DNA of 64,000 nucleotides, taken from contig SYLG01000181.1 in the NCBI GenBank assembly GCA_005808665.1, positions 1 to 64,000 on the forward strand, read 5' to 3'. The notes beneath the pieces are model-generated. The model ran no database searches and was not told the DNA's origin. It saw only the letters and a list, made by a program, of their open reading frames with translations. This document shows positions 1 to 64,000 of the stretch, piece by piece; the stretch's first letter is position 1, and every line of letters starts with the position of its first letter. Source of the DNA: Planctomycetia bacterium. GTDB lineage: Bacteria; Planctomycetota; Planctomycetia; Gemmatales; Gemmataceae. Position numbers and translations under genes: made by a program.

Positions 1-9
1 TCGTCACGA

Positions 10-31
10 ACCCCCACTTTTGGTGAGGGGT
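10..31. other. Small inverted repeat near window edge
   Basis: An eight-pair hairpin with one bulged A (ACCCC-CAC against GTG-A-GGGGT). A second inverted pair, GACCCC at 101-106 and GGGGTC at 125-130, lies just before the recombinase remnant. Bases 1-138 show no convincing coding sequence. They may belong to whatever truncated the recombinase, but nothing here matches an element end that I recognise. Confidence 0.35.
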
Positions 32-138
32 CCGGTGCCGAAAAATCATGCTTGGTTAACGGATTGAAAGATTCAACAGGGGGAATTTCAAAGCTTAGCT
101 GACCCCGTTTTTTGTCCAGCATTTGGGGTCCACCTTAG

Positions 139-741
139 ACCAAGAGCGGAGATCGGGAGTACGTCTACTACCGCTGCACGCAGTATCACAAGGGCTTACA
201 TCCCCGAACACGGCTAACGGAGGGAGACCTCGACTCCCAGATGCTCGCCCTGTTCGACAAACTGAGGGTCGAAGATGCCGAGTTCCGGGACACGTTCCGG
301 GAGCAGTTGAGGAAGGCGACGAATTGGGATCTCAATGGCTCAATTGAACGTGACGTTGAATTGCAAGGAAAGCGAAATCAGATCATCCATCAGCAGAGGC
401 AACTCTTGAACCTGCGACTCCTCGAAGAGATCAACGCTGACACCTACGCTGCAAAGGCCCAAGAGCTACGGGACGAGGAGGCAGGGTTGCGGCTCCAGAT
501 CGAGGGGGCGAGCCGCAATCGCAACGAAACCATCGACATTGCGATCAAAGCGTTTGAACTTTCTCAAAACCTACGGGCCAAATGGTTTGCAGCCGATTGG
601 GCTGCAAAACGCCGAATCCTCGAAATCGTGTGTTTGAACTGGAAGCTCGACGGCGTAAGTCTTGTCCCTGAATGGAGAAAGCCCTTCGACCTGTTGGCCG
701 AAGGGCTTCAAAAGAAAGATAGTCGGGGCGAGAGGATTTGA
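139..741 (+). pseudogene. Serine recombinase (resolvase/invertase family), N-terminally truncated remnant
   Basis: The open frame after a TAG at 136-138 begins with a recombinase zinc-ribbon tail (YVYYRCTQYHKG, then RLTEGDLDSQ) and continues into the long coiled-coil region that ends large serine recombinases (residues near LQGKRNQIIHQQRQ and the C-terminal KPFDLLAEGL). The catalytic resolvase domain with its serine, the DNA-binding domain and most of the zinc ribbon are absent, so this cannot be an active enzyme. An ATG at 241 opens a 166-codon frame but sits inside the domain. The last residues (SRGERI) and the stop at 739-741 are encoded by the 3' end of tRNA-Pro. That placement suggests a recombinase-bearing element once integrated at this tRNA. 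Confidence 0.8.
679..708 (-). terminator. Possible terminator of tRNA-Pro
   Basis: A perfect ten-pair stem (AAGCCCTTCG / CGAAGGGCTT) with a ten-base loop starts 15 bases beyond the 3' end of tRNA-Pro. On the minus strand it is followed by TTCTCC, a poor T-tract. It also encodes the PFDLLAEG part of the recombinase tail, so the stem could be a coding accident. Confidence 0.4.
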
Positions 742-797
742 ACCTCCAACCTCTTGCACCCCAAGCAAGCGCGCTATCCAGGTTGCGCCACGCCCCG
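723..797 (-). tRNA. tRNA-Pro (GGG anticodon)
   Basis: The minus strand folds into a full cloverleaf: acceptor CGGGGCG/CGCCCCG, D stem GCGC/GCGC, anticodon stem CTTGC/GCAAG around loop TTGGGGT (anticodon GGG), a five-base variable loop, and T stem GGAGG/CCTCT around TTCAAAT. The discriminator is A at 723 and the CCA end is not encoded. It lies alone between the recombinase remnant, whose stop codon is inside its 3' half, and the divergent PPC-domain gene. Confidence 0.95.
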
Positions 798-811
798 ATC
801 AATGTTTTGTT

Positions 812-839
812 TTTATCGGCATTTCCCAAGTGAAGTCAA
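812..839 (-). promoter_or_regulatory. Probable sigma-70-type promoter of tRNA-Pro
   Basis: On the minus strand TTGACT (834-839) and GATAAA (812-817) are 16 bases apart, with the -10 box ending about 14 bases before the tRNA 5' end. Spacing and position fit a tRNA promoter; the -10 matches four of six consensus bases. Confidence 0.5.
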
Positions 840-1011
840 GGAGGGTTATTGGGATTCCCCTGAAAGGCCAAAAAGGAAGGCCAAAAAAACAGGGAAATGA
901 AGTTTCCCAGTTGAACCTGGGCTTGGTTTTTGGGACAATATAGTTACCTGCCTAGTTTGCCCAACCTAAATAACAGATAAGTTGTTTTTGCCCAGCCGGA
1001 ATCAAACCGCA

Positions 1012-3513
1012 ATGAAGCCCCTCCCCTTTTATTTCCAGCCCTTCTTGGGAATGCCCCTTTTTGCCTTATTGATTGGCGGTGGAACCCTTTTGGGCCAAGC
1101 CACCGACCCGGGCACCCCTTATCCCCGTATCCTCCGTACCATACCTGCCGGAGCAACCATCGGGGCGACAACAACCTTGTCACTCCACGGCATGGACTTG
1201 GAAGCACCCAAAGAATTCCTGACCACCCACCCCGGGCTCAAGGCGAAACTGGTTCTGGAGGAAGCCCAGAAAAAGGATCCCAAGGCGGCTCCACCTCCCA
1301 ATCCGAAAATCGAATTAACCGTGGACGCCTCGGTTCCTGTGGGAATGCATGGGGTTCGGGTTATCAATAGTTGGGGCACCAGCAACCTTTGCCTTATTCC
1401 CATTCACCGTTTGGCCCAAGGGGTGGAAAAGGAGCCAAATAACGACCTTGCCGAAGCGACCAATCTTCCCTGGAAATCGTGGATGACCGGAACCATTTCC
1501 GGATCCACCGATGTGGACTACTATTCCGTGGAGGTTCCTGCCAACAGCCCCTTGGTGGTTTTTTGCCAAGTCGGAGCCATCAACTCCGGAGCTCAACCCC
1601 GCATCGAGTTGATAAGTCCGACCGGGAAACCGTTGCGAATGAATCATTCCCATCGGGTTAATGATGCCTTGATATGCTGGCGATCCACGGCCGCCGGGAA
1701 ATATAAAATTCGGGTCAGCGAATTGGCGTACAACCGGGGAGATGAAGGTGCCCAGTACCAGCTTTACGCAGGACCAGGGCCATGGGTGGAAACTCCCACG
1801 CCCCTTGTTATGGGGAAATCCAAAAACCAACCTATAACCTTGACAGGCTTTGGCTTGGACCCTGCCAAGCCAGGAAAAGGATTTGGCGGAGAGTCGGTTT
1901 CTTTGGTGACCCAACCTTCCCAATTCAGATCTTTAACCTACTTTGGCCGTCCAGAAAGGTGCCCCAAAGGGGAGTATTTTTCATTGGAACCTGCCCTCCC
2001 TTCCGGGAGCCCTGTTGAACCGCTTTTCGTGGAAACCACGGACCTGGTGGTGGTCACGGAAAAAGAATCCAACAACACCCCTGAAACCGCCCAGGAGGTT
2101 CCGTTGGGTGCAGATATCACCGGGAGGATGGACAAGGCGGGAGATGTTGATTACTACCGGTTTAACGGAAAAAAAGGCCAGAAAGTCGAAGCAGTCTTAT
2201 TACCCTTATCCCAGGGTGGATTTCACCAGGGGCATTTGCGCATCCTGGCTCTGGCAGGCGACAAAAAAATCGCCGCCTCCAAAGAAGACGATGCCAATTT
2301 TGCCTACCCAAAATTTTTCCAAAAGGGCCTCGATGTCTCCCTGGATTTCACCCTGCCGGCAGATGGTCCGTACGCCATTGCGGTTGGAAGCCGCGTTTCA
2401 ACCTCCCTCCATGGAACCTCTTCAGGCTACCGGTTGAGAATTGGGGAGCCCAAGCCTGCAATCACAGTTTATGGCATTTCCCCTTTGAGCCAAAACCCTG
2501 GGAGTATTCCCATTGCAAGAGGGGGTACCGAAGCCGTTTTGATTTATGTTCAAAGGACCAATGGCTTTAATGGGGAGGTCAAAATTAGTCCTGAACGCCT
2601 TCCCCCAGGCATCAGGGTGGCTCCCATCACCCTGCCCCCCGGAATTCAGGTTGCCAACCTTTCTATTACTGCTGAGGATAATGCCGCTGAGGGCCAATCC
2701 CCTCTACGATTGGTGGCGGAATCAACACTTGGAAAATCCGAACCGGTTTACCTGTCGATGCGAACGACACTCCCTGCCGCCGCCATTACCCTGCCCCATA
2801 TGGGTGTTGATAGCGAAATGATGGTATCGGTTCGGGGGACCACGCCTTTTGTGTTAAAAGGGGCAGTGGACAAACCCGTCCTTAAGGTAGGGGAAAAGGC
2901 GGAATTCAAGGTAGACCTTGTGCGCAAGGGTCCCGACAAGACCGTGATTGCCGTTCAGGGCCTGGAAAGCCCTGGAAACCTCCTTGGAACGGCGCCAGTA
3001 AATATCAATGCCGACAAAACCGAGGTAAAAATTCCTGTTACGGTGCCAGACTCGGTCCCTTTGGGGACCTATTTGCTTTCGGTTCGGGGTCAGTCCCCCA
3101 TACCCTTTGCCAAGGATCCGGCCGCCAAAACAAAACCCCCTGCAAATATGGTGGTTTGGTCCAACCCTGTGACGGTGGAAATCATTCCCAAGGATTTGGG
3201 ATCGGTCCAGGCAACGGCGACGGGCGACCCCTTGAAGCCGGGAAAACCGGGCCAATTGACCGTAAAGATTACGAGGCGGGAAGGATTTACCGGCGAGGTA
3301 AAGCTAACCTTGCTTGAAAAAGGGGATGGCAAAATCAAAGTGGAAGCTGGAACCATTCCCGCCGCCAAGGATAGTGTCGTCCTCAAGCTGGATATTGCTG
3401 CGGATGTGGGTTTGGGGGCAAAATCAAACCTTGCCCTCCAGGCGGAAGGTCCCTGGAAAGGCAAATTCCCGCTTACTCAAAAAATTCCTTTGAATTTGAC
3501 CATTGTAAAGTGA
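1012..3513 (+). CDS. Exported protein with bacterial pre-peptidase C-terminal (PPC) domains
   Basis: An 833-residue protein with an N-terminal signal sequence (MKPLPFYFQPFLG onward) and at least two PPC-type beta-sandwich domains. These are marked by EPNND followed by DVDYYSVEV near residue 136, and by ESNNT followed by DVDYYRF near residue 350. The C-terminal half is a series of beta-rich, Ig-like segments with no catalytic motif visible. PPC domains are common on exported planctomycete proteins; the function is unknown. I chose ATG 1012 over a TTG 30 bases upstream because it starts the signal peptide. The next gene starts 11 bases after the stop, so the two are probably co-transcribed. Confidence 0.85.
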   Translation: MKPLPFYFQPFLGMPLFALLIGGGTLLGQATDPGTPYPRILRTIPAGATIGATTTLSLHGMDLEAPKEFLTTHPGLKAKLVLEEAQKKDPKAAPPPNPKIELTVDASVPVGMHGVRVINSWGTSNLCLIPIHRLAQGVEKEPNNDLAEATNLPWKSWMTGTISGSTDVDYYSVEVPANSPLVVFCQVGAINSGAQPRIELISPTGKPLRMNHSHRVNDALICWRSTAAGKYKIRVSELAYNRGDEGAQYQLYAGPGPWVETPTPLVMGKSKNQPITLTGFGLDPAKPGKGFGGESVSLVTQPSQFRSLTYFGRPERCPKGEYFSLEPALPSGSPVEPLFVETTDLVVVTEKESNNTPETAQEVPLGADITGRMDKAGDVDYYRFNGKKGQKVEAVLLPLSQGGFHQGHLRILALAGDKKIAASKEDDANFAYPKFFQKGLDVSLDFTLPADGPYAIAVGSRVSTSLHGTSSGYRLRIGEPKPAITVYGISPLSQNPGSIPIARGGTEAVLIYVQRTNGFNGEVKISPERLPPGIRVAPITLPPGIQVANLSITAEDNAAEGQSPLRLVAESTLGKSEPVYLSMRTTLPAAAITLPHMGVDSEMMVSVRGTTPFVLKGAVDKPVLKVGEKAEFKVDLVRKGPDKTVIAVQGLESPGNLLGTAPVNINADKTEVKIPVTVPDSVPLGTYLLSVRGQSPIPFAKDPAAKTKPPANMVVWSNPVTVEIIPKDLGSVQATATGDPLKPGKPGQLTVKITRREGFTGEVKLTLLEKGDGKIKVEAGTIPAAKDSVVLKLDIAADVGLGAKSNLALQAEGPWKGKFPLTQKIPLNLTIVK

Positions 3514-3524
3514 GGGTGGTTGAT

Positions 3525-4904
3525 ATGTATAGTGCTTTATTACTGCTGGGACCGTTGGTTTTTGGCCAAGGCGAAGGAAAGAAAAAGGAATTGCCACCGA
3601 TTGAAGTGGTGAAGATTGACCATAAAAGCCCGGTGGATTTCAACAAGGAGATTTGGCCCATTCTTGAGGCAAAATGTGCCTTTTGCCACTCGGGCAATGT
3701 CAAGGAAGGCCAATATGACATGGCTACCGGCCAGGCATTGATCAAAGGGGGCAAGCGGGGCGTGGCTTTGGTTGCCGGCAAACCCGAAGAAAGCAACCTT
3801 TACATGATGTCCGGGCGAATGAAAAAACCCCATATGCCCCTTAAATCGGAGGAACCCTTTACTCCCAAGGAATTGGCACTTGTTCGCCTCTGGATCGAAC
3901 AGGGTGCCAAAATGCCCACCGAACAGCGCCAAAAGCCAAAAGTCGTGATTAGCGCCCCACCGAAATTGGTTCAACCAATTCATGGAGTTGCAGTGGCACC
4001 CGACAAGAAAACCGTATTTGCCGCCGTTGCCAATCGCATCGTCGAGGTGGACGCAAAGGAGGGCAAGGTACTAAGGACCTTTCGTGATGAAAGCTTAACT
4101 CCTGAAAAAGACCCTTTGAAAAATCCGGGGCACCTTTCGCTCATCGAGTCCATGGCCCTTAGTCCCGATGGCCTTACCTTGGCGACAGGTGCCTACCAGG
4201 AAGTCTCCCTTTGGGATGTGAAAACGGGCAAGATCAGGCATCGCCTCAAGGATTTCTCGGAACGAGTGGTGAGCTTGGCCTTTTCGGCAAATGGCAAACT
4301 TCTCGCAACCGGAGGCGGAGCACCCACCGAGGAGGGCGAGGTCCGCCTATTTGATGTTTCCACGGGTAAAGAAACCCTGAAACTCAAGGCCCCCCATAGC
4401 GACACGGTGTTTGGGGTTTCCTTTAGCCCTGATGGCAAAATCCTGGCGACGGGCGGGGCGGACAAGTTTTTACGCACCTGGGAACTGCCCTCGGGCAAAT
4501 TGCTTAAATCCTTTGAAGGACACACGCACCATGTGATGGATGTTTCCTGGAAAGGAGATGGCAAGTCCATTGTAACCGCTGGGGCGGACCAGGTGCTCAA
4601 GGTATGGAGTTATGAAAACGGGGAACAAATCCGAACCATTCCAGGGCACACCAAGCAGATCACCCGGGTGGTTTTCGTAGGCACCAAACCGGAGGTTTTA
4701 ACCTGTTCTGGTGATCAAACGGTTAGGGTTTGGAATGTGGACAATGGCAGTACGGTTCGAAACTTTGGGGGAAGCACCGATTTCCTTTATGCGGTGGCCT
4801 CAAGCAGTGATGGAGCCTTGGTTGCTTCTGGTGGGGAAGAGGGGACGCTTCGGATATACAATGGTTCCACCGGAAACCTGATCAAAAGCGTTTCTTTGAA
4901 ATAG
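3525..4904 (+). CDS. Planctomycete-type cytochrome c (PSCyt1-like) fused to WD40 repeats
   Basis: A 459-residue exported protein. A short signal peptide (MYSALLLLGPLVFGQ) is followed by a haem-binding CAFCH motif near residue 51 in a context typical of planctomycete cytochrome-C-like domains (PILEAKCAFCHSG). From about residue 145 to the end there are WD40 blades, with recurring SPDGK or GDGK turns and D-x-x-x-x-x-W ends. The fusion suggests a periplasmic haem protein with a propeller scaffold; its redox partner is unknown. ATG 3525 is preferred over GTG 3510 because GAGGGTGG lies about nine bases upstream. It appears to form an operon with the PPC-domain gene. Confidence 0.88.
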   Translation: MYSALLLLGPLVFGQGEGKKKELPPIEVVKIDHKSPVDFNKEIWPILEAKCAFCHSGNVKEGQYDMATGQALIKGGKRGVALVAGKPEESNLYMMSGRMKKPHMPLKSEEPFTPKELALVRLWIEQGAKMPTEQRQKPKVVISAPPKLVQPIHGVAVAPDKKTVFAAVANRIVEVDAKEGKVLRTFRDESLTPEKDPLKNPGHLSLIESMALSPDGLTLATGAYQEVSLWDVKTGKIRHRLKDFSERVVSLAFSANGKLLATGGGAPTEEGEVRLFDVSTGKETLKLKAPHSDTVFGVSFSPDGKILATGGADKFLRTWELPSGKLLKSFEGHTHHVMDVSWKGDGKSIVTAGADQVLKVWSYENGEQIRTIPGHTKQITRVVFVGTKPEVLTCSGDQTVRVWNVDNGSTVRNFGGSTDFLYAVASSSDGALVASGGEEGTLRIYNGSTGNLIKSVSLK

Positions 4905-5337
4905 CCAGGAGGCTTGGGATAATCCTCGTCCCCCATTGGGTAGGGGCCGGGGAGCTTTTGGTTTTCAAGAATCCCCATCGTATTGCGGACTCTGGTTTTG
5001 ACCTTCGTTGTTTTCAAACCCACAATCGTATCCAAATCCGGATAAACCATTTTCATGGTGGGCATGAGGCCCACCGATGGATTTTCCTTTCTAGGGTTTG
5101 CAAAATCTACATCCATAAGTCCGTTTGAAAGTTTTACAACCGGGAACTGCCAGGCCCAGGTGGTTTGGGGGTTTATTCACAGTTTATTTTGCATAAACAG
5201 CAAAGTTTACCCAGCATTGCCGACACTTTGTCATTCTCATTTTTGTAATGGGCTTTGGCCCACCCTTTGCGTGTCAGAGTTGTTCACGGAGATCCAAAAG
5301 CGGCCAGGGAAGGCGGCGGGCTCCCGGGAACAAATCC
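4905..5337. other. Intergenic stretch, 433 bases
   Basis: No supported gene. A seven-pair hairpin (GGTGGGC / GCCCACC, loop ATGAG) at 5057-5075 could end the upstream transcript but lacks a T-tract. A minus-strand open frame of 109 codons (4787-5116) overlaps the upstream gene and has no recognisable domain or good ribosome site, so it is not called. Confidence 0.5.
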
Positions 5338-6606
5338 ATGCTTCAACGATTGCAATGGGCCTTTTGCGCTTTTGCCTTGGCCTTGTCCTCCCTTGCCGCA
5401 TCGTTTCGAAGCCCCAATTTTGTTATTCAGGCCCCTACCCCGGAACTTGCCCAACAAGCGGCTCAATATGCGGAGCATTGGCGCCGCGAAAAGGCACTCC
5501 AGTGGCTGGGCCGGGAGATGCCGCCCTGGCCCGAGCCCATCCCTGTGCAAATCAAGGTCACCGGTGGAGGGTCGGGTGGAGCTACCTCATTTGCATTCGA
5601 CAATGGGGTCATCCTGAGTCAGGAAATGGAGGTTGAGGGGACTCCCGACCGCATCCTTGCCAGTGTCCTTCCCCATGAAATTACCCACACCGTTTTTGCC
5701 TATTACTTTAGACAACCTGTCCCCCGTTGGGCCGATGAAGGAGCTTCGGTCCTGTCTGAGGATGAGCCGGAAAGGCGTTTGCATGACCGGTTGGCAAGGG
5801 ACATTCTCATGACACCCCATCGCCGAATGGCGCTTAGACAACTTTTCAACCTGACCAAATATCCAAACGATGTCATGGTCCTTTATGCCCTTGGATATTC
5901 GGTTACCGATTTTCTCGTCAAGCGAGGGGGACGACCGCAATTTTTGGCCTTTTTGGCGATGGGAATGCGTGGTGATTGGGATGCGGCCTCAAGAGCTTAT
6001 TATGGTTTTGACCGGGTGGAAACCATGGAGGCAGCATGGTTAGCCAGCCTGAAACTCAACGGCCCATTGCCTCCCGAATTCGCCCGTGGAAATTCCCCTC
6101 AGGGAAACGCCACTCTGGTTTCCTCCCCAAACACTTCTGTCATCATGGGAGCCCCCCTTACCACGGATGGGCGCCAAACTCTGGTTCCAGGTTGGAATCG
6201 TGAAGCAAACACATTCCCAGGTTCCCAGGGACAGCCGGTAATTGGTTTCAGCCCACCCCATTCCAATCAACCACCCTTGGCGATGAATTCCCCGCCTTCA
6301 GGATTGAACTATCCCCAAGCCGTTTATCCTGGTTCCGCCTTGCAACAACCGAATTTTCCCAACCAGGGAAACCCCTTGGGGATGACACCCTCGTTTTTGC
6401 CTCAGTCGATGAAGATAAGTGAATATCCGCATCCACCGGTGCGGCTGGTACCTATTGCGACTCATCCAAGCGTATTCGCCAATCAGGACTGGGTGGGAGG
6501 GCCATTGCCCCCTCCACCACCTGGGGCAGTAATGGTATCTACCGGTCAGCCGAGGTTAATTCCGATCCCAGCCGTTCAATTGGGAGCCCCCACGCCCCTT
6601 CCCTGA
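5338..6606 (+). CDS. Exported zinc peptidase of the gluzincin (peptidase MA-like) type, proline-rich tail
   Basis: A 422-residue protein with a signal peptide (MLQRLQWAFCAFALALSSLAA). HEITH at residues 113-117 is followed about 20 residues later by RWADEGAS. This matches the HExxH plus downstream glutamate layout of peptidase-MA-like gluzincins, with two histidines and a glutamate binding zinc. The remaining peptidase domain is helical to about residue 235. After that comes roughly 180 residues rich in Pro, Asn, Gln and Gly, with no domain I recognise, possibly a cell-wall or surface linker. ATG 5338 was chosen over upstream in-frame starts because it begins the signal peptide. Substrate unknown. 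Confidence 0.8.
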   Translation: MLQRLQWAFCAFALALSSLAASFRSPNFVIQAPTPELAQQAAQYAEHWRREKALQWLGREMPPWPEPIPVQIKVTGGGSGGATSFAFDNGVILSQEMEVEGTPDRILASVLPHEITHTVFAYYFRQPVPRWADEGASVLSEDEPERRLHDRLARDILMTPHRRMALRQLFNLTKYPNDVMVLYALGYSVTDFLVKRGGRPQFLAFLAMGMRGDWDAASRAYYGFDRVETMEAAWLASLKLNGPLPPEFARGNSPQGNATLVSSPNTSVIMGAPLTTDGRQTLVPGWNREANTFPGSQGQPVIGFSPPHSNQPPLAMNSPPSGLNYPQAVYPGSALQQPNFPNQGNPLGMTPSFLPQSMKISEYPHPPVRLVPIATHPSVFANQDWVGGPLPPPPPGAVMVSTGQPRLIPIPAVQLGAPTPLP

Positions 6607-7042
6607 CCAATTGGCCCAGTTTGGGTTGTCCCTGAAAAACCTAGAAGGCCCTTGTAATTGAAGATAAAAAAGAGGTTTTGTTTGGGTAAAATTTGCAAGG
6701 ATGCACAATAAACCTTGCGAAAACGGCCGCCGAAATATTTGGCGGTGGACAGGTTCCTGGCGAAGGGGCCAGCAAAGGCAAAGATTGTGAAAGCTAAGTC
6801 ACTTCCAAATCGCATTCCGTTCTGATTCGCTGCTTCAACATTGGAGACACATCACAAACTGGTTTGGCCCACGAAAAGAGGACATTGTGTTAAGCTATAA
6901 ATGGGGTGAAGGCAAATGGGATAAGGTGGAAAGGTCATGAACAAGGTCCGGCGCATTTACACAAGTAAAGTGGCCCACAAAAACAGAACAAACAGTTAAG
7001 CTTTTCTTTTCTAACTAAAAGAGGGTTTTCAGGGACGAGGAA
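6607..7042. other. Intergenic stretch between convergent genes, 436 bases
   Basis: No supported gene. There is an inverted repeat at 6727-6745 (CCGCC / GGCGG around a nearly self-complementary core) and a 20-codon frame at 6937-6999 that is too short to defend. The region separates the stops of the convergent peptidase and TPR genes. Confidence 0.5.
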
Positions 7043-8272
7043 TTAGCGTTTTTGAAAACAGGCACAGGGTTTTCGATCGATGATACAACCCCGGTGGTGG
7101 AGGGCAGCCTTGGCGTGTTCATCCTCATGATCGAGATGTTCCAGGCCCATATCCAACCAGCGGATCGCCTCCACATCCTCTCCTTCATGGAACAATTGAA
7201 TCCCCAGGACGACCTCAGCCCTTCCGGCTTCCGACTCGTCGCCTGCTGCCCGGGAGAGTTGAATTGCCAGTCGGAATGCCTCGCGGGCCAAAGGGTTGTT
7301 GCCTTTACAGGCCTCAAGGCGACCGCGTTGGCGGGTGGCCGAGGCATGAAAACTGCCCCAGCCTTCCCCCTTTCCTATGGCTTCGAGTTCTTCCAGGGCA
7401 AGGTCCAAACCCTCCAGTTGGGATCTGTCAATTTGATTGCGAATCCATTCAAGCCTTGCTTGAGCCCAAGCCGGTCGGTCCCCAGACTTGGCGTAATGGG
7501 ACATGAGGCGCGAAAGGGTTTTGGCTTTTGCGGGAAGGTCTTTGACCAAGGCATCCAGTCGAACCAATGTATTTAGAAGAGCAATTTCCATTTTTTGGGC
7601 ATCAGGAATCGAATCCGGGAATACCTCCAGCATCTCCAAAGCAACATGGCGCAAAATGGCGGGATCCCCCTGCTCCACGCGGTCAGTCAAAACACCAACC
7701 ATGTTGGCAAAATGGGTTTTGAGAATGGGCAGGAATGGTTCCAAAGAAACCTGGCCCTGGAGGGCCCTGGCTTCTGCTGCAATAACCAGGGCTTGGGGAA
7801 TGGCTTCCCTGGAAAATTCCATGACACCAAGGGCAAGGGCAAGGGCCTGCTTTGGTTTGTTGGCATAGAGGCTGATTTCGGCCCGGGCAAGGAGGAGTGG
7901 TTTGGCGGCCGGGGGCGCCACGGCGAGTTTCTCTTCCGCCAAGGTTGCCATTTCCAACGCCTGCAAGGATTCTTCAAATTGGTGAACGGAAGCCCGCATA
8001 AGGCCCAAGTCACGCCAGGCGAGGTAGGCAATGATTGGACCTGTATTCTCACACCGGGTTGCCTTTTGCATTTGGGCCACCGCCTCGGCCTGACGCTCAA
8101 CCCACCAAAGGCCCCAAGCCAGGTCGCGAAAGGCCCCAGCAGTGGATTCCGGTTCCGAAACCTGGGCCTCAAGTTGGGCAATTCCCCTGGTTGGCTGGCC
8201 GGATTCAATCCATTGGCGAGCCATGTTCAAGACATCACTTGGGGCAAACGGATCGCTCAAAACAACTCCCAT
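7043..8272 (-). CDS. TPR-like helical repeat protein
   Basis: A 409-residue protein without a signal peptide, made almost wholly of paired helices in the TPR style (for example AFRDLAWGLWWVERQAEAVA and NNPLAREAFRLAIQLSRAAG). No catalytic motif is visible, so a protein-binding scaffold is the most that can be said. It starts five bases after the alaS stop and is very likely translated from the same message. Confidence 0.75.
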   Translation of the reverse strand: MGVVLSDPFAPSDVLNMARQWIESGQPTRGIAQLEAQVSEPESTAGAFRDLAWGLWWVERQAEAVAQMQKATRCENTGPIIAYLAWRDLGLMRASVHQFEESLQALEMATLAEEKLAVAPPAAKPLLLARAEISLYANKPKQALALALGVMEFSREAIPQALVIAAEARALQGQVSLEPFLPILKTHFANMVGVLTDRVEQGDPAILRHVALEMLEVFPDSIPDAQKMEIALLNTLVRLDALVKDLPAKAKTLSRLMSHYAKSGDRPAWAQARLEWIRNQIDRSQLEGLDLALEELEAIGKGEGWGSFHASATRQRGRLEACKGNNPLAREAFRLAIQLSRAAGDESEAGRAEVVLGIQLFHEGEDVEAIRWLDMGLEHLDHEDEHAKAALHHRGCIIDRKPCACFQKR

Positions 8273-8277
8273 TCGGG

Positions 8278-10968
8278 TTATGCCAACTTTGCAGAAACAA
8301 TCTGAATCAGCGTGGAAAAAACCTGGGGCAATTGTCCGGCGTCCTTGCCTCCGGCCTGGGCAATCCCTTTGGGACCGCCTCCTTTGCCGCCCACGATGGG
8401 TGCCAGTTCGCCGACGAGTTTTCCCGCTTCGATTTTGTCCTGGAGGTCGTTACTCACCGCCGTCATCAAACCGACTTTACCCTCATCGACCCAACCCACA
8501 GCAACAACCGAACGGCCTGCCTTGGTGCGGATTCGGTCCATTTGCGCCCGAAGCTGATCAACTGGGGCGGCCGGTACAATCCCACCCAGGACAAGCGCAT
8601 CACCGCATTTTTGGGCATTGTCAAAGAGCTTGTCAAAGGCACCTTGAAGGTCCCCCCCGGCTACCTTGCCAGTCCCACTTTTGAGTTTCTTCAACTCGTC
8701 CTGAAGCGTTTCGATCCGCAAGGTGACATCTTCAAGACGACAGGCTAACCTGGCTGCGGCCTCGTCAAGGAGGGTGCTGATCCGATGGGTATGGCGAAGG
8801 GCAAGTTCCCCGGCAACGGCGGTGATCCGGCGAATCCCTTTACCTACTGCTTCCTGGGAGAGAATGCGGAACAGGCCAGCCTCCCCGGACCGGGCAAGGT
8901 GGGTCCCACCGCAAAACTCAACCGAATATCCCTGTTCGGCAATTGTCCCATCAGGGTTGCCAATCCTGACCACACGAACAGGGTCAGGATATTTTTCGCC
9001 AAAAACCGCCCTGACACCTGCTATTTGTTTCGCCTCGGTCAATGGCATCACATTGGCCATGACAGGTTGGTCCGCCTGGATCAACCCGTTTACAAGCAAC
9101 TCCACCTCGCGAATTTGATCAGGTGAAAGGGCCTTGTCGTGGGAAAAGTCAAAACGGGTTTTCTCCGCATCAACCAGCGACCCTTTCTGGTCGATGTTTG
9201 GCCCAAGGATTTTGCGCAAAGCCCAATTGACCATATGGGTTGTGGTGTGATGGCGCATGGTGCTTTTGCGCACATCATCGATTTGTAGGGTCGCACTTTG
9301 GCCCACGGTAATGGTCCCTGATTCCACTACGCCAATATGAAGTATGCCATCTCCCATCCGTTGGGTATCTTCAACCCGGAAGGAACCCGTTTCGGTGGTA
9401 ATGAAACCCCGATCACCAACCTGTCCCCCCTGCTCCGCATAAAAGTTGGTTTTGTCCAAAAAGAGGGCAGCTTGAGCCCCTCCGGAAAGGGTGCCAAGGC
9501 GGGAAATGGTATCGCCGTCCAGCCATCCCAAAACCCTGGTGCTGGAAAGGGACAAGTTTCCGTATTTGGCAATATCATCCGTTTGTGGCATTTCGCCTTT
9601 GACGGCACTAATGATGATTTTTTTCCGGTCCTTGCCTGATTCCAGGCGAAACTCTGCCATCCGTTTTTCATACCCGGACAGGTCAATCACAAGACCCGCT
9701 TCCCGGGCCATTTGGGAGGTAATGTCCGGAAAGAGTCCATAAGTGGTATGAAGGTCAAAGGCATCGGTCCCCGCAATGGTTTTGCCACCTTGGGCAACCG
9801 TTTTTTCCGCAACCTCGGCAAACAGCTTCAATCCCCGGTCCAAGGTTCGGAGGAAGGACTCCTCCTCTTCCAGGATGAGTTTGGTTACAGGAACCACACG
9901 AACCCCCAACTCGGGAAATGCCCCTTTCATGGTGTCAATTACGACTGGGACAAGCTTATGAAGGAATGGCTCCCTGGTGGATAGGTATTGGCGACCATAC
10001 CGCTCGGCACGCCTTAACATGGAGCGTAAAACATACCCGCGCTTTTCATTGGAAGGAACAGCGCCATCAGTAATTGCGAAAACAAGGGAGCGGATGTGGT
10101 CCCCAATCACCCGATAGGCGGTGTCCGCCATGTTTTCCAGGGACCCGCCATAGGGTTTGGCTCCTGTGACTTGTTGTATGGATTGAAAAATCGGGGTAAA
10201 CACATCGGTATCATAGTTGCTGTCCTTGCCTTGGAGGACGGCTGTGATTCGCTCAAACCCCATTCCCGTGTCCACATGTTTTGCGGGAAGTGGGTTCAGT
10301 TTGCCGTCAACCCCCCGATTGAACTGAATAAAAACCAGATTCCATATTTCCATCACCTCGGGAACCCCGGCGTTCACCAATTTTCCCCCGGTGAAATGGG
10401 GTGTGCGGTCGATGTGGATTTCTGTGCAGGGGCCACAAGGCCCGGTATCTCCCATTTCCCAGAAATTGTCCTTCTTGTTTCCAAGATGGATATGGCTTGG
10501 ATCAAGCCCGGGCTGTTGACGCCAAAACCCGGCAGCTTCTTCGTCCGGGGGGACACCGTTTTCCAGGTCTCCTTCAAAAACAGTAACATGCAACCGTTTG
10601 GGATCCAACCCCCAAACCTTGGTGAGGAGTTCCCAGGCCCAAGTGATCGCTTCTTTTTTGAAATAATCCCCAAAAGACCAGTTTCCCAACATTTCAAAAA
10701 AGGTGTGGTGGTAAGTGTCGCGACCGACATCATCCAAATCGTTATGTTTCCCCCCAGCCCGAATACATTTTTGGGTATTGGCAACCCTTTTGAAGGGTCT
10801 GGTACCCGTAGCCAGAAACACATCCTTGAATTGGTTCATTCCCGCATTGGCAAACAAAAGGGTCGGATCCTCAAGCGGGGCAACCGGGCTTGAGGGAACG
10901 AAGGTGTGACCGCAACGGTTGACAAAAAACTCGATAAACTCCTTGCGAATCTCCTGGCTGGTTTTCAT
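8278..10968 (-). CDS. alaS: Alanyl-tRNA synthetase
   Basis: An 896-residue enzyme that charges tRNA-Ala in the cytoplasm. The N-terminal class II core begins EIRKEFIEFFVNRCGHTFVPSS and carries DTGPCGPCTEIH. The editing domain has its zinc ligands HTTTH and CGGTH, and the C-terminal C-Ala domain ends in a glycine-rich GGKGGGPKG segment. Length is normal for the family. ATG 10968 is preferred over an in-frame start 30 bases upstream because it aligns with the conserved N-terminus. It lies 39 bases downstream of the larC stop and just upstream of a TPR gene. Confidence 0.97.
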   Translation of the reverse strand: MKTSQEIRKEFIEFFVNRCGHTFVPSSPVAPLEDPTLLFANAGMNQFKDVFLATGTRPFKRVANTQKCIRAGGKHNDLDDVGRDTYHHTFFEMLGNWSFGDYFKKEAITWAWELLTKVWGLDPKRLHVTVFEGDLENGVPPDEEAAGFWRQQPGLDPSHIHLGNKKDNFWEMGDTGPCGPCTEIHIDRTPHFTGGKLVNAGVPEVMEIWNLVFIQFNRGVDGKLNPLPAKHVDTGMGFERITAVLQGKDSNYDTDVFTPIFQSIQQVTGAKPYGGSLENMADTAYRVIGDHIRSLVFAITDGAVPSNEKRGYVLRSMLRRAERYGRQYLSTREPFLHKLVPVVIDTMKGAFPELGVRVVPVTKLILEEEESFLRTLDRGLKLFAEVAEKTVAQGGKTIAGTDAFDLHTTYGLFPDITSQMAREAGLVIDLSGYEKRMAEFRLESGKDRKKIIISAVKGEMPQTDDIAKYGNLSLSSTRVLGWLDGDTISRLGTLSGGAQAALFLDKTNFYAEQGGQVGDRGFITTETGSFRVEDTQRMGDGILHIGVVESGTITVGQSATLQIDDVRKSTMRHHTTTHMVNWALRKILGPNIDQKGSLVDAEKTRFDFSHDKALSPDQIREVELLVNGLIQADQPVMANVMPLTEAKQIAGVRAVFGEKYPDPVRVVRIGNPDGTIAEQGYSVEFCGGTHLARSGEAGLFRILSQEAVGKGIRRITAVAGELALRHTHRISTLLDEAAARLACRLEDVTLRIETLQDELKKLKSGTGKVAGGDLQGAFDKLFDNAQKCGDALVLGGIVPAAPVDQLRAQMDRIRTKAGRSVVAVGWVDEGKVGLMTAVSNDLQDKIEAGKLVGELAPIVGGKGGGPKGIAQAGGKDAGQLPQVFSTLIQIVSAKLA

Positions 10969-11007
10969 GTCACTTTCTTTCTCATTAACGCTGTTCAAGC
11001 CGTGTTT

Positions 11008-12189
11008 TCAAACCTGTCCGCAATGTTGGAAAGCCAATTTTGCCACTTCCTGGATCTCTTGAAGTGGAATACAAAACTGTCTGGCGATCCGGACACAATT
11101 TTCATATTCAGGATGAAAAGTATGCTTTTCACCCAGGCGTCTTACCTTTCCCTCGACCAATCCCCATTGGGTTTGGACGGTTGCCATTTCCCGTTCGAGT
11201 TTGGTCCGGTCCATTTTCAGGCGCCGGATCCCTAGGGAACGGGTTTGGGCGAAAATCCTTCCCTCGACTTGTTCCCTGTCCTTGGGAAGGATCAGCACGG
11301 ATATTTCCTGGGCCGCCCTTCCTTTTTTCATGACGATGGGGGTAATCCAGGCATCGAGGGCGCCATTCGCCATTAATTCTTCCATGAGGAAGGCGATTTG
11401 CTCCGGAGTCTGATCGTCGAGGTTGGTTTGCAATAAAAGGACCTCATCGGAACTGTTTTTTGAGGGGGCAGGTGTGGCCATTTCACCCAAAAAAAGCCTC
11501 ACCATATTAGGGTGGCCAATAAAGGTCTTTGTGCCTGCCCCAACCCCTACCTTGGCAAGTTTCATAGGGGGCAAGGGGCCAAAATTATGAACCAATGTTT
11601 TTACCAAAGCGGCCCCGGTTGGGGTCGTTAGTTCCCCAGCCGAAGGGCCTGGTCCGATAGGGATTCCTTCCAGGAGAAATGCGGTTGCAGGGGTCGGCAC
11701 GGGAATTACGCCATGCTCACAATTTACGCTCCCACTTCCCACGGCAATGGGAGAAGCCTCGACAAGGTCCAATTCCAAATGGTCAATGCCAATGGCCACA
11801 CCAAGGATGTCCGCAATGCTGTCAAGGGCCCCAACTTCGTGAAAATGCACCTTTTCAAGGGCAATTCCGTGAGCCCTGGCCTCGGCAACGGCCAGGTTTT
11901 GAAACACATTGTGGGCTATGGACTTGGCACGAGTAGTCAGGTTGGAAGAATCAATCAATTCCCGGATTTCAGGAAGGTAGCGTGAACTGGTTTCAATGGG
12001 CACCTTGACATGAACTTTCAAGCCTTCGAGGCCACATCGTTTGACCTTTTCTGACCTGAATTGAATCGGTAAATGCAAGGAATCAAGGTGGGTTTGGATT
12101 AACCCGATGGGGACCCCAGCATCGACGAGTGCCCCAAGTGCCATGTCACCGGAGATCCCGCTAAAGCAATCAAAATAGCCTACTTTCAA
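11008..12189 (-). CDS. larC: Nickel-pincer cofactor insertion protein LarC
   Basis: A 393-residue protein beginning VGYFDCFSGISGDM, the signature of the LarC family (formerly DUF111). LarC puts nickel into pyridinium-3,5-bisthiocarboxylic acid mononucleotide to make the nickel-pincer cofactor of lactate racemase and its relatives. The start is TTG at 12189, six or so bases after a strong GGGAGGAAGG site; an in-frame ATG about 100 bases upstream would add a tail unlike the family. No larB, larE or larA homologue lies in this window, so its partner enzyme is unknown. It is followed by alaS. Confidence 0.9.
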   Translation of the reverse strand: MKVGYFDCFSGISGDMALGALVDAGVPIGLIQTHLDSLHLPIQFRSEKVKRCGLEGLKVHVKVPIETSSRYLPEIRELIDSSNLTTRAKSIAHNVFQNLAVAEARAHGIALEKVHFHEVGALDSIADILGVAIGIDHLELDLVEASPIAVGSGSVNCEHGVIPVPTPATAFLLEGIPIGPGPSAGELTTPTGAALVKTLVHNFGPLPPMKLAKVGVGAGTKTFIGHPNMVRLFLGEMATPAPSKNSSDEVLLLQTNLDDQTPEQIAFLMEELMANGALDAWITPIVMKKGRAAQEISVLILPKDREQVEGRIFAQTRSLGIRRLKMDRTKLEREMATVQTQWGLVEGKVRRLGEKHTFHPEYENCVRIARQFCIPLQEIQEVAKLAFQHCGQV

Positions 12190-12328
12190 CGAACCTTCCT
12201 CCCAACAGGTAATTCTAGCCAAAACCAGGTGGCTGTCTAATGGGAACGATGGTACACAGGGAAAAGTAATTGTGAGAACAAACCAGACCAAGTGGGGGAT
12301 TTCACCCCACCCTGGAATTTGAAAAAAG

Positions 12329-12410
12329 TGGCTAGGGCGGGACTTGAACCCGCACGCTTTACAGCACAGGCTCCTAAGGCCTGCATGTCTGCCAATTCCA
12401 TCACCTAGCC
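12329..12410 (-). tRNA. tRNA-Leu (UAG anticodon)
   Basis: On the minus strand there is acceptor GGCTAGG/CCTAGCC, anticodon stem CAGGC/GCCTG around loop CTTAGGA (anticodon UAG), a long class II variable arm (near TGCTGTAAAGCGT) and a T arm GCGGG TTCAAGT CCCGC. The discriminator is A at 12329 and no CCA is encoded. Only 21 bases separate its 5' end from the stop of the upstream minus-strand hydrolase gene. Confidence 0.95.
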
Positions 12411-12431
12411 AATGAACCCGAAGGAAACTGT

Positions 12432-14699
12432 CTACCCGGGGTATTTTAGATGTTTTTTCAAAAACGCAAAAGTCCCCGCTCCAAGGATTTCATGGCCTCC
12501 CAGGAAAAACTCGATTTCTGTTTTGTCCGGAATTTTCAACCGGCCGTAAACCTCCCGGATTTTGGCATACTCCCAGGCAACCATCGGATCAATTCCCACC
12601 CCATCATTATGGCCCCGCTCTACCATGAAAGGCCTTGGGGCAATGAGCCACGCCATTTCCGCATAGTTGAAGGTATTACCAAGGTTAAACTCGACCATCT
12701 CATATTCGCCTGTGTACATGTAGCTGGTGTAATTGCCCCACGGTTCGCGGGCGACATTTTTTCCTATCCATTCGTTGAAATCCGCCGAACAAATCGAAAG
12801 GCAATAATCCTGGAGGATGGCGGGAACACGCATGGCCGTTTTTCCACCATAACTCAGGCCGTAAAAGGCCAGCCGGTCCGGATCGACCTCCGGCAAGGTT
12901 TTCAGCCAATCCAGAATCACCCTGTGCTGGGCCGTTATGTAAGAGAATAAGGAAAGACCGATGGGATTGGCTTTACGCTGCAAGACCCGAAACAAATCCT
13001 GACCAATGTAGGGATTTTGCGGAGCGAAAACGATATATCCTTGGCGGGCCAACTGGGCGGCAAAACTGTTATAGTAGTTGGTTTTTTCCAAGGGGTTTGC
13101 CACATCATGGGGACGGCCTTCCAAACCATGTTGGCAGACCACCACGGGCCGTTTTTCCCCTTTTTTCAATCCCTTGGGCAAAAGATAAATTCCCTTGGCA
13201 AAAACTCCTGGAGCCACTGGAAGGTCCATTTCCACTTCCCAGCCAACAAAATCCGGGGTGTCAAAGATTTTCCTTGACCTAGCCCGGTTGGTGGGACCCC
13301 CTTCTGGTTGGCCAAGGTTGCCGATCACCTGATCATGAAAAACCTTCCTAAGCCTTCGGGTTTCCTTGTCCCAGTTACCCGACTGTGCCAAGGCATTGCC
13401 ATTAAAAATTCCCATCCGGGTTCGATCCGAACGATTCCAAAGGAGTTGGACATGGTCACACAATTGATCCATCAATCGATCATGCCTTCGATACGCTTTC
13501 GCCACCAAATCAAGTGGTTGGGGCATGGTCGGTTCGGATTTCACCTGGGGCAAGGGGCCAAACATTTTCTCCCAAACCTCAGCATCGGTAGAGCCTGAAA
13601 TCCACTCGGCATTTCGGCCATCGGGGATCCGGTTTTTCATTGCCAACTGGAATTGTGCCCGGACCGCCGGTCCTTCATATGCCCCAAGTATTCCCGGGGC
13701 AGCACCATTTCGCCCTGCTTTGGCGGGCGGGGGTCCTTCAATTTTGGGTCCTGGTTCATTGGAAACAACCAACTTTCGGGTTCCCAAAAGAGTAGCCGTT
13801 CCGGCATCACCAAATTCGCTGACATAGTTCCAAACATTTCGATAGATGGGTTCGGCCCAAACCCCTTCCCGCGGGGAAAACGAGCCACTAAGGCCAACTT
13901 TGGCTATCCGGACATCAAGGGCTGCCGCCGGTAAGGCAACCACCCCGCCCTCGCCCCAACCCCAAAGCGATATGGTCTGTTTTTCATCCTGACGAACCAA
14001 GGCATCCACCAATCCCAAAACCCTTTGGATTTCATAACCGATGACATGACGGCCCATTTCATAGGCCATGCGGTACACAAATTCCCGATGGGGTTGGTTG
14101 GTAAAACGATTTATGACTCTGGAACCAGAGTTTTCATCACGGCGATCCACCATGGCGACAACAAAAACACGGGTTCCGGATTGGGCCAAACCCCGGATGC
14201 GGGCGGCTTTGGCCCCGGAACCAGGGATTAACCCGATCAGAGCTTCCGGGATTTCATCCGCATCGCCTAAAATGATCGCAGTTTGGCCATTGTGAGCCTT
14301 GGGTTCCAAAAACAACCCTTCCCCGTCCAATCGGGGTAAAACCGGCCAACGAACGGAATGAATGGAGAAACCATTTGCCTCGATTTTGGTACTACCTAAA
14401 GAGGCAACGACCTCAACCTGACCTGTGCCCACCCGGGGATCGACAACACCAAGGATTTCTGCCAATCTAGCCTTTTTAATGGAAATGGAAATTGCCCCAT
14501 CCCGGGAAGCATAGGTTCGTTTGGCCGGTGCCTCGGCAAGGCGTCTTTCCAAATCGATACCAATCCTTTGAACCATTAACGCAGCAGGATCCACAGATCC
14601 AAGGAGCCATGGGTCCGTTCCTGGCATTTCGGCCTGGGCCAAAAGCTTCATGGGAACCAGAAGGGACAAACAAAAAAACGAATTCTTTAAGATTTTCAT
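12432..14699 (-). CDS. Exported alpha/beta hydrolase, large planctomycete type
   Basis: A 755-residue protein with a signal peptide (MKILKNSFFCLSLLVPMKLLAQ). The C-terminal third carries an alpha/beta-hydrolase fold related to dienelactone hydrolases and acetyl xylan esterases: RPVVVCQHGLEG as the oxyanion strand, then FYGLSYGGKTA with the nucleophile serine near residue 605, and a late GHNDG region as a candidate acid/His area. An earlier part (about residues 60-330) looks like a second, degenerate hydrolase module. Such proteins are usually predicted carbohydrate esterases; the substrate cannot be read from sequence. It is divergent from the DMT transporter at 14829. Confidence 0.78.
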   Translation of the reverse strand: MKILKNSFFCLSLLVPMKLLAQAEMPGTDPWLLGSVDPAALMVQRIGIDLERRLAEAPAKRTYASRDGAISISIKKARLAEILGVVDPRVGTGQVEVVASLGSTKIEANGFSIHSVRWPVLPRLDGEGLFLEPKAHNGQTAIILGDADEIPEALIGLIPGSGAKAARIRGLAQSGTRVFVVAMVDRRDENSGSRVINRFTNQPHREFVYRMAYEMGRHVIGYEIQRVLGLVDALVRQDEKQTISLWGWGEGGVVALPAAALDVRIAKVGLSGSFSPREGVWAEPIYRNVWNYVSEFGDAGTATLLGTRKLVVSNEPGPKIEGPPPAKAGRNGAAPGILGAYEGPAVRAQFQLAMKNRIPDGRNAEWISGSTDAEVWEKMFGPLPQVKSEPTMPQPLDLVAKAYRRHDRLMDQLCDHVQLLWNRSDRTRMGIFNGNALAQSGNWDKETRRLRKVFHDQVIGNLGQPEGGPTNRARSRKIFDTPDFVGWEVEMDLPVAPGVFAKGIYLLPKGLKKGEKRPVVVCQHGLEGRPHDVANPLEKTNYYNSFAAQLARQGYIVFAPQNPYIGQDLFRVLQRKANPIGLSLFSYITAQHRVILDWLKTLPEVDPDRLAFYGLSYGGKTAMRVPAILQDYCLSICSADFNEWIGKNVAREPWGNYTSYMYTGEYEMVEFNLGNTFNYAEMAWLIAPRPFMVERGHNDGVGIDPMVAWEYAKIREVYGRLKIPDKTEIEFFLGGHEILGAGTFAFLKKHLKYPG

Positions 14700-14828
14700 G
14701 GTAAACCAGCAGGGTGAGGGTCCGAAGGATCGGCAAGGCTGGAAGCTTCATTTGGGAACCAGGCACACGGGGCCTGATTTCCTTAGGGTGTTATACAAAT
14801 ACAAGGGAACGGATTTCAGGTGAGGGGC

Positions 14829-15824
14829 ATGGAAAGCGAACACAAATCGGCACCATTCTGGATATGGTTTAATCTCGTTGTGGTTTGGTTGTGCTGGGGA
14901 ACCACCTACCTGGCCATCCGGGAAGGGGTCAGCGGGGAAACGGGGCTCCCACCGCTCCTTTTTGCCGGGGTCAGGGTCACTTTGGCCGGGCTGATTCTGG
15001 TGATTTTTTTCCTGTTATTGAAGGGAAAAATATGGTTGGATTGGGCTCAATTATGGCCCATTTGGCTAAGCGGAGCATTCCTTTTCGTTGGCGGAAACGG
15101 CCTTTGCACCATCGCAGAAATGACGGTGGAAAGCGGGCTTGCCTCGGTTTTGATTGCCACAACACCTTTGTGGCTTGCCGTGTTTGATGTGATGATGCCT
15201 GGGGGTACAAAGATGTCCTTGGGCAAATGGTTTGGAATTGTGGCAGGTTTTTGTGGGGTTTGCCTTATTTTGCTTGGACCAACCCTCCTGGAAACAGCCA
15301 CGACCCAAACACTTTGGCAATGGGAGGAAGGGAATTTGATTGCCTTGGGGTCCGCCTTTTTTTGGGCAATTGGCAGCATCATCCAACGCAGATGGGCCCC
15401 CAAAATTGACGCCGTTCAAATCGCCGGTTGGCAAATGCTCACGGGCGGGGCATCCCTTACCGTACTTGGTTTGTTTTTTGGGGAAATTGCCCTTATCACC
15501 CCGGAAAAACTCAACCCAACAACCATTGGATCTTTTTTCTATCTCTTATTTGTAGGTTCTCTTTTGGGTTTTGTCGCCTTCGTCTGGTTACTCCAACACA
15601 CAACACCCGCCATTGCGGGAACCTATGGATATGTCAATCCGGTAGTGGCAGTCTGGGTGGGTTGGGCTCTTGGCGGAGAAAACCCAAGCTGGTTCCTCAT
15701 CCCGGGTATGGCCCTTATCCTTTTGGCCGTGTTTTTGGTAAGAATCCCAACCAGGAGTCGTTCTCTTTCGCCAACGACAATTTCCCAAGCAGGCGAGGCT
15801 AGTCCAGCCACAATGCACAAATAA
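14829..15824 (+). CDS. EamA/DMT-family transporter
   Basis: A 331-residue polytopic protein with about ten hydrophobic helices arranged as two EamA repeats; the first begins FNLVVVWLCWGTTYLAIREG, the typical start of the drug/metabolite transporter superfamily. The members known best export amino acids or small metabolites, but the substrate here is not predictable. ATG 14829 is chosen over GTG 14820 because an AGGTGAGG site lies just before it. It shares a divergent intergenic region with the hydrolase on the other strand. Confidence 0.88.
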   Translation: MESEHKSAPFWIWFNLVVVWLCWGTTYLAIREGVSGETGLPPLLFAGVRVTLAGLILVIFFLLLKGKIWLDWAQLWPIWLSGAFLFVGGNGLCTIAEMTVESGLASVLIATTPLWLAVFDVMMPGGTKMSLGKWFGIVAGFCGVCLILLGPTLLETATTQTLWQWEEGNLIALGSAFFWAIGSIIQRRWAPKIDAVQIAGWQMLTGGASLTVLGLFFGEIALITPEKLNPTTIGSFFYLLFVGSLLGFVAFVWLLQHTTPAIAGTYGYVNPVVAVWVGWALGGENPSWFLIPGMALILLAVFLVRIPTRSRSLSPTTISQAGEASPATMHK

Positions 15825-15833
15825 ACATGGTTC

Positions 15834-15869
15834 AAAAAAAAGGGGAAGGGATATTTTCCCCTTCCCCTT
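15834..15869 (-). terminator. Rho-independent terminator of the metalloprotease gene
   Basis: An eleven-pair stem (15840-15850 with 15859-15869, AAGGGGAAGGG / CCCTTCCCCTT) with an eight-base loop. On the minus strand it is followed directly by a run of eight T. It lies about 40 bases beyond the stop of the gene at 15907. Confidence 0.8.
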
Positions 15870-15906
15870 CAAACATTGCCGATCGGGGGTGATAAACCCC
15901 AAGCGA

Positions 15907-18411
15907 TTATTTTTTCTTTTCATCACTCAGGATAGAAGCAATCTCCGCCAAGAGGTCTTTGAGGTGAGATTGGGTCGATGCATCTTTTGCTTTTGGCAAG
16001 GCAGCCAAAATTTCTTTGGCAAGGCTATCCAAGGCAACCCTTGCCACGGCCCGAAGTTCGCTTGTCCTTAGGGTGGGACCAGCAGAGCTTGACCTGCGGG
16101 AAGGGGGTCCGGCGGGTGCCTGTGCAGGGGCCTCTGGAGGATCAAACTCCCTGCCTAAAATGTCAAGGTATGCTCTCTGAAGCTGTCTCCTTAAGGGATC
16201 GACTTTGGGTTCCATTCCTTTTAGTTCGGCAAACAGGCCGTTTTGCAGATCTGCCACCAATTCGGTGGCCGTGTAGGCCTTGTCTCCGAGTTGCAATTCC
16301 CCATCAAACATCCTCCCCATGACGGAAGGGGACATTACTGTGGAAAGCAAGCCGCGTTGCTGAAGGGCCAAATCATTTGCCGATCCCGTGTACTTGAATT
16401 GGTTGACCACCGATGGACTAAAAAGTTTGGGTGGGGCAATGAACGCATTTTCCACCAGGAATTTCACCGCTGCCTTTTGCCGTTCTTTGGAAACCCTTGT
16501 AAAAGTTTCGCCTCCCCTTCCCGCCAGAGTTCGGCTTTCGATCACCCCACCCACCTGTTTGGCAACGGCATTGAGCCATTTTGCCCTGGTTCCAAGTACT
16601 TCCTTGTGGGTTTCTTCCAAAAGCGAGTAGTCTTCTCCCTTTTCGGTGGTGGCGGCAAGAAGGTGATCCATCACCCTGTCGAGATTTTTCAGGCCCATTG
16701 CCGTGGCTTCAATGGCGTCGTTGCCAATGTTTTCCGTTAAAACAGTGGGGTCGACCGAACTGGGACCATCCTCGCCGCCGAACCGCAAAAACGGCTCAGT
16801 GATTTGTTTGGCGGCCCAGGTGTCAAGGGTTGCCTTTTCAGCATCCGGAGTTCTTGCCGCAGGTATGGCTTTGTAGCCCCACTCAATGGCAAAGAAATCA
16901 TAAGGAGCGAGTTTGGGAATAAGGTCTTTGACTGCAATTTTGTCGTCGGGTTGAGCCACATAGTTGTAGCGGCCATAGGACATGATGGAACCGACGCTCC
17001 CATATTCCGCAACAAACTTGGGGTCGCGCAACTGGGGAATGGAATAGGCTTGGCTGGCCCTATGGTTATGCCTTAGCCCAATGGTATGTCCCACCTCATG
17101 TGCGCAAACATAGCGCAACAATTCGCCGGTAAGGTCATCCGGCAAGGGAATTTTTTTTGCCCGGGGATCCTGGGCGGAACACTGGACAAAGTACCACATT
17201 TGGGTCAATTTGACGATATCGTGCCAAAAAATGATGTGGGCCGAAATGATCTCACCGCTACGAGGATCATGGACATGGGGGCCCATGGCATTGGAAACAG
17301 GTTCAGCAACCCATCGAATGACAGAATAGCGGGCATCCTCCGGGTCAAAATTGGGGTCCTCCGCCTTGGTAGGGGCGTCTTTGCAAATAATCGCATTTTT
17401 ATAACCCGCCTTTTCAAAGGCAGGAGCCCAATCTTCAACACCTTTCTTCAAAAAGGGACGCCATTTTTCGGGAATCTCTTTGGCAAGGTAATAGGTGATG
17501 GGTTTAACCACTTCACTGACGGCAGCATTGGGATCCTTTTTTTCAAGCCGATACCTGGTGATGAATTGCTTGGTATGCGTCCATCCCCGGGGGTGGGAAA
17601 AATCGACATAACTTTCGGTGAAATAACCTACTCGTGGATCGAAAAAACGCCCCATCATGGGTACATCAGGAAGTTGAACCAGGCTGTGGTGGACAACGGC
17701 AGTCGCACTTTTGGCTCCGGAGCCCGGCGCTCCACCTCCACGAAAGGTAAGGGTGGACACCACTTCCACATTGGTGCTAAAGGCTTTCACCTCCGAAAGG
17801 AATGACCTGGAAGGATCCACACTTGCCCCAGGAAATCCAGCCGCTCCCGAAATGGAAAGGTCGGCCAAACCATTAATGAACAAGTCCGATACGGTAATAA
17901 CGGCGGAGCGATCCTTCCCTTCGCATTCCACAGAAAAGGCAGCTATGATGGAATCACTTGCACTGGCATCGATCGCATTCTGGATCGCCTTGCCATCGGA
18001 TCGTTTGGAAAAACCGCTTTTCCAAAGGAAAATCTTGTTGGCCCGACGCTCAAACCGAACGACTTCCTCCGCCAAAGCCGCCCCACCCCAACTACTTCCT
18101 CCAGGACCTTTGGCGACTTCTGAACGCCAAAGAAAAAGTTTTCCAAGCTTGTCTTTCGGGATTTCAAACAGAACTTTTTCCTCGAACCTGTGAACTGCAA
18201 AGATACCGGCTTGGGTGATAAAATCTTTGGTGATTACATCATCATATTTTTTCAAATCCCCAGCCGCAGGGGGGGCAACCGGCCTTGGTGCCGCACCTGG
18301 CCCCCGGGCCCTTGGTCCTTCAGGTGGAACCGGAGGTTTGGGTTCCTGGGCTGTCATGGGGAATGCTTGCAACACCCCAAAAACCAAACATAAAATCCAA
18401 TTACGATTCAT
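15907..18411 (-). CDS. Exported zinc-dependent metalloprotease, DUF5117/DUF4953 type
   Basis: An 834-residue protein with signal peptide (MNRNWILCLVFGVLQAFPMTAQ) and a Pro/Gly-rich stretch after it. The central domain carries HEVGHTIGLRHNH at residues 438-450, the HExxHxxGxxH zinc site of metzincins. Surrounding sequence (SYVDFSHPRGWTHTKQFITR, SVIRWVAEP) fits the DUF5117-DUF4953 family of large bacterial metalloproteases. All three zinc histidines and the catalytic glutamate are present, so it is probably active outside the cytoplasm. ATG 18411 starts the signal peptide and is preferred over the upstream in-frame start. It ends at a good intrinsic terminator. Confidence 0.88.
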   Translation of the reverse strand: MNRNWILCLVFGVLQAFPMTAQEPKPPVPPEGPRARGPGAAPRPVAPPAAGDLKKYDDVITKDFITQAGIFAVHRFEEKVLFEIPKDKLGKLFLWRSEVAKGPGGSSWGGAALAEEVVRFERRANKIFLWKSGFSKRSDGKAIQNAIDASASDSIIAAFSVECEGKDRSAVITVSDLFINGLADLSISGAAGFPGASVDPSRSFLSEVKAFSTNVEVVSTLTFRGGGAPGSGAKSATAVVHHSLVQLPDVPMMGRFFDPRVGYFTESYVDFSHPRGWTHTKQFITRYRLEKKDPNAAVSEVVKPITYYLAKEIPEKWRPFLKKGVEDWAPAFEKAGYKNAIICKDAPTKAEDPNFDPEDARYSVIRWVAEPVSNAMGPHVHDPRSGEIISAHIIFWHDIVKLTQMWYFVQCSAQDPRAKKIPLPDDLTGELLRYVCAHEVGHTIGLRHNHRASQAYSIPQLRDPKFVAEYGSVGSIMSYGRYNYVAQPDDKIAVKDLIPKLAPYDFFAIEWGYKAIPAARTPDAEKATLDTWAAKQITEPFLRFGGEDGPSSVDPTVLTENIGNDAIEATAMGLKNLDRVMDHLLAATTEKGEDYSLLEETHKEVLGTRAKWLNAVAKQVGGVIESRTLAGRGGETFTRVSKERQKAAVKFLVENAFIAPPKLFSPSVVNQFKYTGSANDLALQQRGLLSTVMSPSVMGRMFDGELQLGDKAYTATELVADLQNGLFAELKGMEPKVDPLRRQLQRAYLDILGREFDPPEAPAQAPAGPPSRRSSSAGPTLRTSELRAVARVALDSLAKEILAALPKAKDASTQSHLKDLLAEIASILSDEKKK

Positions 18412-18808
18412 GGAAAGAGTCCTTTGATGAAAATGGGACATCAGCCTTATTTTGGTAACGGATAGGCAAGACTTCAAGATTCACAACATGGGCAAACCTG
18501 CAAATTTGGATCAAGTGTGCAACCTTGTCCGATTGTAACGCTTATTTGGTTCAACACTTTTGAGGGATTCCCTACCGGGATTTGCAAAAAAGGATTTTAT
18601 GAGGGTTCACCAATTCCCGTTGAAAAACAAAGTGTAAGGGTGTTTGGCAAAACCCTGGGGGTCGGTTTTCTTTAAAAAAGGAAGGGGTTGGAATCCGCGA
18701 GGTTCAAAGTTACCATTTCCAATGGTCCTACCCAACCCATAGTTCTCATGTACACTATTCCTCGAAGTGTTTTTCCCACCCCCCTCCTACCTTTGGAGCT
18801 CTTCCATC
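18412..18808. other. Divergent intergenic region, 397 bases
   Basis: No gene seen. It must contain the promoters of the divergent metalloprotease and FG-GAP genes, but no clear promoter pair stands out on either strand. Confidence 0.45.
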
Positions 18809-20032
18809 ATGCGATTTATGACCTATTCCCGATGGCTTTACAGTGCCTTGATTGGATTGGCCGCCGGATTTTCCCCGGCTGCGGAACCAAAATTTCCTCC
18901 CGCAAAATTCACTCAAACCACCGTCGACCCCAAATTCAATTCCGAGGGGGTCACCGTCGCCGATATCAACAAGGACGGGAAACTGGATGTCATCACCGGA
19001 GAGTTCTGGTATGAAGCCCCAGCTTGGAAAGCTCATCGAATTCGCCCTGCCAAAGCCGATTACAAGGATGGATTGCAGAGTTATTCCGACAGTTTTATGT
19101 GCTGGTCGGAAGACTTCAACAAGGATGGCTATCCCGATGTTGGGGTGATAGCTTTTCCAGGCAATCCCTGTTTCTGGTATGAAAATCCCAAAGAAGGCGA
19201 GGCATTGTGGAAAGCTCATCCCATTTGGGATAGTGCTTGCAACGAAACCCCCCTTTATGCAGACCTTTTCAAAGATGGCAAAAAAGTTTTGTTAATGGGT
19301 TTTCAACCTAAAGGAAGCCCCGGAAATCAGGGTCAAATGGGTTGGTTCACTCCTGGCGAAGATCCCAATGCCGTTTGGGAAATGCATCCGGTAAGTATTC
19401 CCAGCGAAAAAGGCAAGGAAGTACCCGGGACCCAAAAATTCAGTCATGGACTTGGGGTGGGTGACCTGAATGGCGATGGCCGGAACGATGTCATTTGCAC
19501 AGGTGGATGGTGGGAACAACCCGAGGAGGGTCGAAGCACCAAAGGGCCGTGGAAATTTCATCCAGCCAACCTGGGTGAGGCTTGTGCGGACATGGTCGTG
19601 ATCGATGTCGATGGCGATGGCTTGAATGATATCATCAGCAGTTCCGCGCACAAATTCGGTATTTGGGCCCACATTCAGCGAAAGGGGGGAGTCCATCCCA
19701 CCTTTACAAAGCAAGTTCTTTTTCCCCAACTTGTTTCGGAAACCCATGCCCTGCATTTGGTCGATTTGGACAAAGATGGCATTTTGGATGTCGTAACTGG
19801 CAAACGCTGGTGGTCCCATGGTCGCTCTGAGCCGGGAAGTGATAAAAACCCTACGATCAATTTTCTGAAAGGGAGCAAAAACGGCTCCGGGGAGTACAAG
19901 TTGACCCCAACCGTAATCGGCGAGGGATCAGGCATTGGCACCCAATTTGCAATCATTGACCTTGATGGCAACGGCAAATTGGATGTGGTTACTTCCAATA
20001 AAAAGGGTGTTTTTATCCATCTTCAGGATTAG
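18809..20032 (+). CDS. Exported FG-GAP/VCBS-repeat protein
   Basis: A 407-residue protein with signal peptide (MRFMTYSRWLYSALIGLAAG) and a chain of calcium-binding FG-GAP/VCBS motifs: ADINKDGKLDVITGEF, DFNKDGYPDV, DLNGDGRNDVICTGG, DVDGDGLNDIISS, DLDKDGILDVVTG and DLDGNGKLDVVTS. They would form a seven-bladed propeller filling almost the whole protein. Such proteins are abundant and of unknown function in planctomycetes. ATG 18809 is used; an alternative ATG lies three codons later. A strong palindromic hairpin begins 17 bases after the stop. Confidence 0.88.
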   Translation: MRFMTYSRWLYSALIGLAAGFSPAAEPKFPPAKFTQTTVDPKFNSEGVTVADINKDGKLDVITGEFWYEAPAWKAHRIRPAKADYKDGLQSYSDSFMCWSEDFNKDGYPDVGVIAFPGNPCFWYENPKEGEALWKAHPIWDSACNETPLYADLFKDGKKVLLMGFQPKGSPGNQGQMGWFTPGEDPNAVWEMHPVSIPSEKGKEVPGTQKFSHGLGVGDLNGDGRNDVICTGGWWEQPEEGRSTKGPWKFHPANLGEACADMVVIDVDGDGLNDIISSSAHKFGIWAHIQRKGGVHPTFTKQVLFPQLVSETHALHLVDLDKDGILDVVTGKRWWSHGRSEPGSDKNPTINFLKGSKNGSGEYKLTPTVIGEGSGIGTQFAIIDLDGNGKLDVVTSNKKGVFIHLQD

Positions 20033-20049
20033 GTTAAACCAATAAACTT

Positions 20050-20081
20050 GTGTGTAGGTGAGAAATGCCTCACCTACACAC
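20050..20081. terminator. Strong perfect hairpin between FG-GAP and M20 genes
   Basis: A thirteen-pair perfect stem (20050-20062 with 20069-20081, GTGTGTAGGTGAG / CTCACCTACACAC) with loop AAATGC. It has no T-tract on the plus strand. It could act as a terminator, an mRNA-stabilising 3' end, or a protein-binding palindrome. Confidence 0.5.
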
Positions 20082-20126
20082 CCATGGAATCGTATTTACT
20101 ATCGTTTTCTGATCAGGGGATTTCCC

Positions 20127-21419
20127 ATGGTAATTGGTTTTGTCTTGCTTTGCCTGGGGGCGGAACCTTTACCACAAAAGGTGAACCAGGCGGTTGCTTC
20201 ACAACTGACATCACTCCTCAGGGATTATACCCACCTCCATCAAAATCCGGAATTAAGCCTTCAGGAAGTAAAAACTGCCTCCTTTCTTGCGGGAAAAATG
20301 CGTTCCTTGGGTTTTGAGGTAACGGAAAAAGTGGGAGGTACCGGGGTCGTTTGTGTTTTGAAAAACGGCACAGGCCCCATAATCATGGTGCGCACCGACA
20401 CCGATGCCCTACCCATTCTTGAACGAACAGGATTGGACATTGCCAGCAGGGCACAAGGCAAAAGTCCCTCAGGGGAAACAGTCCCCATCATGCACGCATG
20501 TGGGCATGACATCCACATGACATCATGGATCGGAGCCGCCACAATCCTTGCACACAACAAAGACCTTTGGCAGGGAACGATTGTCTTTATTGCCCAACCC
20601 GCCGAGGAAATTGGGGTGGGAGCAAAGGCCATGCTTGCCGATGGGCTTTTCACCCGATTTCCCAAACCCGATTTTGCCTTTGCCCTCCATGTGGATGGAA
20701 CCCTTGCCCATGGAGAAATCGCCTATTCTGTTGGTGCTGCACTTGCCAATGTCGATTCGGTTGACATTACTGTAAAGGGTAAAGGGGGACATGGATCGCA
20801 ACCCCAACGCTGCATTGATCCCATCGTTTTGGGAGCAAAAATTGTCCTTGGTTTGCAAACCATTGTGAGCCGCGAAAATGATCCTTTCCAACCCGCCGTA
20901 ATCACGGTTGGTTCCTTTCAGGGTGGGACCAAGCACAATATCATTCCAAGTGAGGTGAAACTTCAAATAACAGTCAGGTCGTTTTCGGATGAAGTCAGGG
21001 CAAGGCTTTTGGAGGGGATTCGCCGCACCGCAAAAGGCGAAGCCATTGCGGTAGGGGCTCCCGAACCGGTGGTTGATATTCGTGATCACGAATTCACCCC
21101 TGCTTTGTTCAATGACACAAAGTTGGCAACCGAAACGGCTCAGGTCCTTGGATCCACTTTTGGGTCTGAACGGGTAAAAGTTCGGGCTCCCATCCTTGGA
21201 GGGGAAGATTTCAGCCGATATGGCCGGGCGGGAATTCCCGTTTTCATGTGGTTTGTGGGAACGGCCAGTCCGGACGCCCTTGCCAAAGCAAAGGCACCCG
21301 GGGCCTCGGCCCTCCCCTCTTTACACTCCGAGTTTTTTGCTCCGGTGGCCCAGCCCACCATCGAGGTTGGCGTTAAATCTTTGGTGGCTTCGGTACTTTC
21401 CAAAGCAGGGAAAAAATAG
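20127..21419 (+). CDS. M20-family amidohydrolase (amino-acyl/carboxypeptidase-like), probably exported
   Basis: A 430-residue M20D-type metallohydrolase. Metal-binding motifs include MVRTDTDALPI, MHACGHDIHMT and GGEDFSRYG, and the bacterial dimerisation domain sits in the middle (VDSVDITVKGKGGHGS). Relatives release acyl groups from amino acids or cleave small peptides. The first 17 residues (MVIGFVLLCLGAEPLPQ) look like a signal peptide, unusual for a family often cytoplasmic. ATG 20127 follows an AGGGG site. It sits alone between the FG-GAP gene and the catabolic operon. Confidence 0.88.
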   Translation: MVIGFVLLCLGAEPLPQKVNQAVASQLTSLLRDYTHLHQNPELSLQEVKTASFLAGKMRSLGFEVTEKVGGTGVVCVLKNGTGPIIMVRTDTDALPILERTGLDIASRAQGKSPSGETVPIMHACGHDIHMTSWIGAATILAHNKDLWQGTIVFIAQPAEEIGVGAKAMLADGLFTRFPKPDFAFALHVDGTLAHGEIAYSVGAALANVDSVDITVKGKGGHGSQPQRCIDPIVLGAKIVLGLQTIVSRENDPFQPAVITVGSFQGGTKHNIIPSEVKLQITVRSFSDEVRARLLEGIRRTAKGEAIAVGAPEPVVDIRDHEFTPALFNDTKLATETAQVLGSTFGSERVKVRAPILGGEDFSRYGRAGIPVFMWFVGTASPDALAKAKAPGASALPSLHSEFFAPVAQPTIEVGVKSLVASVLSKAGKK

Positions 21420-21657
21420 GCTTTTGCCAACCTAACCCTTTGGTTTGGGATTCCTGCCTTGGGATTGGAATCTTTACTTGTCCAATGCTTGGTTTGTGCT
21501 AATCCAATAAGAGACTTTCTCCCGATGGTCCCTGCCACCTTGGTCCTGCCACTTCGTGCAAAAGTCGCTTTTCCCAAGGGCGTTGCCGAACCACCGGGAG
21601 GATAACCCACCACCACACCACCCCGCCTCCCATTGGCTTCCTCTATTGAGTACCCGA

Positions 21658-22617
21658 ATGCAGATTGTAATAACAGATTACACTTTTCCAGACCTGTCGA
21701 TTGAGGAACAGGTTTTTTCCGGGAGCGGGTTTTCCCTGGTTTCCGGTCAGGCCAAAACGCCCGAAACACTGATTCCACTTGTAAAAACGGCGGATGCGGT
21801 GATCACCCAATTTGCGCCGGTAAATGCATCGGTAATAGAGGCCATGGAACGAGCCAAGGTTATTGTTCGCTATGGGATTGGGGTGGACAATGTGGACCTC
21901 AAAGCCGCTCGTTCCAAGGGAATTCCGGTTTGCAATGTACCCGATTATTGCATCGATGAAGTTGCCGACCACACACTTGCCTTTCTGTTGGCCAGTACAC
22001 GGCAGGTGGTTCCTCACTCGGTTGCCATCCACGCAGGTAAATGGGGTTTGGCAACCCCAATAAGCGGGATCAAAGCACTTAGGGACATGACCGTTGGAGT
22101 CGTTGGATTTGGCCGAATCGGGAGGGAGGTTGTAGCCCGGCTCAAGGCATTCAAATGTCGGGTTTTGGTTCATGACCCGGTTGTAGATCCCACCCAAATT
22201 ACATTGCAAGGCGCGGAACCTTCCACCCTTTCAGAAATCCTCAAAAACTCGGATGCGGTAACCCTTCATTGCCCTTCGACCGAAAAAACCCGTGGGCTAA
22301 TGGGCCATGAGGCCTTTACCCAAATGAAACAGGGTGCCATCCTTATTAACCTGGCAAGGGGAGATCTGGTTCAACCCGATGCCTTGGTCGAGGCGCTGAA
22401 ATCAGGCAAACTCGGTGGGGCGGCTTTGGATGTTTTCTCCCCGGAACCGATTCCGCCTGGCCACCCGATCCTGGGAATGGCCCAGGTCATATTGGCACCC
22501 CATATTGCTTCGGTAAGTGTACCTGCCGTTCGAAAACTAAGAGAAACTGCGGCAGGGCTTGCGCTATCTGCCCTTCAGGGAGCAGTCCCCGCCAATATTG
22601 TAAATGCCAATCCTTGA
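21658..22617 (+). CDS. D-isomer-specific 2-hydroxyacid dehydrogenase
   Basis: A 319-residue NAD-dependent reductase of the D-3-phosphoglycerate/hydroxypyruvate dehydrogenase family. Visible are the nucleotide-binding GVVGFGRIGREV, the catalytic arginine in NLARGDLV, the glutamate in FSPEPIPPGHP and the histidine in LAPHIAS. The family interconverts 2-oxoacids and D-2-hydroxyacids; substrate unknown. ATG 21658 aligns with the family N-terminus, whereas the longer frame adds a proline- and histidine-rich tail. It leads a tightly spaced catabolic operon, 13 bases before the Ldh-type gene. Confidence 0.9.
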   Translation: MQIVITDYTFPDLSIEEQVFSGSGFSLVSGQAKTPETLIPLVKTADAVITQFAPVNASVIEAMERAKVIVRYGIGVDNVDLKAARSKGIPVCNVPDYCIDEVADHTLAFLLASTRQVVPHSVAIHAGKWGLATPISGIKALRDMTVGVVGFGRIGREVVARLKAFKCRVLVHDPVVDPTQITLQGAEPSTLSEILKNSDAVTLHCPSTEKTRGLMGHEAFTQMKQGAILINLARGDLVQPDALVEALKSGKLGGAALDVFSPEPIPPGHPILGMAQVILAPHIASVSVPAVRKLRETAAGLALSALQGAVPANIVNANP

Positions 22618-22630
22618 TCTTTGAGGTCCT

Positions 22631-23716
22631 ATGTCCACACCAGTTTCGACCAGGAATCCATTGAGAATAAAACCCGCCGTGCTTGTGGGTTTTTGCCGGG
22701 AGGCCCTTGCTGCGGTGGGGTTAAGCAAAGCCGATCAGGCAACCGTATCCGGGGCCTTGGTATTGGCAGACTCGATGGGTGTTTTTACCCATGGGACCAA
22801 GCTTTTGGTGGGTTACCTCAAACGGCTTCAGGGGGGTGGGTACCAGGCAAGCGGCCTCCCCAAAATTGAGCGGGAGGGCCCAGCTTGGGCAGTTGTCGAG
22901 GGGGCCCATGCTTTGGGACAAATCGGGGGCACCTTTGCCATGAATTTGGCTGTTGAAAAAGCCAGAATTTGCGGCGTAGGCTATGTTGGACTGAAAAATA
23001 CCGGCCACATTGGAGCAGCGGGATATTACGCCGTTTTAGCCGCTCAAAAGGAAATGGCAGGAATGGTACTAGGTAATGATCGGCCCAGTGTGGCCGCCCC
23101 CGGGTCCAAAGGTCCCGTTTTAGGCAGCAATCCTCTTGCGTATGCGGTTCCAGTACCAGGGGGTGACCCCATTCTTTTGGACATGGCTACTTCGGCCGTG
23201 GCCGGTGGAAAAGTTTATGCAGCGTTTCAAAGGGGGGAACCCATAGCAGACACCTGGCTGATTGGTCACGATGGAAAACCCACCACCGATGGTAGCCTTT
23301 ATCCCCACCAGGCGGCACTGGCCCCCATGGCTGGACACAAAGGCTATGGGATCGCCCTTTGGGCAGAGATCCTTTCGGGTGTGATTCCGGGTGGGGCAAT
23401 AACCTGCCAGGTAGGCAGTTGGATGTTTGACGAACCTTGTAAACCTTCGCTTCATAATGCTGCTTTTTTGGCAATCGATGTCATGGCCATATCAAACCGT
23501 GATATTTATACCAAAAAAATCAACCATTTGGTGCATGAGATTCAAAACTCCCCACCCGCAGAGCTGTCCACCCCTGTCCTCCTTCCCGGGCAACGGGAAT
23601 GGGCCCAAAAACGGTCCTCGGATCAAAACGGGATTGTGTTGCCTGAGGATGTCCTGGCCAAACTGGACGAAGTAGCCAGGGAATGGAACCTCAACACCCC
23701 ATGGACCCAAGTTTAG
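22631..23716 (+). CDS. Ldh2/malate-lactate dehydrogenase family oxidoreductase
   Basis: A 361-residue protein of the NAD(P)-dependent Ldh2/YiaK type, a fold distinct from classical LDH. Characteristic segments are THGTKLLVGYLKR, VGLKNTGHIGAAGYY and LGSNPLAYAVP. Members act on malate, L-lactate, ureidoglycolate or 2,3-diketo-L-gulonate. In this operon a sugar-acid-derived 2-oxoacid is the likeliest substrate (inference). A GAGG site precedes the ATG. It ends 37 bases before the FAH-family start. Confidence 0.9.
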   Translation: MSTPVSTRNPLRIKPAVLVGFCREALAAVGLSKADQATVSGALVLADSMGVFTHGTKLLVGYLKRLQGGGYQASGLPKIEREGPAWAVVEGAHALGQIGGTFAMNLAVEKARICGVGYVGLKNTGHIGAAGYYAVLAAQKEMAGMVLGNDRPSVAAPGSKGPVLGSNPLAYAVPVPGGDPILLDMATSAVAGGKVYAAFQRGEPIADTWLIGHDGKPTTDGSLYPHQAALAPMAGHKGYGIALWAEILSGVIPGGAITCQVGSWMFDEPCKPSLHNAAFLAIDVMAISNRDIYTKKINHLVHEIQNSPPAELSTPVLLPGQREWAQKRSSDQNGIVLPEDVLAKLDEVAREWNLNTPWTQV

Positions 23717-23753
23717 GGCCTTGATTTTTTTTGTTTTACAGCAGGAGTTTGTG

Positions 23754-24563
23754 ATGAAATTGATTCGGCATCTGGATGGATCAGGAACCAAGGCTTACGC
23801 CCGCCTTCACGACAATGGTTCGTACACAAGGATTGAAGGCTGCCCTTTTGGAGAACACAAGGATACCGGCGAAAAGGTTGAGCCCGGAAAAATTCTCGCA
23901 CCTGTGGAACCCCGCGATATCCTTTGCATTGGGCTTAATTACCGACGCCACGCCGAGGAAACCAAATCCGCCATTCCTGAAAATCCTGTCCTTTTCCTGA
24001 AAAACTCGGGTGCGGTGCAAAACCCGGGGGATCCCATTGTTTTGCCAGGCAGGCTTAAATCGGATTCCGTCGATTATGAATGCGAGTTGGCGGTGGTAAT
24101 AGGCAAGAATTGCCACAATGTTACCAGAAAAGATGCCATGAAGTATGTTTTGGGCTACACCTGTGCCAACGATGTCAGTGCAAGGGACTGGCAAAAAAAT
24201 GGTGGGGGCGGCCAATGGTGTCGCGGCAAAACTTTTGCCACCTTTTGTCCCTTGGGACCGGTGCTGGTCACAGCCGATGAAATCCAAAACCCAAACAACC
24301 TCGGCATTCGAACCATTCTCAATGGCAAGACTATGCAGGATTGGAACACCAATGACATGATTTTCGATGTGCCCGCAATCATCGAATTTCTCTCTTCAAG
24401 TACCCTGCTTCGCAAAGGAACGGTAATTCTGACTGGCACCCCGCACGGAGTAGGTATTGCCCAGAATCCCCCTGTATTTCTCAAGGCTGGAGACATTGTC
24501 AGCATTGAAATCGATAACATAGGAAAGCTTACCAATCCCGTGGCGGAGGAGCAGGTTTCCTGA
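23754..24563 (+). CDS. Fumarylacetoacetate hydrolase (FAH) family protein
   Basis: A 269-residue FAH-fold enzyme. The conserved core includes ILCIGLNYRRHAEE, DYECELAVVIG and the divalent-metal carboxylates of that fold, and the end reads GTPHGVGIAQNPPVFLKAGD. Relatives hydrolyse or decarboxylate acylpyruvates, for example 2,4-diketo-3-deoxy sugar acids in the L-fucose and L-rhamnose oxidative routes. ATG 23754 follows AGGAG with a six-base gap; the longer frame adds a meaningless leader. Its stop overlaps the kinase start by one base (TGATG), so translation is probably coupled. Confidence 0.9.
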   Translation: MKLIRHLDGSGTKAYARLHDNGSYTRIEGCPFGEHKDTGEKVEPGKILAPVEPRDILCIGLNYRRHAEETKSAIPENPVLFLKNSGAVQNPGDPIVLPGRLKSDSVDYECELAVVIGKNCHNVTRKDAMKYVLGYTCANDVSARDWQKNGGGGQWCRGKTFATFCPLGPVLVTADEIQNPNNLGIRTILNGKTMQDWNTNDMIFDVPAIIEFLSSSTLLRKGTVILTGTPHGVGIAQNPPVFLKAGDIVSIEIDNIGKLTNPVAEEQVS

Positions 24564-25891
24564 TGCGATGCCTTGGGTTGGATCTGGGATCGACAACAAT
24601 AAAAGGTGCCGTTTTAGACTTGGAAACGGCCACCTTGTCCCATTTCCAATCCGTGCCCTTTCCAGCACCTGTCGGTGGCCTCGATCCCGGATTCCATGAG
24701 GTTCACCTGGGCGAAATTCTTGCGGCAACCCGCCTTGTCCTGGAAAAACTGTCCCAATCCGCCCCGGATGCTTCCAATCTTTTTGTTTGTTCCCAAATGG
24801 GAGGGTTGGTTTTATCCGATACTTCGGGCGCCCCGATAACCCATTACCTTTCGTGGAGGGACCAGAGGACCCTTGGCAAATCTTCGAATGGCCAATCGTT
24901 TCTGGACGAAACCCGAATTCGGCTTGGAGAGGAATGGTTTGGCCGAATGGGTGGAGAACTCAAACCGGGTTCGCCAACCAGTCTTTTGTTTTGGCATGCT
25001 CAAAATGGCAAACTACCCTTGCAAGGAACCGCCTCCTCGCTTGGGGAATGGGTCGTTGCCAATTTGACCAAAAATGGGTTATTCATGCACCCAGGCATGG
25101 CAATAGGGTTATTGGATTTGACGCTTGGGGATTGGGCCCATGGTGGTTTTGAGAAACTGGAGATTAGCCCGATTCGGTGGCCCCATATTTCCAAAACATT
25201 GGACCCTGTCGGGGCTGTAACCATTGGCTCTTCGAAATTGCAAGTGCATCCCGCCCTTGGTGACCAGCAATGTGCCCTTTTTGGAGTCGGACTATTACCG
25301 GGTGAATTGTCCATCAATGCATCAACAGGTTCCCAGGTTAGTCGATTAAACCCCCATTTTAACCCTGGGCCATTCCAATCCCGGTATTATTTTGAGGATT
25401 GGAAGCTGGACACGATCACTCACATTCCGGCCGGACGCTCGCTCAATGCCATTGTCGATTTGTTGACCGAAATACCCAATTCCAACGGGAAACCGGTTCC
25501 TCCATGGGAATACATAAGTTCATGTCTTGAAAACGAAACCGGGAGCGACCTGGATTGCAGTATCTCCTTTTTTCCAGGGCCCCTTGGTGAAACCGGCCAC
25601 CTTAAAGCCATTACTTTGGAAAACCTCACCGTGGGCAAGTGGATATTCGCCGCCCTGACCTCGATGGCCAAAGGGTACAGGCTTTGTGCGGAAAGGCTTG
25701 GCCCAATTGCCTCCTGGAAGGGTGTTGTGGTTTCCGGAGGACTGGCGCAAACGCTCCCAAAACTTGGTACTCTTCTTCAACAAAACTTCCCTGGGCTTGC
25801 CATTCGCCATAACAACGGTGTCGAGGAAACCCTGATGGGTCTCCTTCGCCTTGCACAAAAACAATTGGTTTTGCCCCATTCTCCAACCTGA
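24563..25891 (+). CDS. FGGY-family carbohydrate kinase, sedoheptulokinase-like
   Basis: A 442-residue ATP-dependent sugar kinase. The first phosphate loop is LGLDLGSTTIKGAVL; the substrate half has FVCSQMGGLVLSD; the second half begins HPALGDQQCALFGVG with NASTGSQVS, followed by VVVSGGLAQTLP. The GDQQ segment resembles sedoheptulokinase-type members more than xylulokinase, but substrate cannot be fixed. It overlaps the FAH gene and precedes the transporter by 14 bases. In a pathway otherwise of dehydrogenases it would supply the phosphorylation step. Confidence 0.85.
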   Translation: MRCLGLDLGSTTIKGAVLDLETATLSHFQSVPFPAPVGGLDPGFHEVHLGEILAATRLVLEKLSQSAPDASNLFVCSQMGGLVLSDTSGAPITHYLSWRDQRTLGKSSNGQSFLDETRIRLGEEWFGRMGGELKPGSPTSLLFWHAQNGKLPLQGTASSLGEWVVANLTKNGLFMHPGMAIGLLDLTLGDWAHGGFEKLEISPIRWPHISKTLDPVGAVTIGSSKLQVHPALGDQQCALFGVGLLPGELSINASTGSQVSRLNPHFNPGPFQSRYYFEDWKLDTITHIPAGRSLNAIVDLLTEIPNSNGKPVPPWEYISSCLENETGSDLDCSISFFPGPLGETGHLKAITLENLTVGKWIFAALTSMAKGYRLCAERLGPIASWKGVVVSGGLAQTLPKLGTLLQQNFPGLAIRHNNGVEETLMGLLRLAQKQLVLPHSPT

Positions 25892-25905
25892 TCGGGAAAC
25901 TTTCC

Positions 25906-27210
25906 ATGAACGAAACGGTAACCGGTGCACCCGATTCCAAATCCCTGGAAAAAGCGACCCTGGTGAAAATCTCATGGCGAATCATCCCGTTTATTTGTGT
26001 ACTTTATATTTTCAACATTCTCGATCGTGCCAACCTGGGATATGCCCGCACTCCCATGGAACAGGATATTGGCTTGACCAAAGCTGCCTTTGACATTGCC
26101 TATGGCCTATTTTACATCGGGTATCTTGTTTTTGAAATTCCCTCCAATTTGCTTTTAACAAGAATTGGAGCCCGCATCTGGATTTCCCGGATCATGATTA
26201 CCTGGGGCCTCGTCTCCATTCTCACCATGTTTGTGAAAAATGTGGAACAGTTGTATGTGGTCCGAATTTTGTTGGGGGTCGCAGAAGCGGGCTTTTTTCC
26301 GGGCATTATCCTTTACCTGACTTTTTGGTTTCCCTCGCGGGAACGAGCCAAAGTGGTCGCCCTTTTCATGGTGGCAATCGCTTTTGCAGGCGTTCTGGGT
26401 AATCCCCTATCGGGCCTCATCCTTCAATATCTCCACAAAATGGGAGGGCTTAATGGCTGGCAATGGCTTTTCCTTCTGGAAGGCATTCCGTCCGTACTTC
26501 TTGGAATTTTTGTCCTGAAGTTTCTGCCCAATGGACCCAAAGAGGCGGCCTGGTTAAATGCAAATGAAAAAACCTGGCTCCATAACACCCTTGAAGAAGA
26601 ATCCAAAATCCGACTGAAAAACAAAGGGACCAATCATATCTGGGCCATGGTTGATCCCCGGGTTCTGCTTTTGACGGCGTTGTATTTCACGGTGGCAGTA
26701 GGAGCGAATGCCTCGGGTGCCTACCTTCCTACCCTGATTGCCGAACATTTTCCCAAAAGCCTTCCCTTTCAGGTAGGGTTGATAAGTGCTTTACCGCATA
26801 TTTGCTCTGTTTTGCTTATGATCGCACTTTCCCGATGGTCCGACAAAAGGGGTCAAAGGAGCCCCTTTGTCGCCTTGGCTTCTGGCCTCGCTTGTTTGGG
26901 ATGGCTTTTTGCCTGGAAGGCCGGAGACCCTTGGCTGGCCCTTGGGGGACTTTGTTTGGCACAAGCGGGCATGATGTCCATGCTGCCTGTTTTCTGGCCA
27001 CTTCCCAGTACATTTTTGGGTGGTGCCGCGGCGGCAGGAGGCATTGCCTTCATCAACTCGGTTGCCAACATCGGCGGTTTTTACGGGCCAACTGTTCTCG
27101 GAAAATATGGCATTGAGGCCGTTGCTATGACCATGGGAATCGGAACGGTTTTGGCACTCCTCGTGGGAATCCTTGTGGAACCCAAAAAGTCTATTCTGGA
27201 AAGGACCTAA
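25906..27210 (+). CDS. MFS transporter, anion:cation symporter (ACS) type
   Basis: A 434-residue, 12-helix transporter. The start (RIIPFICVLYIFNILDRANLG) and RILLGVAEAGFFPG are typical of the ACS subfamily, which takes up sugar acids such as galactonate, glucarate or tartrate, and also phthalates. Its position between a sugar kinase and dehydrogenases suggests it imports the operon substrate, probably an organic acid (inference). The SDR gene starts three bases after its stop. Confidence 0.9.
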   Translation: MNETVTGAPDSKSLEKATLVKISWRIIPFICVLYIFNILDRANLGYARTPMEQDIGLTKAAFDIAYGLFYIGYLVFEIPSNLLLTRIGARIWISRIMITWGLVSILTMFVKNVEQLYVVRILLGVAEAGFFPGIILYLTFWFPSRERAKVVALFMVAIAFAGVLGNPLSGLILQYLHKMGGLNGWQWLFLLEGIPSVLLGIFVLKFLPNGPKEAAWLNANEKTWLHNTLEEESKIRLKNKGTNHIWAMVDPRVLLLTALYFTVAVGANASGAYLPTLIAEHFPKSLPFQVGLISALPHICSVLLMIALSRWSDKRGQRSPFVALASGLACLGWLFAWKAGDPWLALGGLCLAQAGMMSMLPVFWPLPSTFLGGAAAAGGIAFINSVANIGGFYGPTVLGKYGIEAVAMTMGIGTVLALLVGILVEPKKSILERT

Positions 27211-27213
27211 AGC

Positions 27214-28008
27214 ATGGGTTTGGGAATTTTTAACCTTCATGGAAAGGTCGCTCTCGTGACAGGGGCGGCCAGCGGAATGGGGCGGGCCACGGCGTTGGCT
27301 TTGGCCGACCACGGGGCAACCCTCCTTTTGGCAGACCTGAACGAAGAAGGGCTCAAACAAACCCAAAGTATGATACACGCAACCGGGGCCAAGGTCTCCA
27401 TTCAGACGACCGACACCTCCAATGTGGCGTTGATTGGCAAACTCTTTGCCAGGCTTGATCAGGAAATGGGCCGGGTTGATTTTCTGGCCAACATTGCCGG
27501 GGAAGGGATCCTGGCCAACCCTGTGGACCTCACCCAGGATCAACTCCAAACGGTCTTTCAAAACCTGGTTTTTGGCCGCTTTGCCATGTGCCAGGAAGCA
27601 GGAAAGCGAATGCTTGCCCAAGGGGGTGGTTCCATAGTGAACATCGGTTCCCTGGCGAGTAATACCGCTTTGGGCCGGGGACACATTGCTTACAGCATGG
27701 CCATGGGTGCGGTGGTTCAAATGACCAGGGAACTTAGTACCGAATGGGCCAGCAAAGGCGTTCGCGTCAATGCGATCCTGCCTGCCCAGGTTATGAATCC
27801 ATCCCTTGAAAAACGGATTGCCGCCGACCCCTCGATGGAACAGAAATGGCTATCCGGAATCCCCCGTGGAAGGCTTGGAAACCCGAAAGACATCCAGGGA
27901 CTCATGGTGTTGCTGGCCTCCGAAGCCTCTTCTTGGATCACGGGAGCCCTTATCCCCATGGACGGTGGGAATTTGGCCATGAATGCGGGCGGCACAATCG
28001 GCATCTGA
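27214..28008 (+). CDS. SDR-family protein with the catalytic lysine replaced by methionine
   Basis: A 264-residue Rossmann protein with cofactor loop TGAASGMG (16-23), LANIAG (91-96), catalytic serine S146 in VNIGSLA and tyrosine Y160. Classical SDRs have YxxxK; here the sequence is YSMAMGAVV, giving M164 where lysine belongs. The codons (TAC AGC ATG GCC ATG) are unambiguous. The rest of the fold is intact, so it may be an altered enzyme, a binding protein or an inactive copy. In the operon it would otherwise be read as a sugar-acid dehydrogenase. Confidence 0.88.
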   Translation: MGLGIFNLHGKVALVTGAASGMGRATALALADHGATLLLADLNEEGLKQTQSMIHATGAKVSIQTTDTSNVALIGKLFARLDQEMGRVDFLANIAGEGILANPVDLTQDQLQTVFQNLVFGRFAMCQEAGKRMLAQGGGSIVNIGSLASNTALGRGHIAYSMAMGAVVQMTRELSTEWASKGVRVNAILPAQVMNPSLEKRIAADPSMEQKWLSGIPRGRLGNPKDIQGLMVLLASEASSWITGALIPMDGGNLAMNAGGTIGI

Positions 28009-28044
28009 TAATCGACTTACACCATAGACAATTTGGGAATGATA

Positions 28045-30024
28045 ATGGTACTCGACAATAAAACATTGGCAAACCTTCTCCGGACCATGCTCACCATTCG
28101 GCTTACCGAAGAGGAGTTGGCCAGGTGCCACCAACGGGGACTCATTCACGGAGCCTGCCACACCTATGTCGGCCAGGAGGCGATTGCGACGGGTGTTTGC
28201 GCCCATTTGGATATAAAAGATAGTGTTTTTAGCACTCACCGTGGTCATGGCCACGCTTTGGCCAAAGGTATGCCTCCTGCCGAGTTAATGGCAGAGCTAT
28301 TTGGCAGGTCCACCGGATGTTCCCGGGGCCGTGGGGGCAGTATGCATATTTTCTCTCCCGAAATCGGCATGATGGGAACCAGTGGCATCGTGGGGCCTTG
28401 TATCCTTCAGGCGTGTGGGGGCGGTTACAGTTCCAAAATCCTGGGCAACCAAACCGTAGGCGTTGCTTTTTTTGGCGATGGGGCAGTGAATAACGGAGCC
28501 TTCCACGAAGGCTTGAATATGGCCGCCATCTGGAAACTGCCTGTCCTGTTTATTTGTGAAAACAACCAGTTCGCCACGGAGGTTCCTTTTGCTTACTCAA
28601 GCGGGATTCCTGATGTGGGCCGCCGTGCCGCAAATTATGGCATCGCCGGGATTGAGGTCGACGGAAATGATGTTATTGCCGTACACCAGGCAGCCCTTGA
28701 AGGCATAACCCGGGCCAAGGGAGGACTGGGGCCGACTCTCATTGAATGTAAAACCTACCGGACCAGAGCCCACGCCGAAGGTATGGGAGATTTTACTTAC
28801 CGTACCAAAGAGGCTGTGGAGGAGTGGAAAAAGCGATGCCCCATCGAGAGGTTAAAATGTCGCATGATTTCAGAGTTTGGGTTCCTCCCCTCTGCAATTG
28901 AACTGATTGAAACCGAGGTCGCCGCCCTGGTGAAACAAGGGCGGGACTTTGCGGAATCCAGCCCCCGGCCTGATCCCAAAACGGCCAGGGACCATGTTTA
29001 CGCGATGAATCCTCAAAAGGACGAGGAACCTGCCCCCAACTCCAGGGACAGGTCCATCACTTTTTCCCAAGCCACACTTGAAGCTCTAACCGAGGCCATG
29101 GAAGCGAATCCCAACATTTTTGTGATGGGAGAAGGAATAGGTGTTCGTGGGGGCAATTTCCGGACAACCGCCGGGCTTTTTGACAGGTTTGGACCGGCTC
29201 GCCTTTGCGATACCCCTATTTGCGAAAGGGGATTTGTCGGCCTTGCCTGCGGGGCGGCAATGACCGGGACAAGACCCGTGATCGACTTCATGTTTGCCGA
29301 TTTTGTATTGGACTCCATTGGGGAAATTTTTAATCAGATCGCCAAAATCCAATATATGTCAAGCGGGCGCCTTACAATGCCTTTGCTTTTGAGAGGTTGC
29401 ATAGGCATTGGCCATTCCGCGGCGACCCACCATTCCGGAAGTTATTATGGTATGTATGCCCAGGTTCCCGGTCTGGTAGTGGTTGTCCCTTCCTCCCCCT
29501 GGGATGCCAAGGGTCTGATGCGGACCGCCCTTCTAGGGAATGATCCGGTTCTTTTTCTGGAGCACAGGGAAATCCTGCAATCCAAGGGTCCTGTTCCTGA
29601 AGGGGAATATTGCATCCCCTTTGGCAAAGCGGCGGTGGTTCGGGGTGGCAAAGACTTGACCATTGTTGCTCTTGCCAGGATGGTGCATTTGGCCCAAAAA
29701 ATCGCGGAGGAACTGGCCGCTACCGGGGTATCGCTTGAAATCATTGATCCCCGGACGGTCCTGCCCCTGGACACCCAAACCATCCTCCAATCGGTACAGA
29801 AAACAGGGAGGTTGCTGATTGTTGACGAGGCACCCCCTTCCTGCGGGTTTGCCGCCGAGGTGGCCGCATTGGTAGGCGATGCCGGGTTTGATTTCCTTGA
29901 TGCACCGATAAAAAGGCTTTGTGGAACCTTTGCCCCTACCCCCTATAGCCCTGAACTCGAGGCGGTAATGGTCCCGACCGCCAAGGACATCACCAAGGCA
30001 GTACTTTCCCTTTTGGAGGAATAA
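28045..30024 (+). CDS. Fused E1 alpha-beta subunit of a 2-oxoacid dehydrogenase complex
   Basis: A 659-residue thiamine-diphosphate enzyme. The alpha half (about 1-320) has THRGHGHALAKG, GDGAVNNGAFHEGLNMAA as the ThDP/Mg site and KTYRTRAH. The beta half (from about residue 335) has VMGEGIGVRGGNF, DTPICERGFVGLACG with the catalytic glutamate, and the C-terminal transketolase domain (IIDPRTVLPLD). It resembles acetoin/pyruvate dehydrogenase E1 with both subunits in one chain. The start is uncertain among TTG 28033, ATG 28039 and ATG 28045; 28045 has the best spacing from GGGA. The E2 gene starts two bases after its stop. Confidence 0.9.
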   Translation: MVLDNKTLANLLRTMLTIRLTEEELARCHQRGLIHGACHTYVGQEAIATGVCAHLDIKDSVFSTHRGHGHALAKGMPPAELMAELFGRSTGCSRGRGGSMHIFSPEIGMMGTSGIVGPCILQACGGGYSSKILGNQTVGVAFFGDGAVNNGAFHEGLNMAAIWKLPVLFICENNQFATEVPFAYSSGIPDVGRRAANYGIAGIEVDGNDVIAVHQAALEGITRAKGGLGPTLIECKTYRTRAHAEGMGDFTYRTKEAVEEWKKRCPIERLKCRMISEFGFLPSAIELIETEVAALVKQGRDFAESSPRPDPKTARDHVYAMNPQKDEEPAPNSRDRSITFSQATLEALTEAMEANPNIFVMGEGIGVRGGNFRTTAGLFDRFGPARLCDTPICERGFVGLACGAAMTGTRPVIDFMFADFVLDSIGEIFNQIAKIQYMSSGRLTMPLLLRGCIGIGHSAATHHSGSYYGMYAQVPGLVVVVPSSPWDAKGLMRTALLGNDPVLFLEHREILQSKGPVPEGEYCIPFGKAAVVRGGKDLTIVALARMVHLAQKIAEELAATGVSLEIIDPRTVLPLDTQTILQSVQKTGRLLIVDEAPPSCGFAAEVAALVGDAGFDFLDAPIKRLCGTFAPTPYSPELEAVMVPTAKDITKAVLSLLEE

Positions 30025-30026
30025 AC

Positions 30027-31343
30027 ATGGCATTTGAAATCCGTGTTCCCCGATTGGGATGGTCGATGGAAGAGGGCACATTTGCCGGGTGGCTCAAATC
30101 CCAAGGCGACCTGGTTCGCGCCGGGGAACCATTATTTTCCCTCGAAGGGGAAAAAGCCACCCAGGACATTGAGTCCCTTGATTCCGGGTTTTTACAAATC
30201 CACCCCAATGCCCCCATTGCCGGCAAAGTGGTATTGGTTGGTGCACTTTTGGGTGTCCTGGTCCCGGAGGGAGAGGTGTACGAGTGGGAATGTGCGGATT
30301 CGCCCACCCAACCGACCTCGATTGACCCCTTTGTTGTTCCAAACACCCACCCCCCTGCCCCGGCTTCCCCATCAGCCCGCCGCCTTGCCAGACAAAAAGG
30401 ACTCTTGCAGCCGAAAATTCCCAATCATGCTACCCCAATCGCCGCCGATGCCCCACCCATGGACCATACCTTGGTTACGGGAGCTTCCGCTGTATCCACC
30501 TCTACTCTGGCAACCCCAAGAGCTCGCAAACTGGGTAAAAAACTCGCCTTGGACTGGCGGACGATACCCGGTTCCGGCCGAAACGGGCGGGTTCGGGAAA
30601 GAGATATTCTTGTTTGGACTCAATCCTCTCCTCCCCAAAACCCGGATTGGATTTCACTACCCCTCACCAACACCCGAAAGCGAATCGCCGAACGCCTGGC
30701 GCAAAGCCGGAATCAGGCGGTTCCTGTAACCCTTACCACCAAGGCGAACGCCACTAAACTGGTTGCATTAAGGCAAAGGTTCAAAAATGCCCAGGGTGCC
30801 GTTCCCTCTTTCACTGACATTTTGGCCAAATGTGTAGCCCTTTGTTTGGTTGATCATCCTCTCCTCGCCGGGAGATGGAAAGAAGACCACCTGGAATACC
30901 CAAAAAAAGAAGGGATCCACATCGGCATTGCTGTCGATACGGAGCATGGACTTTTTGTGCCCGTCCTTAGGAATCTGGCCCACGCATCGCTTTTTGACAT
31001 TGCCAAAAAATCTACCGAATTGGCTCATTTGGCTCGAATAGGGAGGCTCCCGGCAGAAGCCATGAAGGGGGGAGTTTTCACCCTTTCCAGCCTGGGATCC
31101 CTTGGCGTTGAATTTTTCACCCCGGTGATCAATCCGCCCGAAACGGCAATTCTTGGGGTGGGCACGATGCAAAATGAGGCTATATTCCAAGAAGACGGTT
31201 CCCTGATTGGTCAGAAACGGCTCCCCTTGAGCCTTACCTTTGACCACCGCATTGTGGACGGAGCCCCAGCCGCCCGCTTTCTCAGGGATTTGGTTTTATT
31301 GATTGAAACCCCTCCGGAAGCCTTAGGGTGCTTTGAGGGCTAA
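30027..31343 (+). CDS. Dihydrolipoamide acyltransferase (E2) of the same complex
   Basis: A 438-residue E2. One N-terminal lipoyl domain carries the modified lysine K43 in LEGEKATQDIES. A peripheral-subunit-binding domain follows (ATPRARKLGKKLALDW, near residues 160-195). The catalytic domain ends with TFDHRIVDGAPAARF, which has the His and Asp of acyltransferase. It is immediately downstream of the fused E1, so both surely form one complex. No lipoamide dehydrogenase (E3) is encoded in the window; a shared E3 from another locus is expected. Confidence 0.93.
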   Translation: MAFEIRVPRLGWSMEEGTFAGWLKSQGDLVRAGEPLFSLEGEKATQDIESLDSGFLQIHPNAPIAGKVVLVGALLGVLVPEGEVYEWECADSPTQPTSIDPFVVPNTHPPAPASPSARRLARQKGLLQPKIPNHATPIAADAPPMDHTLVTGASAVSTSTLATPRARKLGKKLALDWRTIPGSGRNGRVRERDILVWTQSSPPQNPDWISLPLTNTRKRIAERLAQSRNQAVPVTLTTKANATKLVALRQRFKNAQGAVPSFTDILAKCVALCLVDHPLLAGRWKEDHLEYPKKEGIHIGIAVDTEHGLFVPVLRNLAHASLFDIAKKSTELAHLARIGRLPAEAMKGGVFTLSSLGSLGVEFFTPVINPPETAILGVGTMQNEAIFQEDGSLIGQKRLPLSLTFDHRIVDGAPAARFLRDLVLLIETPPEALGCFEG

Positions 31344-31380
31344 GTCTTTGATACGATTTCACTCAAAAAGGAGTATTCTC

Positions 31381-32763
31381 ATGCAAAAAAAACCTGATCA
31401 ATCGGTTTCTGTCAAACAAAGGCGGGATTTTCTCAAGGCTCTTGCCTTGGGTACCTCGGCCGTTACGGTGGTTCCCCGCCATGTCCTGGGGGGGCCCGGC
31501 CTTATTGCACCTAGTGACCGGATTCGGGTTGCCTCGGTAGGCGTTGGGGGTATGGGGGGAGGCGATGTTGGCACGATTAGTCGCCTTGGGGCAGAAATCA
31601 TTGCTTTGTGTGATGTGGATCAGGTTCGTGGAGCCGGTTCGTTCAACACCTTCGCCAAAGCCCGTCGCTACAAAGATTTTCGGATCATGCTGGATAAGGA
31701 AGCCAATAACATTGATGCTGTTACGGTGGGAACCCCCGACCACACCCACGCCGTGGCCACCATGGCAGCGCTCCGGGCAGGGAAACATGTTTACTGCCAA
31801 AAACCGCTGACCCAAACCCTGCATGAAGCCAGGGAGGTTACCAAAACGGCAAAGGCGGCTGGTGTTATCACCTCCATGGGTAATCAGGGGCACGCTTCCG
31901 AGGGAGCCAGGCTTACCAACGAATGGATTCGTGGGGGAGTAATAGGCGAAGTAAATGAGGTTCATGCCTGGTCCGACCGGGCGGGCAAACTGTGGAAACA
32001 GGGCCTTGGCAGACCCAAAGGCAGACCCGATACTCCCAAAACCCTCGACTGGGACCTTTGGCTTGGGCCCCGGCCGGAACGGCCTTATAACCCGGCATAT
32101 GCCCCGCATAATTGGCGGGGTTGGTGGGATTTTGGCACAGGGGCCTTAGGTGACATGGGTTGTCATATTCTGGATCATCCTATCTGGGCCCTGGAATTGG
32201 ACGCCCCGTCTTCGGTGGAAGCCCGGACCACCCTTGATGGAAGTGAACTCGAGGACAAGCGGCCCAATTTCGAAACCTATCCCATTGCTTCCCTTATCTA
32301 TTACCACTTTCCCGCCAAGGGAAACCGCGGGCCCGTGAAAATGACCTGGTATGATGGAGGCCTGATGCCTGGTGTCCCTAACGAAATGCCAGACGGGAGA
32401 AGACTTCCGGATAACGGCGTGCTTTACATTGGCACAAAAGGCAAAATGTACCACTCCTCCCATGGCGGGATGCCGCAACTCCTTCCCGGCGAACTGATCG
32501 AAGAGGCCAAAAAGGTCCCCAAAACCATGGAACGATCTCCGGGCCATTACGAGGAATGGGTCAATGGTTGCAAAACCAAAAAACGGCCGGCCGCATCTTT
32601 TGATTACTCAGGTCCCATGACCGAAACGGTGCTATTGGGGGTTTTGGCACTCCGGGTTCCAGGCAGGCGATTGGAATGGGATTCAGCCCTGTTAAAGGTG
32701 AAAAACCAACCGGAGCTCCAACCGTTCATCCAACCCGAATTCCGAAAGGGGTGGTCCCTGTGA
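31381..32763 (+). CDS. Gfo/Idh/MocA-family oxidoreductase with Tat signal
   Basis: A 460-residue protein. Its N-terminus has a twin-arginine signal (KQRRDFLKALALGTSA), followed by the Rossmann cofactor loop ASVGVGGMGGGDVG, the family lysine in YCQKPLT and a catalytic-region histidine in LGDMGCHILDHP. The cofactor would be bound before folded export through Tat. Planctomycete members like this are thought to oxidise glycosides, often at C3. ATG 31381 after AAGGAG is clearly better than the longer frame. It overlaps the DUF1080 gene by four bases. Confidence 0.9.
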   Translation: MQKKPDQSVSVKQRRDFLKALALGTSAVTVVPRHVLGGPGLIAPSDRIRVASVGVGGMGGGDVGTISRLGAEIIALCDVDQVRGAGSFNTFAKARRYKDFRIMLDKEANNIDAVTVGTPDHTHAVATMAALRAGKHVYCQKPLTQTLHEAREVTKTAKAAGVITSMGNQGHASEGARLTNEWIRGGVIGEVNEVHAWSDRAGKLWKQGLGRPKGRPDTPKTLDWDLWLGPRPERPYNPAYAPHNWRGWWDFGTGALGDMGCHILDHPIWALELDAPSSVEARTTLDGSELEDKRPNFETYPIASLIYYHFPAKGNRGPVKMTWYDGGLMPGVPNEMPDGRRLPDNGVLYIGTKGKMYHSSHGGMPQLLPGELIEEAKKVPKTMERSPGHYEEWVNGCKTKKRPAASFDYSGPMTETVLLGVLALRVPGRRLEWDSALLKVKNQPELQPFIQPEFRKGWSL

Positions 32764-33449
32764 TTCGGTCCCAAATCGTTTGGTTGTGCCTATTTCTTGC
32801 CACGGGAAGCCTTACCGGGGCAGATAACGAATTGTCTCCTCAGGAAAGCGCCGAGGGTTGGCAACTGCTATTTGATGGGAAAACCACTACGGGATGGATG
32901 AGTCCCAAAGGAAAACCACTTCCCCAAACCCATGTCCAGGACGGGTCCTTAAACCCCCATCGCTGCGATTATATGCTCACCCATGAAAAGGTTTGGGGGA
33001 ATTACCGGCTTGCATTGGATTTCAAGATTTCCCCAAAGTGCAATAGTGGGCTTTTCCTAAGGACCTACCCTTTGACACCCAGGCCGGGAAGGGATGTTGG
33101 TTTCAATGGGTTGGAAATCGCAATTGATGACACCCAAAACGCAGGCTACCATGACACCGGAGCCCTTTATGACCTATCCAAACCCAAAAGCAACGCCATG
33201 AAACCTGCGGGCCAATGGAACCACATGGAGGTCCTCTCCGATGGCCCCTTGATTGTGGTTCTACTCAATGGCACCGAGGTTAACCGGGTGGATTTGGATC
33301 TCTTTCAAAGTCCAAACTTGAGGCCTGACGGGACGATGCACAAATTTGATACCGTATTCAAAGACCACCCTCGCAAGGGCCATATTGGCTTACAGGATCA
33401 CGGTTCCGACTGCTGGTACAAAAATATTAAAATCCAACCTAAAAAGTAG
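32760..33449 (+). CDS. DUF1080 / 3-keto-disaccharide hydrolase-type exported protein
   Basis: A 229-residue jelly-roll (concanavalin-like) protein with a signal peptide (VIRSQIVWLCLFLATGSLTGA) and the DUF1080 start GWQLLFDGKTTTGWM, then YRLALDFKISPKCNSGLFLR and the C-terminal GHIGLQDHGS. Some DUF1080 proteins cleave 3-keto-glycosides. The GTG start overlaps the oxidoreductase stop (GTGA) and has AAGGGG upstream. The overlap suggests a two-step pathway in the envelope: oxidation of a glycoside, then hydrolysis of the keto product. Confidence 0.85.
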   Translation: MIRSQIVWLCLFLATGSLTGADNELSPQESAEGWQLLFDGKTTTGWMSPKGKPLPQTHVQDGSLNPHRCDYMLTHEKVWGNYRLALDFKISPKCNSGLFLRTYPLTPRPGRDVGFNGLEIAIDDTQNAGYHDTGALYDLSKPKSNAMKPAGQWNHMEVLSDGPLIVVLLNGTEVNRVDLDLFQSPNLRPDGTMHKFDTVFKDHPRKGHIGLQDHGSDCWYKNIKIQPKK

Positions 33450-33455
33450 GTTTTT
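33436..33455 (+). terminator. Possible weak terminator overlapping the DUF1080 stop
   Basis: A six-pair stem (AACCTA / TAGGTT, loop AAAAG) followed by three more T. The stem contains the TAG stop codon. Low G+C makes it a weak candidate. Confidence 0.3.
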
Positions 33456-33632
33456 AAATGCGTTTTTGCGATTGAAACCGGGAAGGGTTGATTGCCATTT
33501 CTTGCGAACATTTCCGGGGAGTTAATGGCTCCTATCTACCAAAAAAAAAAGAAAAGTCCCACCCAATCGGATAGGACTATTTCCTTAATTCCAATAATTG
33601 CGGTACAACATCAGGATTTTTGTTTTTTGTGG

Positions 33633-33661
33633 TTGACGACCCTTCCAAACTCTGTTAAGAA
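33633..33661 (+). promoter_or_regulatory. Probable sigma-70-type promoter of the DUF1559 gene
   Basis: TTGACG (33633-33638) and TAAGAA (33656-33661) are separated by 17 bases and lie about 58 bases before the ATG. A GGGGGAG ribosome site follows at 33711-33717. The rest of 33450-33632 holds no gene. Confidence 0.5.
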
Positions 33662-33719
33662 TTGATGTGGATACTGGATTCTGCCTACTTCACACCTTTT
33701 TCTCATATCAGGGGGAGTT

Positions 33720-34601
33720 ATGGATATTCGTTCGTTTTCCTCTCCGCGTCGATCCAAGGGATTTACCCTCATTGAACTTTTGGTTGTAATAGCGATTATT
33801 GCCGTACTAATCGGTTTGCTATTGCCTGCCGTTCAAAAAGTCCGGGAAGCCGCAAACAGGATGAGTTGTACCAACAACCTGAAGCAAATTGCCTTGGCCA
33901 CGATTAGTGTTACCGACACCAATAATGGCAAGCTGCCACCTGGCTTGGGAAATTATCCTTCCCGTCAACCTGCCGCCGGCAATGGCCAAGGGGGAGTCCT
34001 GTTTCATATTCTCACCTACATTGAACAGGATTCGCTTTATAAAAGCACCAAAATCATTGATGATCGAAATGGCAATCTGGACACCTTCAGCCAGTGGGGT
34101 GTTCCCAATCCTACCCGCATCAAGGCCTATGTTTGTCCATCTGATGGGCATGCCAGTCCGGAAGATCATGGACTCGCCAGTTATGCCTACAATGGTCAGG
34201 TTTTTGGCTTGAGTTATCCGGGTGGATGGGGAGCTGGCAACAAGCTTTTTCCTGCTTCCATAACAGACGGGACTTCCAACACCATCTTTTTTACAGAGAA
34301 GATGACCAAAGCTTATGAGGCCGACGGATGGGCGCCCGGTGGCAACCAAAACTATTGGCCCGATTGGGGTCCATGTATTGCGGATACTGCTGACGCCGGT
34401 CAACCTTCTGGGGCGGCGTCCATGTTTCAGGTCCAACCCAAGGCCAGGGCCGGGGCTGGAAACCGGGCTTCCAGTCCTCACTCAGGTGGCATCATGGCGG
34501 CTTTTGGTGATGGAAGCGTTCGGTTTGTCAACGATGGGGTCCAGCCCCTGAACTGGTGGGCTATGCTGACCGCCAAGGGTGGTGAAACCATTACTCCTTG
34601 A
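33720..34601 (+). CDS. DUF1559-domain protein with prepilin-type N-terminus
   Basis: A 293-residue protein of the large planctomycete-specific DUF1559 family. The N-terminus has the type IV prepilin cleavage/methylation signature KGFTLIELLVVIAIIAVLIG, then NRMSCTNNLKQIALA, and the C-terminus carries the usual SPHSGGIMAAFGDGSVRF. The prepilin signal implies processing by a PilD-type peptidase and assembly or anchoring in a pseudopilus-like structure. Planctomycete genomes hold many copies; the role is unknown. A small lipoprotein gene follows directly, as is common for this family. Confidence 0.95.
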   Translation: MDIRSFSSPRRSKGFTLIELLVVIAIIAVLIGLLLPAVQKVREAANRMSCTNNLKQIALATISVTDTNNGKLPPGLGNYPSRQPAAGNGQGGVLFHILTYIEQDSLYKSTKIIDDRNGNLDTFSQWGVPNPTRIKAYVCPSDGHASPEDHGLASYAYNGQVFGLSYPGGWGAGNKLFPASITDGTSNTIFFTEKMTKAYEADGWAPGGNQNYWPDWGPCIADTADAGQPSGAASMFQVQPKARAGAGNRASSPHSGGIMAAFGDGSVRFVNDGVQPLNWWAMLTAKGGETITP

Positions 34602-34606
34602 TATAT

Positions 34607-35113
34607 ATGGTCCGTTTCCCCTGGAACCCTTTGAGGATTTGCCCCTTGTTATCCCTTCGTCAATCCGTTTTTACCCCGGCTCTTAAAGGGCTGGGGCTTT
34701 TTTTTCTGTGCCTGGGAGTCCTTGCCTGTGGAGGTGGTCGTCCCACCGCTTCCATAGCAGGCAAGGTTGTTTTCAATAATGGCCCTTTGGAGGGAGGATC
34801 GCTGGTTTTTGACTACGGTGAAGGGGTTAGCAAAACGGTATCTCTTTCTTCAACAGGGACCTTTAATGAATCTGCTCTTTTTGTTGGTTCGGCCAAGGTT
34901 GGCGTCGTTCCACCTGCCTTTATCAAAGGGAGCCAAAATAGTGCTACCGCCGCCAAAATGAAGGTTCCAAAAGGATTTCAAGGCAAAGAAGGTTATTTTG
35001 GAAACACCAAGGAGTTCAAGGTCGCAGAAAAGTACAAGGATCCCAACACCTCCGGGCTTACTGTAGAAATCAAAGCCGGCAAAAATCCGGATGTCACCTT
35101 TGAAATCAAATAA
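34607..35113 (+). CDS. Small lipoprotein paired with the DUF1559 gene
   Basis: A 168-residue protein with a hydrophobic leader ending in a lipobox (LFFLCLGVLACGGG; lipidated cysteine near residue 41). The mature part (SIAGKVVFNNGPLEGGSLVF) resembles the carboxypeptidase-regulatory-like beta-sandwich of planctomycete lipoproteins found after DUF1559 genes. No enzymatic motif. ATG 34607 is preferred over TTG 34598, which overlaps the upstream stop; both lack a strong ribosome site, consistent with coupled translation. Confidence 0.75.
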   Translation: MVRFPWNPLRICPLLSLRQSVFTPALKGLGLFFLCLGVLACGGGRPTASIAGKVVFNNGPLEGGSLVFDYGEGVSKTVSLSSTGTFNESALFVGSAKVGVVPPAFIKGSQNSATAAKMKVPKGFQGKEGYFGNTKEFKVAEKYKDPNTSGLTVEIKAGKNPDVTFEIK

Positions 35114-35158
35114 TCGGATTTCTCCTTCCTGTGGAGAAACTTCCGGGCCACTCCCCCA

Positions 35159-36436
35159 ATGGGGTTGATTGTGTCGAAAAAATACCTTTATCCAACCCTT
35201 CTCGCCTCCCTGATTTTGGGGGGTTTTATTGTTTTTGGTGCGCAATATTTTCGCAATGAACATGAATTGGTTGCCAGCCAAACCCGCATAATTGCCCTCC
35301 TGGAGGGGTTACGGTATCGGGAGGCTTGGTTGGATTTAAAGTTGCATGGCACCAAGTTAATCCAACGAAATGGCCCGCTCGCCTCCAGGGTTTTCCGCCT
35401 GGCAAACGACCTTCACCAGGCGAACATCGTCCTTGGTTCCACACCAATCGACAAGGATCAGGGAGAATGGGACCTGCAAAGGGTCCTTTTGCAATTGGAA
35501 GGTCCCCAATGGCAGGATCAGTTGGAATATGCCATGGTATTGGCAAGACAACATAAAAACCAACAGGGGCAAATATATGAATCCCTTGTCAGGGGGTCTC
35601 TTGCCAGGAAAAATACAAAGGATGCCCACCAATGGGTTATCGCCTGGAAACAGCTAGAGGGAGACATTCGGTGCGATTTGGCGGAAGCTTCCCTACACGA
35701 ATTCACAGGCCAGGGCGAAGAGGCTTTGGAATCCTTGCAAAAAAGAGCTTTAAGCCTGGCTCCGCCCTCGCCGGAGATCGAAGCCCGAGCGGGTGCTCTT
35801 TTTTTCAACATGAACAAACCAGGTCAAGCCGTTTGGCATTTGACCAAATCTCTTGAACTCCTTCCTGATCAACCCGATTGGCAATTGACCCTGGCAAAAA
35901 GCATGGACTTGCTTGGCCAATCGGAGCAGGCTTTGGCTCTTTTGGAAAAAATAATAGCAATCAACTCCAAAAACATGGAGGTGGTCGCTGAGCGGGGCCG
36001 TCAATTGCTATTGGCGGGACAAGCCAGCCAAGCGATTCCCGATTTGGCTAAAGTCCTCGAAAACGACCCGGGAAATGTGGATGCCGCGGAACACTTACAG
36101 CGTGCATTGTTCGAAATGGGAGAGGAAGCCAAGGCTAAACAATGGGCAAAAAAAATTGAAAAAATGCGGACGGACCAGCGTCGATTAAATGCCATTTTTC
36201 AAATGCTATTGCCCCTTCGTCCCGAGGACCCGGACTTGATGACCGAGGCGGCCGGGATTTTCCTTCGGGCCGGGCAACCAAAAAGTGCCTTGGTTTGGGC
36301 AAAAAAAGCCTTGGGAATTGACCCCAACCATAGCGTGGCAAACAGCCTGCTGGCTGGCTACTACGAAGCAACGGGAAACCCGGGCCTTGCGGCCATTCAC
36401 AAAAAAATTGCGCCCACAAAAGGGGCCCAGAAATGA
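35159..36436 (+). CDS. Membrane-anchored TPR protein
   Basis: A 425-residue protein with one N-terminal membrane helix (TLLASLILGGFIVFGAQYF) and a long run of TPR helices over the rest (for example PGQAVWHLTKSLELLPDQPD and ASQAIPDLAKVLENDPGNVD). It is probably a periplasm-facing scaffold. Its stop overlaps the start of a second TPR protein (ATGA), so they are translated together and likely act together. Confidence 0.85.
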   Translation: MGLIVSKKYLYPTLLASLILGGFIVFGAQYFRNEHELVASQTRIIALLEGLRYREAWLDLKLHGTKLIQRNGPLASRVFRLANDLHQANIVLGSTPIDKDQGEWDLQRVLLQLEGPQWQDQLEYAMVLARQHKNQQGQIYESLVRGSLARKNTKDAHQWVIAWKQLEGDIRCDLAEASLHEFTGQGEEALESLQKRALSLAPPSPEIEARAGALFFNMNKPGQAVWHLTKSLELLPDQPDWQLTLAKSMDLLGQSEQALALLEKIIAINSKNMEVVAERGRQLLLAGQASQAIPDLAKVLENDPGNVDAAEHLQRALFEMGEEAKAKQWAKKIEKMRTDQRRLNAIFQMLLPLRPEDPDLMTEAAGIFLRAGQPKSALVWAKKALGIDPNHSVANSLLAGYYEATGNPGLAAIHKKIAPTKGAQK

Positions 36437-37638
36437 TCCGTGGGGAAAAAACGAACCCGAATCAAACCAAAGGGAGGATTTGGATCAGGAAAGGTGTATT
36501 TTTTTCAGGCCTGGTTCTGTTTATCGGAATTTTATTCTTGCCCCTTGCTGCCGGGTTTTATGGCCGTTTCCTACTTAAGCGTTGTCATCCTGAAATTGCA
36601 TTGGATTACCTTACCTTTGCTCTCCATTTTCACCCTTGGTGGATTGAAGCCCAAATGGAAGCCTGTTCTGCGGCCAGGCAATTGGGCAATCACCCCCTTG
36701 CCTGGACCCATTTGGAATACCTCGAAGAAAGGCTGGGGGGAATTTCCCCGGAATCCCTCCTCCACTGGAAAATGATTCATGCCTCCATGGGTGACCTCCA
36801 GATCGTGGAGGTAAATCTTTTGGACGAATGGAGGCGGGGTGGTTCTGAGGCGCACGAAATTGCCTCCTCCCTGGTGGAGGGTTATATCCGTATGTTCCGA
36901 CTGCCTGATGCCCTGGCCCTTACCGGGGAATGGCTCGATCGGGAACCCGGTTCATTGAAAGCAATGCTGCTTCGGGCCCAGACATGGCACAGATCCCACT
37001 CCCCGGATAATGCGGTGGATTCCCTCCAGGAAGTGATTTCGATGGATCCCACCCAGTCAGAATGCAGGCTCCAATTGGCCCTGTCCCTTTTGGATAAGGC
37101 CAAGTACGATGAGGCCCTAAAACACCTGGATTTGTTGGCCGAATCGGGGAAAATGGATGGTTTGATTGAGTCCAGGCGGGCACGGTGCCTACACATGATT
37201 GGCCGTGAAATGCAAGCCCGAAACCTTCTGGAAAAGGCCCTCAAAACATTACCAGGGGATTATCGGTTGTATTCGACATTAGGACAAATTGAACTCCTCA
37301 CCGGCCACAACGAGGAAGCCGAGGAAGCCTTCAGGAAGACCTTGTCGATGCAGGAGACCGATTACCTCGCCAATTTCTCCCTTTCCCAGGCACTCAAACG
37401 GCAAGGGAAAAATGAAGAGTCCAAGGCCTTCCTTGACCGGGCCGAAAAAATCAAAACCACTCTGGAAAGGCTCAATGAAATTACCTCAACGGCCATTTCC
37501 CAAAGGCCTTTGGATCCCGGCTTGCATCGTGAATTGGGAAATATCTTTACCTTCCTTGGTCAAACCGAAAGTGCCAGGCGGTGGCTCATGAGTGCGGATC
37601 GCCTAGACCCTGCTTCCCATTCACCTCCCGTTCCTTGA
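36433..37638 (+). CDS. Second membrane-anchored TPR protein
   Basis: A 401-residue protein with a basic N-terminus, one membrane helix (GVFFSGLVLFIGILFLPLAAG) and about eight TPR units (for instance HNEEAEEAFRKTLSMQETD). It overlaps the preceding TPR gene by four bases and resembles it in layout, so the two may be diverged duplicates. It converges on the minus-strand cytochrome/FG-GAP gene 20 bases away. Confidence 0.85.
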   Translation: MIRGEKTNPNQTKGRIWIRKGVFFSGLVLFIGILFLPLAAGFYGRFLLKRCHPEIALDYLTFALHFHPWWIEAQMEACSAARQLGNHPLAWTHLEYLEERLGGISPESLLHWKMIHASMGDLQIVEVNLLDEWRRGGSEAHEIASSLVEGYIRMFRLPDALALTGEWLDREPGSLKAMLLRAQTWHRSHSPDNAVDSLQEVISMDPTQSECRLQLALSLLDKAKYDEALKHLDLLAESGKMDGLIESRRARCLHMIGREMQARNLLEKALKTLPGDYRLYSTLGQIELLTGHNEEAEEAFRKTLSMQETDYLANFSLSQALKRQGKNEESKAFLDRAEKIKTTLERLNEITSTAISQRPLDPGLHRELGNIFTFLGQTESARRWLMSADRLDPASHSPPVP

Positions 37639-37658
37639 TGACGAATGGGACATACCGA

Positions 37659-39179
37659 TCAGGGTCTTCGGAAAACCTTCACAGGAACTTTATTTCCCGA
37701 GAAATCCCCAACCGCAACCGCATTCCTCCCAAACTCCTGACCGGAAAGGATTGCCATGGTGACATGGTCTGCGAAAACCGATTCCAAAACGCTTGCTTCC
37801 CATTGGCCTTTGCCCTTGGGGGTCCACAATAGAACGGAGGGAAGGTCACGGGCTTTCCGGTAGGGGAAACCCTCCTCCGGCAGGAACGCTACTGAAACCA
37901 ATTCCGGGGAACCTTGCCCAGGTTCAATCCTCCCTAAAGGTAACGCCCGATGCACACCATGCATTGGACCAATGGAGTGATGCTTGAAAACAAGGTCCCC
38001 AACATTTTCCAACCAGGAAACGCCATGGTAGGGTTTGAGCAAATAGGGTTGATCCAAAACATCTCCATTGGTTAGGAGAAGGTCCACATCCCCATCCCCA
38101 TCGAGGTCGGCCTGAACGATTCCGCTAAAGCCCAATCCCGGATGGCCTCCCTGGTAGATATTTCTGCTTTGGAATGTCCCATTGCCCTGATTTACATACA
38201 GCGTCACACATTCATGTTCCTGCCCAAAAAGGGCAATAAAATCCTGTTTGCCATCGCCATTCCAATCCCTAACCAAAATATGAATGGCTCCATGGCGGGG
38301 GTCAATTTCCTTTTTCAACCAAACTTTTGGATCGGCATCCAGGGCAGGAATTTGGACAAACCACACTTCCCCGGTTTGATTCCAGCCAAAGGCCGAAACG
38401 ACAAACTCCATGGGCCAAATACCAGGGGATGTCAAGGGTTTGATATCCGTAACCCTACCCACATTTTCCAGCAGGACAGTTTCTTTAAATGTTCCATCCG
38501 ATTGGCCCCGATGCCAAACCGCCCTTCCCTTCCTGGCATCCGTTGGGAGAAAGCTGCCAAGTTCACTCACCAGGAGATCGCCCAAACCATCCCCATCAAA
38601 ATCCCCTGGTTCCAAATGGCATGGATGATTTCCCTTGATGACCGATTGCCAGGCCAGGGGCTTTTGGGGGTCCCAAGAGCAAATCAAACCTCCACGCATG
38701 TCAACTGCCCACAACAAGGGACGACTTGAGGGATCTTTGGAGGCATACCGTAAATGGGCGATCGCCGTCCCGCCGGGGGGTGTTTCTGGCCACGGGGGCA
38801 GGTCTTCGGTAATCCAACCCCTGGCCTTTGCCCGATTGGGTACCGAATCATCCAGTTTTTCCGGGGCTTTTTTTTCATACCAATCCACCACTCCCGGCAA
38901 AGGCGGTGCCTTTAAAGCCAATCCAGCTTTTTCGAAAAACTGGTAACCCCGTTCCACCTCCATTTTCCAGGCATTCCTTGGAAAGATTTCTGGAGGAGGC
39001 ATCCCATGACAATAGGCACAAAAATTATGGATGGCTTCCTCATCCACCGGAACGCCCTCGTGGGTACCCCGTTTATTCCCCGCCATGGGCCCACATCCTA
39101 ACGGGGTGAAGAAACCAAATAATAATAGACATGAGGTTAGGACAAACAAAGCTATTTGCTGTCTTTTAAGTGCTTTCAT
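37659..39179 (-). CDS. Lipoprotein with a CxxCH haem motif and FG-GAP/VCBS repeats
   Basis: A 506-residue protein. The leader ends in a lipobox (LFGFFTPLGC), and a haem-binding motif FCAYCH follows near residue 52, with a following PPEIFPRNAW segment. From about residue 150 it carries VCBS-type repeats (DFDGDGLGDLLVSELG, DWNGDGKQDFIALFG, DLDGDGDVDLLLTNGD). This suggests a surface propeller with an attached c-type haem. ATG 39179 has a GGAGGAT site. It is the last gene of a four-gene minus-strand operon. Confidence 0.85.
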   Translation of the reverse strand: MKALKRQQIALFVLTSCLLLFGFFTPLGCGPMAGNKRGTHEGVPVDEEAIHNFCAYCHGMPPPEIFPRNAWKMEVERGYQFFEKAGLALKAPPLPGVVDWYEKKAPEKLDDSVPNRAKARGWITEDLPPWPETPPGGTAIAHLRYASKDPSSRPLLWAVDMRGGLICSWDPQKPLAWQSVIKGNHPCHLEPGDFDGDGLGDLLVSELGSFLPTDARKGRAVWHRGQSDGTFKETVLLENVGRVTDIKPLTSPGIWPMEFVVSAFGWNQTGEVWFVQIPALDADPKVWLKKEIDPRHGAIHILVRDWNGDGKQDFIALFGQEHECVTLYVNQGNGTFQSRNIYQGGHPGLGFSGIVQADLDGDGDVDLLLTNGDVLDQPYLLKPYHGVSWLENVGDLVFKHHSIGPMHGVHRALPLGRIEPGQGSPELVSVAFLPEEGFPYRKARDLPSVLLWTPKGKGQWEASVLESVFADHVTMAILSGQEFGRNAVAVGDFSGNKVPVKVFRRP

Positions 39180-39208
39180 GGAATATCCTCCATGGTTAAA
39201 CCACCTTT

Positions 39209-41374
39209 TCATGGTTGGATGGGACCACTTTGCAACCTTTTCAAGGCAGTTATTTCTTCGCGTAGAACGGATCCCAAACCGGCAAAACTTTCCAGGTTGG
39301 ACCACTCCTTGAGCGACTCAATGCGTCCTGCCCAAGGTGTTTGTGGTATGGGCAAAGCCATTTTTGCTACGGCAAAAGGTACCCCTTGGACCATTTGAAG
39401 CTGGATTTGGGCAAGGTCTGAAGATAGGTCGCCAATCAGGGAATCAAACATGTTCACGGTTCTTTCATGGGGAAAAAGAGCCAGGTTTGCCATCCCTTTG
39501 ATCCACCCTAACACGGGCAATTTCCAATGGTCTCCAAGGCCTTTACCTTGGGTTCTTGGCCATTCAAATAATCCAAAAATCCGATGCATTGTCTCATGAT
39601 TCCCTGCCACCTCCAAGGCAACCTCTGGAAACCCGCATTGAATAAGCAATTGCATCCTGAGTTTGGCACCTTCCGTGCCAAACCTCTCGGGTCTCCCCCT
39701 GTTTAATTCGCCAAGGGCTTGTCCCTTGAGGCCAAGGGCAATTGCCTCTTTGACCCTTGCCAACGACCGGTCTGAATCGCCTGGGTAGCGAAATTCCAAC
39801 ATGTGTTTCAGGTCCATTACCTGGGTTGGGCCAGAGGCCAAAAAGGTCGCCTCCCTCCCCTGGGCCAAAGTACCACCTGCTTTGGAGAATTGCGGAAGGG
39901 CTTGGGCCAAATCCAATGCCCCGACCTGCCTTAATACTCCCGCGTAAACCCCTGCTATTTTGCCATCCAAGGGATTCAAATCCAAGGATTTTCTAAAGCA
40001 ATAGGCAGCCTGAGCCAACCAGGCTTCAATTTCCATGGGGGTTGGAGCCGTTTTGTTTGCCCCAAGGAAATTTCTTGCCAGGATCAATTCCCCGGTAATT
40101 CCCCAAGCCAAGCCATCCCTGGTATTTTCCCTAAGTGCCAATTCGGCCCATTTCCAAGCCCATTGCAGAGCCAAACTAGCCTCAGCATGAGAGGAAGGTT
40201 CGGTTTGTTCCCCCTCAAACCAGGCAAAGGCCATTACCGATTCCGCCGATTTATTGACTCCAAGCCCCTGAACCCTTCGATTGGGACCTTGGTTTCTGGA
40301 GGGCCCTAAAAGGCAAACCGTTCCCGAAAACACCAAGGGCCTATGCGTTGGCCAATGTTTCTTTTCTTCAAGGTAGGCGGAAGCCGCTTTTCTTGGTTTC
40401 GAATCCCCCACCAACACGAATGGTTGCCCCTCCAATGGGGGGCCTATTGCCCCGGAAAGCTGACAATGACGCATTCCAGCCGTTACCTGGCATTTTTCCC
40501 AGACCCATTTGGACCTTGTGATTATGGGAGAAAAGGCAAGTTCGGGCCGGGCTTTGAATAACTCTGCAAAGGCTTGAATCTCTGCGGCTTGCGGAAAGTA
40601 TCCACTGTTTTGAACCGCAACGGTTTTGTCCCCGGCCAGTCCCACCCATAGCGCAAATGCTACCAAACCTGCTCCCCAAGGGAGTACACGCTTTTGCCGT
40701 TGGGGTTGGATTGCCTTGGTCAACCAAATACACCTCAACACCATAACCAATAAAAGTCCTAGCTGCCAGGAAAAGGATCCTTCGCCATTCATTTGGTCCA
40801 AGCTTTGGTGAATGAACCTCCAAGTGTCCCATACCAATCCCACCAGACATAAACCCATTCCTGCAATCCAACTTTTGGGATACTGTTTCCTTTGCTGCCA
40901 CCATAGCCCTCCCAAGGCCCACCCAAATGGTGCAGAAAGGATCCAAACGACTTGGGTAATCCATAAAAAATGCACCCGTCCCGACTGGACCAACCGAGGA
41001 ATCAACATTACCAGGCCAAGCAATATTGGACCAGGCCCTGGGACAACGAATCCAATCAATACAAAAAAACCAAGTGCAAAGGTTCCCCAAGGCAGGGATC
41101 GTTTTTCATCAACGACAAAACCCCAAGGAATAAACGCCATCACCAAAACACCGAGGAATACCAAAATCCCAGCCCATCCCCCTACCAGAAAAACCATGGC
41201 CCACAAAAAGTCTGACATGGGATAACCCTGCAATTGCGAATGGTCTCCAGAAAGGAGATTCCATCCCCTGGCAACAGGAATCAAGCCCCCTTGCCCTTGG
41301 TTTCCCGTTACCACCCAAGCAATGGCCACCGCGGTGATTAGGATTGGAAACGCCCATTTGGCCCATTGGTGCAT
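39209..41374 (-). CDS. Large polytopic membrane protein with C-terminal helical repeats
   Basis: A 721-residue protein. The N-terminal 260 residues hold about seven hydrophobic helices (such as FLWAMVFLVGGWAGILVFLG and FALGFFVLIGFVVPGPGPIL). A soluble remainder contains TPR-like segments (AQAAYCFRKSLDLNPLDGK). The layout resembles O-antigen-ligase-like membrane proteins with TPR tails, but I see no ligase motif, so no function is assigned. It starts two bases after the stop of the TPR lipoprotein gene and is followed by the haem-FG-GAP gene after 29 bases. Confidence 0.75.
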   Translation of the reverse strand: MHQWAKWAFPILITAVAIAWVVTGNQGQGGLIPVARGWNLLSGDHSQLQGYPMSDFLWAMVFLVGGWAGILVFLGVLVMAFIPWGFVVDEKRSLPWGTFALGFFVLIGFVVPGPGPILLGLVMLIPRLVQSGRVHFLWITQVVWILSAPFGWALGGLWWQQRKQYPKSWIAGMGLCLVGLVWDTWRFIHQSLDQMNGEGSFSWQLGLLLVMVLRCIWLTKAIQPQRQKRVLPWGAGLVAFALWVGLAGDKTVAVQNSGYFPQAAEIQAFAELFKARPELAFSPIITRSKWVWEKCQVTAGMRHCQLSGAIGPPLEGQPFVLVGDSKPRKAASAYLEEKKHWPTHRPLVFSGTVCLLGPSRNQGPNRRVQGLGVNKSAESVMAFAWFEGEQTEPSSHAEASLALQWAWKWAELALRENTRDGLAWGITGELILARNFLGANKTAPTPMEIEAWLAQAAYCFRKSLDLNPLDGKIAGVYAGVLRQVGALDLAQALPQFSKAGGTLAQGREATFLASGPTQVMDLKHMLEFRYPGDSDRSLARVKEAIALGLKGQALGELNRGRPERFGTEGAKLRMQLLIQCGFPEVALEVAGNHETMHRIFGLFEWPRTQGKGLGDHWKLPVLGWIKGMANLALFPHERTVNMFDSLIGDLSSDLAQIQLQMVQGVPFAVAKMALPIPQTPWAGRIESLKEWSNLESFAGLGSVLREEITALKRLQSGPIQP

Positions 41375-41376
41375 GA

Positions 41377-42717
41377 TTAAGATTTCCGCTGGGAAGGTTT
41401 TTGGACAGGGGTTTTATCCAGGAGGTCCAATACGATTTTGGTTTCGGGAAATTGCTCCGGATATTTTAATTCCCTGAGGGAACGAATGTCAAAACCCATG
41501 TCCATTTGTTGCAAATGGCGGTTGGACAAACTCAAAAAAGCCAAGGCTCCCAAGTGTTTGGGCATTTTCTCCCCATAGCTTTTGGATGCCTCCTTCAGCC
41601 CCTTCCAATCTTCCAACCTGTACAAAAGGCGACACCGAATTCCCAGACCTTCCAAGGACCGAAATTCAGGAAAACGGGAACCTAATTTTGCCAACCCTTC
41701 GGCAAAATCCCCCCGGGCATCCTTTTCCCTGCCGGTGGCTACCAAATGGTCCCCATGGGCCAGATACCACCGGGCCCAAAGCAAGGGATTGAAGGGGTTT
41801 TGTGCATCGGCATCGATTCGTTTTTTTGCCTCGTCCCACCTCCCCAGGGCAATGAGAGCATGGACCAACCCCAGCCTGGCCCGGCCATCACCATTTGTGG
41901 TCCAAATGTTTTCCAGTATGTTTGCGGCTTCCGCCCATCTGCCTTTGTTTTCCATGGCAACCGCTAGCCGGAACGAACCGCGCAAACCCAGTGCATCCGG
42001 TTTTCCCATTAAAAGGAACGGATCGGGCCAATCGGGATCCTCCGGAATGTGGCGAAAATCCTCAATCGCCTGACTCTCCTTGACACTTGGGTTCTGTTCG
42101 GCGGAAAGGAGCAAAAACAACAAAGTCCTCCGTTTGGTCAAATAACCCACATCGGGAATTTCCTGGAAATGGTTTTTGGCCTCAATGTCCTGACCTTGGG
42201 TATATGCCATTTCGGCCAGCATGAGAGATTCCAACGGATGTTTTTGCACCTGGGATTCCTGCGCAAGGAGGACTTTGATGGCATCCTCGTCCTTTCCTAC
42301 CAACCGCAGAGCCTCCGCAAGTCTTAAGTAGGGAGCAGGGTTTTGAGGGTCGGATTGGGCCGCCAGGTCCAAAGCGGTATGCAATGGTTTGATGGCCAAT
42401 TCTGGTTTTGCAGGAAGAAAACTCCATCCAAGGAGGTACGGATAACGAGGATTTTTTGAATCCAGAAAGGAGGCATTGGAAAGGCACTTCCTCGCTTCGT
42501 CCAATTGCCCGGCATCAACCAGAACCAATCCCAAATTGGCCCAGGCAACCGGATCCCCAGGATTTTTTATGAGTGCGGCTCGCGTCCTCTCCACCGCCCC
42601 AAAGGTTAATGGATCTACAAGACCCGGATCCATCGATGGCGGAACCTTCAAGGAAGGGCCACAGCCAAAAATGCCTGCCAATACGAACCAGGCCAGATTT
42701 CGGGCGAAGGGGATCAT
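41377..42717 (-). CDS. TPR lipoprotein
   Basis: A 446-residue protein. The leader MIPFARNLAWFVLAGIFGC ends in a lipobox, and the rest is a chain of TPR units (DPVAWANLGLVLVDAGQLDE, NPAPYLRLAEALRLVGKDED). ATG 42717 overlaps the upstream gene stop by four bases (ATGA); the longer open frame upstream runs through the neighbour gene and is not credible. Probably a periplasmic scaffold for the other three products of the operon. Confidence 0.85.
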   Translation of the reverse strand: MIPFARNLAWFVLAGIFGCGPSLKVPPSMDPGLVDPLTFGAVERTRAALIKNPGDPVAWANLGLVLVDAGQLDEARKCLSNASFLDSKNPRYPYLLGWSFLPAKPELAIKPLHTALDLAAQSDPQNPAPYLRLAEALRLVGKDEDAIKVLLAQESQVQKHPLESLMLAEMAYTQGQDIEAKNHFQEIPDVGYLTKRRTLLFLLLSAEQNPSVKESQAIEDFRHIPEDPDWPDPFLLMGKPDALGLRGSFRLAVAMENKGRWAEAANILENIWTTNGDGRARLGLVHALIALGRWDEAKKRIDADAQNPFNPLLWARWYLAHGDHLVATGREKDARGDFAEGLAKLGSRFPEFRSLEGLGIRCRLLYRLEDWKGLKEASKSYGEKMPKHLGALAFLSLSNRHLQQMDMGFDIRSLRELKYPEQFPETKIVLDLLDKTPVQKPSQRKS

Positions 42718-44489
42718 GGCTTGGCTCCCTGACCCTTGCCCGGTGTAAGCCATTTCCCTTTGCCAAATCGAAGGACTTGCCTTGGCTTTCCCTTGGCCAG
42801 GGTAAATTGTTCTTTTTCCCCCCCGGGCCAGATTACCGAAACCTCCGCCTGATTTATCCCCAAATCCACATCTGGGGCAACGAAGACCAGTGCTTCGGAC
42901 GAGCTTTGGAAACTCCCACCCGGGGAAAGAATCCGCTCCCGGCCGTCCGGCAAAACAAGGCGAATGGGACCCGTGCATCGGTGGCCATTCTTATCATGGA
43001 ATTCCAAGGCTGTTCCATTATTTTCGGATTTGTTATACAAAACAAGGGGCCGTTGCCCTAATCGCGTAACAATTAAATCGGGCTTGCCATCGGCATTCAA
43101 ATCGGCCGAGGCCATACCCCGGTGAATACCGGGCAAATCACATAAACTACCTACTTGGGGCGAAATATCCTCAAATGGACCATTGATTTGTCCCTGAAAG
43201 AGCTGGTTTTTTTGGGAATAACCTGCCATCCATTTTTCCCCAGGTGCAGCGATCCGGGAATGATTCGGCTGGTTTTCGGCAGCCACGGACCCGTTTGCCA
43301 AAGCCAAATCCAATCGTCCATCAAGGTTAAAATCCAGAGCTACCGTCCCGAAACCAGTTCCCCGCCAGTGCGAACGGGTGACACCCAATTGGGCTCCCCG
43401 TTCGCGGAAACGCCCCCCCTCCCCTTGGACCCAAAGTCCATGGGTTTCTTCGGCGAGATGGGTCATAAAAACATCCAACCTCCCCTTGCCGAAAAAATCT
43501 CCAAGAGCAATTCCCATGCCGGCCTGGGCCCGACCCGATCCACCATAGGCTAACCCTCTTGGAAGGGCCTGTTCCGAAAAATGAAATCCACCCTGATTCA
43601 TCCATAGGTGGTTGGGTTTGCCATCATTGGCAACCAGGATATCAGGTAAATTACTACCTCCAAAGTCCGCAATAACAACTCCCAATCCGGGTCCAGGCAA
43701 ATCGGCCAATCCGGAGGAGGCTGTAATATCCAGAAAACCAGGCTCACCTCCCGGATTGGATCCCAGGTTTTTGAATACTCTGGTCATGCGACCGGGAAAG
43801 GCCGAGGGTGGACAAAATTCACCTAAACCGGAAGCCCCGGTGCAGTGCCAGGCGGGATCAAAAGCGACATAGTTGACCACCACCAAATCCGGCAACCCAT
43901 CCCCATCCAGGTCCCCGATAGCACAGGAGGTTGCCCAATCGGGGTTTTGAGAATGCGAGGGACTTGATGATAGGCGAAATTGGCCACCCCCAGCGTTCAA
44001 AAAAAGTTGAATCCCGGAATACTCCGATACGAGAACATCGGGTTTGCCATCCCGGTTGACATCGCCAATAGCAACTCCTGTACAATATCCGGAAAGGTCC
44101 AACCCATTTCCGGCAGGTGCCAATTGAAAACGGTCCGGGTTTTTTTGAAGGAATAATCGATTGGGTTGACCGGTTTGGCCCCCACAGTTTGGAAAAAACA
44201 AATCGACCCGCCCGTCACCATCCGCATCAAATGCGGCAACCCCAGACCCCAAAATCTGGGGCATGAAAAAGTCCCCGGAAAAAGGTCCGCAGTCCTGTTT
44301 TTCCAATACCCCAACCTCCTCGCCCCTTTCAGAAAACCAATCCCTGCCCCCGACGAAAGAAGCCATTGGAGAAACCTTCGAAATGCCTATCAACGAAGCC
44401 GGGGTCGACCAGGAATAATATCCGGCGATTAATAAACCTCCCATCACAAGGAGGAAAACTGCCAGAAAACCCGATTGGCGAAAGGACAT
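42714..44489 (-). CDS. ASPIC/UnbV and FG-GAP (CRTAC1-like) surface protein
   Basis: A 591-residue protein with an N-terminal signal anchor (SGFLAVFLLVMGGLLIAGYY). It carries VCBS/FG-GAP calcium motifs (FDADGDGRVDLFFPNCGG, DVNRDGKPDVLVSEY, DLDGDGLPDLVVVNY, DLNADGKPDLIVTRLG), and a C-terminal segment like ASPIC/UnbV (VSVIWPGGEKEQFTL). CRTAC1-type proteins of this layout are plentiful in planctomycetes and uncharacterised. ATG 44489 matches the signal anchor. First gene of the minus-strand operon; divergent from the LRR gene 109 bases away. Confidence 0.88.
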   Translation of the reverse strand: MSFRQSGFLAVFLLVMGGLLIAGYYSWSTPASLIGISKVSPMASFVGGRDWFSERGEEVGVLEKQDCGPFSGDFFMPQILGSGVAAFDADGDGRVDLFFPNCGGQTGQPNRLFLQKNPDRFQLAPAGNGLDLSGYCTGVAIGDVNRDGKPDVLVSEYSGIQLFLNAGGGQFRLSSSPSHSQNPDWATSCAIGDLDGDGLPDLVVVNYVAFDPAWHCTGASGLGEFCPPSAFPGRMTRVFKNLGSNPGGEPGFLDITASSGLADLPGPGLGVVIADFGGSNLPDILVANDGKPNHLWMNQGGFHFSEQALPRGLAYGGSGRAQAGMGIALGDFFGKGRLDVFMTHLAEETHGLWVQGEGGRFRERGAQLGVTRSHWRGTGFGTVALDFNLDGRLDLALANGSVAAENQPNHSRIAAPGEKWMAGYSQKNQLFQGQINGPFEDISPQVGSLCDLPGIHRGMASADLNADGKPDLIVTRLGQRPLVLYNKSENNGTALEFHDKNGHRCTGPIRLVLPDGRERILSPGGSFQSSSEALVFVAPDVDLGINQAEVSVIWPGGEKEQFTLAKGKPRQVLRFGKGKWLTPGKGQGAKP

Positions 44490-44597
44490 TGACAATTTGA
44501 TTTTTTTCGGGGAAGTAAAAATGCCTTGCTGAAATGCTAGGGAGGCCATAGCGATACTTCATTATCAAAATTCCGCCCCCGATTCGGAAAAAAACCT

Positions 44598-45389
44598 ATG
44601 ACTTCCAAGTCGTTTCCCGTCATTTTGGCTATAGTGGTAGTCGCTTTTCTCGGTGGTTCCGCTATTTTCCTTTGGAAGGAATATCAGCCAGCAATTCCCC
44701 CTGCCAAACGGGCAACCATCGACCTTTCCGATCATAAGGATATTTCCGGGGAAAAATGGGCGGAAATTGCCAGGCGAACCGATGTGGATTGGCTCGGCTT
44801 GGAACGCTCCTCTGTTACCAATGAGAACCTCGAACAATTGGGGTCCATGCCAGGATTGGCTTATCTCAACCTTGAGGGGACAAAAATCACTAATGAGGGT
44901 TTGGCAACCCTTGGACAAATGCAGGATTTGATTTGGATAAGCCTCGTTTCCACAACGATTGGTTCCGAGGGGTTAGTCATTTTCAAAGCCCTGCCCAAAC
45001 TGATTGATTTGCGACTCGACTTTACAAAAATTGACGACAAGGCCATGAAAACGCTTGCGGAATTACCCAAACTGAAAATGCTTACGATTTCCAATACCTC
45101 CATTACGGATGATGGTTTGCTGGTTTTGGCAGGTTCAACAAGCCTGAGTAAGCTCGATATCCGAAACACCAAGGTCACCAAGGAGGGATTAAAGGAGTTT
45201 TCCAAATTGGCCAAGTCTTGCCAAGTACTTTCCTCCGTGGGAGGTGGTGGCCCGCCAGGAGGAATGAAAGGGCCTCCGGGGGGACTGAAAGGGCCTCCGG
45301 GGGGAATGAAAGGCCCACCGGGGGGTGGTTTTATGGGGAAAAAAAGATCAGAAGATGGGGAAAATAAATCCCCATCGGAAGGAAAGTAA
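44598..45389 (+). CDS. Membrane-anchored leucine-rich-repeat protein with collagen-like tail
   Basis: A 263-residue protein: a membrane helix at the N-terminus (FPVILAIVVVAFLGGSAIFL), about five LRR units of the bacterial/GALA-like type (MPGLAYLNLEGTKITNEGLA, LPKLKMLTISNTSITDDGLL), then from about residue 218 three and a half GPPGGMK/GPPGGLK repeats and a charged end. Likely a periplasmic or surface binding protein. It converges on the barrel gene, with only 11 bases between stops. Confidence 0.82.
   Translation: MTSKSFPVILAIVVVAFLGGSAIFLWKEYQPAIPPAKRATIDLSDHKDISGEKWAEIARRTDVDWLGLERSSVTNENLEQLGSMPGLAYLNLEGTKITNEGLATLGQMQDLIWISLVSTTIGSEGLVIFKALPKLIDLRLDFTKIDDKAMKTLAELPKLKMLTISNTSITDDGLLVLAGSTSLSKLDIRNTKVTKEGLKEFSKLAKSCQVLSSVGGGGPPGGMKGPPGGLKGPPGGMKGPPGGGFMGKKRSEDGENKSPSEGK
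45249..45326. repeat. 21-base tandem repeat encoding GPPGG-M/L-K
   Basis: Three complete 21-base units (45249, 45270, 45291) and a 15-base partial unit. Units 2 and 3 differ by very few bases, so the array looks recently expanded. It stays in frame with the LRR gene. Confidence 0.85.
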
Positions 45390-45400
45390 CGCCATTCTGG

Positions 45401-46612
45401 CTAGAAATCGTATCGACCCTGCAGATAGATGCCAAAATTCTCCAATTTTCCGCTGGATTGACCCAGTTGGCCAAGTCGCCAATATTCGTCCCATTCCAAG
45501 CCGGCCCTGATAAAAACTTTGTCCAGCACAGCAGGGGTCCATTGAACCCCTGTTTGCAATTTCATGATCGGAACGGTGTTGGTTGATTTGCCTGAGTTTA
45601 CTGTAAAGGGATATCCTGGTACAGAATTGGAGAACGATTGGTTGATTTGACCCATTACCGTTGATATTTCCGCGCCATGCCAAAGTACCCAGCTTCGATT
45701 TCCGGTTAGGGCATACTCCCCATCATAACGAAATCTGGGCCCGCCTCCAAAAAAGTAATTGGAGGCATGCCCCACTCCCACAATTCTCCCACCAAGCATC
45801 GGGTTGGCCGTAGTGTCGTAGTAGAAAAAACCAAGCTTTACGCCAATTTCATATTTCAGGGATACTTGGGGTCCAAATTGTTTAAAGGGTGACCGATACA
45901 AAAGGTCGATTTCGTTTTGGGCAATGCGACTTTCCACGCTACTGGGCAAATTCAAAAAGGTTCCGGTGCCCGATCCCTGGGCTACCAGAAATTGATAATT
46001 AAAGGCAAACTCCCCCTGCCCACCAGGCAGGATATATCCAAAATCAAAGGTAGGAGTGGCAACCCATTCCAAAGCCACCTCCGGAAAAACAAAGTTGGCA
46101 TTGGGAACATTTTTACCCAGGGGAATGGCATTCCAGGGAAGTTGGGTCAAATTGACCTGGAGAGTTCCCTGGAAATTGGGCCGGACAATTAGGATATCCT
46201 GGGAATAATAAAACCCCTCCTTGGGTTCCAGACCTCCCGGGACCTTTTGGGGCCTTGTCCCATTGGGAAATTCGTCACCGGTAATTCCCGGCAACAGATT
46301 GGGGACAACAAGTCCACCCAAATCGGTTTTTCCAGGAGAAATGGGAAAATTGGTAGTGGGATCCGGAATGCGTTGGAAAAAATCCTCAGCCGAGGTGGGC
46401 AGGTTTCCCGTCGGAGCCCTTGGTAAAACAGGTACTCCCCCGGCGGGAACAGGGGATCCACCCGGTATCAGTGGGGGAAGTCCGGAAGGTAAGGGAGCTG
46501 AAGGTGGAGGCAATGGGATAGCCCCCTCCTGGGCATTCGCATTTTGAAAGCCAAGCCATAACCCGAAAAGGGTTGCCCAAAAGAATTCCAAAAATGGCCC
46601 ATTTTTCCTCAT
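45401..46612 (-). CDS. Probable outer-membrane beta-barrel protein (BBP7-like)
   Basis: A 403-residue protein with signal peptide (FLEFFWATLFGLWLGFQNANAQ), a proline-rich linker (residues 30-65), and then amphipathic beta strands to a C-terminal aromatic end (YLQGRYDF), as in outer-membrane barrels. Segments like FFGGGPRFRYDGEYALTGN suit the barrel family common in planctomycetes, often called BBP7; I assign that name only tentatively. The ATG at 46612 starts the signal peptide. Confidence 0.72.
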   Translation of the reverse strand: MRKNGPFLEFFWATLFGLWLGFQNANAQEGAIPLPPPSAPLPSGLPPLIPGGSPVPAGGVPVLPRAPTGNLPTSAEDFFQRIPDPTTNFPISPGKTDLGGLVVPNLLPGITGDEFPNGTRPQKVPGGLEPKEGFYYSQDILIVRPNFQGTLQVNLTQLPWNAIPLGKNVPNANFVFPEVALEWVATPTFDFGYILPGGQGEFAFNYQFLVAQGSGTGTFLNLPSSVESRIAQNEIDLLYRSPFKQFGPQVSLKYEIGVKLGFFYYDTTANPMLGGRIVGVGHASNYFFGGGPRFRYDGEYALTGNRSWVLWHGAEISTVMGQINQSFSNSVPGYPFTVNSGKSTNTVPIMKLQTGVQWTPAVLDKVFIRAGLEWDEYWRLGQLGQSSGKLENFGIYLQGRYDF

Positions 46613-46911
46613 GGACTGGCCATAATCAACCGACACATGCCAGCGCAAGGGGAAGGTTGCCTTTTTGGGGGATTAGTCCTTAACCCAAGTTACGCAGTTG
46701 GGACCATGAAAACCCGGTTTTTTTCGGGAAAAAATTAAATCAGCCTTAAAAAGTCGGGCCTACAAATCCCCTTTTGGGGTGTCTGGTTCAAGTATAAATG
46801 CGCCGGACCTTGTTCATGACCTTTTCACCTTTTCCCAATGTCCTTCACCCCTTTTATATCTTAACTCATAGTCATTTTTTCGTGGACCAGACCACCTCCG
46901 AGGAAAATACC
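46613..46911. other. Left border of a foreign-looking islet, 299 bases
   Basis: No gene. It contains the promoter region of the barrel gene and an imperfect palindrome around CCCAAGTTACGCAGTTGGG (46685-46703), similar in style to mobile-element ends. Downstream the codon usage changes. Confidence 0.35.
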
Positions 46912-47532
46912 ATGAAACCGCCAATGCTATGGCTTACTCTATGCCTCCTCCTGAGTGTTGTTGCCCCTGCTGCGAATGCGAATGAGAAGGGTGAAGTCAA
47001 AGCGATTGTGAACAAAGCGACCAAGGCGGTCGGCGGTGAGGACAACCTCCTGCGGTTGTTCCGTTGGAAGGAACATTACTATTTCGGTGAGAGCAAGACC
47101 GGGACGCTGAGGGATCCGATTCTGCAACCACCCGATCACTGATGGCAGGCAAAAACCGACATCGCAAAGAACAACCCGGATCGGCTCGATAAGACCCATC
47201 TCGTCGAGGCATGGACTCTCGTGCCGCTCACCAGGAAAGATTCCACGCTGACGCTGCTCCCTGAAATCAAGGTCGAAGACAAGCCCGCAGTTGGCATTCA
47301 ACTTGCCCGCAAGGGGAAGGCTGATCTGAGTCTGTACTTTGACAAGGAAAGCGGACTACTTGCACGCATTGACTGGCGAACCTACCATGTCACCTTCAGC
47401 GATTGGAAAGAGGTTGATGGGGTCAAATACCCATCGAAATCGTTCGTCCGCACCAAGGAAGGCAAGCTCCATTTGTGGACCGAATTCCTCGAACTGGAGA
47501 GGCTGAAGTCGCTACCAGATTGCCTGAAGTAG
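46912..47532 (+). pseudogene. Exported protein of unknown function broken by an in-frame TGA
   Basis: One reading frame runs through two open segments. The first begins MKPPMLWLTLCLLLSVVAPAA (signal peptide) and reads on through EDNLLRLFRWKEHYYFGES to LQPPDH, then TGA at 47140-47142, then WQAKTDIAKNNPDRL on to SLPDCLK. Both sides share codon usage and make one protein of about 205 residues. I do not recognise the family. A TGG to TGA change (Trp to stop) next to another TGG would explain the stop. No selenocysteine-type hairpin is obvious just after it. A sequencing error is the other simple explanation. Confidence 0.7.
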
Positions 47533-47620
47533 GGGGGCGATCGGGCGATCTTGTTATGGATGATGCCGAGAATCTGGTGGGGCTTCGGGAAAGGAAGGTC
47601 GCCGAGCGAGGGGCGTGATC

Positions 47621-47773
47621 ATGGAAAACGAGGACGGCAAACTGAAACTTGGCAAAGGGTCGGCCTTGGTCAAGACGCATATACCAGCACACAGTAGGGG
47701 CCGGGGCGAAAGGACCACGCCAGACGAGCCGCTGGCGGTGCATTACAATGCCGTCCTGGAGGTTACAGGCTGA
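47621..47773 (+). CDS. Small hypothetical protein coupled to the DUF5990 gene
   Basis: A 50-codon frame (MENEDGKLKLGKG... ending VHYNAVLEVTG) whose stop overlaps the DUF5990 start (TGATG). Codon usage matches the rest of the islet. It may be a real short protein or the remains of a longer one; no family recognised. Confidence 0.4.
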   Translation: MENEDGKLKLGKGSALVKTHIPAHSRGRGERTTPDEPLAVHYNAVLEVTG

Positions 47774-48237
47774 TGAAGGAAGAGAGCAAAACACCGAAGA
47801 GCGAGTCCGAAGTCAAGCTGCGCATCGTCTTGGTCGCTCCTCCTCCTGGTGTGGACTTCGGGGTTCAAGAGGGAAAGGGCAGCGACTACACGACCATCCA
47901 CAAGCAGCGGTCGAAGGATGCTGACCTCACCTTCGAGTTCACGATGACAATCAAAGACAACCGTGACGACGGTTTGCCGAACTTCCTCGGCCCGTTGACG
48001 CACGGGCCGACGACGGGCCGCTTCATTTACATCAACATCGGAAAATCTGCCGGACAGTTCGACTCGTGTTGGGATCGCCGCCTCAAGGTTCCCTTGGCTG
48101 GAATCACCTGGGAAATGATCGAGAAGGCTTCAACGAAGATGTTGTTGGAAGCCCGGTTGCCTGGGACGGGCAAGGACGGCGGGCCGAGTTGTGCTACGGT
48201 GAAGCCCACAGACGGCTGGAAGGTGTGCAAGCGATGA
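47773..48237 (+). CDS. DUF5990 family protein
   Basis: A 154-residue cytoplasmic protein with the family pattern LRIVLVAPPPGVDFGVQEG, DLTFEFTMTIKD, DGLPNFLGP and a C-terminal GTGKDGGPSCATVKP. The function of DUF5990 is not known. GC-rich codon choice (many GTC, CGG, ATC) differs from that of the surrounding core genes and suggests transfer from another bacterium, possibly a higher-GC planctomycete. It lies between the broken gene and a transposase remnant. Confidence 0.8.
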   Translation: MKEESKTPKSESEVKLRIVLVAPPPGVDFGVQEGKGSDYTTIHKQRSKDADLTFEFTMTIKDNRDDGLPNFLGPLTHGPTTGRFIYINIGKSAGQFDSCWDRRLKVPLAGITWEMIEKASTKMLLEARLPGTGKDGGPSCATVKPTDGWKVCKR

Positions 48238-48263
48238 AAGTGACCGCCCCAACGCCCAACCCT

Positions 48264-48500
48264 TTATGCCAACATGTAGAGAGACCAAAATCCTCTGAGA
48301 TTGAAAAACAGTTGGCAGGCCAAAGCCCCCAACAAATTGTTGAAGTTGTAGCCAATGGCCCTCATCAGAGCATTCACCTTGTCTTCTGATTTTCCCTTCA
48401 AATAATCGTCCCTGAAAAATCCTTCAAGTTCCTTGAATTTGAGTTCAATAAACGGTTTGTGATGGGGAAATATTTCCAAGGTTTGCAGGTTAACCCTTGT
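48264..48500 (-). pseudogene. Transposase remnant, IS5-like C-terminus
   Basis: On the minus strand, an open stretch encodes FIELKFKELEGFFRDDYLKG then KVNALMRAIGYNFNNLLGAL. This matches the end of IS5-type DDE transposases (a conserved glutamate, then YLKG, then INAxxxxxGYNFxxLL). No intact N-terminal part, DDE triad or terminal repeats could be found up to rlmN at 48799. It is a decayed fragment. The rest of 48500-48798 has no feature. Confidence 0.6.
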
Positions 48501-48798
48501 GAAGGCTGGCAAAAAATGCCGCCTGTAATCCAATTGGAAGCACCCGCACAGGAATCTGGGAAACCTTGGCCTCAAGGGAATTGGCTGCAATCCAGGCCGG
48601 GAAATCCGCAACCTAACCCATGGAAAATCCTGGACTTCAGCCGATCCATTCCATGGGAAAGGATTAAAGCAAATGGGCCCGAAAATCGCCTGATGAAACC
48701 TGCTCCTCATTTCAACGCTCGTTACCATTGCAACTTCAGCGTCCTTTGGGGCGAGAATATAATGTTTTACCCGGTTAAAATAACCGCACTCTCTCCCT

Positions 48799-49923
48799 TT
48801 AAACCCCCAAAGGCTTCAAAACCCCAGGCAGGGCCCGAGCCGCCTCCCTCCGAAGTTGCCCACAGGCGGCATCAATATCCGCCCCTTTCCGTTTACGAAC
48901 CGTCGCAGAAACGCCACCCTGTCGAAGGGTATCCCGAAACAAATCGATTGAATCCTCCTCGGGCCTTTGCCATGGTAAGCCTTTGACCGGATTGAAAGGG
49001 ATCAAATTGACATGACTTTGCCGACCGGAAAGGATTCGGGCCAGTTCCCTGGCATGGTGGGCTTGGTCATTGATCCCGGCAATAAGAATGTACTCATAAG
49101 TCACCTGCCTCCCGGAAATTTCCTGGTATTGCTGGGCTGCATTCAAAACCTCTTGCATCCCCACCTTTTCGTTCATGGGAACAATTTGATTGCGAAGCAA
49201 ATCGGTGGGTGCATGGAGCGAAACGGCCAAGTGATAGGGCTTTTTATGGGAAGCCAATTCGATGATTTTTTTGGGAAGCCCAACGGTGGATATCGTTATA
49301 TTCCGGGCAGAAATACCCAAGCCCGAAGCGGCATTGGCCCAATCCAAGGCCGGTAAAAGTCGCTCCAAATTGGCAAGCGGCTCACCCATCCCCATTACGA
49401 CAATATGGGAAATTCGCTCTCCTGCTTTCAACAGGGCCCGAATTTGCAGCAACTCCTCCTGGATTTCATGGGTTTCAAGATTTCGTTGCACGCCTTCCAA
49501 CCCACTTGCACAAAATACACACCCCATACCACAGCCTACCTGGGTGGAAAGGCAAACAGTTGCCCTGCCCTCCTCCCTCATCAAGACGGTTTCGATTTGC
49601 TTTTTATCAGGAAACTCCAGGAGGAGTTTTTCCGTTTCATCGGTGGCCTTGGAATGCAGCAGAATTTGGGATGAAAAGGGAACAAAGTTTTCCGCCAATT
49701 TCCTTCTCAATCCGGCCGGAATATCAGTCATCTGTAGAAAATCGGTTTCACCCTGAATCATCCAACGATGGATTTGTTTGATCCTGAGACTGGGGCGTTC
49801 CCCAAGGGCCTTGAAAAAGCTATCTTGCTCTATCTCGGTTTGGCCAAAAAAACCTTGCAAAATAGGAGGCCTTTCTCCTACTACGGGGAGGGTCGGCATT
49901 TTCGAAAGGCTGTTTTCATTCAT
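48799..49923 (-). CDS. rlmN: 23S rRNA/tRNA adenine-C2 methyltransferase RlmN
   Basis: A 374-residue radical-SAM enzyme that methylates A2503 of 23S rRNA and A37 of some tRNAs. The iron-sulphur cysteines are C131, C135 and C138 (VGCGMGCVFCASG). The first catalytic cysteine is in ATVCLSTQ and the second in AACGQLRRE near the C-terminus. VVMGMGEPLANLE is also typical. Length is normal. It is divergent from gltA. Confidence 0.96.
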   Translation of the reverse strand: MNENSLSKMPTLPVVGERPPILQGFFGQTEIEQDSFFKALGERPSLRIKQIHRWMIQGETDFLQMTDIPAGLRRKLAENFVPFSSQILLHSKATDETEKLLLEFPDKKQIETVLMREEGRATVCLSTQVGCGMGCVFCASGLEGVQRNLETHEIQEELLQIRALLKAGERISHIVVMGMGEPLANLERLLPALDWANAASGLGISARNITISTVGLPKKIIELASHKKPYHLAVSLHAPTDLLRNQIVPMNEKVGMQEVLNAAQQYQEISGRQVTYEYILIAGINDQAHHARELARILSGRQSHVNLIPFNPVKGLPWQRPEEDSIDLFRDTLRQGGVSATVRKRKGADIDAACGQLRREAARALPGVLKPLGV

Positions 49924-49982
49924 GACCCTGTTATCTTCGCCATTACCTCGGTGATTGCCAATGTCACCCGGTCTCCGGTTTC

Positions 49983-49988
49983 TATAAT
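49983..49988 (+). promoter_or_regulatory. Possible -10 element of gltA
   Basis: A perfect TATAAT, 62 bases before the gltA start in the rlmN-gltA divergent region. The best -35 (TTGCCA, 49955-49960) is 22 bases away, too far for standard spacing, so this is tentative. Confidence 0.3.
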
Positions 49989-50049
49989 TTCCTTTTGGAA
50001 GGCTCGATTCTAGGACCCGATACCCACTCGCGATGGTCAGGATTATTTA

Positions 50050-51189
50050 ATGAGCAGCCCTGAATACTACCCCGGCCTGGCGGATGTGCCTGCCGCCGAG
50101 TCCGCCATTAGTTTCATCGATGGTAAGCGTGCCAGGCTTGAATACCGTGGAATTGCCGTTGAAACGCTCGCCCACGAAAGTTTTTTTGAAGAGACGGCCT
50201 GGTTACTCCTCAAAGGAGAATTACCCAGACAAAAGGAATTGGCGGATTTTGATGTCGCCCTTAAACAGGAACGCTGCATCCATTATCGACTATTGGATGT
50301 CCTCAAATCGCTCCCTGAAAACGGCCATCCAATGGCCGCCCTTCAGGCGGGTACAGCTGCCTTGGCTATGTTTCACCCTTTGGCGGATGTCCTCCATCCC
50401 GACCAAAATTGGGAGGGGATTATCCAACTGATTGCCAAACTTCCTACCATTGTTGCCGCCTTTCATCGCATTCGCAATGGGCACGAAGCCATCGCTCCCC
50501 GGCAAGATTTAGGTCATGCGGCAAACTTTTATTACATGCTTTTTGGCAAAGAGCCTTCTGCTGCGGTAACCCGGGTTCTGGACGCCTGCCTGATCCTTCA
50601 TGCCGAACACACCATGAATGCTTCCACCTTTTCCAGCAGGGTAACCGGGTCCACCCTGGCAAATCCATTTGCGGTGATTTCATCGGCGATTGGCACCCTT
50701 TCCGGGCCCCTTCATGGTGGTGCGAATGAAGAGGTCCTGGATATGTTGCTGGAAATCGGGACTCCTGAAAAAGCAGGAACCTGGCTAGTGGAGGCGGTTG
50801 CCACCAAGAAAAAAATCATGGGTTACGGACACCGGGTTTACAAGGTAAAGGATCCCCGGGCCACAGTCCTTCAGGAACTTGCCGAAAAGGTCTTTGCCGA
50901 AACCACCCGTCCGGTTGCCTACACCATTGCAACCAACCTCGAAAAGGCCGCCATCGACATTCTTGGCCCCAAAGGGATTTTCCCGAATGTCGATTTCTTT
51001 TCAGGAATCGTATACCAAAGCTTGGGAATCCCAAAGGACCTTTTTACTCCAATTTTTGCGATTGCCCGGGTGGTAGGTTGGCTTTCCCATTGGCTTGAAC
51101 AGATTTCCCACAATCGCATCTATCGCCCCGAGCAAATTTTTGTCGGCAAAAGTGATCAACCCTACATTCCTTTGGAACAAAGAACCTAA
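50050..51189 (+). CDS. gltA: Citrate synthase
   Basis: A 379-residue enzyme of the short, dimeric type of citrate synthase, condensing acetyl-CoA with oxaloacetate. Catalytic regions are visible: HGGANEEV, MGYGHRVYK and the aspartate region at VDFFSG. Short citrate synthases and 2-methylcitrate synthases look alike, and nothing here tells them apart, though no methylcitrate-cycle gene is near. It heads a long plus-strand gene run and is followed by serS after 48 bases. Confidence 0.92.
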   Translation: MSSPEYYPGLADVPAAESAISFIDGKRARLEYRGIAVETLAHESFFEETAWLLLKGELPRQKELADFDVALKQERCIHYRLLDVLKSLPENGHPMAALQAGTAALAMFHPLADVLHPDQNWEGIIQLIAKLPTIVAAFHRIRNGHEAIAPRQDLGHAANFYYMLFGKEPSAAVTRVLDACLILHAEHTMNASTFSSRVTGSTLANPFAVISSAIGTLSGPLHGGANEEVLDMLLEIGTPEKAGTWLVEAVATKKKIMGYGHRVYKVKDPRATVLQELAEKVFAETTRPVAYTIATNLEKAAIDILGPKGIFPNVDFFSGIVYQSLGIPKDLFTPIFAIARVVGWLSHWLEQISHNRIYRPEQIFVGKSDQPYIPLEQRT

Positions 51190-51237
51190 ACAATTTCCCC
51201 AAAGGAAAACCTTAAAAATCAAGGAAGAACCTTTCCG

Positions 51238-52533
51238 ATGTTAGAAGCTTCTTACATTCGCGACTACCTCGTTTCAGTCCGGGAAAACTGTTTCAATCGG
51301 GGTGTGGTAGGCTCGGACCCTGACAAGGTTGTTGCCCTGGATGACCAACGCAAAAAACTGATTCATGAGACCCAGCAAATTCAACAGCGAGCCAATGAAC
51401 TTTCCAAGCAAATACCCAAAGAAAAAGATCCAGCAATTAAACTGGAATTGATTGCCACGGGAAAAAACCTTCGTGAACAAGTTCAGGTTTTGGAAAAACA
51501 ACTAAGGGTTATCGAAGAAGACCTTTCCAAAGTAATCGCCAACATCCCCAACATGACCCACCCGGATGCCCCTGTCGGCCGGGACAGCGTGGCCAATGTG
51601 ATCATTCGGCGCTGGGGAAGTCCACGGAAGTTTGCCTTCAAGCCTAAAAATCATGTTGACCTTTGCGAGGCTTTGGATTTGGTCGATTTCGAAGCTGGGG
51701 CCCGGGTTACTGGCCAAAAATTCTACTTCCTGAAAAACGAAGCAGCACTTTTGGAACTTGCCCTCGTTCAATTTTGCATGTTAAAACTTGCCAAGGCAGG
51801 TTTCACCCCAGTCATCACCCCTGACCTGGCCCGGATGGAAGTCCTCGAAGGCATCGGGTTCATCCCAAGGGACCCCAACCCCGAAACGCGCCAGGTTTAC
51901 ACCGTGGCGGACACCGATCTCTGTTTGGTGGCAACAGCCGAAATCACTCTTGGTGGGATGCACAAAGACCAAATCCTGGAGGAAGCCAAGCTTCCGCTAA
52001 AATATGTCGGTTTGTCCCACTGTTTCCGGACCGAAGCAGGTGCCCCGGGCCGTGATACCCGAGGGCTATACCGGGTTCACCAATTCACTAAAGTGGAAAT
52101 CTTTGCCTTCACCACTCCGGAACAAAGCGAGGCCATTCATCAGGAAATCCTGGCCCTTGAGGAGTCCATTTTTCAAGATTTGGGACTCCCTTACCATGTT
52201 CTTGACACTTGCACCGGTGATTTGGGTGGACCAGCTTACCGGAAGTATGACCTTGAGGCCTGGATGCCCGGACGGGGTGAGGCGGGTGAATATGGCGAGG
52301 TAACAAGCACCTCAAACTGTACCGATTTCCAGGCCCGGCGACTGAATATTCGTTACCGTTCCAAAGAATCCAAAGGAACCAGGATGGTCCACACCCTCAA
52401 CGGGACCGCTGTCGCTTGCACAAGGGCCCTTTTGGCAATTCTTGAGAACTACCAAAACGAAGACGGCTCCATCACGATTCCTGAGGTCCTCAGGCAATGG
52501 GTTGGCGAGGATCAAATAAGTCCCCGCAAATGA
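51238..52533 (+). CDS. serS: Seryl-tRNA synthetase
   Basis: A 431-residue class II synthetase. The N-terminal coiled-coil arm spans about residues 30-100. Class II motif 2 reads FRTEAGAPGRDTRGLYRVHQF and motif 3 is near LNGTAVACTRALLAILENYQ; the serine-binding region is TAEITL. Length is normal. It ends 39 bases before uvrC. Confidence 0.96.
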   Translation: MLEASYIRDYLVSVRENCFNRGVVGSDPDKVVALDDQRKKLIHETQQIQQRANELSKQIPKEKDPAIKLELIATGKNLREQVQVLEKQLRVIEEDLSKVIANIPNMTHPDAPVGRDSVANVIIRRWGSPRKFAFKPKNHVDLCEALDLVDFEAGARVTGQKFYFLKNEAALLELALVQFCMLKLAKAGFTPVITPDLARMEVLEGIGFIPRDPNPETRQVYTVADTDLCLVATAEITLGGMHKDQILEEAKLPLKYVGLSHCFRTEAGAPGRDTRGLYRVHQFTKVEIFAFTTPEQSEAIHQEILALEESIFQDLGLPYHVLDTCTGDLGGPAYRKYDLEAWMPGRGEAGEYGEVTSTSNCTDFQARRLNIRYRSKESKGTRMVHTLNGTAVACTRALLAILENYQNEDGSITIPEVLRQWVGEDQISPRK

Positions 52534-52572
52534 TTGCTGTTTTTTGATAGTTTACTTCCGCAAGGGGGATCC

Positions 52573-53940
52573 ATGGAAGCCCCTGTGAACAAAGGTGAGG
52601 AATCCCTCCCCCCCGATCAGAAGGTTAAAACCTTCCCAAAATCCCCGGGCGTTTACCTTATGAAGGACGCTGAGGGTCGGGTGATCTACATTGGAAAAGC
52701 AAAAGTTTTAAGGCACAGGGCCTCCAGTTATTTCACCCAGGCAGCGCGGGAGGATCCCCGGACCCGCGATTTGGTACCGCTTATTGCAGACCTTGATTTC
52801 CTTATTGCCCCCACCGAGGTGGACGCCATCCTGTTGGAAGCCCGGTTAATCAAGGATGTACAACCCCGATTTAATGTTGACCTCAAGGACAGCAAGGTCT
52901 TTCCTTACCTTCAGATTCGGGTACGGGAGGAGTTTCCCCGGGTGGAATTCACGCGTAGTCCCCGCCGCAAAGGTGTGAGGCTTTATGGCCCCTTTACCAG
53001 CCCAAAAAGTCTCCGGCAAGCCATGCAGGTCCTGCAAAGGGTATTCAAGTACCGAAACTGTTCCCTGGATATTTCCTCAAAAGATCCCAAATGGAGGTGG
53101 TATCGACCCTGCCTTTTGCACAGCATAAGGCTTTGCACGGCCCCCTGCAACCTTGGAATCACAAGAGAGGAATATCGCCGCCAGATTCGTGGACTCAGGC
53201 TCGTATTGGAAGGAAAAAGAAAACGCCTTATCCGCGAACTTGTCGCAGAAATGACCCAAGCAAGCACCGAGTTGCTTTTCGAAAAAGCCGCCAGGCTCCG
53301 GGATGAAATCAAGGCCATTTCCAGTCTTGGACTAAGGGGAACGATGGACAATAACCCCCAGCCGGAAGCTTTCACGATCGATCCGGTGAAGGGACTGGTA
53401 GGTCTTAGGAAAGTATTGAAACTCAACTCCAACCCAAGAGTTATCGAATGCATAGACATCGCCCACCTGGGTGGCCAGGAAACGGTTGCCAGCCTCGTTT
53501 GCTTCATTGATGGACTGCCCTTTAAAAAAGGCTATCGAAGGTATCGCATAAAAACCGTTCATGGTATTGATGATTTTGCCTGCATCAGGGAGGTTGTTTC
53601 AAGGCGGTACGGCAAATGGGGTGATAGGGAAACCAATAACAATCAGGGATCCCTTCCCATCCCTGACATCATCCTGATTGATGGAGGCAAAGGACAACTT
53701 TCCTCCGCCAGGGATGCCTTGGAAGCCTTTGGCGTCCAAGTCCCATGCCTTATTTCCCTGGCTAAACGGGACGAGGAAATATTCACCCTGGCCTCCGATG
53801 AACCTTTCCGATTGTCAAGGAATTCCCTGGCGTTACGATTGCTTCAATACGCCCGGGACGAGGCCCATCGTTTTGCCCAACTATACCATCACATCCTTCG
53901 CAGCAAGAAACTGCGGGATGATTTTCGCCAAAGCCCATAA
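52573..53940 (+). CDS. uvrC: UvrABC system protein C, short form without the HhH domain
   Basis: A 455-residue nucleotide-excision-repair endonuclease. The GIY-YIG domain (GVYLMKDAEGRVIYIGKAK, with the catalytic glutamate in ILLEARLIKD) is complete. A cysteine cluster follows (CLLHSIRLCTAPC), then the UvrB-interacting UVR motif near ELLFEKAARLRDEIKAI. The RNase-H-like second nuclease domain has its acidic residues (ECIDIAHLGG, LIDGGKGQL) and histidine (ARDEAHRF). The protein ends right after this domain, whereas most UvrC proteins (about 600 residues) continue into a tandem helix-hairpin-helix domain. ATG 52573 follows AGGGGG. surE starts nine bases later. Confidence 0.93.
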   Translation: MEAPVNKGEESLPPDQKVKTFPKSPGVYLMKDAEGRVIYIGKAKVLRHRASSYFTQAAREDPRTRDLVPLIADLDFLIAPTEVDAILLEARLIKDVQPRFNVDLKDSKVFPYLQIRVREEFPRVEFTRSPRRKGVRLYGPFTSPKSLRQAMQVLQRVFKYRNCSLDISSKDPKWRWYRPCLLHSIRLCTAPCNLGITREEYRRQIRGLRLVLEGKRKRLIRELVAEMTQASTELLFEKAARLRDEIKAISSLGLRGTMDNNPQPEAFTIDPVKGLVGLRKVLKLNSNPRVIECIDIAHLGGQETVASLVCFIDGLPFKKGYRRYRIKTVHGIDDFACIREVVSRRYGKWGDRETNNNQGSLPIPDIILIDGGKGQLSSARDALEAFGVQVPCLISLAKRDEEIFTLASDEPFRLSRNSLALRLLQYARDEAHRFAQLYHHILRSKKLRDDFRQSP

Positions 53941-53949
53941 ACCAAATCC

Positions 53950-54750
53950 ATGCGCATTCTCCTTACAAACGATGATGGTATCTACGCTCCTGGCCTTCGT
54001 GCCCTTCATGCGGAACTGTGCCAATTAGGTGAAGTATTGGTGGTTGCCCCGGCAACAGAACAGAGTGCGGCGGGCCATTCCGTGACTATTTACTCCCCCC
54101 TTTTGGTGCAGGAGGTCCTTGATCCTTCCAAAGGTTTCCAAGGTTGGGCCGTGGAAGGAAGGCCGGCAGATTGTGTCAAATTGGCACTGAGGCAAATCCT
54201 TCCCTGGAAACCGGATTTGGTGGTAAGTGGCATCAACTCCGGATCCAATGCAGGGATCAATGTTCTCTATTCGGGTACAGTAGGGGCCGCCATTGAGGGT
54301 GCATTTTTTCAAATGCCTAGCATCGCCTGTTCCATGGAAATGCCCGGGAATGAACCGGCCAATTTCGCCCTTGGGGCACGATTAGCTTTGCAAGTAATTA
54401 AGGATATTCTCGGAAAAAAACCGGATCCTGGAGATCTGTTTAATGTGAATGTTCCCGACCTTTGTCGTGGCCCCATAAAAGGGGTTCGGGTAGTCCCCCA
54501 AAATACGGCAAGCTATGTCGAATGGTTTGACAAAAGGGTGGACCCGCGTGGAAGGGTGTATTACTGGATTGGGCCGGATTTTACCTGCCCCGAACCCCAT
54601 CCGGATACCGATGTCACCGCCCTTGCCGAGCAATGGATTACCGTCACTCCCCTACAATTTAATTTGACACGATTTCCTGCCCTGGAAATAATGAATGATT
54701 GGAATTGGGAAAACACAACCGGCCAACTTGCCACGGAGTCCGTTCGATGA
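53950..54750 (+). CDS. surE: 5'/3'-nucleotidase SurE
   Basis: A 266-residue metal-dependent nucleotidase. It begins MRILLTNDDGIYAPGL with the metal-binding Asp pair, and has SAAGHSVT and VSGINSGSNAG, all typical of SurE. Length is normal. It overlaps the downstream DinB gene by four bases (ATGA). Confidence 0.95.
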   Translation: MRILLTNDDGIYAPGLRALHAELCQLGEVLVVAPATEQSAAGHSVTIYSPLLVQEVLDPSKGFQGWAVEGRPADCVKLALRQILPWKPDLVVSGINSGSNAGINVLYSGTVGAAIEGAFFQMPSIACSMEMPGNEPANFALGARLALQVIKDILGKKPDPGDLFNVNVPDLCRGPIKGVRVVPQNTASYVEWFDKRVDPRGRVYYWIGPDFTCPEPHPDTDVTALAEQWITVTPLQFNLTRFPALEIMNDWNWENTTGQLATESVR

Positions 54751-55238
54751 CTGCTATTGAATCCCTGACCTTCAGCCTGAATTTGTCCCAAGGCATTTTG
54801 CTTGGGGCCCTTTCCGATCTTACCGAAGGAGATCTCCAAACCCGGGCGGTTCCTGGATCCAACCGCCTTTGTTGGCAGTTGGGACATCTCATCCTTTCGG
54901 AACGATTCCTTTTGGGTGAGGTGGGATGCCAATACCCTGAACTTCCAGCTGGCTTTCAGGAACAGCACGCCAACAAACCGGAAATTACCTCAAGCGAAAC
55001 CCCCTTACCCTTTACGGTGGCGGACTACACCCGCCTTCTCAAGGAAACCCGATCGGTTTCGATTGCAACTTTGGGTAAAATGAGCGAGGCAGACCTTGAT
55101 CAACCCAACACAGGGCACCTTGCTCCGAAAGCACCCACCTTTGGAAACCTGTTCGAGTTGGCGGCCCAACATTTTATTATGCACTCGGGTCAGGTAAGTG
55201 TGATTCGGCGCAAATTGGAAAAACCTGTGCTTTTCTAA
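54747..55238 (+). CDS. DinB-family four-helix protein
   Basis: A 163-residue protein that looks like the DinB/YfiT superfamily: helices with LCWQLGHLILSERFLLGE and a C-terminal LAAQHFIMHSGQVSVIRRKL, whose histidines suggest a metal site. Some relatives are thiol transferases or DNA-damage-linked proteins. It overlaps surE and is followed by the DUF2784 gene after three bases. Confidence 0.78.
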   Translation: MTAIESLTFSLNLSQGILLGALSDLTEGDLQTRAVPGSNRLCWQLGHLILSERFLLGEVGCQYPELPAGFQEQHANKPEITSSETPLPFTVADYTRLLKETRSVSIATLGKMSEADLDQPNTGHLAPKAPTFGNLFELAAQHFIMHSGQVSVIRRKLEKPVLF

Positions 55239-55241
55239 ACC

Positions 55242-55766
55242 ATGGATATAACCGATCCTTATTCCCAGGCGGCCGACCAAATCGTCACCTTCCATTTTGG
55301 GTTGGTTGCGACCATTATCCTTTACCAATTGGCCATTCCCTTTGGGACTTGGTTGCATTCCTGGTGGGCAAAAAACTTTTGGATTCGGGGATCCCACCTT
55401 TGCCTTATGGCCTTTATTGGCATGGAAGGGGCTTTGGGAGTTGAGTGTCCCCTAACGGTTTGGGAGAGGGGCCTTCGCCTTGCCCAAATGGATGATGAAA
55501 CCCGGACGCAATATTTCGCATGGGAATATGATCCCATGGACTATCGTCCCGCCCTGGCACAATTCTCGCATCGGGCATTACTTTATCGGCTGGATGAGGG
55601 AACTTTTTCCGCACTGGGAGTTTCCAATACAACTTTTTTCAACGGGGTCCACATCCTTTTTGGAATCCTTGTAGTCCTATCATGGATATTTGGCCCCCCG
55701 GATTATCCAATGTTTTTGAAAAGCGGGTTTAAGAAACGAACCGTTCCCAGGAAAGGGTCTCTTTGA
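55242..55766 (+). CDS. DUF2784 family membrane protein
   Basis: A 174-residue protein with three to four membrane helices (QIVTFHFGLVATIILYQLAI, SHLCLMAFIGMEGALGVECP, FFNGVHILFGILVVLSWIFG). The GVECPLTVWERGLR segment is the hallmark of DUF2784. Function unknown. Its stop shares one base with the start of the propeller gene. Confidence 0.82.
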   Translation: MDITDPYSQAADQIVTFHFGLVATIILYQLAIPFGTWLHSWWAKNFWIRGSHLCLMAFIGMEGALGVECPLTVWERGLRLAQMDDETRTQYFAWEYDPMDYRPALAQFSHRALLYRLDEGTFSALGVSNTTFFNGVHILFGILVVLSWIFGPPDYPMFLKSGFKKRTVPRKGSL

Positions 55767-57034
55767 TGAAAACAATATTGCGATTGATCGCCCTCCTTTT
55801 GTTTGGTGAGGGTACCATTTTGGCTCAGGAAAGCCAGACCTGGTCCCGCTTCCGAGGACCCAATGGCGAGGGCAAGGGACCTCACCTTAATTTTGCTCCC
55901 AAACCCACGATGGAAAACTTTCTCTTTTGGAAAACGGAAATCCCCGGAGATGGCAATGGGAGCCCGGTCATTTGGGGGAAATCGGTTTACCTCCAATCCT
56001 CCGTGAACAACGGAATAGGGCGAACATTGGTGGCGGTAGAAGTATCCAATGGCAAAATCCTTTGGAGTGCCGACCTCACCGGTGCCAAATCCAAAACCCA
56101 TGCCAAAAACAGCTTGGCAAGTTCCACTCCCGTTTGTGCCGCAGAAGGCATTTTCTCGGTTTTTTGGAATGGCGAAAATCTCCTTTGTACAGGACATAGT
56201 CACCAGGGGAACTTGCTTTGGACAACAGACCTTGGGCCATTCAAAAGTCAACATGGTGCCGGGCACTCTCCCATTTTTCATGACGGAAAAGTCTTTGTAA
56301 ACTTTGATCAGGACAACAAGGCAGAGGTGGTCGCATTGAACGCCAAGGACGGAAAAATCGCCTGGCGGACAACCCGAACAGCCTATCGATCCAGCTATTC
56401 CACCCCAATTCTTCGCACGACTCCCTCGGGAAAAACGGAAATTGTGGTTGCCAGCACCGCTGGATTTGGGGGGTATGATCCAAACACTGGCAAGGAAACC
56501 TGGTCGATTCCAACCACGCATGGGAAAAACCCCCTTCGTATGGTATCCTCGCCGATTTTCCTGCCAGGGGACCTTATTTTTGGAGGTGGCGGGGATGGAT
56601 CCGGTGAAAGGCAAGCCTTGGCGGTTCCGGTTGGTCAAAACGGTGCCAAACCCGCATGGCAGGACTTCAAAGCCTTCCCTTATGTGACAACGAGCCTTGC
56701 CCTTGAAAGGGGCCTCTTCAGTATCACCGACAATGGGTTTATGACCACCCACAACCCCGCCACGGGCGAACAGATGTCCCATATTCGGCTGGGGGGAGCA
56801 TTTTCCTCCTCTCCCATACTGGCCGGAAATCATTTGGTTATTGCCATTTCTGAGGCAGGAGATATGCACCTCATTGACACCAGGAATTCAAGGATCAAAC
56901 CTCATACCCTCCCCCTGGGCGAACCCGTCTTTGCCACCCCGGCACTTCACGATGGCTTGCTTCTGGTCAAGGGGCGAAAAACTTTGTTTTGTTTTGGCAA
57001 TTCCAAAATACATGTCGAAGGAGAACAACGATGA
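55766..57034 (+). CDS. Exported PQQ-like beta-propeller protein
   Basis: A 422-residue protein with signal peptide (ILRLIALLLFGEGTILAQ), then SRFRGPNGEGKG, the usual start of planctomycete outer-membrane-assembly-like propellers. Repeated blades include VEVSNGKILWSADLTG, LNAKDGKIAWRTTRT and YDPNTGKETWSIPT. No quinone-binding residues of PQQ dehydrogenases are evident. It overlaps its neighbours on both sides (one base upstream, four bases with NIPSNAP). Confidence 0.85.
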   Translation: MKTILRLIALLLFGEGTILAQESQTWSRFRGPNGEGKGPHLNFAPKPTMENFLFWKTEIPGDGNGSPVIWGKSVYLQSSVNNGIGRTLVAVEVSNGKILWSADLTGAKSKTHAKNSLASSTPVCAAEGIFSVFWNGENLLCTGHSHQGNLLWTTDLGPFKSQHGAGHSPIFHDGKVFVNFDQDNKAEVVALNAKDGKIAWRTTRTAYRSSYSTPILRTTPSGKTEIVVASTAGFGGYDPNTGKETWSIPTTHGKNPLRMVSSPIFLPGDLIFGGGGDGSGERQALAVPVGQNGAKPAWQDFKAFPYVTTSLALERGLFSITDNGFMTTHNPATGEQMSHIRLGGAFSSSPILAGNHLVIAISEAGDMHLIDTRNSRIKPHTLPLGEPVFATPALHDGLLLVKGRKTLFCFGNSKIHVEGEQR

Positions 57035-57447
57035 ATCTTCGCCCTTTGCTTGCGATTCTTTCCCTTATTTGCCTATCTGGAGTTTCCATGTCCCAAGAAA
57101 AAACCCAGGCCACCAGCCGTGTTTTTGAAATGCGCACCTATTACACCCACCCCGGTCGAATGGAAGCCCTTCATGCCCGTTTTCGGGATCACACCTGCAA
57201 ACTCTTCGAGAAGCATGGAATATCCATTGTTGGTTTTTGGAAACCCCTTGACAAAGCCAAAGCCGAAGAGTCAATGGTCTATATACTTTCGTACCCATCC
57301 CGCGAAGCAGCCGAAAAAAGTTGGAATTCCTTTCGGGTGGACCCGGTCTGGATCAAAGCCAAGGAGGCCTCGGAAAAATCGGGCCCTATTGTGAAAAAAG
57401 CGGAATCCGTTTTCCTCGATTCCACCGACTATTCTCCCATCAAGTGA
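57031..57447 (+). CDS. Exported NIPSNAP-domain protein
   Basis: A 138-residue protein with signal peptide (LRPLLAILSLICLSGVSMSQ) and a single ferredoxin-like NIPSNAP domain (FEMRTYYTHPGRMEALHARF, then KHGISIVGFWKP). The function of bacterial NIPSNAP proteins is unclear; relatives are EthD/monooxygenase-like folds. The start overlaps the propeller stop (ATGA), with a GGAG site. Confidence 0.88.
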   Translation: MNLRPLLAILSLICLSGVSMSQEKTQATSRVFEMRTYYTHPGRMEALHARFRDHTCKLFEKHGISIVGFWKPLDKAKAEESMVYILSYPSREAAEKSWNSFRVDPVWIKAKEASEKSGPIVKKAESVFLDSTDYSPIK

Positions 57448-57454
57448 GCTGCGT

Positions 57455-59365
57455 TTGACCGACAAAACCGCATGGACCATCTCCCACCTGGAGGATATGC
57501 GCCGTTGGTTGGTATTGGAACAAAAAGCAGAGGTTGACCGCCTTCAGAAAGAATCCGGGCACTTTCGTCGCCTTGGGCAACTACGGCTCATTTCGATAGA
57601 AGACTGGCATTCTGGGCGGCAATTGGCCATTTTTGGGGCAATTACGGGCCAATCCTCCAAATTCAGCCTCCTTCTGGGAATGTTGGAAGAAGGGACTCCT
57701 GTCCGTGTTGATCCAACTGGTGGGGGAGCCCTTGATTGTTCTCCAACCCAAGGCATCGTTCAGGAAATAACCCCACAAAGTATCTCCGTTGTGGTTTCAC
57801 GCGATTGGGACTCGGAAGGATTGGATTCCTTCCGGCTGGAACCCGTTACCAACAGTTGGACAGCCCAACGGACCGATGCCATTTTGGCCTCGCTTGGTTC
57901 CCAATTAGGAGGAAGGCTTGTCGATGATTTGCCTCCGGCCCTTCGTCAAGTGCTGGATCGACCTCCCGGCAAAACGATAAAAAAGTTGGATTGGAAAATC
58001 CTGCCCCAGTTGAACCCGGGCCAAAATCAAGCCCTTGAACATTGTCTTTTGAATGCACCCTTGGCCCTGATCCAGGGACCTCCAGGCACAGGAAAAACCA
58101 CCACACTTGCCAACTTTATTGTGTTCCTGGTTCGGGCTGGGCAAAGGGTATTGGTGGCTGCCGCAAGCAATTTGGCGGTGGACAACCTCCTTGAAAAAGT
58201 AATGTCCGAAGGAATTTCCTGCTTGCGCATGGGTCACCCTCTCCGGGTGCATCCCCGGGTGCGTGAGGCCACCTTTGACACCCTATTTCGGGATAGTGCA
58301 GAATACAATCAGGCCAAAAAACTGCGCCAGGAAGCACGAGCCCTCAAATCCAAAGCTGAAAAATGGTCCCGGGCAAAACCGGAACCGGGTCAACGCAAAG
58401 GCCAATATGCCGAGGTTCGTGCCTTGTTTCATGAGGCCGATCAATGCGAGGATTTAGCCCGGGAAAAACTCCTCGAAAGTACCCCGGCGATTTTTACCAC
58501 GCTTTCCGGTTTTGTTCAATCATGGCCAGGCAAACGAAGCTGGGATTGGCTCATTGTGGATGAAGCCTGTCAAGCGATGGAGGCCCCGGTTTGGCCCCTG
58601 CTTCCAAAAATTCACCAGATTGTTTTAGCGGGCGATCCTTGTCAACTGCCCCCCACTGTCCTTTCCATGGAAGCAATCAGAGAAGGAGCTTCGGTTAGCC
58701 TGATGGAACGGTTAGCTGTCCAATTCCCTGAACGCCTTTTCCTTTTGGAAACCCAATACCGGATGGTGCCTGAAATCATGGAATTTCCCTCGGTGCATAG
58801 TTATCAAGGTCGATTGCTTGCCGATGATTCGGTGTTAGGGCGCAAAACCCTTCCGGGAGGGAGTGGAATTTGGGCCAACAATGTCCTGGCCATCGACACT
58901 AGCGGATCAGATTTCCAGGAAGTCCAACCCGAAGAAGGCAAAAGTTTAACAAATCCTTCGGAGGCAAATCTCATCCTTAAAATGGCAAAAGAATTGATTT
59001 CCTTGGGATTGGCTCCTGAAGATATAGGGATCATTACCCCGTATCGGGGCCAGGTTGAGTTAATCAGTTCGAAATCGGATTTGACAGGATTGGAAATCAA
59101 TTCTGTAGACAGTTTTCAAGGAAGGGAAAAGGAAGCTATCCTTGTTTCGCTTGTTCGTAGTAACCCTTCCGGCGAGATTGGTTTTTTGGCCGAAACCCGA
59201 AGGACCCATGTTGCCATAACACGGGCAAGGTCATTTTTGGGGGTGGTAGGAGATTTTTCTACCTTGGCCTCCGATCCCTATTATTCGAAACTCCTTGATT
59301 TTTGGTTGGAACGGGGATTTGTCCGGTCCGTTTGGGACGAAGATATTGTCCGTTTCCTATCCTGA
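57455..59365 (+). CDS. UPF1/SMUBP-2-like superfamily 1 helicase
   Basis: A 636-residue helicase with all main SF1B motifs: Walker A QGPPGTGKTTT (near residue 208), VDEACQA (motif II), GDPCQLPPT (III), ETQYRMVPEI (IV), SVDSFQGREKEAI (V) and VAITRARS (VI). It resembles eukaryotic IGHMBP2/UPF1-type enzymes that act on RNA or DNA. The start is a TTG seven bases after the NIPSNAP stop; the nearest in-frame ATG would cut into the fold. Its job in this run is unknown, possibly RNA handling or DNA repair with uvrC. Confidence 0.9.
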   Translation: MTDKTAWTISHLEDMRRWLVLEQKAEVDRLQKESGHFRRLGQLRLISIEDWHSGRQLAIFGAITGQSSKFSLLLGMLEEGTPVRVDPTGGGALDCSPTQGIVQEITPQSISVVVSRDWDSEGLDSFRLEPVTNSWTAQRTDAILASLGSQLGGRLVDDLPPALRQVLDRPPGKTIKKLDWKILPQLNPGQNQALEHCLLNAPLALIQGPPGTGKTTTLANFIVFLVRAGQRVLVAAASNLAVDNLLEKVMSEGISCLRMGHPLRVHPRVREATFDTLFRDSAEYNQAKKLRQEARALKSKAEKWSRAKPEPGQRKGQYAEVRALFHEADQCEDLAREKLLESTPAIFTTLSGFVQSWPGKRSWDWLIVDEACQAMEAPVWPLLPKIHQIVLAGDPCQLPPTVLSMEAIREGASVSLMERLAVQFPERLFLLETQYRMVPEIMEFPSVHSYQGRLLADDSVLGRKTLPGGSGIWANNVLAIDTSGSDFQEVQPEEGKSLTNPSEANLILKMAKELISLGLAPEDIGIITPYRGQVELISSKSDLTGLEINSVDSFQGREKEAILVSLVRSNPSGEIGFLAETRRTHVAITRARSFLGVVGDFSTLASDPYYSKLLDFWLERGFVRSVWDEDIVRFLS

Positions 59366-59387
59366 CTAGACAGCACGGAGGAAAAAA

Positions 59388-60230
59388 ATGCTCACCATGG
59401 TTATGTGGATTGGTCTGGCCGGACTCCTTTCGCACCAGGAAAAAGACAAGGCACTGGAGGGATTTGTTGTTCCCTACCGACTTTCAAAAACGCAACATAT
59501 TGTGGTTCGGGCCAGGTTGAATGGATCGGCCCCATTGAATTTTGTCATGGATACAGGAGCTCCCGCATTTTTTGTTGCGGAAGAACCAGCAAAAAAAGCG
59601 GGCATTACCCCGGATGAAAGTGGTTGGGCTATCATCGGCGATTTACAATTCGAAGGCCAACTCAAAGCCAAAAAAGTAAAAGCCCGCATTGAAACCCCGT
59701 TCCAACTCAAAGGGATGAATGGCATGGGTCTTGCCGGTATGGAGCTCCATGGCATGATAGGCTACTCGATTTTGGCACAATATGAAATAAAGCTGGATCT
59801 CAAAAAGGATCACATGATTTGGACTCCGCTTCATTGGACGCCACCGGAGCCCAAAGGGTTTGGCGGAGGGGGCAAAAAAAACTCCCAGGGGGCAACGCTC
59901 GAACTGGTTGGATCCTTCATGCAGGGTTTGGGTAGTTTAACGGGGGGCAAAGCGGCCCTTACCCCCAAGGTTCAGGGTTTTTCAGGTTTGGCCTTGGAGC
60001 AAAACGAAGGGAAAGTGGTCGTTTCGTCTGTTTTTACAGGCTCACCTGCGGCAAAGGCTGGATTGATGCCAGGGGATGAAATCAAACGGATCAAGGACGA
60101 GGAGGTCAAAAACCTTGCGGATGCAAAGCGCAAATTATCCATGATTGGGGCTCCGGAAGAGGTTACCTTTTCATTGGTTCGAGGGAAGGAAACTCTCTCT
60201 GTTACTTTCAAAACAGCATTTGGATTTTAG
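59388..60230 (+). CDS. Retropepsin-like aspartic protease with PDZ domain (copy 1)
   Basis: A 280-residue exported protein with a short hydrophobic leader (MLTMVMWIGLAGLLS). The retropepsin-like domain has NFVMDTGAPAFFV (active Asp in DTGA) and the second conserved LHGMIGYSIL, where pepsin-like bacterial proteins keep a Gly-rich flap partner. A C-terminal PDZ domain follows (VVVSSVFTGSPAAKAGLMPG). GGAGG precedes the ATG. It is followed by a paralogue after 11 bases. A functional enzyme would be a dimer like retroviral protease. Confidence 0.86.
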   Translation: MLTMVMWIGLAGLLSHQEKDKALEGFVVPYRLSKTQHIVVRARLNGSAPLNFVMDTGAPAFFVAEEPAKKAGITPDESGWAIIGDLQFEGQLKAKKVKARIETPFQLKGMNGMGLAGMELHGMIGYSILAQYEIKLDLKKDHMIWTPLHWTPPEPKGFGGGGKKNSQGATLELVGSFMQGLGSLTGGKAALTPKVQGFSGLALEQNEGKVVVSSVFTGSPAAKAGLMPGDEIKRIKDEEVKNLADAKRKLSMIGAPEEVTFSLVRGKETLSVTFKTAFGF

Positions 60231-60241
60231 AAAGGGCTCTT

Positions 60242-61054
60242 ATGACAAAATACATTCTTGCCTTCGGCTCTTTCCTCTTAATTATCTCGCCGATTTCCAG
60301 CAGGGAAACGCACAAAGCCCCAATGGAAATACTCAAAACAGGTCACCTCCGTATTCATGTGAAAATCAACGACAAAGGCCCCTACCCTTTGGTGTTTGAC
60401 ACGGGGGCACCTTTGAATCTCCTTTCCAACAAAATTGGCAAGGATGCCAACATCAAACGCAAACCCGGCCGCAGCGGCATAAGCCTTATGGGCCCCATGG
60501 GAGAAGCAGATATTGCCTCTCTCGACTGGAGCGGTGCCACGGTCCAAAATGTGCCAACCATGATTTTGGACCATCCAACGATTAAGGCCCTGGCGGATCA
60601 TTTGGGCCCCATCGAAGGCATCGTTGGGTTTCCTTTCTTTTCCCGATTTGTCATGACCATTAATTACCAAAAAGCCCAAGTACTCTTGGAGGCAAGTGAT
60701 TATGTTCCCGAGGATCTCATGAAAAATACCATGGCTTTCATGTTCCAAAGGGATGCAAAGCCCCTGGCTCCACCCACCATCCCAACTTTTGGGATACTAT
60801 TGTCCAAGGAACCTGACCCGAAATACCATGGGCTGGTTGTGGAAGCGGTACTTCCAGGATCCTTGGCTGAAAAAGCCAAGCTGGTCAAAGGCGATATTCT
60901 GATTTCGGTAAATCATCGGTGGGTAGACAACCACAGCCTGCTTTTTCGGGTTTTGGGTGAACAATGGGTAAAAGGGCCGGTGGATTTGGAGATCATTCGA
61001 CAAGGAAAGACGATTCAGGCAAAGCTTGAAAAACCACAAGGGACCAGCCCATGA
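60242..61054 (+). CDS. Retropepsin-like aspartic protease with PDZ domain (copy 2)
   Basis: A 270-residue exported protein with signal peptide (YILAFGSFLLIISPISS). It has the active-site PLVFDTGAPLNLL, a GIVGFPFFSRF strand and a C-terminal PDZ domain (LVVEAVLPGSLAEKAKLVKG). Same domain order as the gene before it but quite diverged in sequence, so the duplication is old. Its stop overlaps the start of the HEAT protein gene by four bases. Confidence 0.86.
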   Translation: MTKYILAFGSFLLIISPISSRETHKAPMEILKTGHLRIHVKINDKGPYPLVFDTGAPLNLLSNKIGKDANIKRKPGRSGISLMGPMGEADIASLDWSGATVQNVPTMILDHPTIKALADHLGPIEGIVGFPFFSRFVMTINYQKAQVLLEASDYVPEDLMKNTMAFMFQRDAKPLAPPTIPTFGILLSKEPDPKYHGLVVEAVLPGSLAEKAKLVKGDILISVNHRWVDNHSLLFRVLGEQWVKGPVDLEIIRQGKTIQAKLEKPQGTSP

Positions 61055-63273
61055 ATCGTTTCCTGGGTGGATGGATCACCCTTTTCATATTGATTCTTGC
61101 GGGCAGTCTGAAGGCTTTGGTTCCTGCGTTTGCCTTGGAAGGGGATGACCCCAGGTTGAAATGGGTAACCATTCAAAAATCTCCTGCCCTGCCGCCGGAA
61201 ACTTTAATAGCAAATGGCCTTGAACCCACTACTTTGTGGGGACTCCATGGTCCGGATTTATCCGTTGCGTCCCCAACGCAAAAACTTCGCCTCACCCCAA
61301 AGGGTCCAGTATTTCTCAAGGGTCACAAACGGGGAACCTATCGCTTAACCCAATATGCTCCCATGGATTTGGAGATTCGCCAGAATGGTCCGCATTTCCT
61401 GGACCTTGAGGACCAACCCGGCGCAATCCTGGATCACCCCTCAGGATTGCTGGTGTTTTGTAACGGTGATTTGTTTCGATTTCGACGCTTTAATTCCGGC
61501 CAGCCCCAATGGGCCAAAGAAATCCTGGTCAAACGCATGGACCACGGAATGGATAGGCCCCAGGCAAGGTTGTTTTTATCCCGCGATGGGTCCATCCGCC
61601 TGGCCCTTTCTCCCGGGGAAATACAGTTAAGGGGCCTGGATAATTCTCAATTTTTCCAAAACAAACAAGGAGTGCTGATTCGAATAGGCCATGATGGAAC
61701 GGCTTTGGAGCTTCTCAATGAACTTGGAAATGATCCCTTTGGGAATGGTTTTGTTTGGAGCCATTTTGGGGAACCCTACCTGGCAAAAACCAACCTGGCG
61801 GACAAAGCCTTTGCAGAAAAAAAAACGGGGCCCTGTATCCTGGTCCCACTTTTTCCAGGAATGACCCCTGGGCCATCTGGTTCCCAATTTAAACAAAAAG
61901 CATGGCTATTGGATAAATCATCCCATGTCGATGGAATTGATCCCATGGACCTTCTTTGGGAATCTCCCCAGGGTGATTTGCTTCATGGGGCCTTGGATCA
62001 GGTGGATGAGGCATTTCACATTTCGGGTACGATTCAAACCGTTCGTGGCCCGGCTCAAGGGCAAAGGCGGATCCTATCCAGCCTTCAGGGGATTTGGGAG
62101 TTATCCGAAACACCCAATCCAACCACCCAAGCGAATGAACAGCGCTTTGGGTTTTTGGGGGACTTTGGGCCCGGAGAATTGATTAAACCTCCGCCAGTTC
62201 CCGGCAGTCTTTTGGAACTTTCTTCCTTGGGACCCAAGGACCTGGCCATTGCGTTTCTGAAAGGAACCCCATCCCAATCCTTTGCCATTTGGGACCAGAT
62301 TCAGCAACGCATTTCAAGACAAAAACAGTTGGCCCCCAATCGCCTGCCACCCATCCTTTTTGCCCTGAGGGAAGCCATGAAAGGAACGGATAATACCGTT
62401 TCCCTCCATGACAATCGCACCCTTTTAGCCCTGAGTTGTTTTGAGGCCGCCATGGATAAGGATTCCCTTGCTTATATTCGCGAATGGGCAGAATCGGGCT
62501 CGTCACTCCCTCGAAGTTTTGCAATTGGCATTCTTGGCAAGGTCACTACTCCTGATGAAAATGTTGTGTATCAAATCCTCTTGAACGCTCTATCCGATTC
62601 GGATTTGCGGGTAAAATCCGCCGCGGTGAAAGCCCTTGGCATGATTCCCTTTCCCGGTTCCGCAAACACCCTGGTCAGTGCATTTTCCTTTGATTTGGGA
62701 AACAATCCCCAATGGACAACCGCTCTTGTTTCTGCCATGAATCGCCTAGGAAAACCAACCTATGAACGATTGAAAGAACTCGGTGAATCCGGAACAGCGG
62801 CCGACCTGAAAAAAACGATTTCATTCCTGGGTCAAACGAAAGATCCGGCGGCATTTCCCGCGTTGATAGGATTGTTGCATTATCCCCACCTAAGTACCCA
62901 GGACCAAGCCTTGCTTCTTCGAGCCTTGCAATTGGAAAAGGGTGGAGGCGATGCGGTTATACTTTTGGGTTGGATCAACAAACAGGACAATCCCGGTCCA
63001 GAGGTTGTCCAATTGGCTTTGGAAAAATTGGAGGGAACACCGGTTTATGAACAACCAGAGGTATTAACCCTTTTGATCCGACTACTTCAATCCAATGATT
63101 CTGAAAAGCGATGGTTGGCCTTGGCAAAACTTAAAAAACAGGCAAGGCCTGGAGCCTTGGGTTTACTTGAGAAAATCCAACAAAGTGGAGTAATTCCTGT
63201 CGAACAAAGGAAAGCCCTAACCGAGGCCATTCAGACCCAAAAAGGAATCAGGGATGGGGGAAACCCTCCCTGA
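61051..63273 (+). CDS. Exported propeller/HEAT protein, PVC dehydrogenase-like without haem motif
   Basis: A 740-residue protein with signal peptide (ITLFILILAGSLKALVPAFA). The middle part (VLIRIGHDGTALELLNELGNDPFG, FVWSHFGEPYLAKT) resembles the propeller of PVC-type membrane-bound dehydrogenase proteins. The C-terminal 300 residues are HEAT repeats (LRVKSAAVKALGMIPFPGSA, AAFPALIGLLHYPHLS). The usual C-terminal cytochrome domain is missing and I see no CxxCH anywhere. It overlaps the protease gene by four bases. The activity is unknown. Confidence 0.72.
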   Translation: MNRFLGGWITLFILILAGSLKALVPAFALEGDDPRLKWVTIQKSPALPPETLIANGLEPTTLWGLHGPDLSVASPTQKLRLTPKGPVFLKGHKRGTYRLTQYAPMDLEIRQNGPHFLDLEDQPGAILDHPSGLLVFCNGDLFRFRRFNSGQPQWAKEILVKRMDHGMDRPQARLFLSRDGSIRLALSPGEIQLRGLDNSQFFQNKQGVLIRIGHDGTALELLNELGNDPFGNGFVWSHFGEPYLAKTNLADKAFAEKKTGPCILVPLFPGMTPGPSGSQFKQKAWLLDKSSHVDGIDPMDLLWESPQGDLLHGALDQVDEAFHISGTIQTVRGPAQGQRRILSSLQGIWELSETPNPTTQANEQRFGFLGDFGPGELIKPPPVPGSLLELSSLGPKDLAIAFLKGTPSQSFAIWDQIQQRISRQKQLAPNRLPPILFALREAMKGTDNTVSLHDNRTLLALSCFEAAMDKDSLAYIREWAESGSSLPRSFAIGILGKVTTPDENVVYQILLNALSDSDLRVKSAAVKALGMIPFPGSANTLVSAFSFDLGNNPQWTTALVSAMNRLGKPTYERLKELGESGTAADLKKTISFLGQTKDPAAFPALIGLLHYPHLSTQDQALLLRALQLEKGGGDAVILLGWINKQDNPGPEVVQLALEKLEGTPVYEQPEVLTLLIRLLQSNDSEKRWLALAKLKKQARPGALGLLEKIQQSGVIPVEQRKALTEAIQTQKGIRDGGNPP

Positions 63274-63274
63274 T
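63247..63274. terminator. Bidirectional hairpin between convergent genes
   Basis: An eight-pair stem ATCAGGGA / TCCCTGAT with extra inner GGG/CCC pairing. It covers the TGA stop of the HEAT gene and lies 24 bases beyond the stop of the minus-strand lipoprotein gene. On the minus strand TCCTTTTTG follows, a short T-tract; on the plus strand there is none. Confidence 0.5.
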
Positions 63275-63297
63275 TTGCCTACTATAAAAGCCTTTGA

Positions 63298-63516
63298 TTA
63301 TTGTATACCGCCATCAATTCGTTCAGGAGTGAGGTGGGAGGGATGGTCCGTAAACCAAAACCGGCTCCATTCCTGTTCGACTTGGCGCAAGTCTTCCGAT
63401 TGGTTCAATAAGGCTCTCATCCGCATGGTTGGATTGGATGAATAGGCATTGAAAAGGCAACCGGTGCTACCCATCGAAGCCAAACCCAGAGCTGCCAGAA
63501 TGAAATAGCGATTCAT
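63298..63516 (-). CDS. Small conserved-looking lipoprotein
   Basis: A 72-residue protein. The leader MNRYFILAALGLASMGSTGC ends in a clear lipobox, and the mature part carries NPTMRMRALLNQSEDLRQ and HPSHLTPERIDGG, which I recall as a short family seen in planctomycetes, function unknown. A GGGGGAACGGG region gives it a good ribosome site. The 150 bases between it and the HU gene hold a small palindrome (GATCAGGCTGATC) but no clear terminator. Confidence 0.75.
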   Translation of the reverse strand: MNRYFILAALGLASMGSTGCLFNAYSSNPTMRMRALLNQSEDLRQVEQEWSRFWFTDHPSHLTPERIDGGIQ

Positions 63517-63667
63517 GACCCGTTCCCCCGAATAACCCCTGACAAAACCCGTTTGGGTTGTACCTTTGTTATCGGAGGAAATATGGAGGGACTTTAACGG
63601 GAGGTCGGATCAGGCTGATCTGGGGGCTTTTTTCGATAGTTTGGATAATTTGGGATTTAGAGGCAAT

Positions 63668-63952
63668 TCAGCTGGGTAGCTTGGCGACCAAGCTTTCCAT
63701 TTCCTTGCCGGGTTTAAAAGAGACCACCATCCGCCCGGGGACAAACACTTTTTCCCCTGTCCGGGGATTCCGGGCCTTTCGGGCCCGCCTTTCCCGGACC
63801 TCAAAGACGCCAAAATTGCGCAATTCAATCCGTTTTTCGGCAATCAGCGTTTCAATGATCGCATCGAATGTATGCTGGACAATTTCTTTGGTCTTGAGCT
63901 GGGTAAGGCCCAATTTGTCGGCAATCTGCCGGACAATTTCCTTCTTGGTCAT
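63668..63952 (-). CDS. HU/IHF-family DNA-binding protein
   Basis: A 94-residue nucleoid protein. The fold starts [18 protein letters not shown]; the signature [20 protein letters not shown] leads into the beta arm with the intercalating proline region ([12 protein letters not shown]). It could be HU or IHF-alpha-like; the sequence slightly favours the IHF-type but cannot settle it. It binds and bends DNA as a dimer. The upstream 48 bases to the window edge probably hold its promoter. Confidence 0.92.
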
Positions 63953-64000
63953 AATCTTTTACTCAACGCATCTATTTGCCATTAAAGTCTTTGGAAAGAG

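Follow-up and report, generated by a model that had tools for sequence, protein, structure and literature searches.

The window, i.e., the whole stretch of 64,000 nucleotides of planctomycete DNA that was analysed, contains a gene cluster on the forward strand in the order 2HDH, Ldh2, FAH, FGGY kinase, MFS, SDR, fused E1 and E2 (Table 1). A gap of 3 bases separates the MFS stop codon from the SDR start and one of 24 bases the SDR stop from the E1 start, and due to this short intergenic spacing the MFS, SDR and E1 genes are likely to be co-transcribed. The predicted functions point to sugar-acid catabolism; a substrate-specific NCBIfam cut-off was passed by none of the operon members. A Gfo/Idh/MocA oxidoreductase and a 3-keto-disaccharide hydrolase are encoded directly after E2 (window positions 31333-33449).

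Table 1. Genes and active site codons of the operon around the Met-form SDR (window positions).
Feature	Position	Strand	Evidence
D-2-hydroxyacid dehydrogenase (2HDH)	21649..22617 (ORF may start at 21556)	+	PF02826 4e-57
Ldh2 family dehydrogenase (malate/sulfolactate/ureidoglycolate type)	22631..23716	+	PF02615 5e-95; NCBIfam below cut-off
FAH-family hydrolase, closest to 2,4-didehydro-3-deoxy-L-rhamnonate hydrolase	23721..24563	+	PF01557 2e-74; NF053535 5e-60, below cut-off
FGGY-type carbohydrate kinase	24563..25891	+	PF00370 7e-11
MFS transporter (HpaX/galactonate type)	25906..27210	+	PF07690 1.5e-46; TIGR02332 1.6e-90, below cut-off
SDR with YxxxM (Met-form), 264 aa	27214..28008	+	Met164 in 116/116; AF2; Foldseek
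Leu118 codon, catalytic Asn column	27565..27567	+	Leu 114/116, Ile 2/116
Arg122 codon, one helix turn past Leu118, candidate replacement cation	27577..27579	+	116/116
Ser146 codon, catalytic Ser kept	27649..27651	+	116/116
Arg155-Gly-His157 codons, Arg (Tyr-5) and His (Tyr-3), beside the active site	27676..27684	+	R155 and H157 each 100% in 116
Tyr160 codon, catalytic Tyr kept	27691..27693	+	116/116
Met164 codon (ATG), at the catalytic Lys position	27703..27705	+	Lys in 52/52 compared lysine-form relatives, a set picked for having Lys
Fused alpha-beta thiamine-dependent dehydrogenase E1	28033..30024	+	PF00676 4e-72, Transket_pyr, Transketolase_C
Lipoyl E2 acyltransferase	30027..31343	+	PF00198 1e-68, Biotin_lipoyl, E3_binding

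The SDR reading frame is translated without a stop, and the translation contains Ser146 and Y160-S-M-A-M164, i.e., YSMAM in place of the YxxxK motif, in agreement with the preliminary description of this locus. The protein (Met-SDR) shows the Rossmann-type domain of the classical SDR superfamily, as judged from Pfam (adh_short_C2, 1e-50), the AF2 model (pLDDT 88.4, pTM 0.88) and Foldseek, for which the top match was gluconate 5-dehydrogenase 1vl8 (TM 0.89). Its scores were below every curated NCBIfam cut-off among those listed. A description of a YxxxM SDR clade or of methionine at the lysine position was not found in the literature searched, which covers few subscription journals.

The preliminary description proposed to examine whether Met164 is conserved, as orthologues that all carry lysine would indicate a single-strain change or an assembly error. 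A collection scan, in which one of the seeds held the motif itself (HIAYSMAM), yielded 80 orthologues, nearly all from Planctomycetota, which are 63-87% identical and all carry methionine. As a check for bias, whole genomes were searched again with the full protein and without the YSMAM seed, resulting in a match in 131 of the 398 genomes of the class and a clear gap in identity between the family (at least 57%) and all others (at most 46%). Tyr together with Met was present in 62/62 examined members above 55% identity and Tyr together with Lys in 9/9 examined relatives at 36.5-46%. Tabulation of all distinct sequences above 55% identity gave a family of 116 members (57-87% identity), and M164, Y160 and S146 are present in each of them, so that every close orthologue has methionine and a single-strain change or an assembly error is ruled out by sequences from many assemblies. 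Moreover, dN/dS was about 0.07 for Met-SDR compared to its orthologue in L009 and 0.03-0.06 as calculated for close pairs within the family, indicating that Met-SDR is under strong purifying selection. The view that Met-SDR represents an assembly error, a mutation confined to one strain or a gene in decay is based only on the textbook expectation that the lysine is needed, and against the 116/116 orthologues, the low dN/dS and the intact frames its probability is negligible. In the phylogenetic tree, the Met-form is a single clade (support 100/100) nested among lysine-form SDRs with L147 as sister, indicating that it arose once from lysine-bearing SDRs. The Met-form operon was also found on metagenome contigs that bear Kuenenia, Actinomycetota or Akkermansia in their titles (L023, L028, L071, L079, L088), and these record names may be wrong.

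The genomic neighborhood is conserved as well. In about 70 of the 80 loci, counted by eye, E1 follows at a short distance downstream of the SDR and in the same orientation, and the usual arrangement places the SDR gene directly 5' of the fused E1 and the lipoyl E2. Recurrent neighbors are a tandem PF04199 cyclase (27/80 loci; e.g., L044:2573-4318 (+), for which no NCBIfam family was found at 1e-10) and an Nramp-like transporter (27/80), and a DapA-like enzyme occurs in 3/80. The Nramp-family protein (e.g., L057:1156-2823 (+)), an unusual type of transporter for a sugar-acid operon, is encoded just upstream of Met-SDR in many loci and apparently replaces the MFS transporter. The earlier impression of an intact gene within a working-looking operon is borne out by the stop-free reading frame, the conserved operon and the dN/dS of about 0.03-0.07. 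It had further been stated that loss of the lysine normally kills activity, and that the protein yet may have a new role. Low dN/dS and operon conservation support that the usefulness of Met-SDR outlasted the loss of the lysine, and any new role is hypothetical.

As the textbook hallmark of SDRs, the Tyr-Lys pair serves for calling activity from sequence, and in classical SDR biochemistry little dehydrogenase activity remains once Lys or Tyr is lost. In the Met-form, the Ser-Tyr pair of the classical tetrad is present in 116/116 sequences, Tyr+4 is Met in 116/116 and the position of the Asn in helix alpha-E is Leu or Ile in 116/116, i.e., half of the tetrad is altered jointly (Lys to Met and Asn to Leu). 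The change in the Asn column, like the Phe-form SDR described below, is not part of the preliminary description. Column 118 is Asn in 42 of the 52 lysine-form relatives. The residue preceding this column, position 117, is Asn in 109/116 Met-form sequences, and a local helix shift is conceivable. The TGxxxGxG, Asp41 and NxAG motifs are kept with G17, G21, G23 and D41 being invariant, which predicts an NAD-type cofactor site. Among the residues invariant in the Met-form and rare in lysine-form relatives are R122, H157, S175, Q192, N195, R201 and W241; at position 122 the relatives have V, T, A or L. R155, Q192 and the GRG loop are common to the Met-form and its lysine-form sister. Helix 108-136 of the AF2 model contains both Leu118 and Arg122, and as judged from the helix spacing Arg122 might be placed near position 164 to substitute for the lysine. 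In L-2-keto-3-deoxyfuconate 4-dehydrogenase (L-KDFDH), Arg148 at Tyr-3 binds the substrate carboxylate (PMC11199699). The position of His157 matches this carboxylate binder, making an anionic ligand a reasonable inference for Met-SDR.

The E1 component was used as anchor for a survey of the class, and E1 orthologues were found in 162 of the 398 genomes. Many of the operons lacking a Met-SDR beside E1 hold another SDR, mostly downstream of E2. This Phe-form SDR (P0003; e.g., L213:2949-3692 (-), further loci L212-L215, L218-L223, L225 and L232-L281) shares about 36% identity with the lysine-form query, forms a separate clade (100/100) and has FxxAK for YxxxK, with Phe in 48/49 and Lys in 49/49 distinct sequences. 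The catalytic Asn is replaced by Asp in 49/49, resulting in the set D-S-F-K. A lone member, L250 (G518), has Tyr (AYIAAK) with Asp still replacing Asn, representing either a reversion or persistence of the ancestral state. Met- and Phe-form have in common an Arg at Tyr-5 and an Ala at Tyr+3. The Phe-form was present in 51/398 genomes, and it was not found in a search of the window's own genome. The 162 E1 genomes comprise 119 with only the Met-form, 35 with only the Phe-form, six with both and two with neither, where co-occurrence was scored per genome and not always as adjacency, the SDR and E1 lying on different contigs in some cases. Met- and Phe-form nearly exclude each other in the E1-positive genomes with a Fisher p = 7e-27, a value that ignores the phylogeny of these related genomes. 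In a quick E1 tree, operons labelled Met and Phe are interspersed with at least five and three label changes, respectively, and therefore exchange occurred within E1 lineages. Most genomes carry a single form and G593 is the only one with both in one operon, ruling out a partner SDR that completes the Met-SDR site in the same operon. That differently altered SDRs are exchanged next to the same E1/E2 suggests a requirement of the pathway for an NAD-type protein with SDR fold, but not for the canonical proton relay.

Taken together, we assign a probability of roughly one half to the reading that Met-SDR belongs to a planctomycete-specific, pathway-bound SDR subfamily performing NAD-dependent catalysis on an anionic intermediate without the Tyr-Lys-Asn relay. 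Met-SDR would act as a functional part of a pathway together with the thiamine-dependent E1/E2 complex. Ser146, Tyr160 and the predicted NAD(H) site are retained, but Met and Leu take the place of Lys and Asn in the proton relay. The charged and polar residues around the site, i.e., Arg122, Arg155, His157, Gln192, Asn195 and Arg201, form a set specific to the family. In the most likely mechanism, the substrate would be an anionic intermediate derived from a sugar acid, and Tyr160 would be helped by the invariant Arg155/His157 (or Arg122) in place of Lys, with no Asn-water-Lys relay to solvent. The sequence, its invariance, the single origin, purifying selection, the operon and the near-exclusive exchange with the Phe-form are observed, and NAD binding, the anionic ligand, catalysis and the residues doing the chemistry are inferred.

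The main rival to such a rebuilt enzyme is a non-catalytic NAD(H)-binding protein, i.e., a regulatory or scaffold subunit that senses, e.g., NADH/NAD+ or a pathway metabolite for E1/E2. The known effects of Lys or Tyr loss fit a pseudoenzyme equally well, the cofactor motifs are retained and two separate SDR lineages with different catalytic losses stand in for each other next to the same E1/E2; features common to both forms could originate from a common ligand rather than from a common reaction. A precedent exists in MAT2B, an SDR-fold, NADP-binding regulatory subunit, although this protein keeps YxxxK (PMC3793261). However, in some genomes (L203, L206, L208, L209, L227-L230) the genes for Met-SDR and E1 lie apart, the invariance of substrate-side residues exceeds the needs of a sensor of NADH only, and the lysine-form sister L147, whose operon is similar, has the appearance of a complete enzyme. 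These points make the sensor less likely, and since the substrate-side residues are invariant and the sister in its similar operon looks complete, we favour an enzyme whose active site has been rebuilt over both the sensor and a non-redox enzyme.

An isomerase, epimerase, dehydratase, decarboxylase or lyase with SDR fold, i.e., a non-redox or closed-cycle enzyme, would have no need for the Asn-Lys relay, consistent with the loss of the catalytic Asn in both forms (Leu/Ile in 116/116, Asp in 49/49). Halohydrin dehalogenases, SDR-fold proteins in which another residue stands at the position of the catalytic Lys, perform non-redox chemistry with Ser-Tyr-Arg and offer a precedent (PMC4989007). Unlike in these enzymes the NAD motif of Met-SDR is intact, and the neighbors in sequence and fold are dehydrogenases with no known non-redox member close, rendering this possibility rather improbable. 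Still less probable is an ordinary dehydrogenase in which the lysine is fully replaced by one residue such as Arg122 of the neighboring helix: this residue is invariant, family-specific and located four residues past Leu118 on the same helix, but the compensation leaves unexplained why the Phe-form loses Tyr while keeping Lys.

Beyond the individual protein, it appears possible, at odds somewhat below even, that one planctomycete catabolic pathway recruited an SDR twice independently, removing a different catalytic half each time (Lys and Asn; Tyr and Asn). If true, the canonical Tyr-Lys-Asn relay of protons would be disfavoured by selection at this step of the pathway, which would imply either convergent non-canonical SDR chemistry or convergent NAD(H)-sensing SDRs for a dehydrogenase complex of the 2-oxoacid type. 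Two fixed, widespread and still-selected SDR clades break the Tyr-Lys signature differently and substitute for one another within one operon. The pair thereby represents a clean natural system for asking for the purpose of Lys and Asn, and it is useful for finding SDR activities misnamed by motif-based annotation and for identifying a planctomycete sugar-acid pathway.

Compared to known systems, the fold of Met-SDR resembles that of the gluconate 5-dehydrogenase, KduD and glucose 1-dehydrogenase SDRs (1vl8, 4j2h, 4z9y; TM 0.87-0.89), which are also alike in length, TGxxxGxG, Ser and Tyr at about 30-34% identity, whereas they possess Asn and Lys in place of Leu and Met. Halohydrin dehalogenases have Arg for Lys and a nucleophile pocket for the NAD site; the Met at Tyr+4, which is incompatible with the Ser-Tyr-Arg triad, and the intact TGxxxGxG motif rule out that Met-SDR is one of them. 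MAT2B differs from the Met-form as an extended SDR with YxxxK kept and an unrelated partner. L-KDFDH is an SDR of sugar-acid pathways feeding FAH-type hydrolases (PMC11199699). It keeps Ser-Tyr-Lys and Asn, and Met-SDR falls outside the L-KDFDH/L-KDRDH type with Ser-Tyr-Lys and arginine ligands, as it has no Lys and has His instead of Arg at Tyr-3. The Phe-form shares with the Met-form the E1/E2 partner and an altered catalytic set but lost Tyr instead of Lys, has Asp instead of Leu for Asn and is usually encoded 3' of E2. An operon on a Rhizobium plasmid (L197:3454-10530) encodes a sugar ABC transporter, E1 alpha/beta, E2, an FGGY kinase and two lysine-form SDRs; it was rejected as the same pathway and is an analogue at best, as its SDRs carry Lys and its E1 is only 36-41% identical.

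The closest relative found is the lysine-form sister L147/L202, which is 44-46% identical to the Met-form; L202:9316-10104 (-) originates from genome G445, which also has a Met-form and a Phe-form. Further lysine-form sisters in an E1 operon were absent from the samples of Verrucomicrobiota and Acidobacteriota. The sister shares the GRG(N/H) and PAQ motifs and an operon with 2HDH, E2 and E1. However, it has the complete N-S-Y-K set, its E1 alpha and beta are separate genes, and neighboring ORFs resemble, as read from their sequence, an ABC transporter and not an MFS transporter. Since this nearest lysine-form relative has a similar operon, the role of Met-SDR may be the same as or neighboring that of the sister, carried out with a rebuilt active site.
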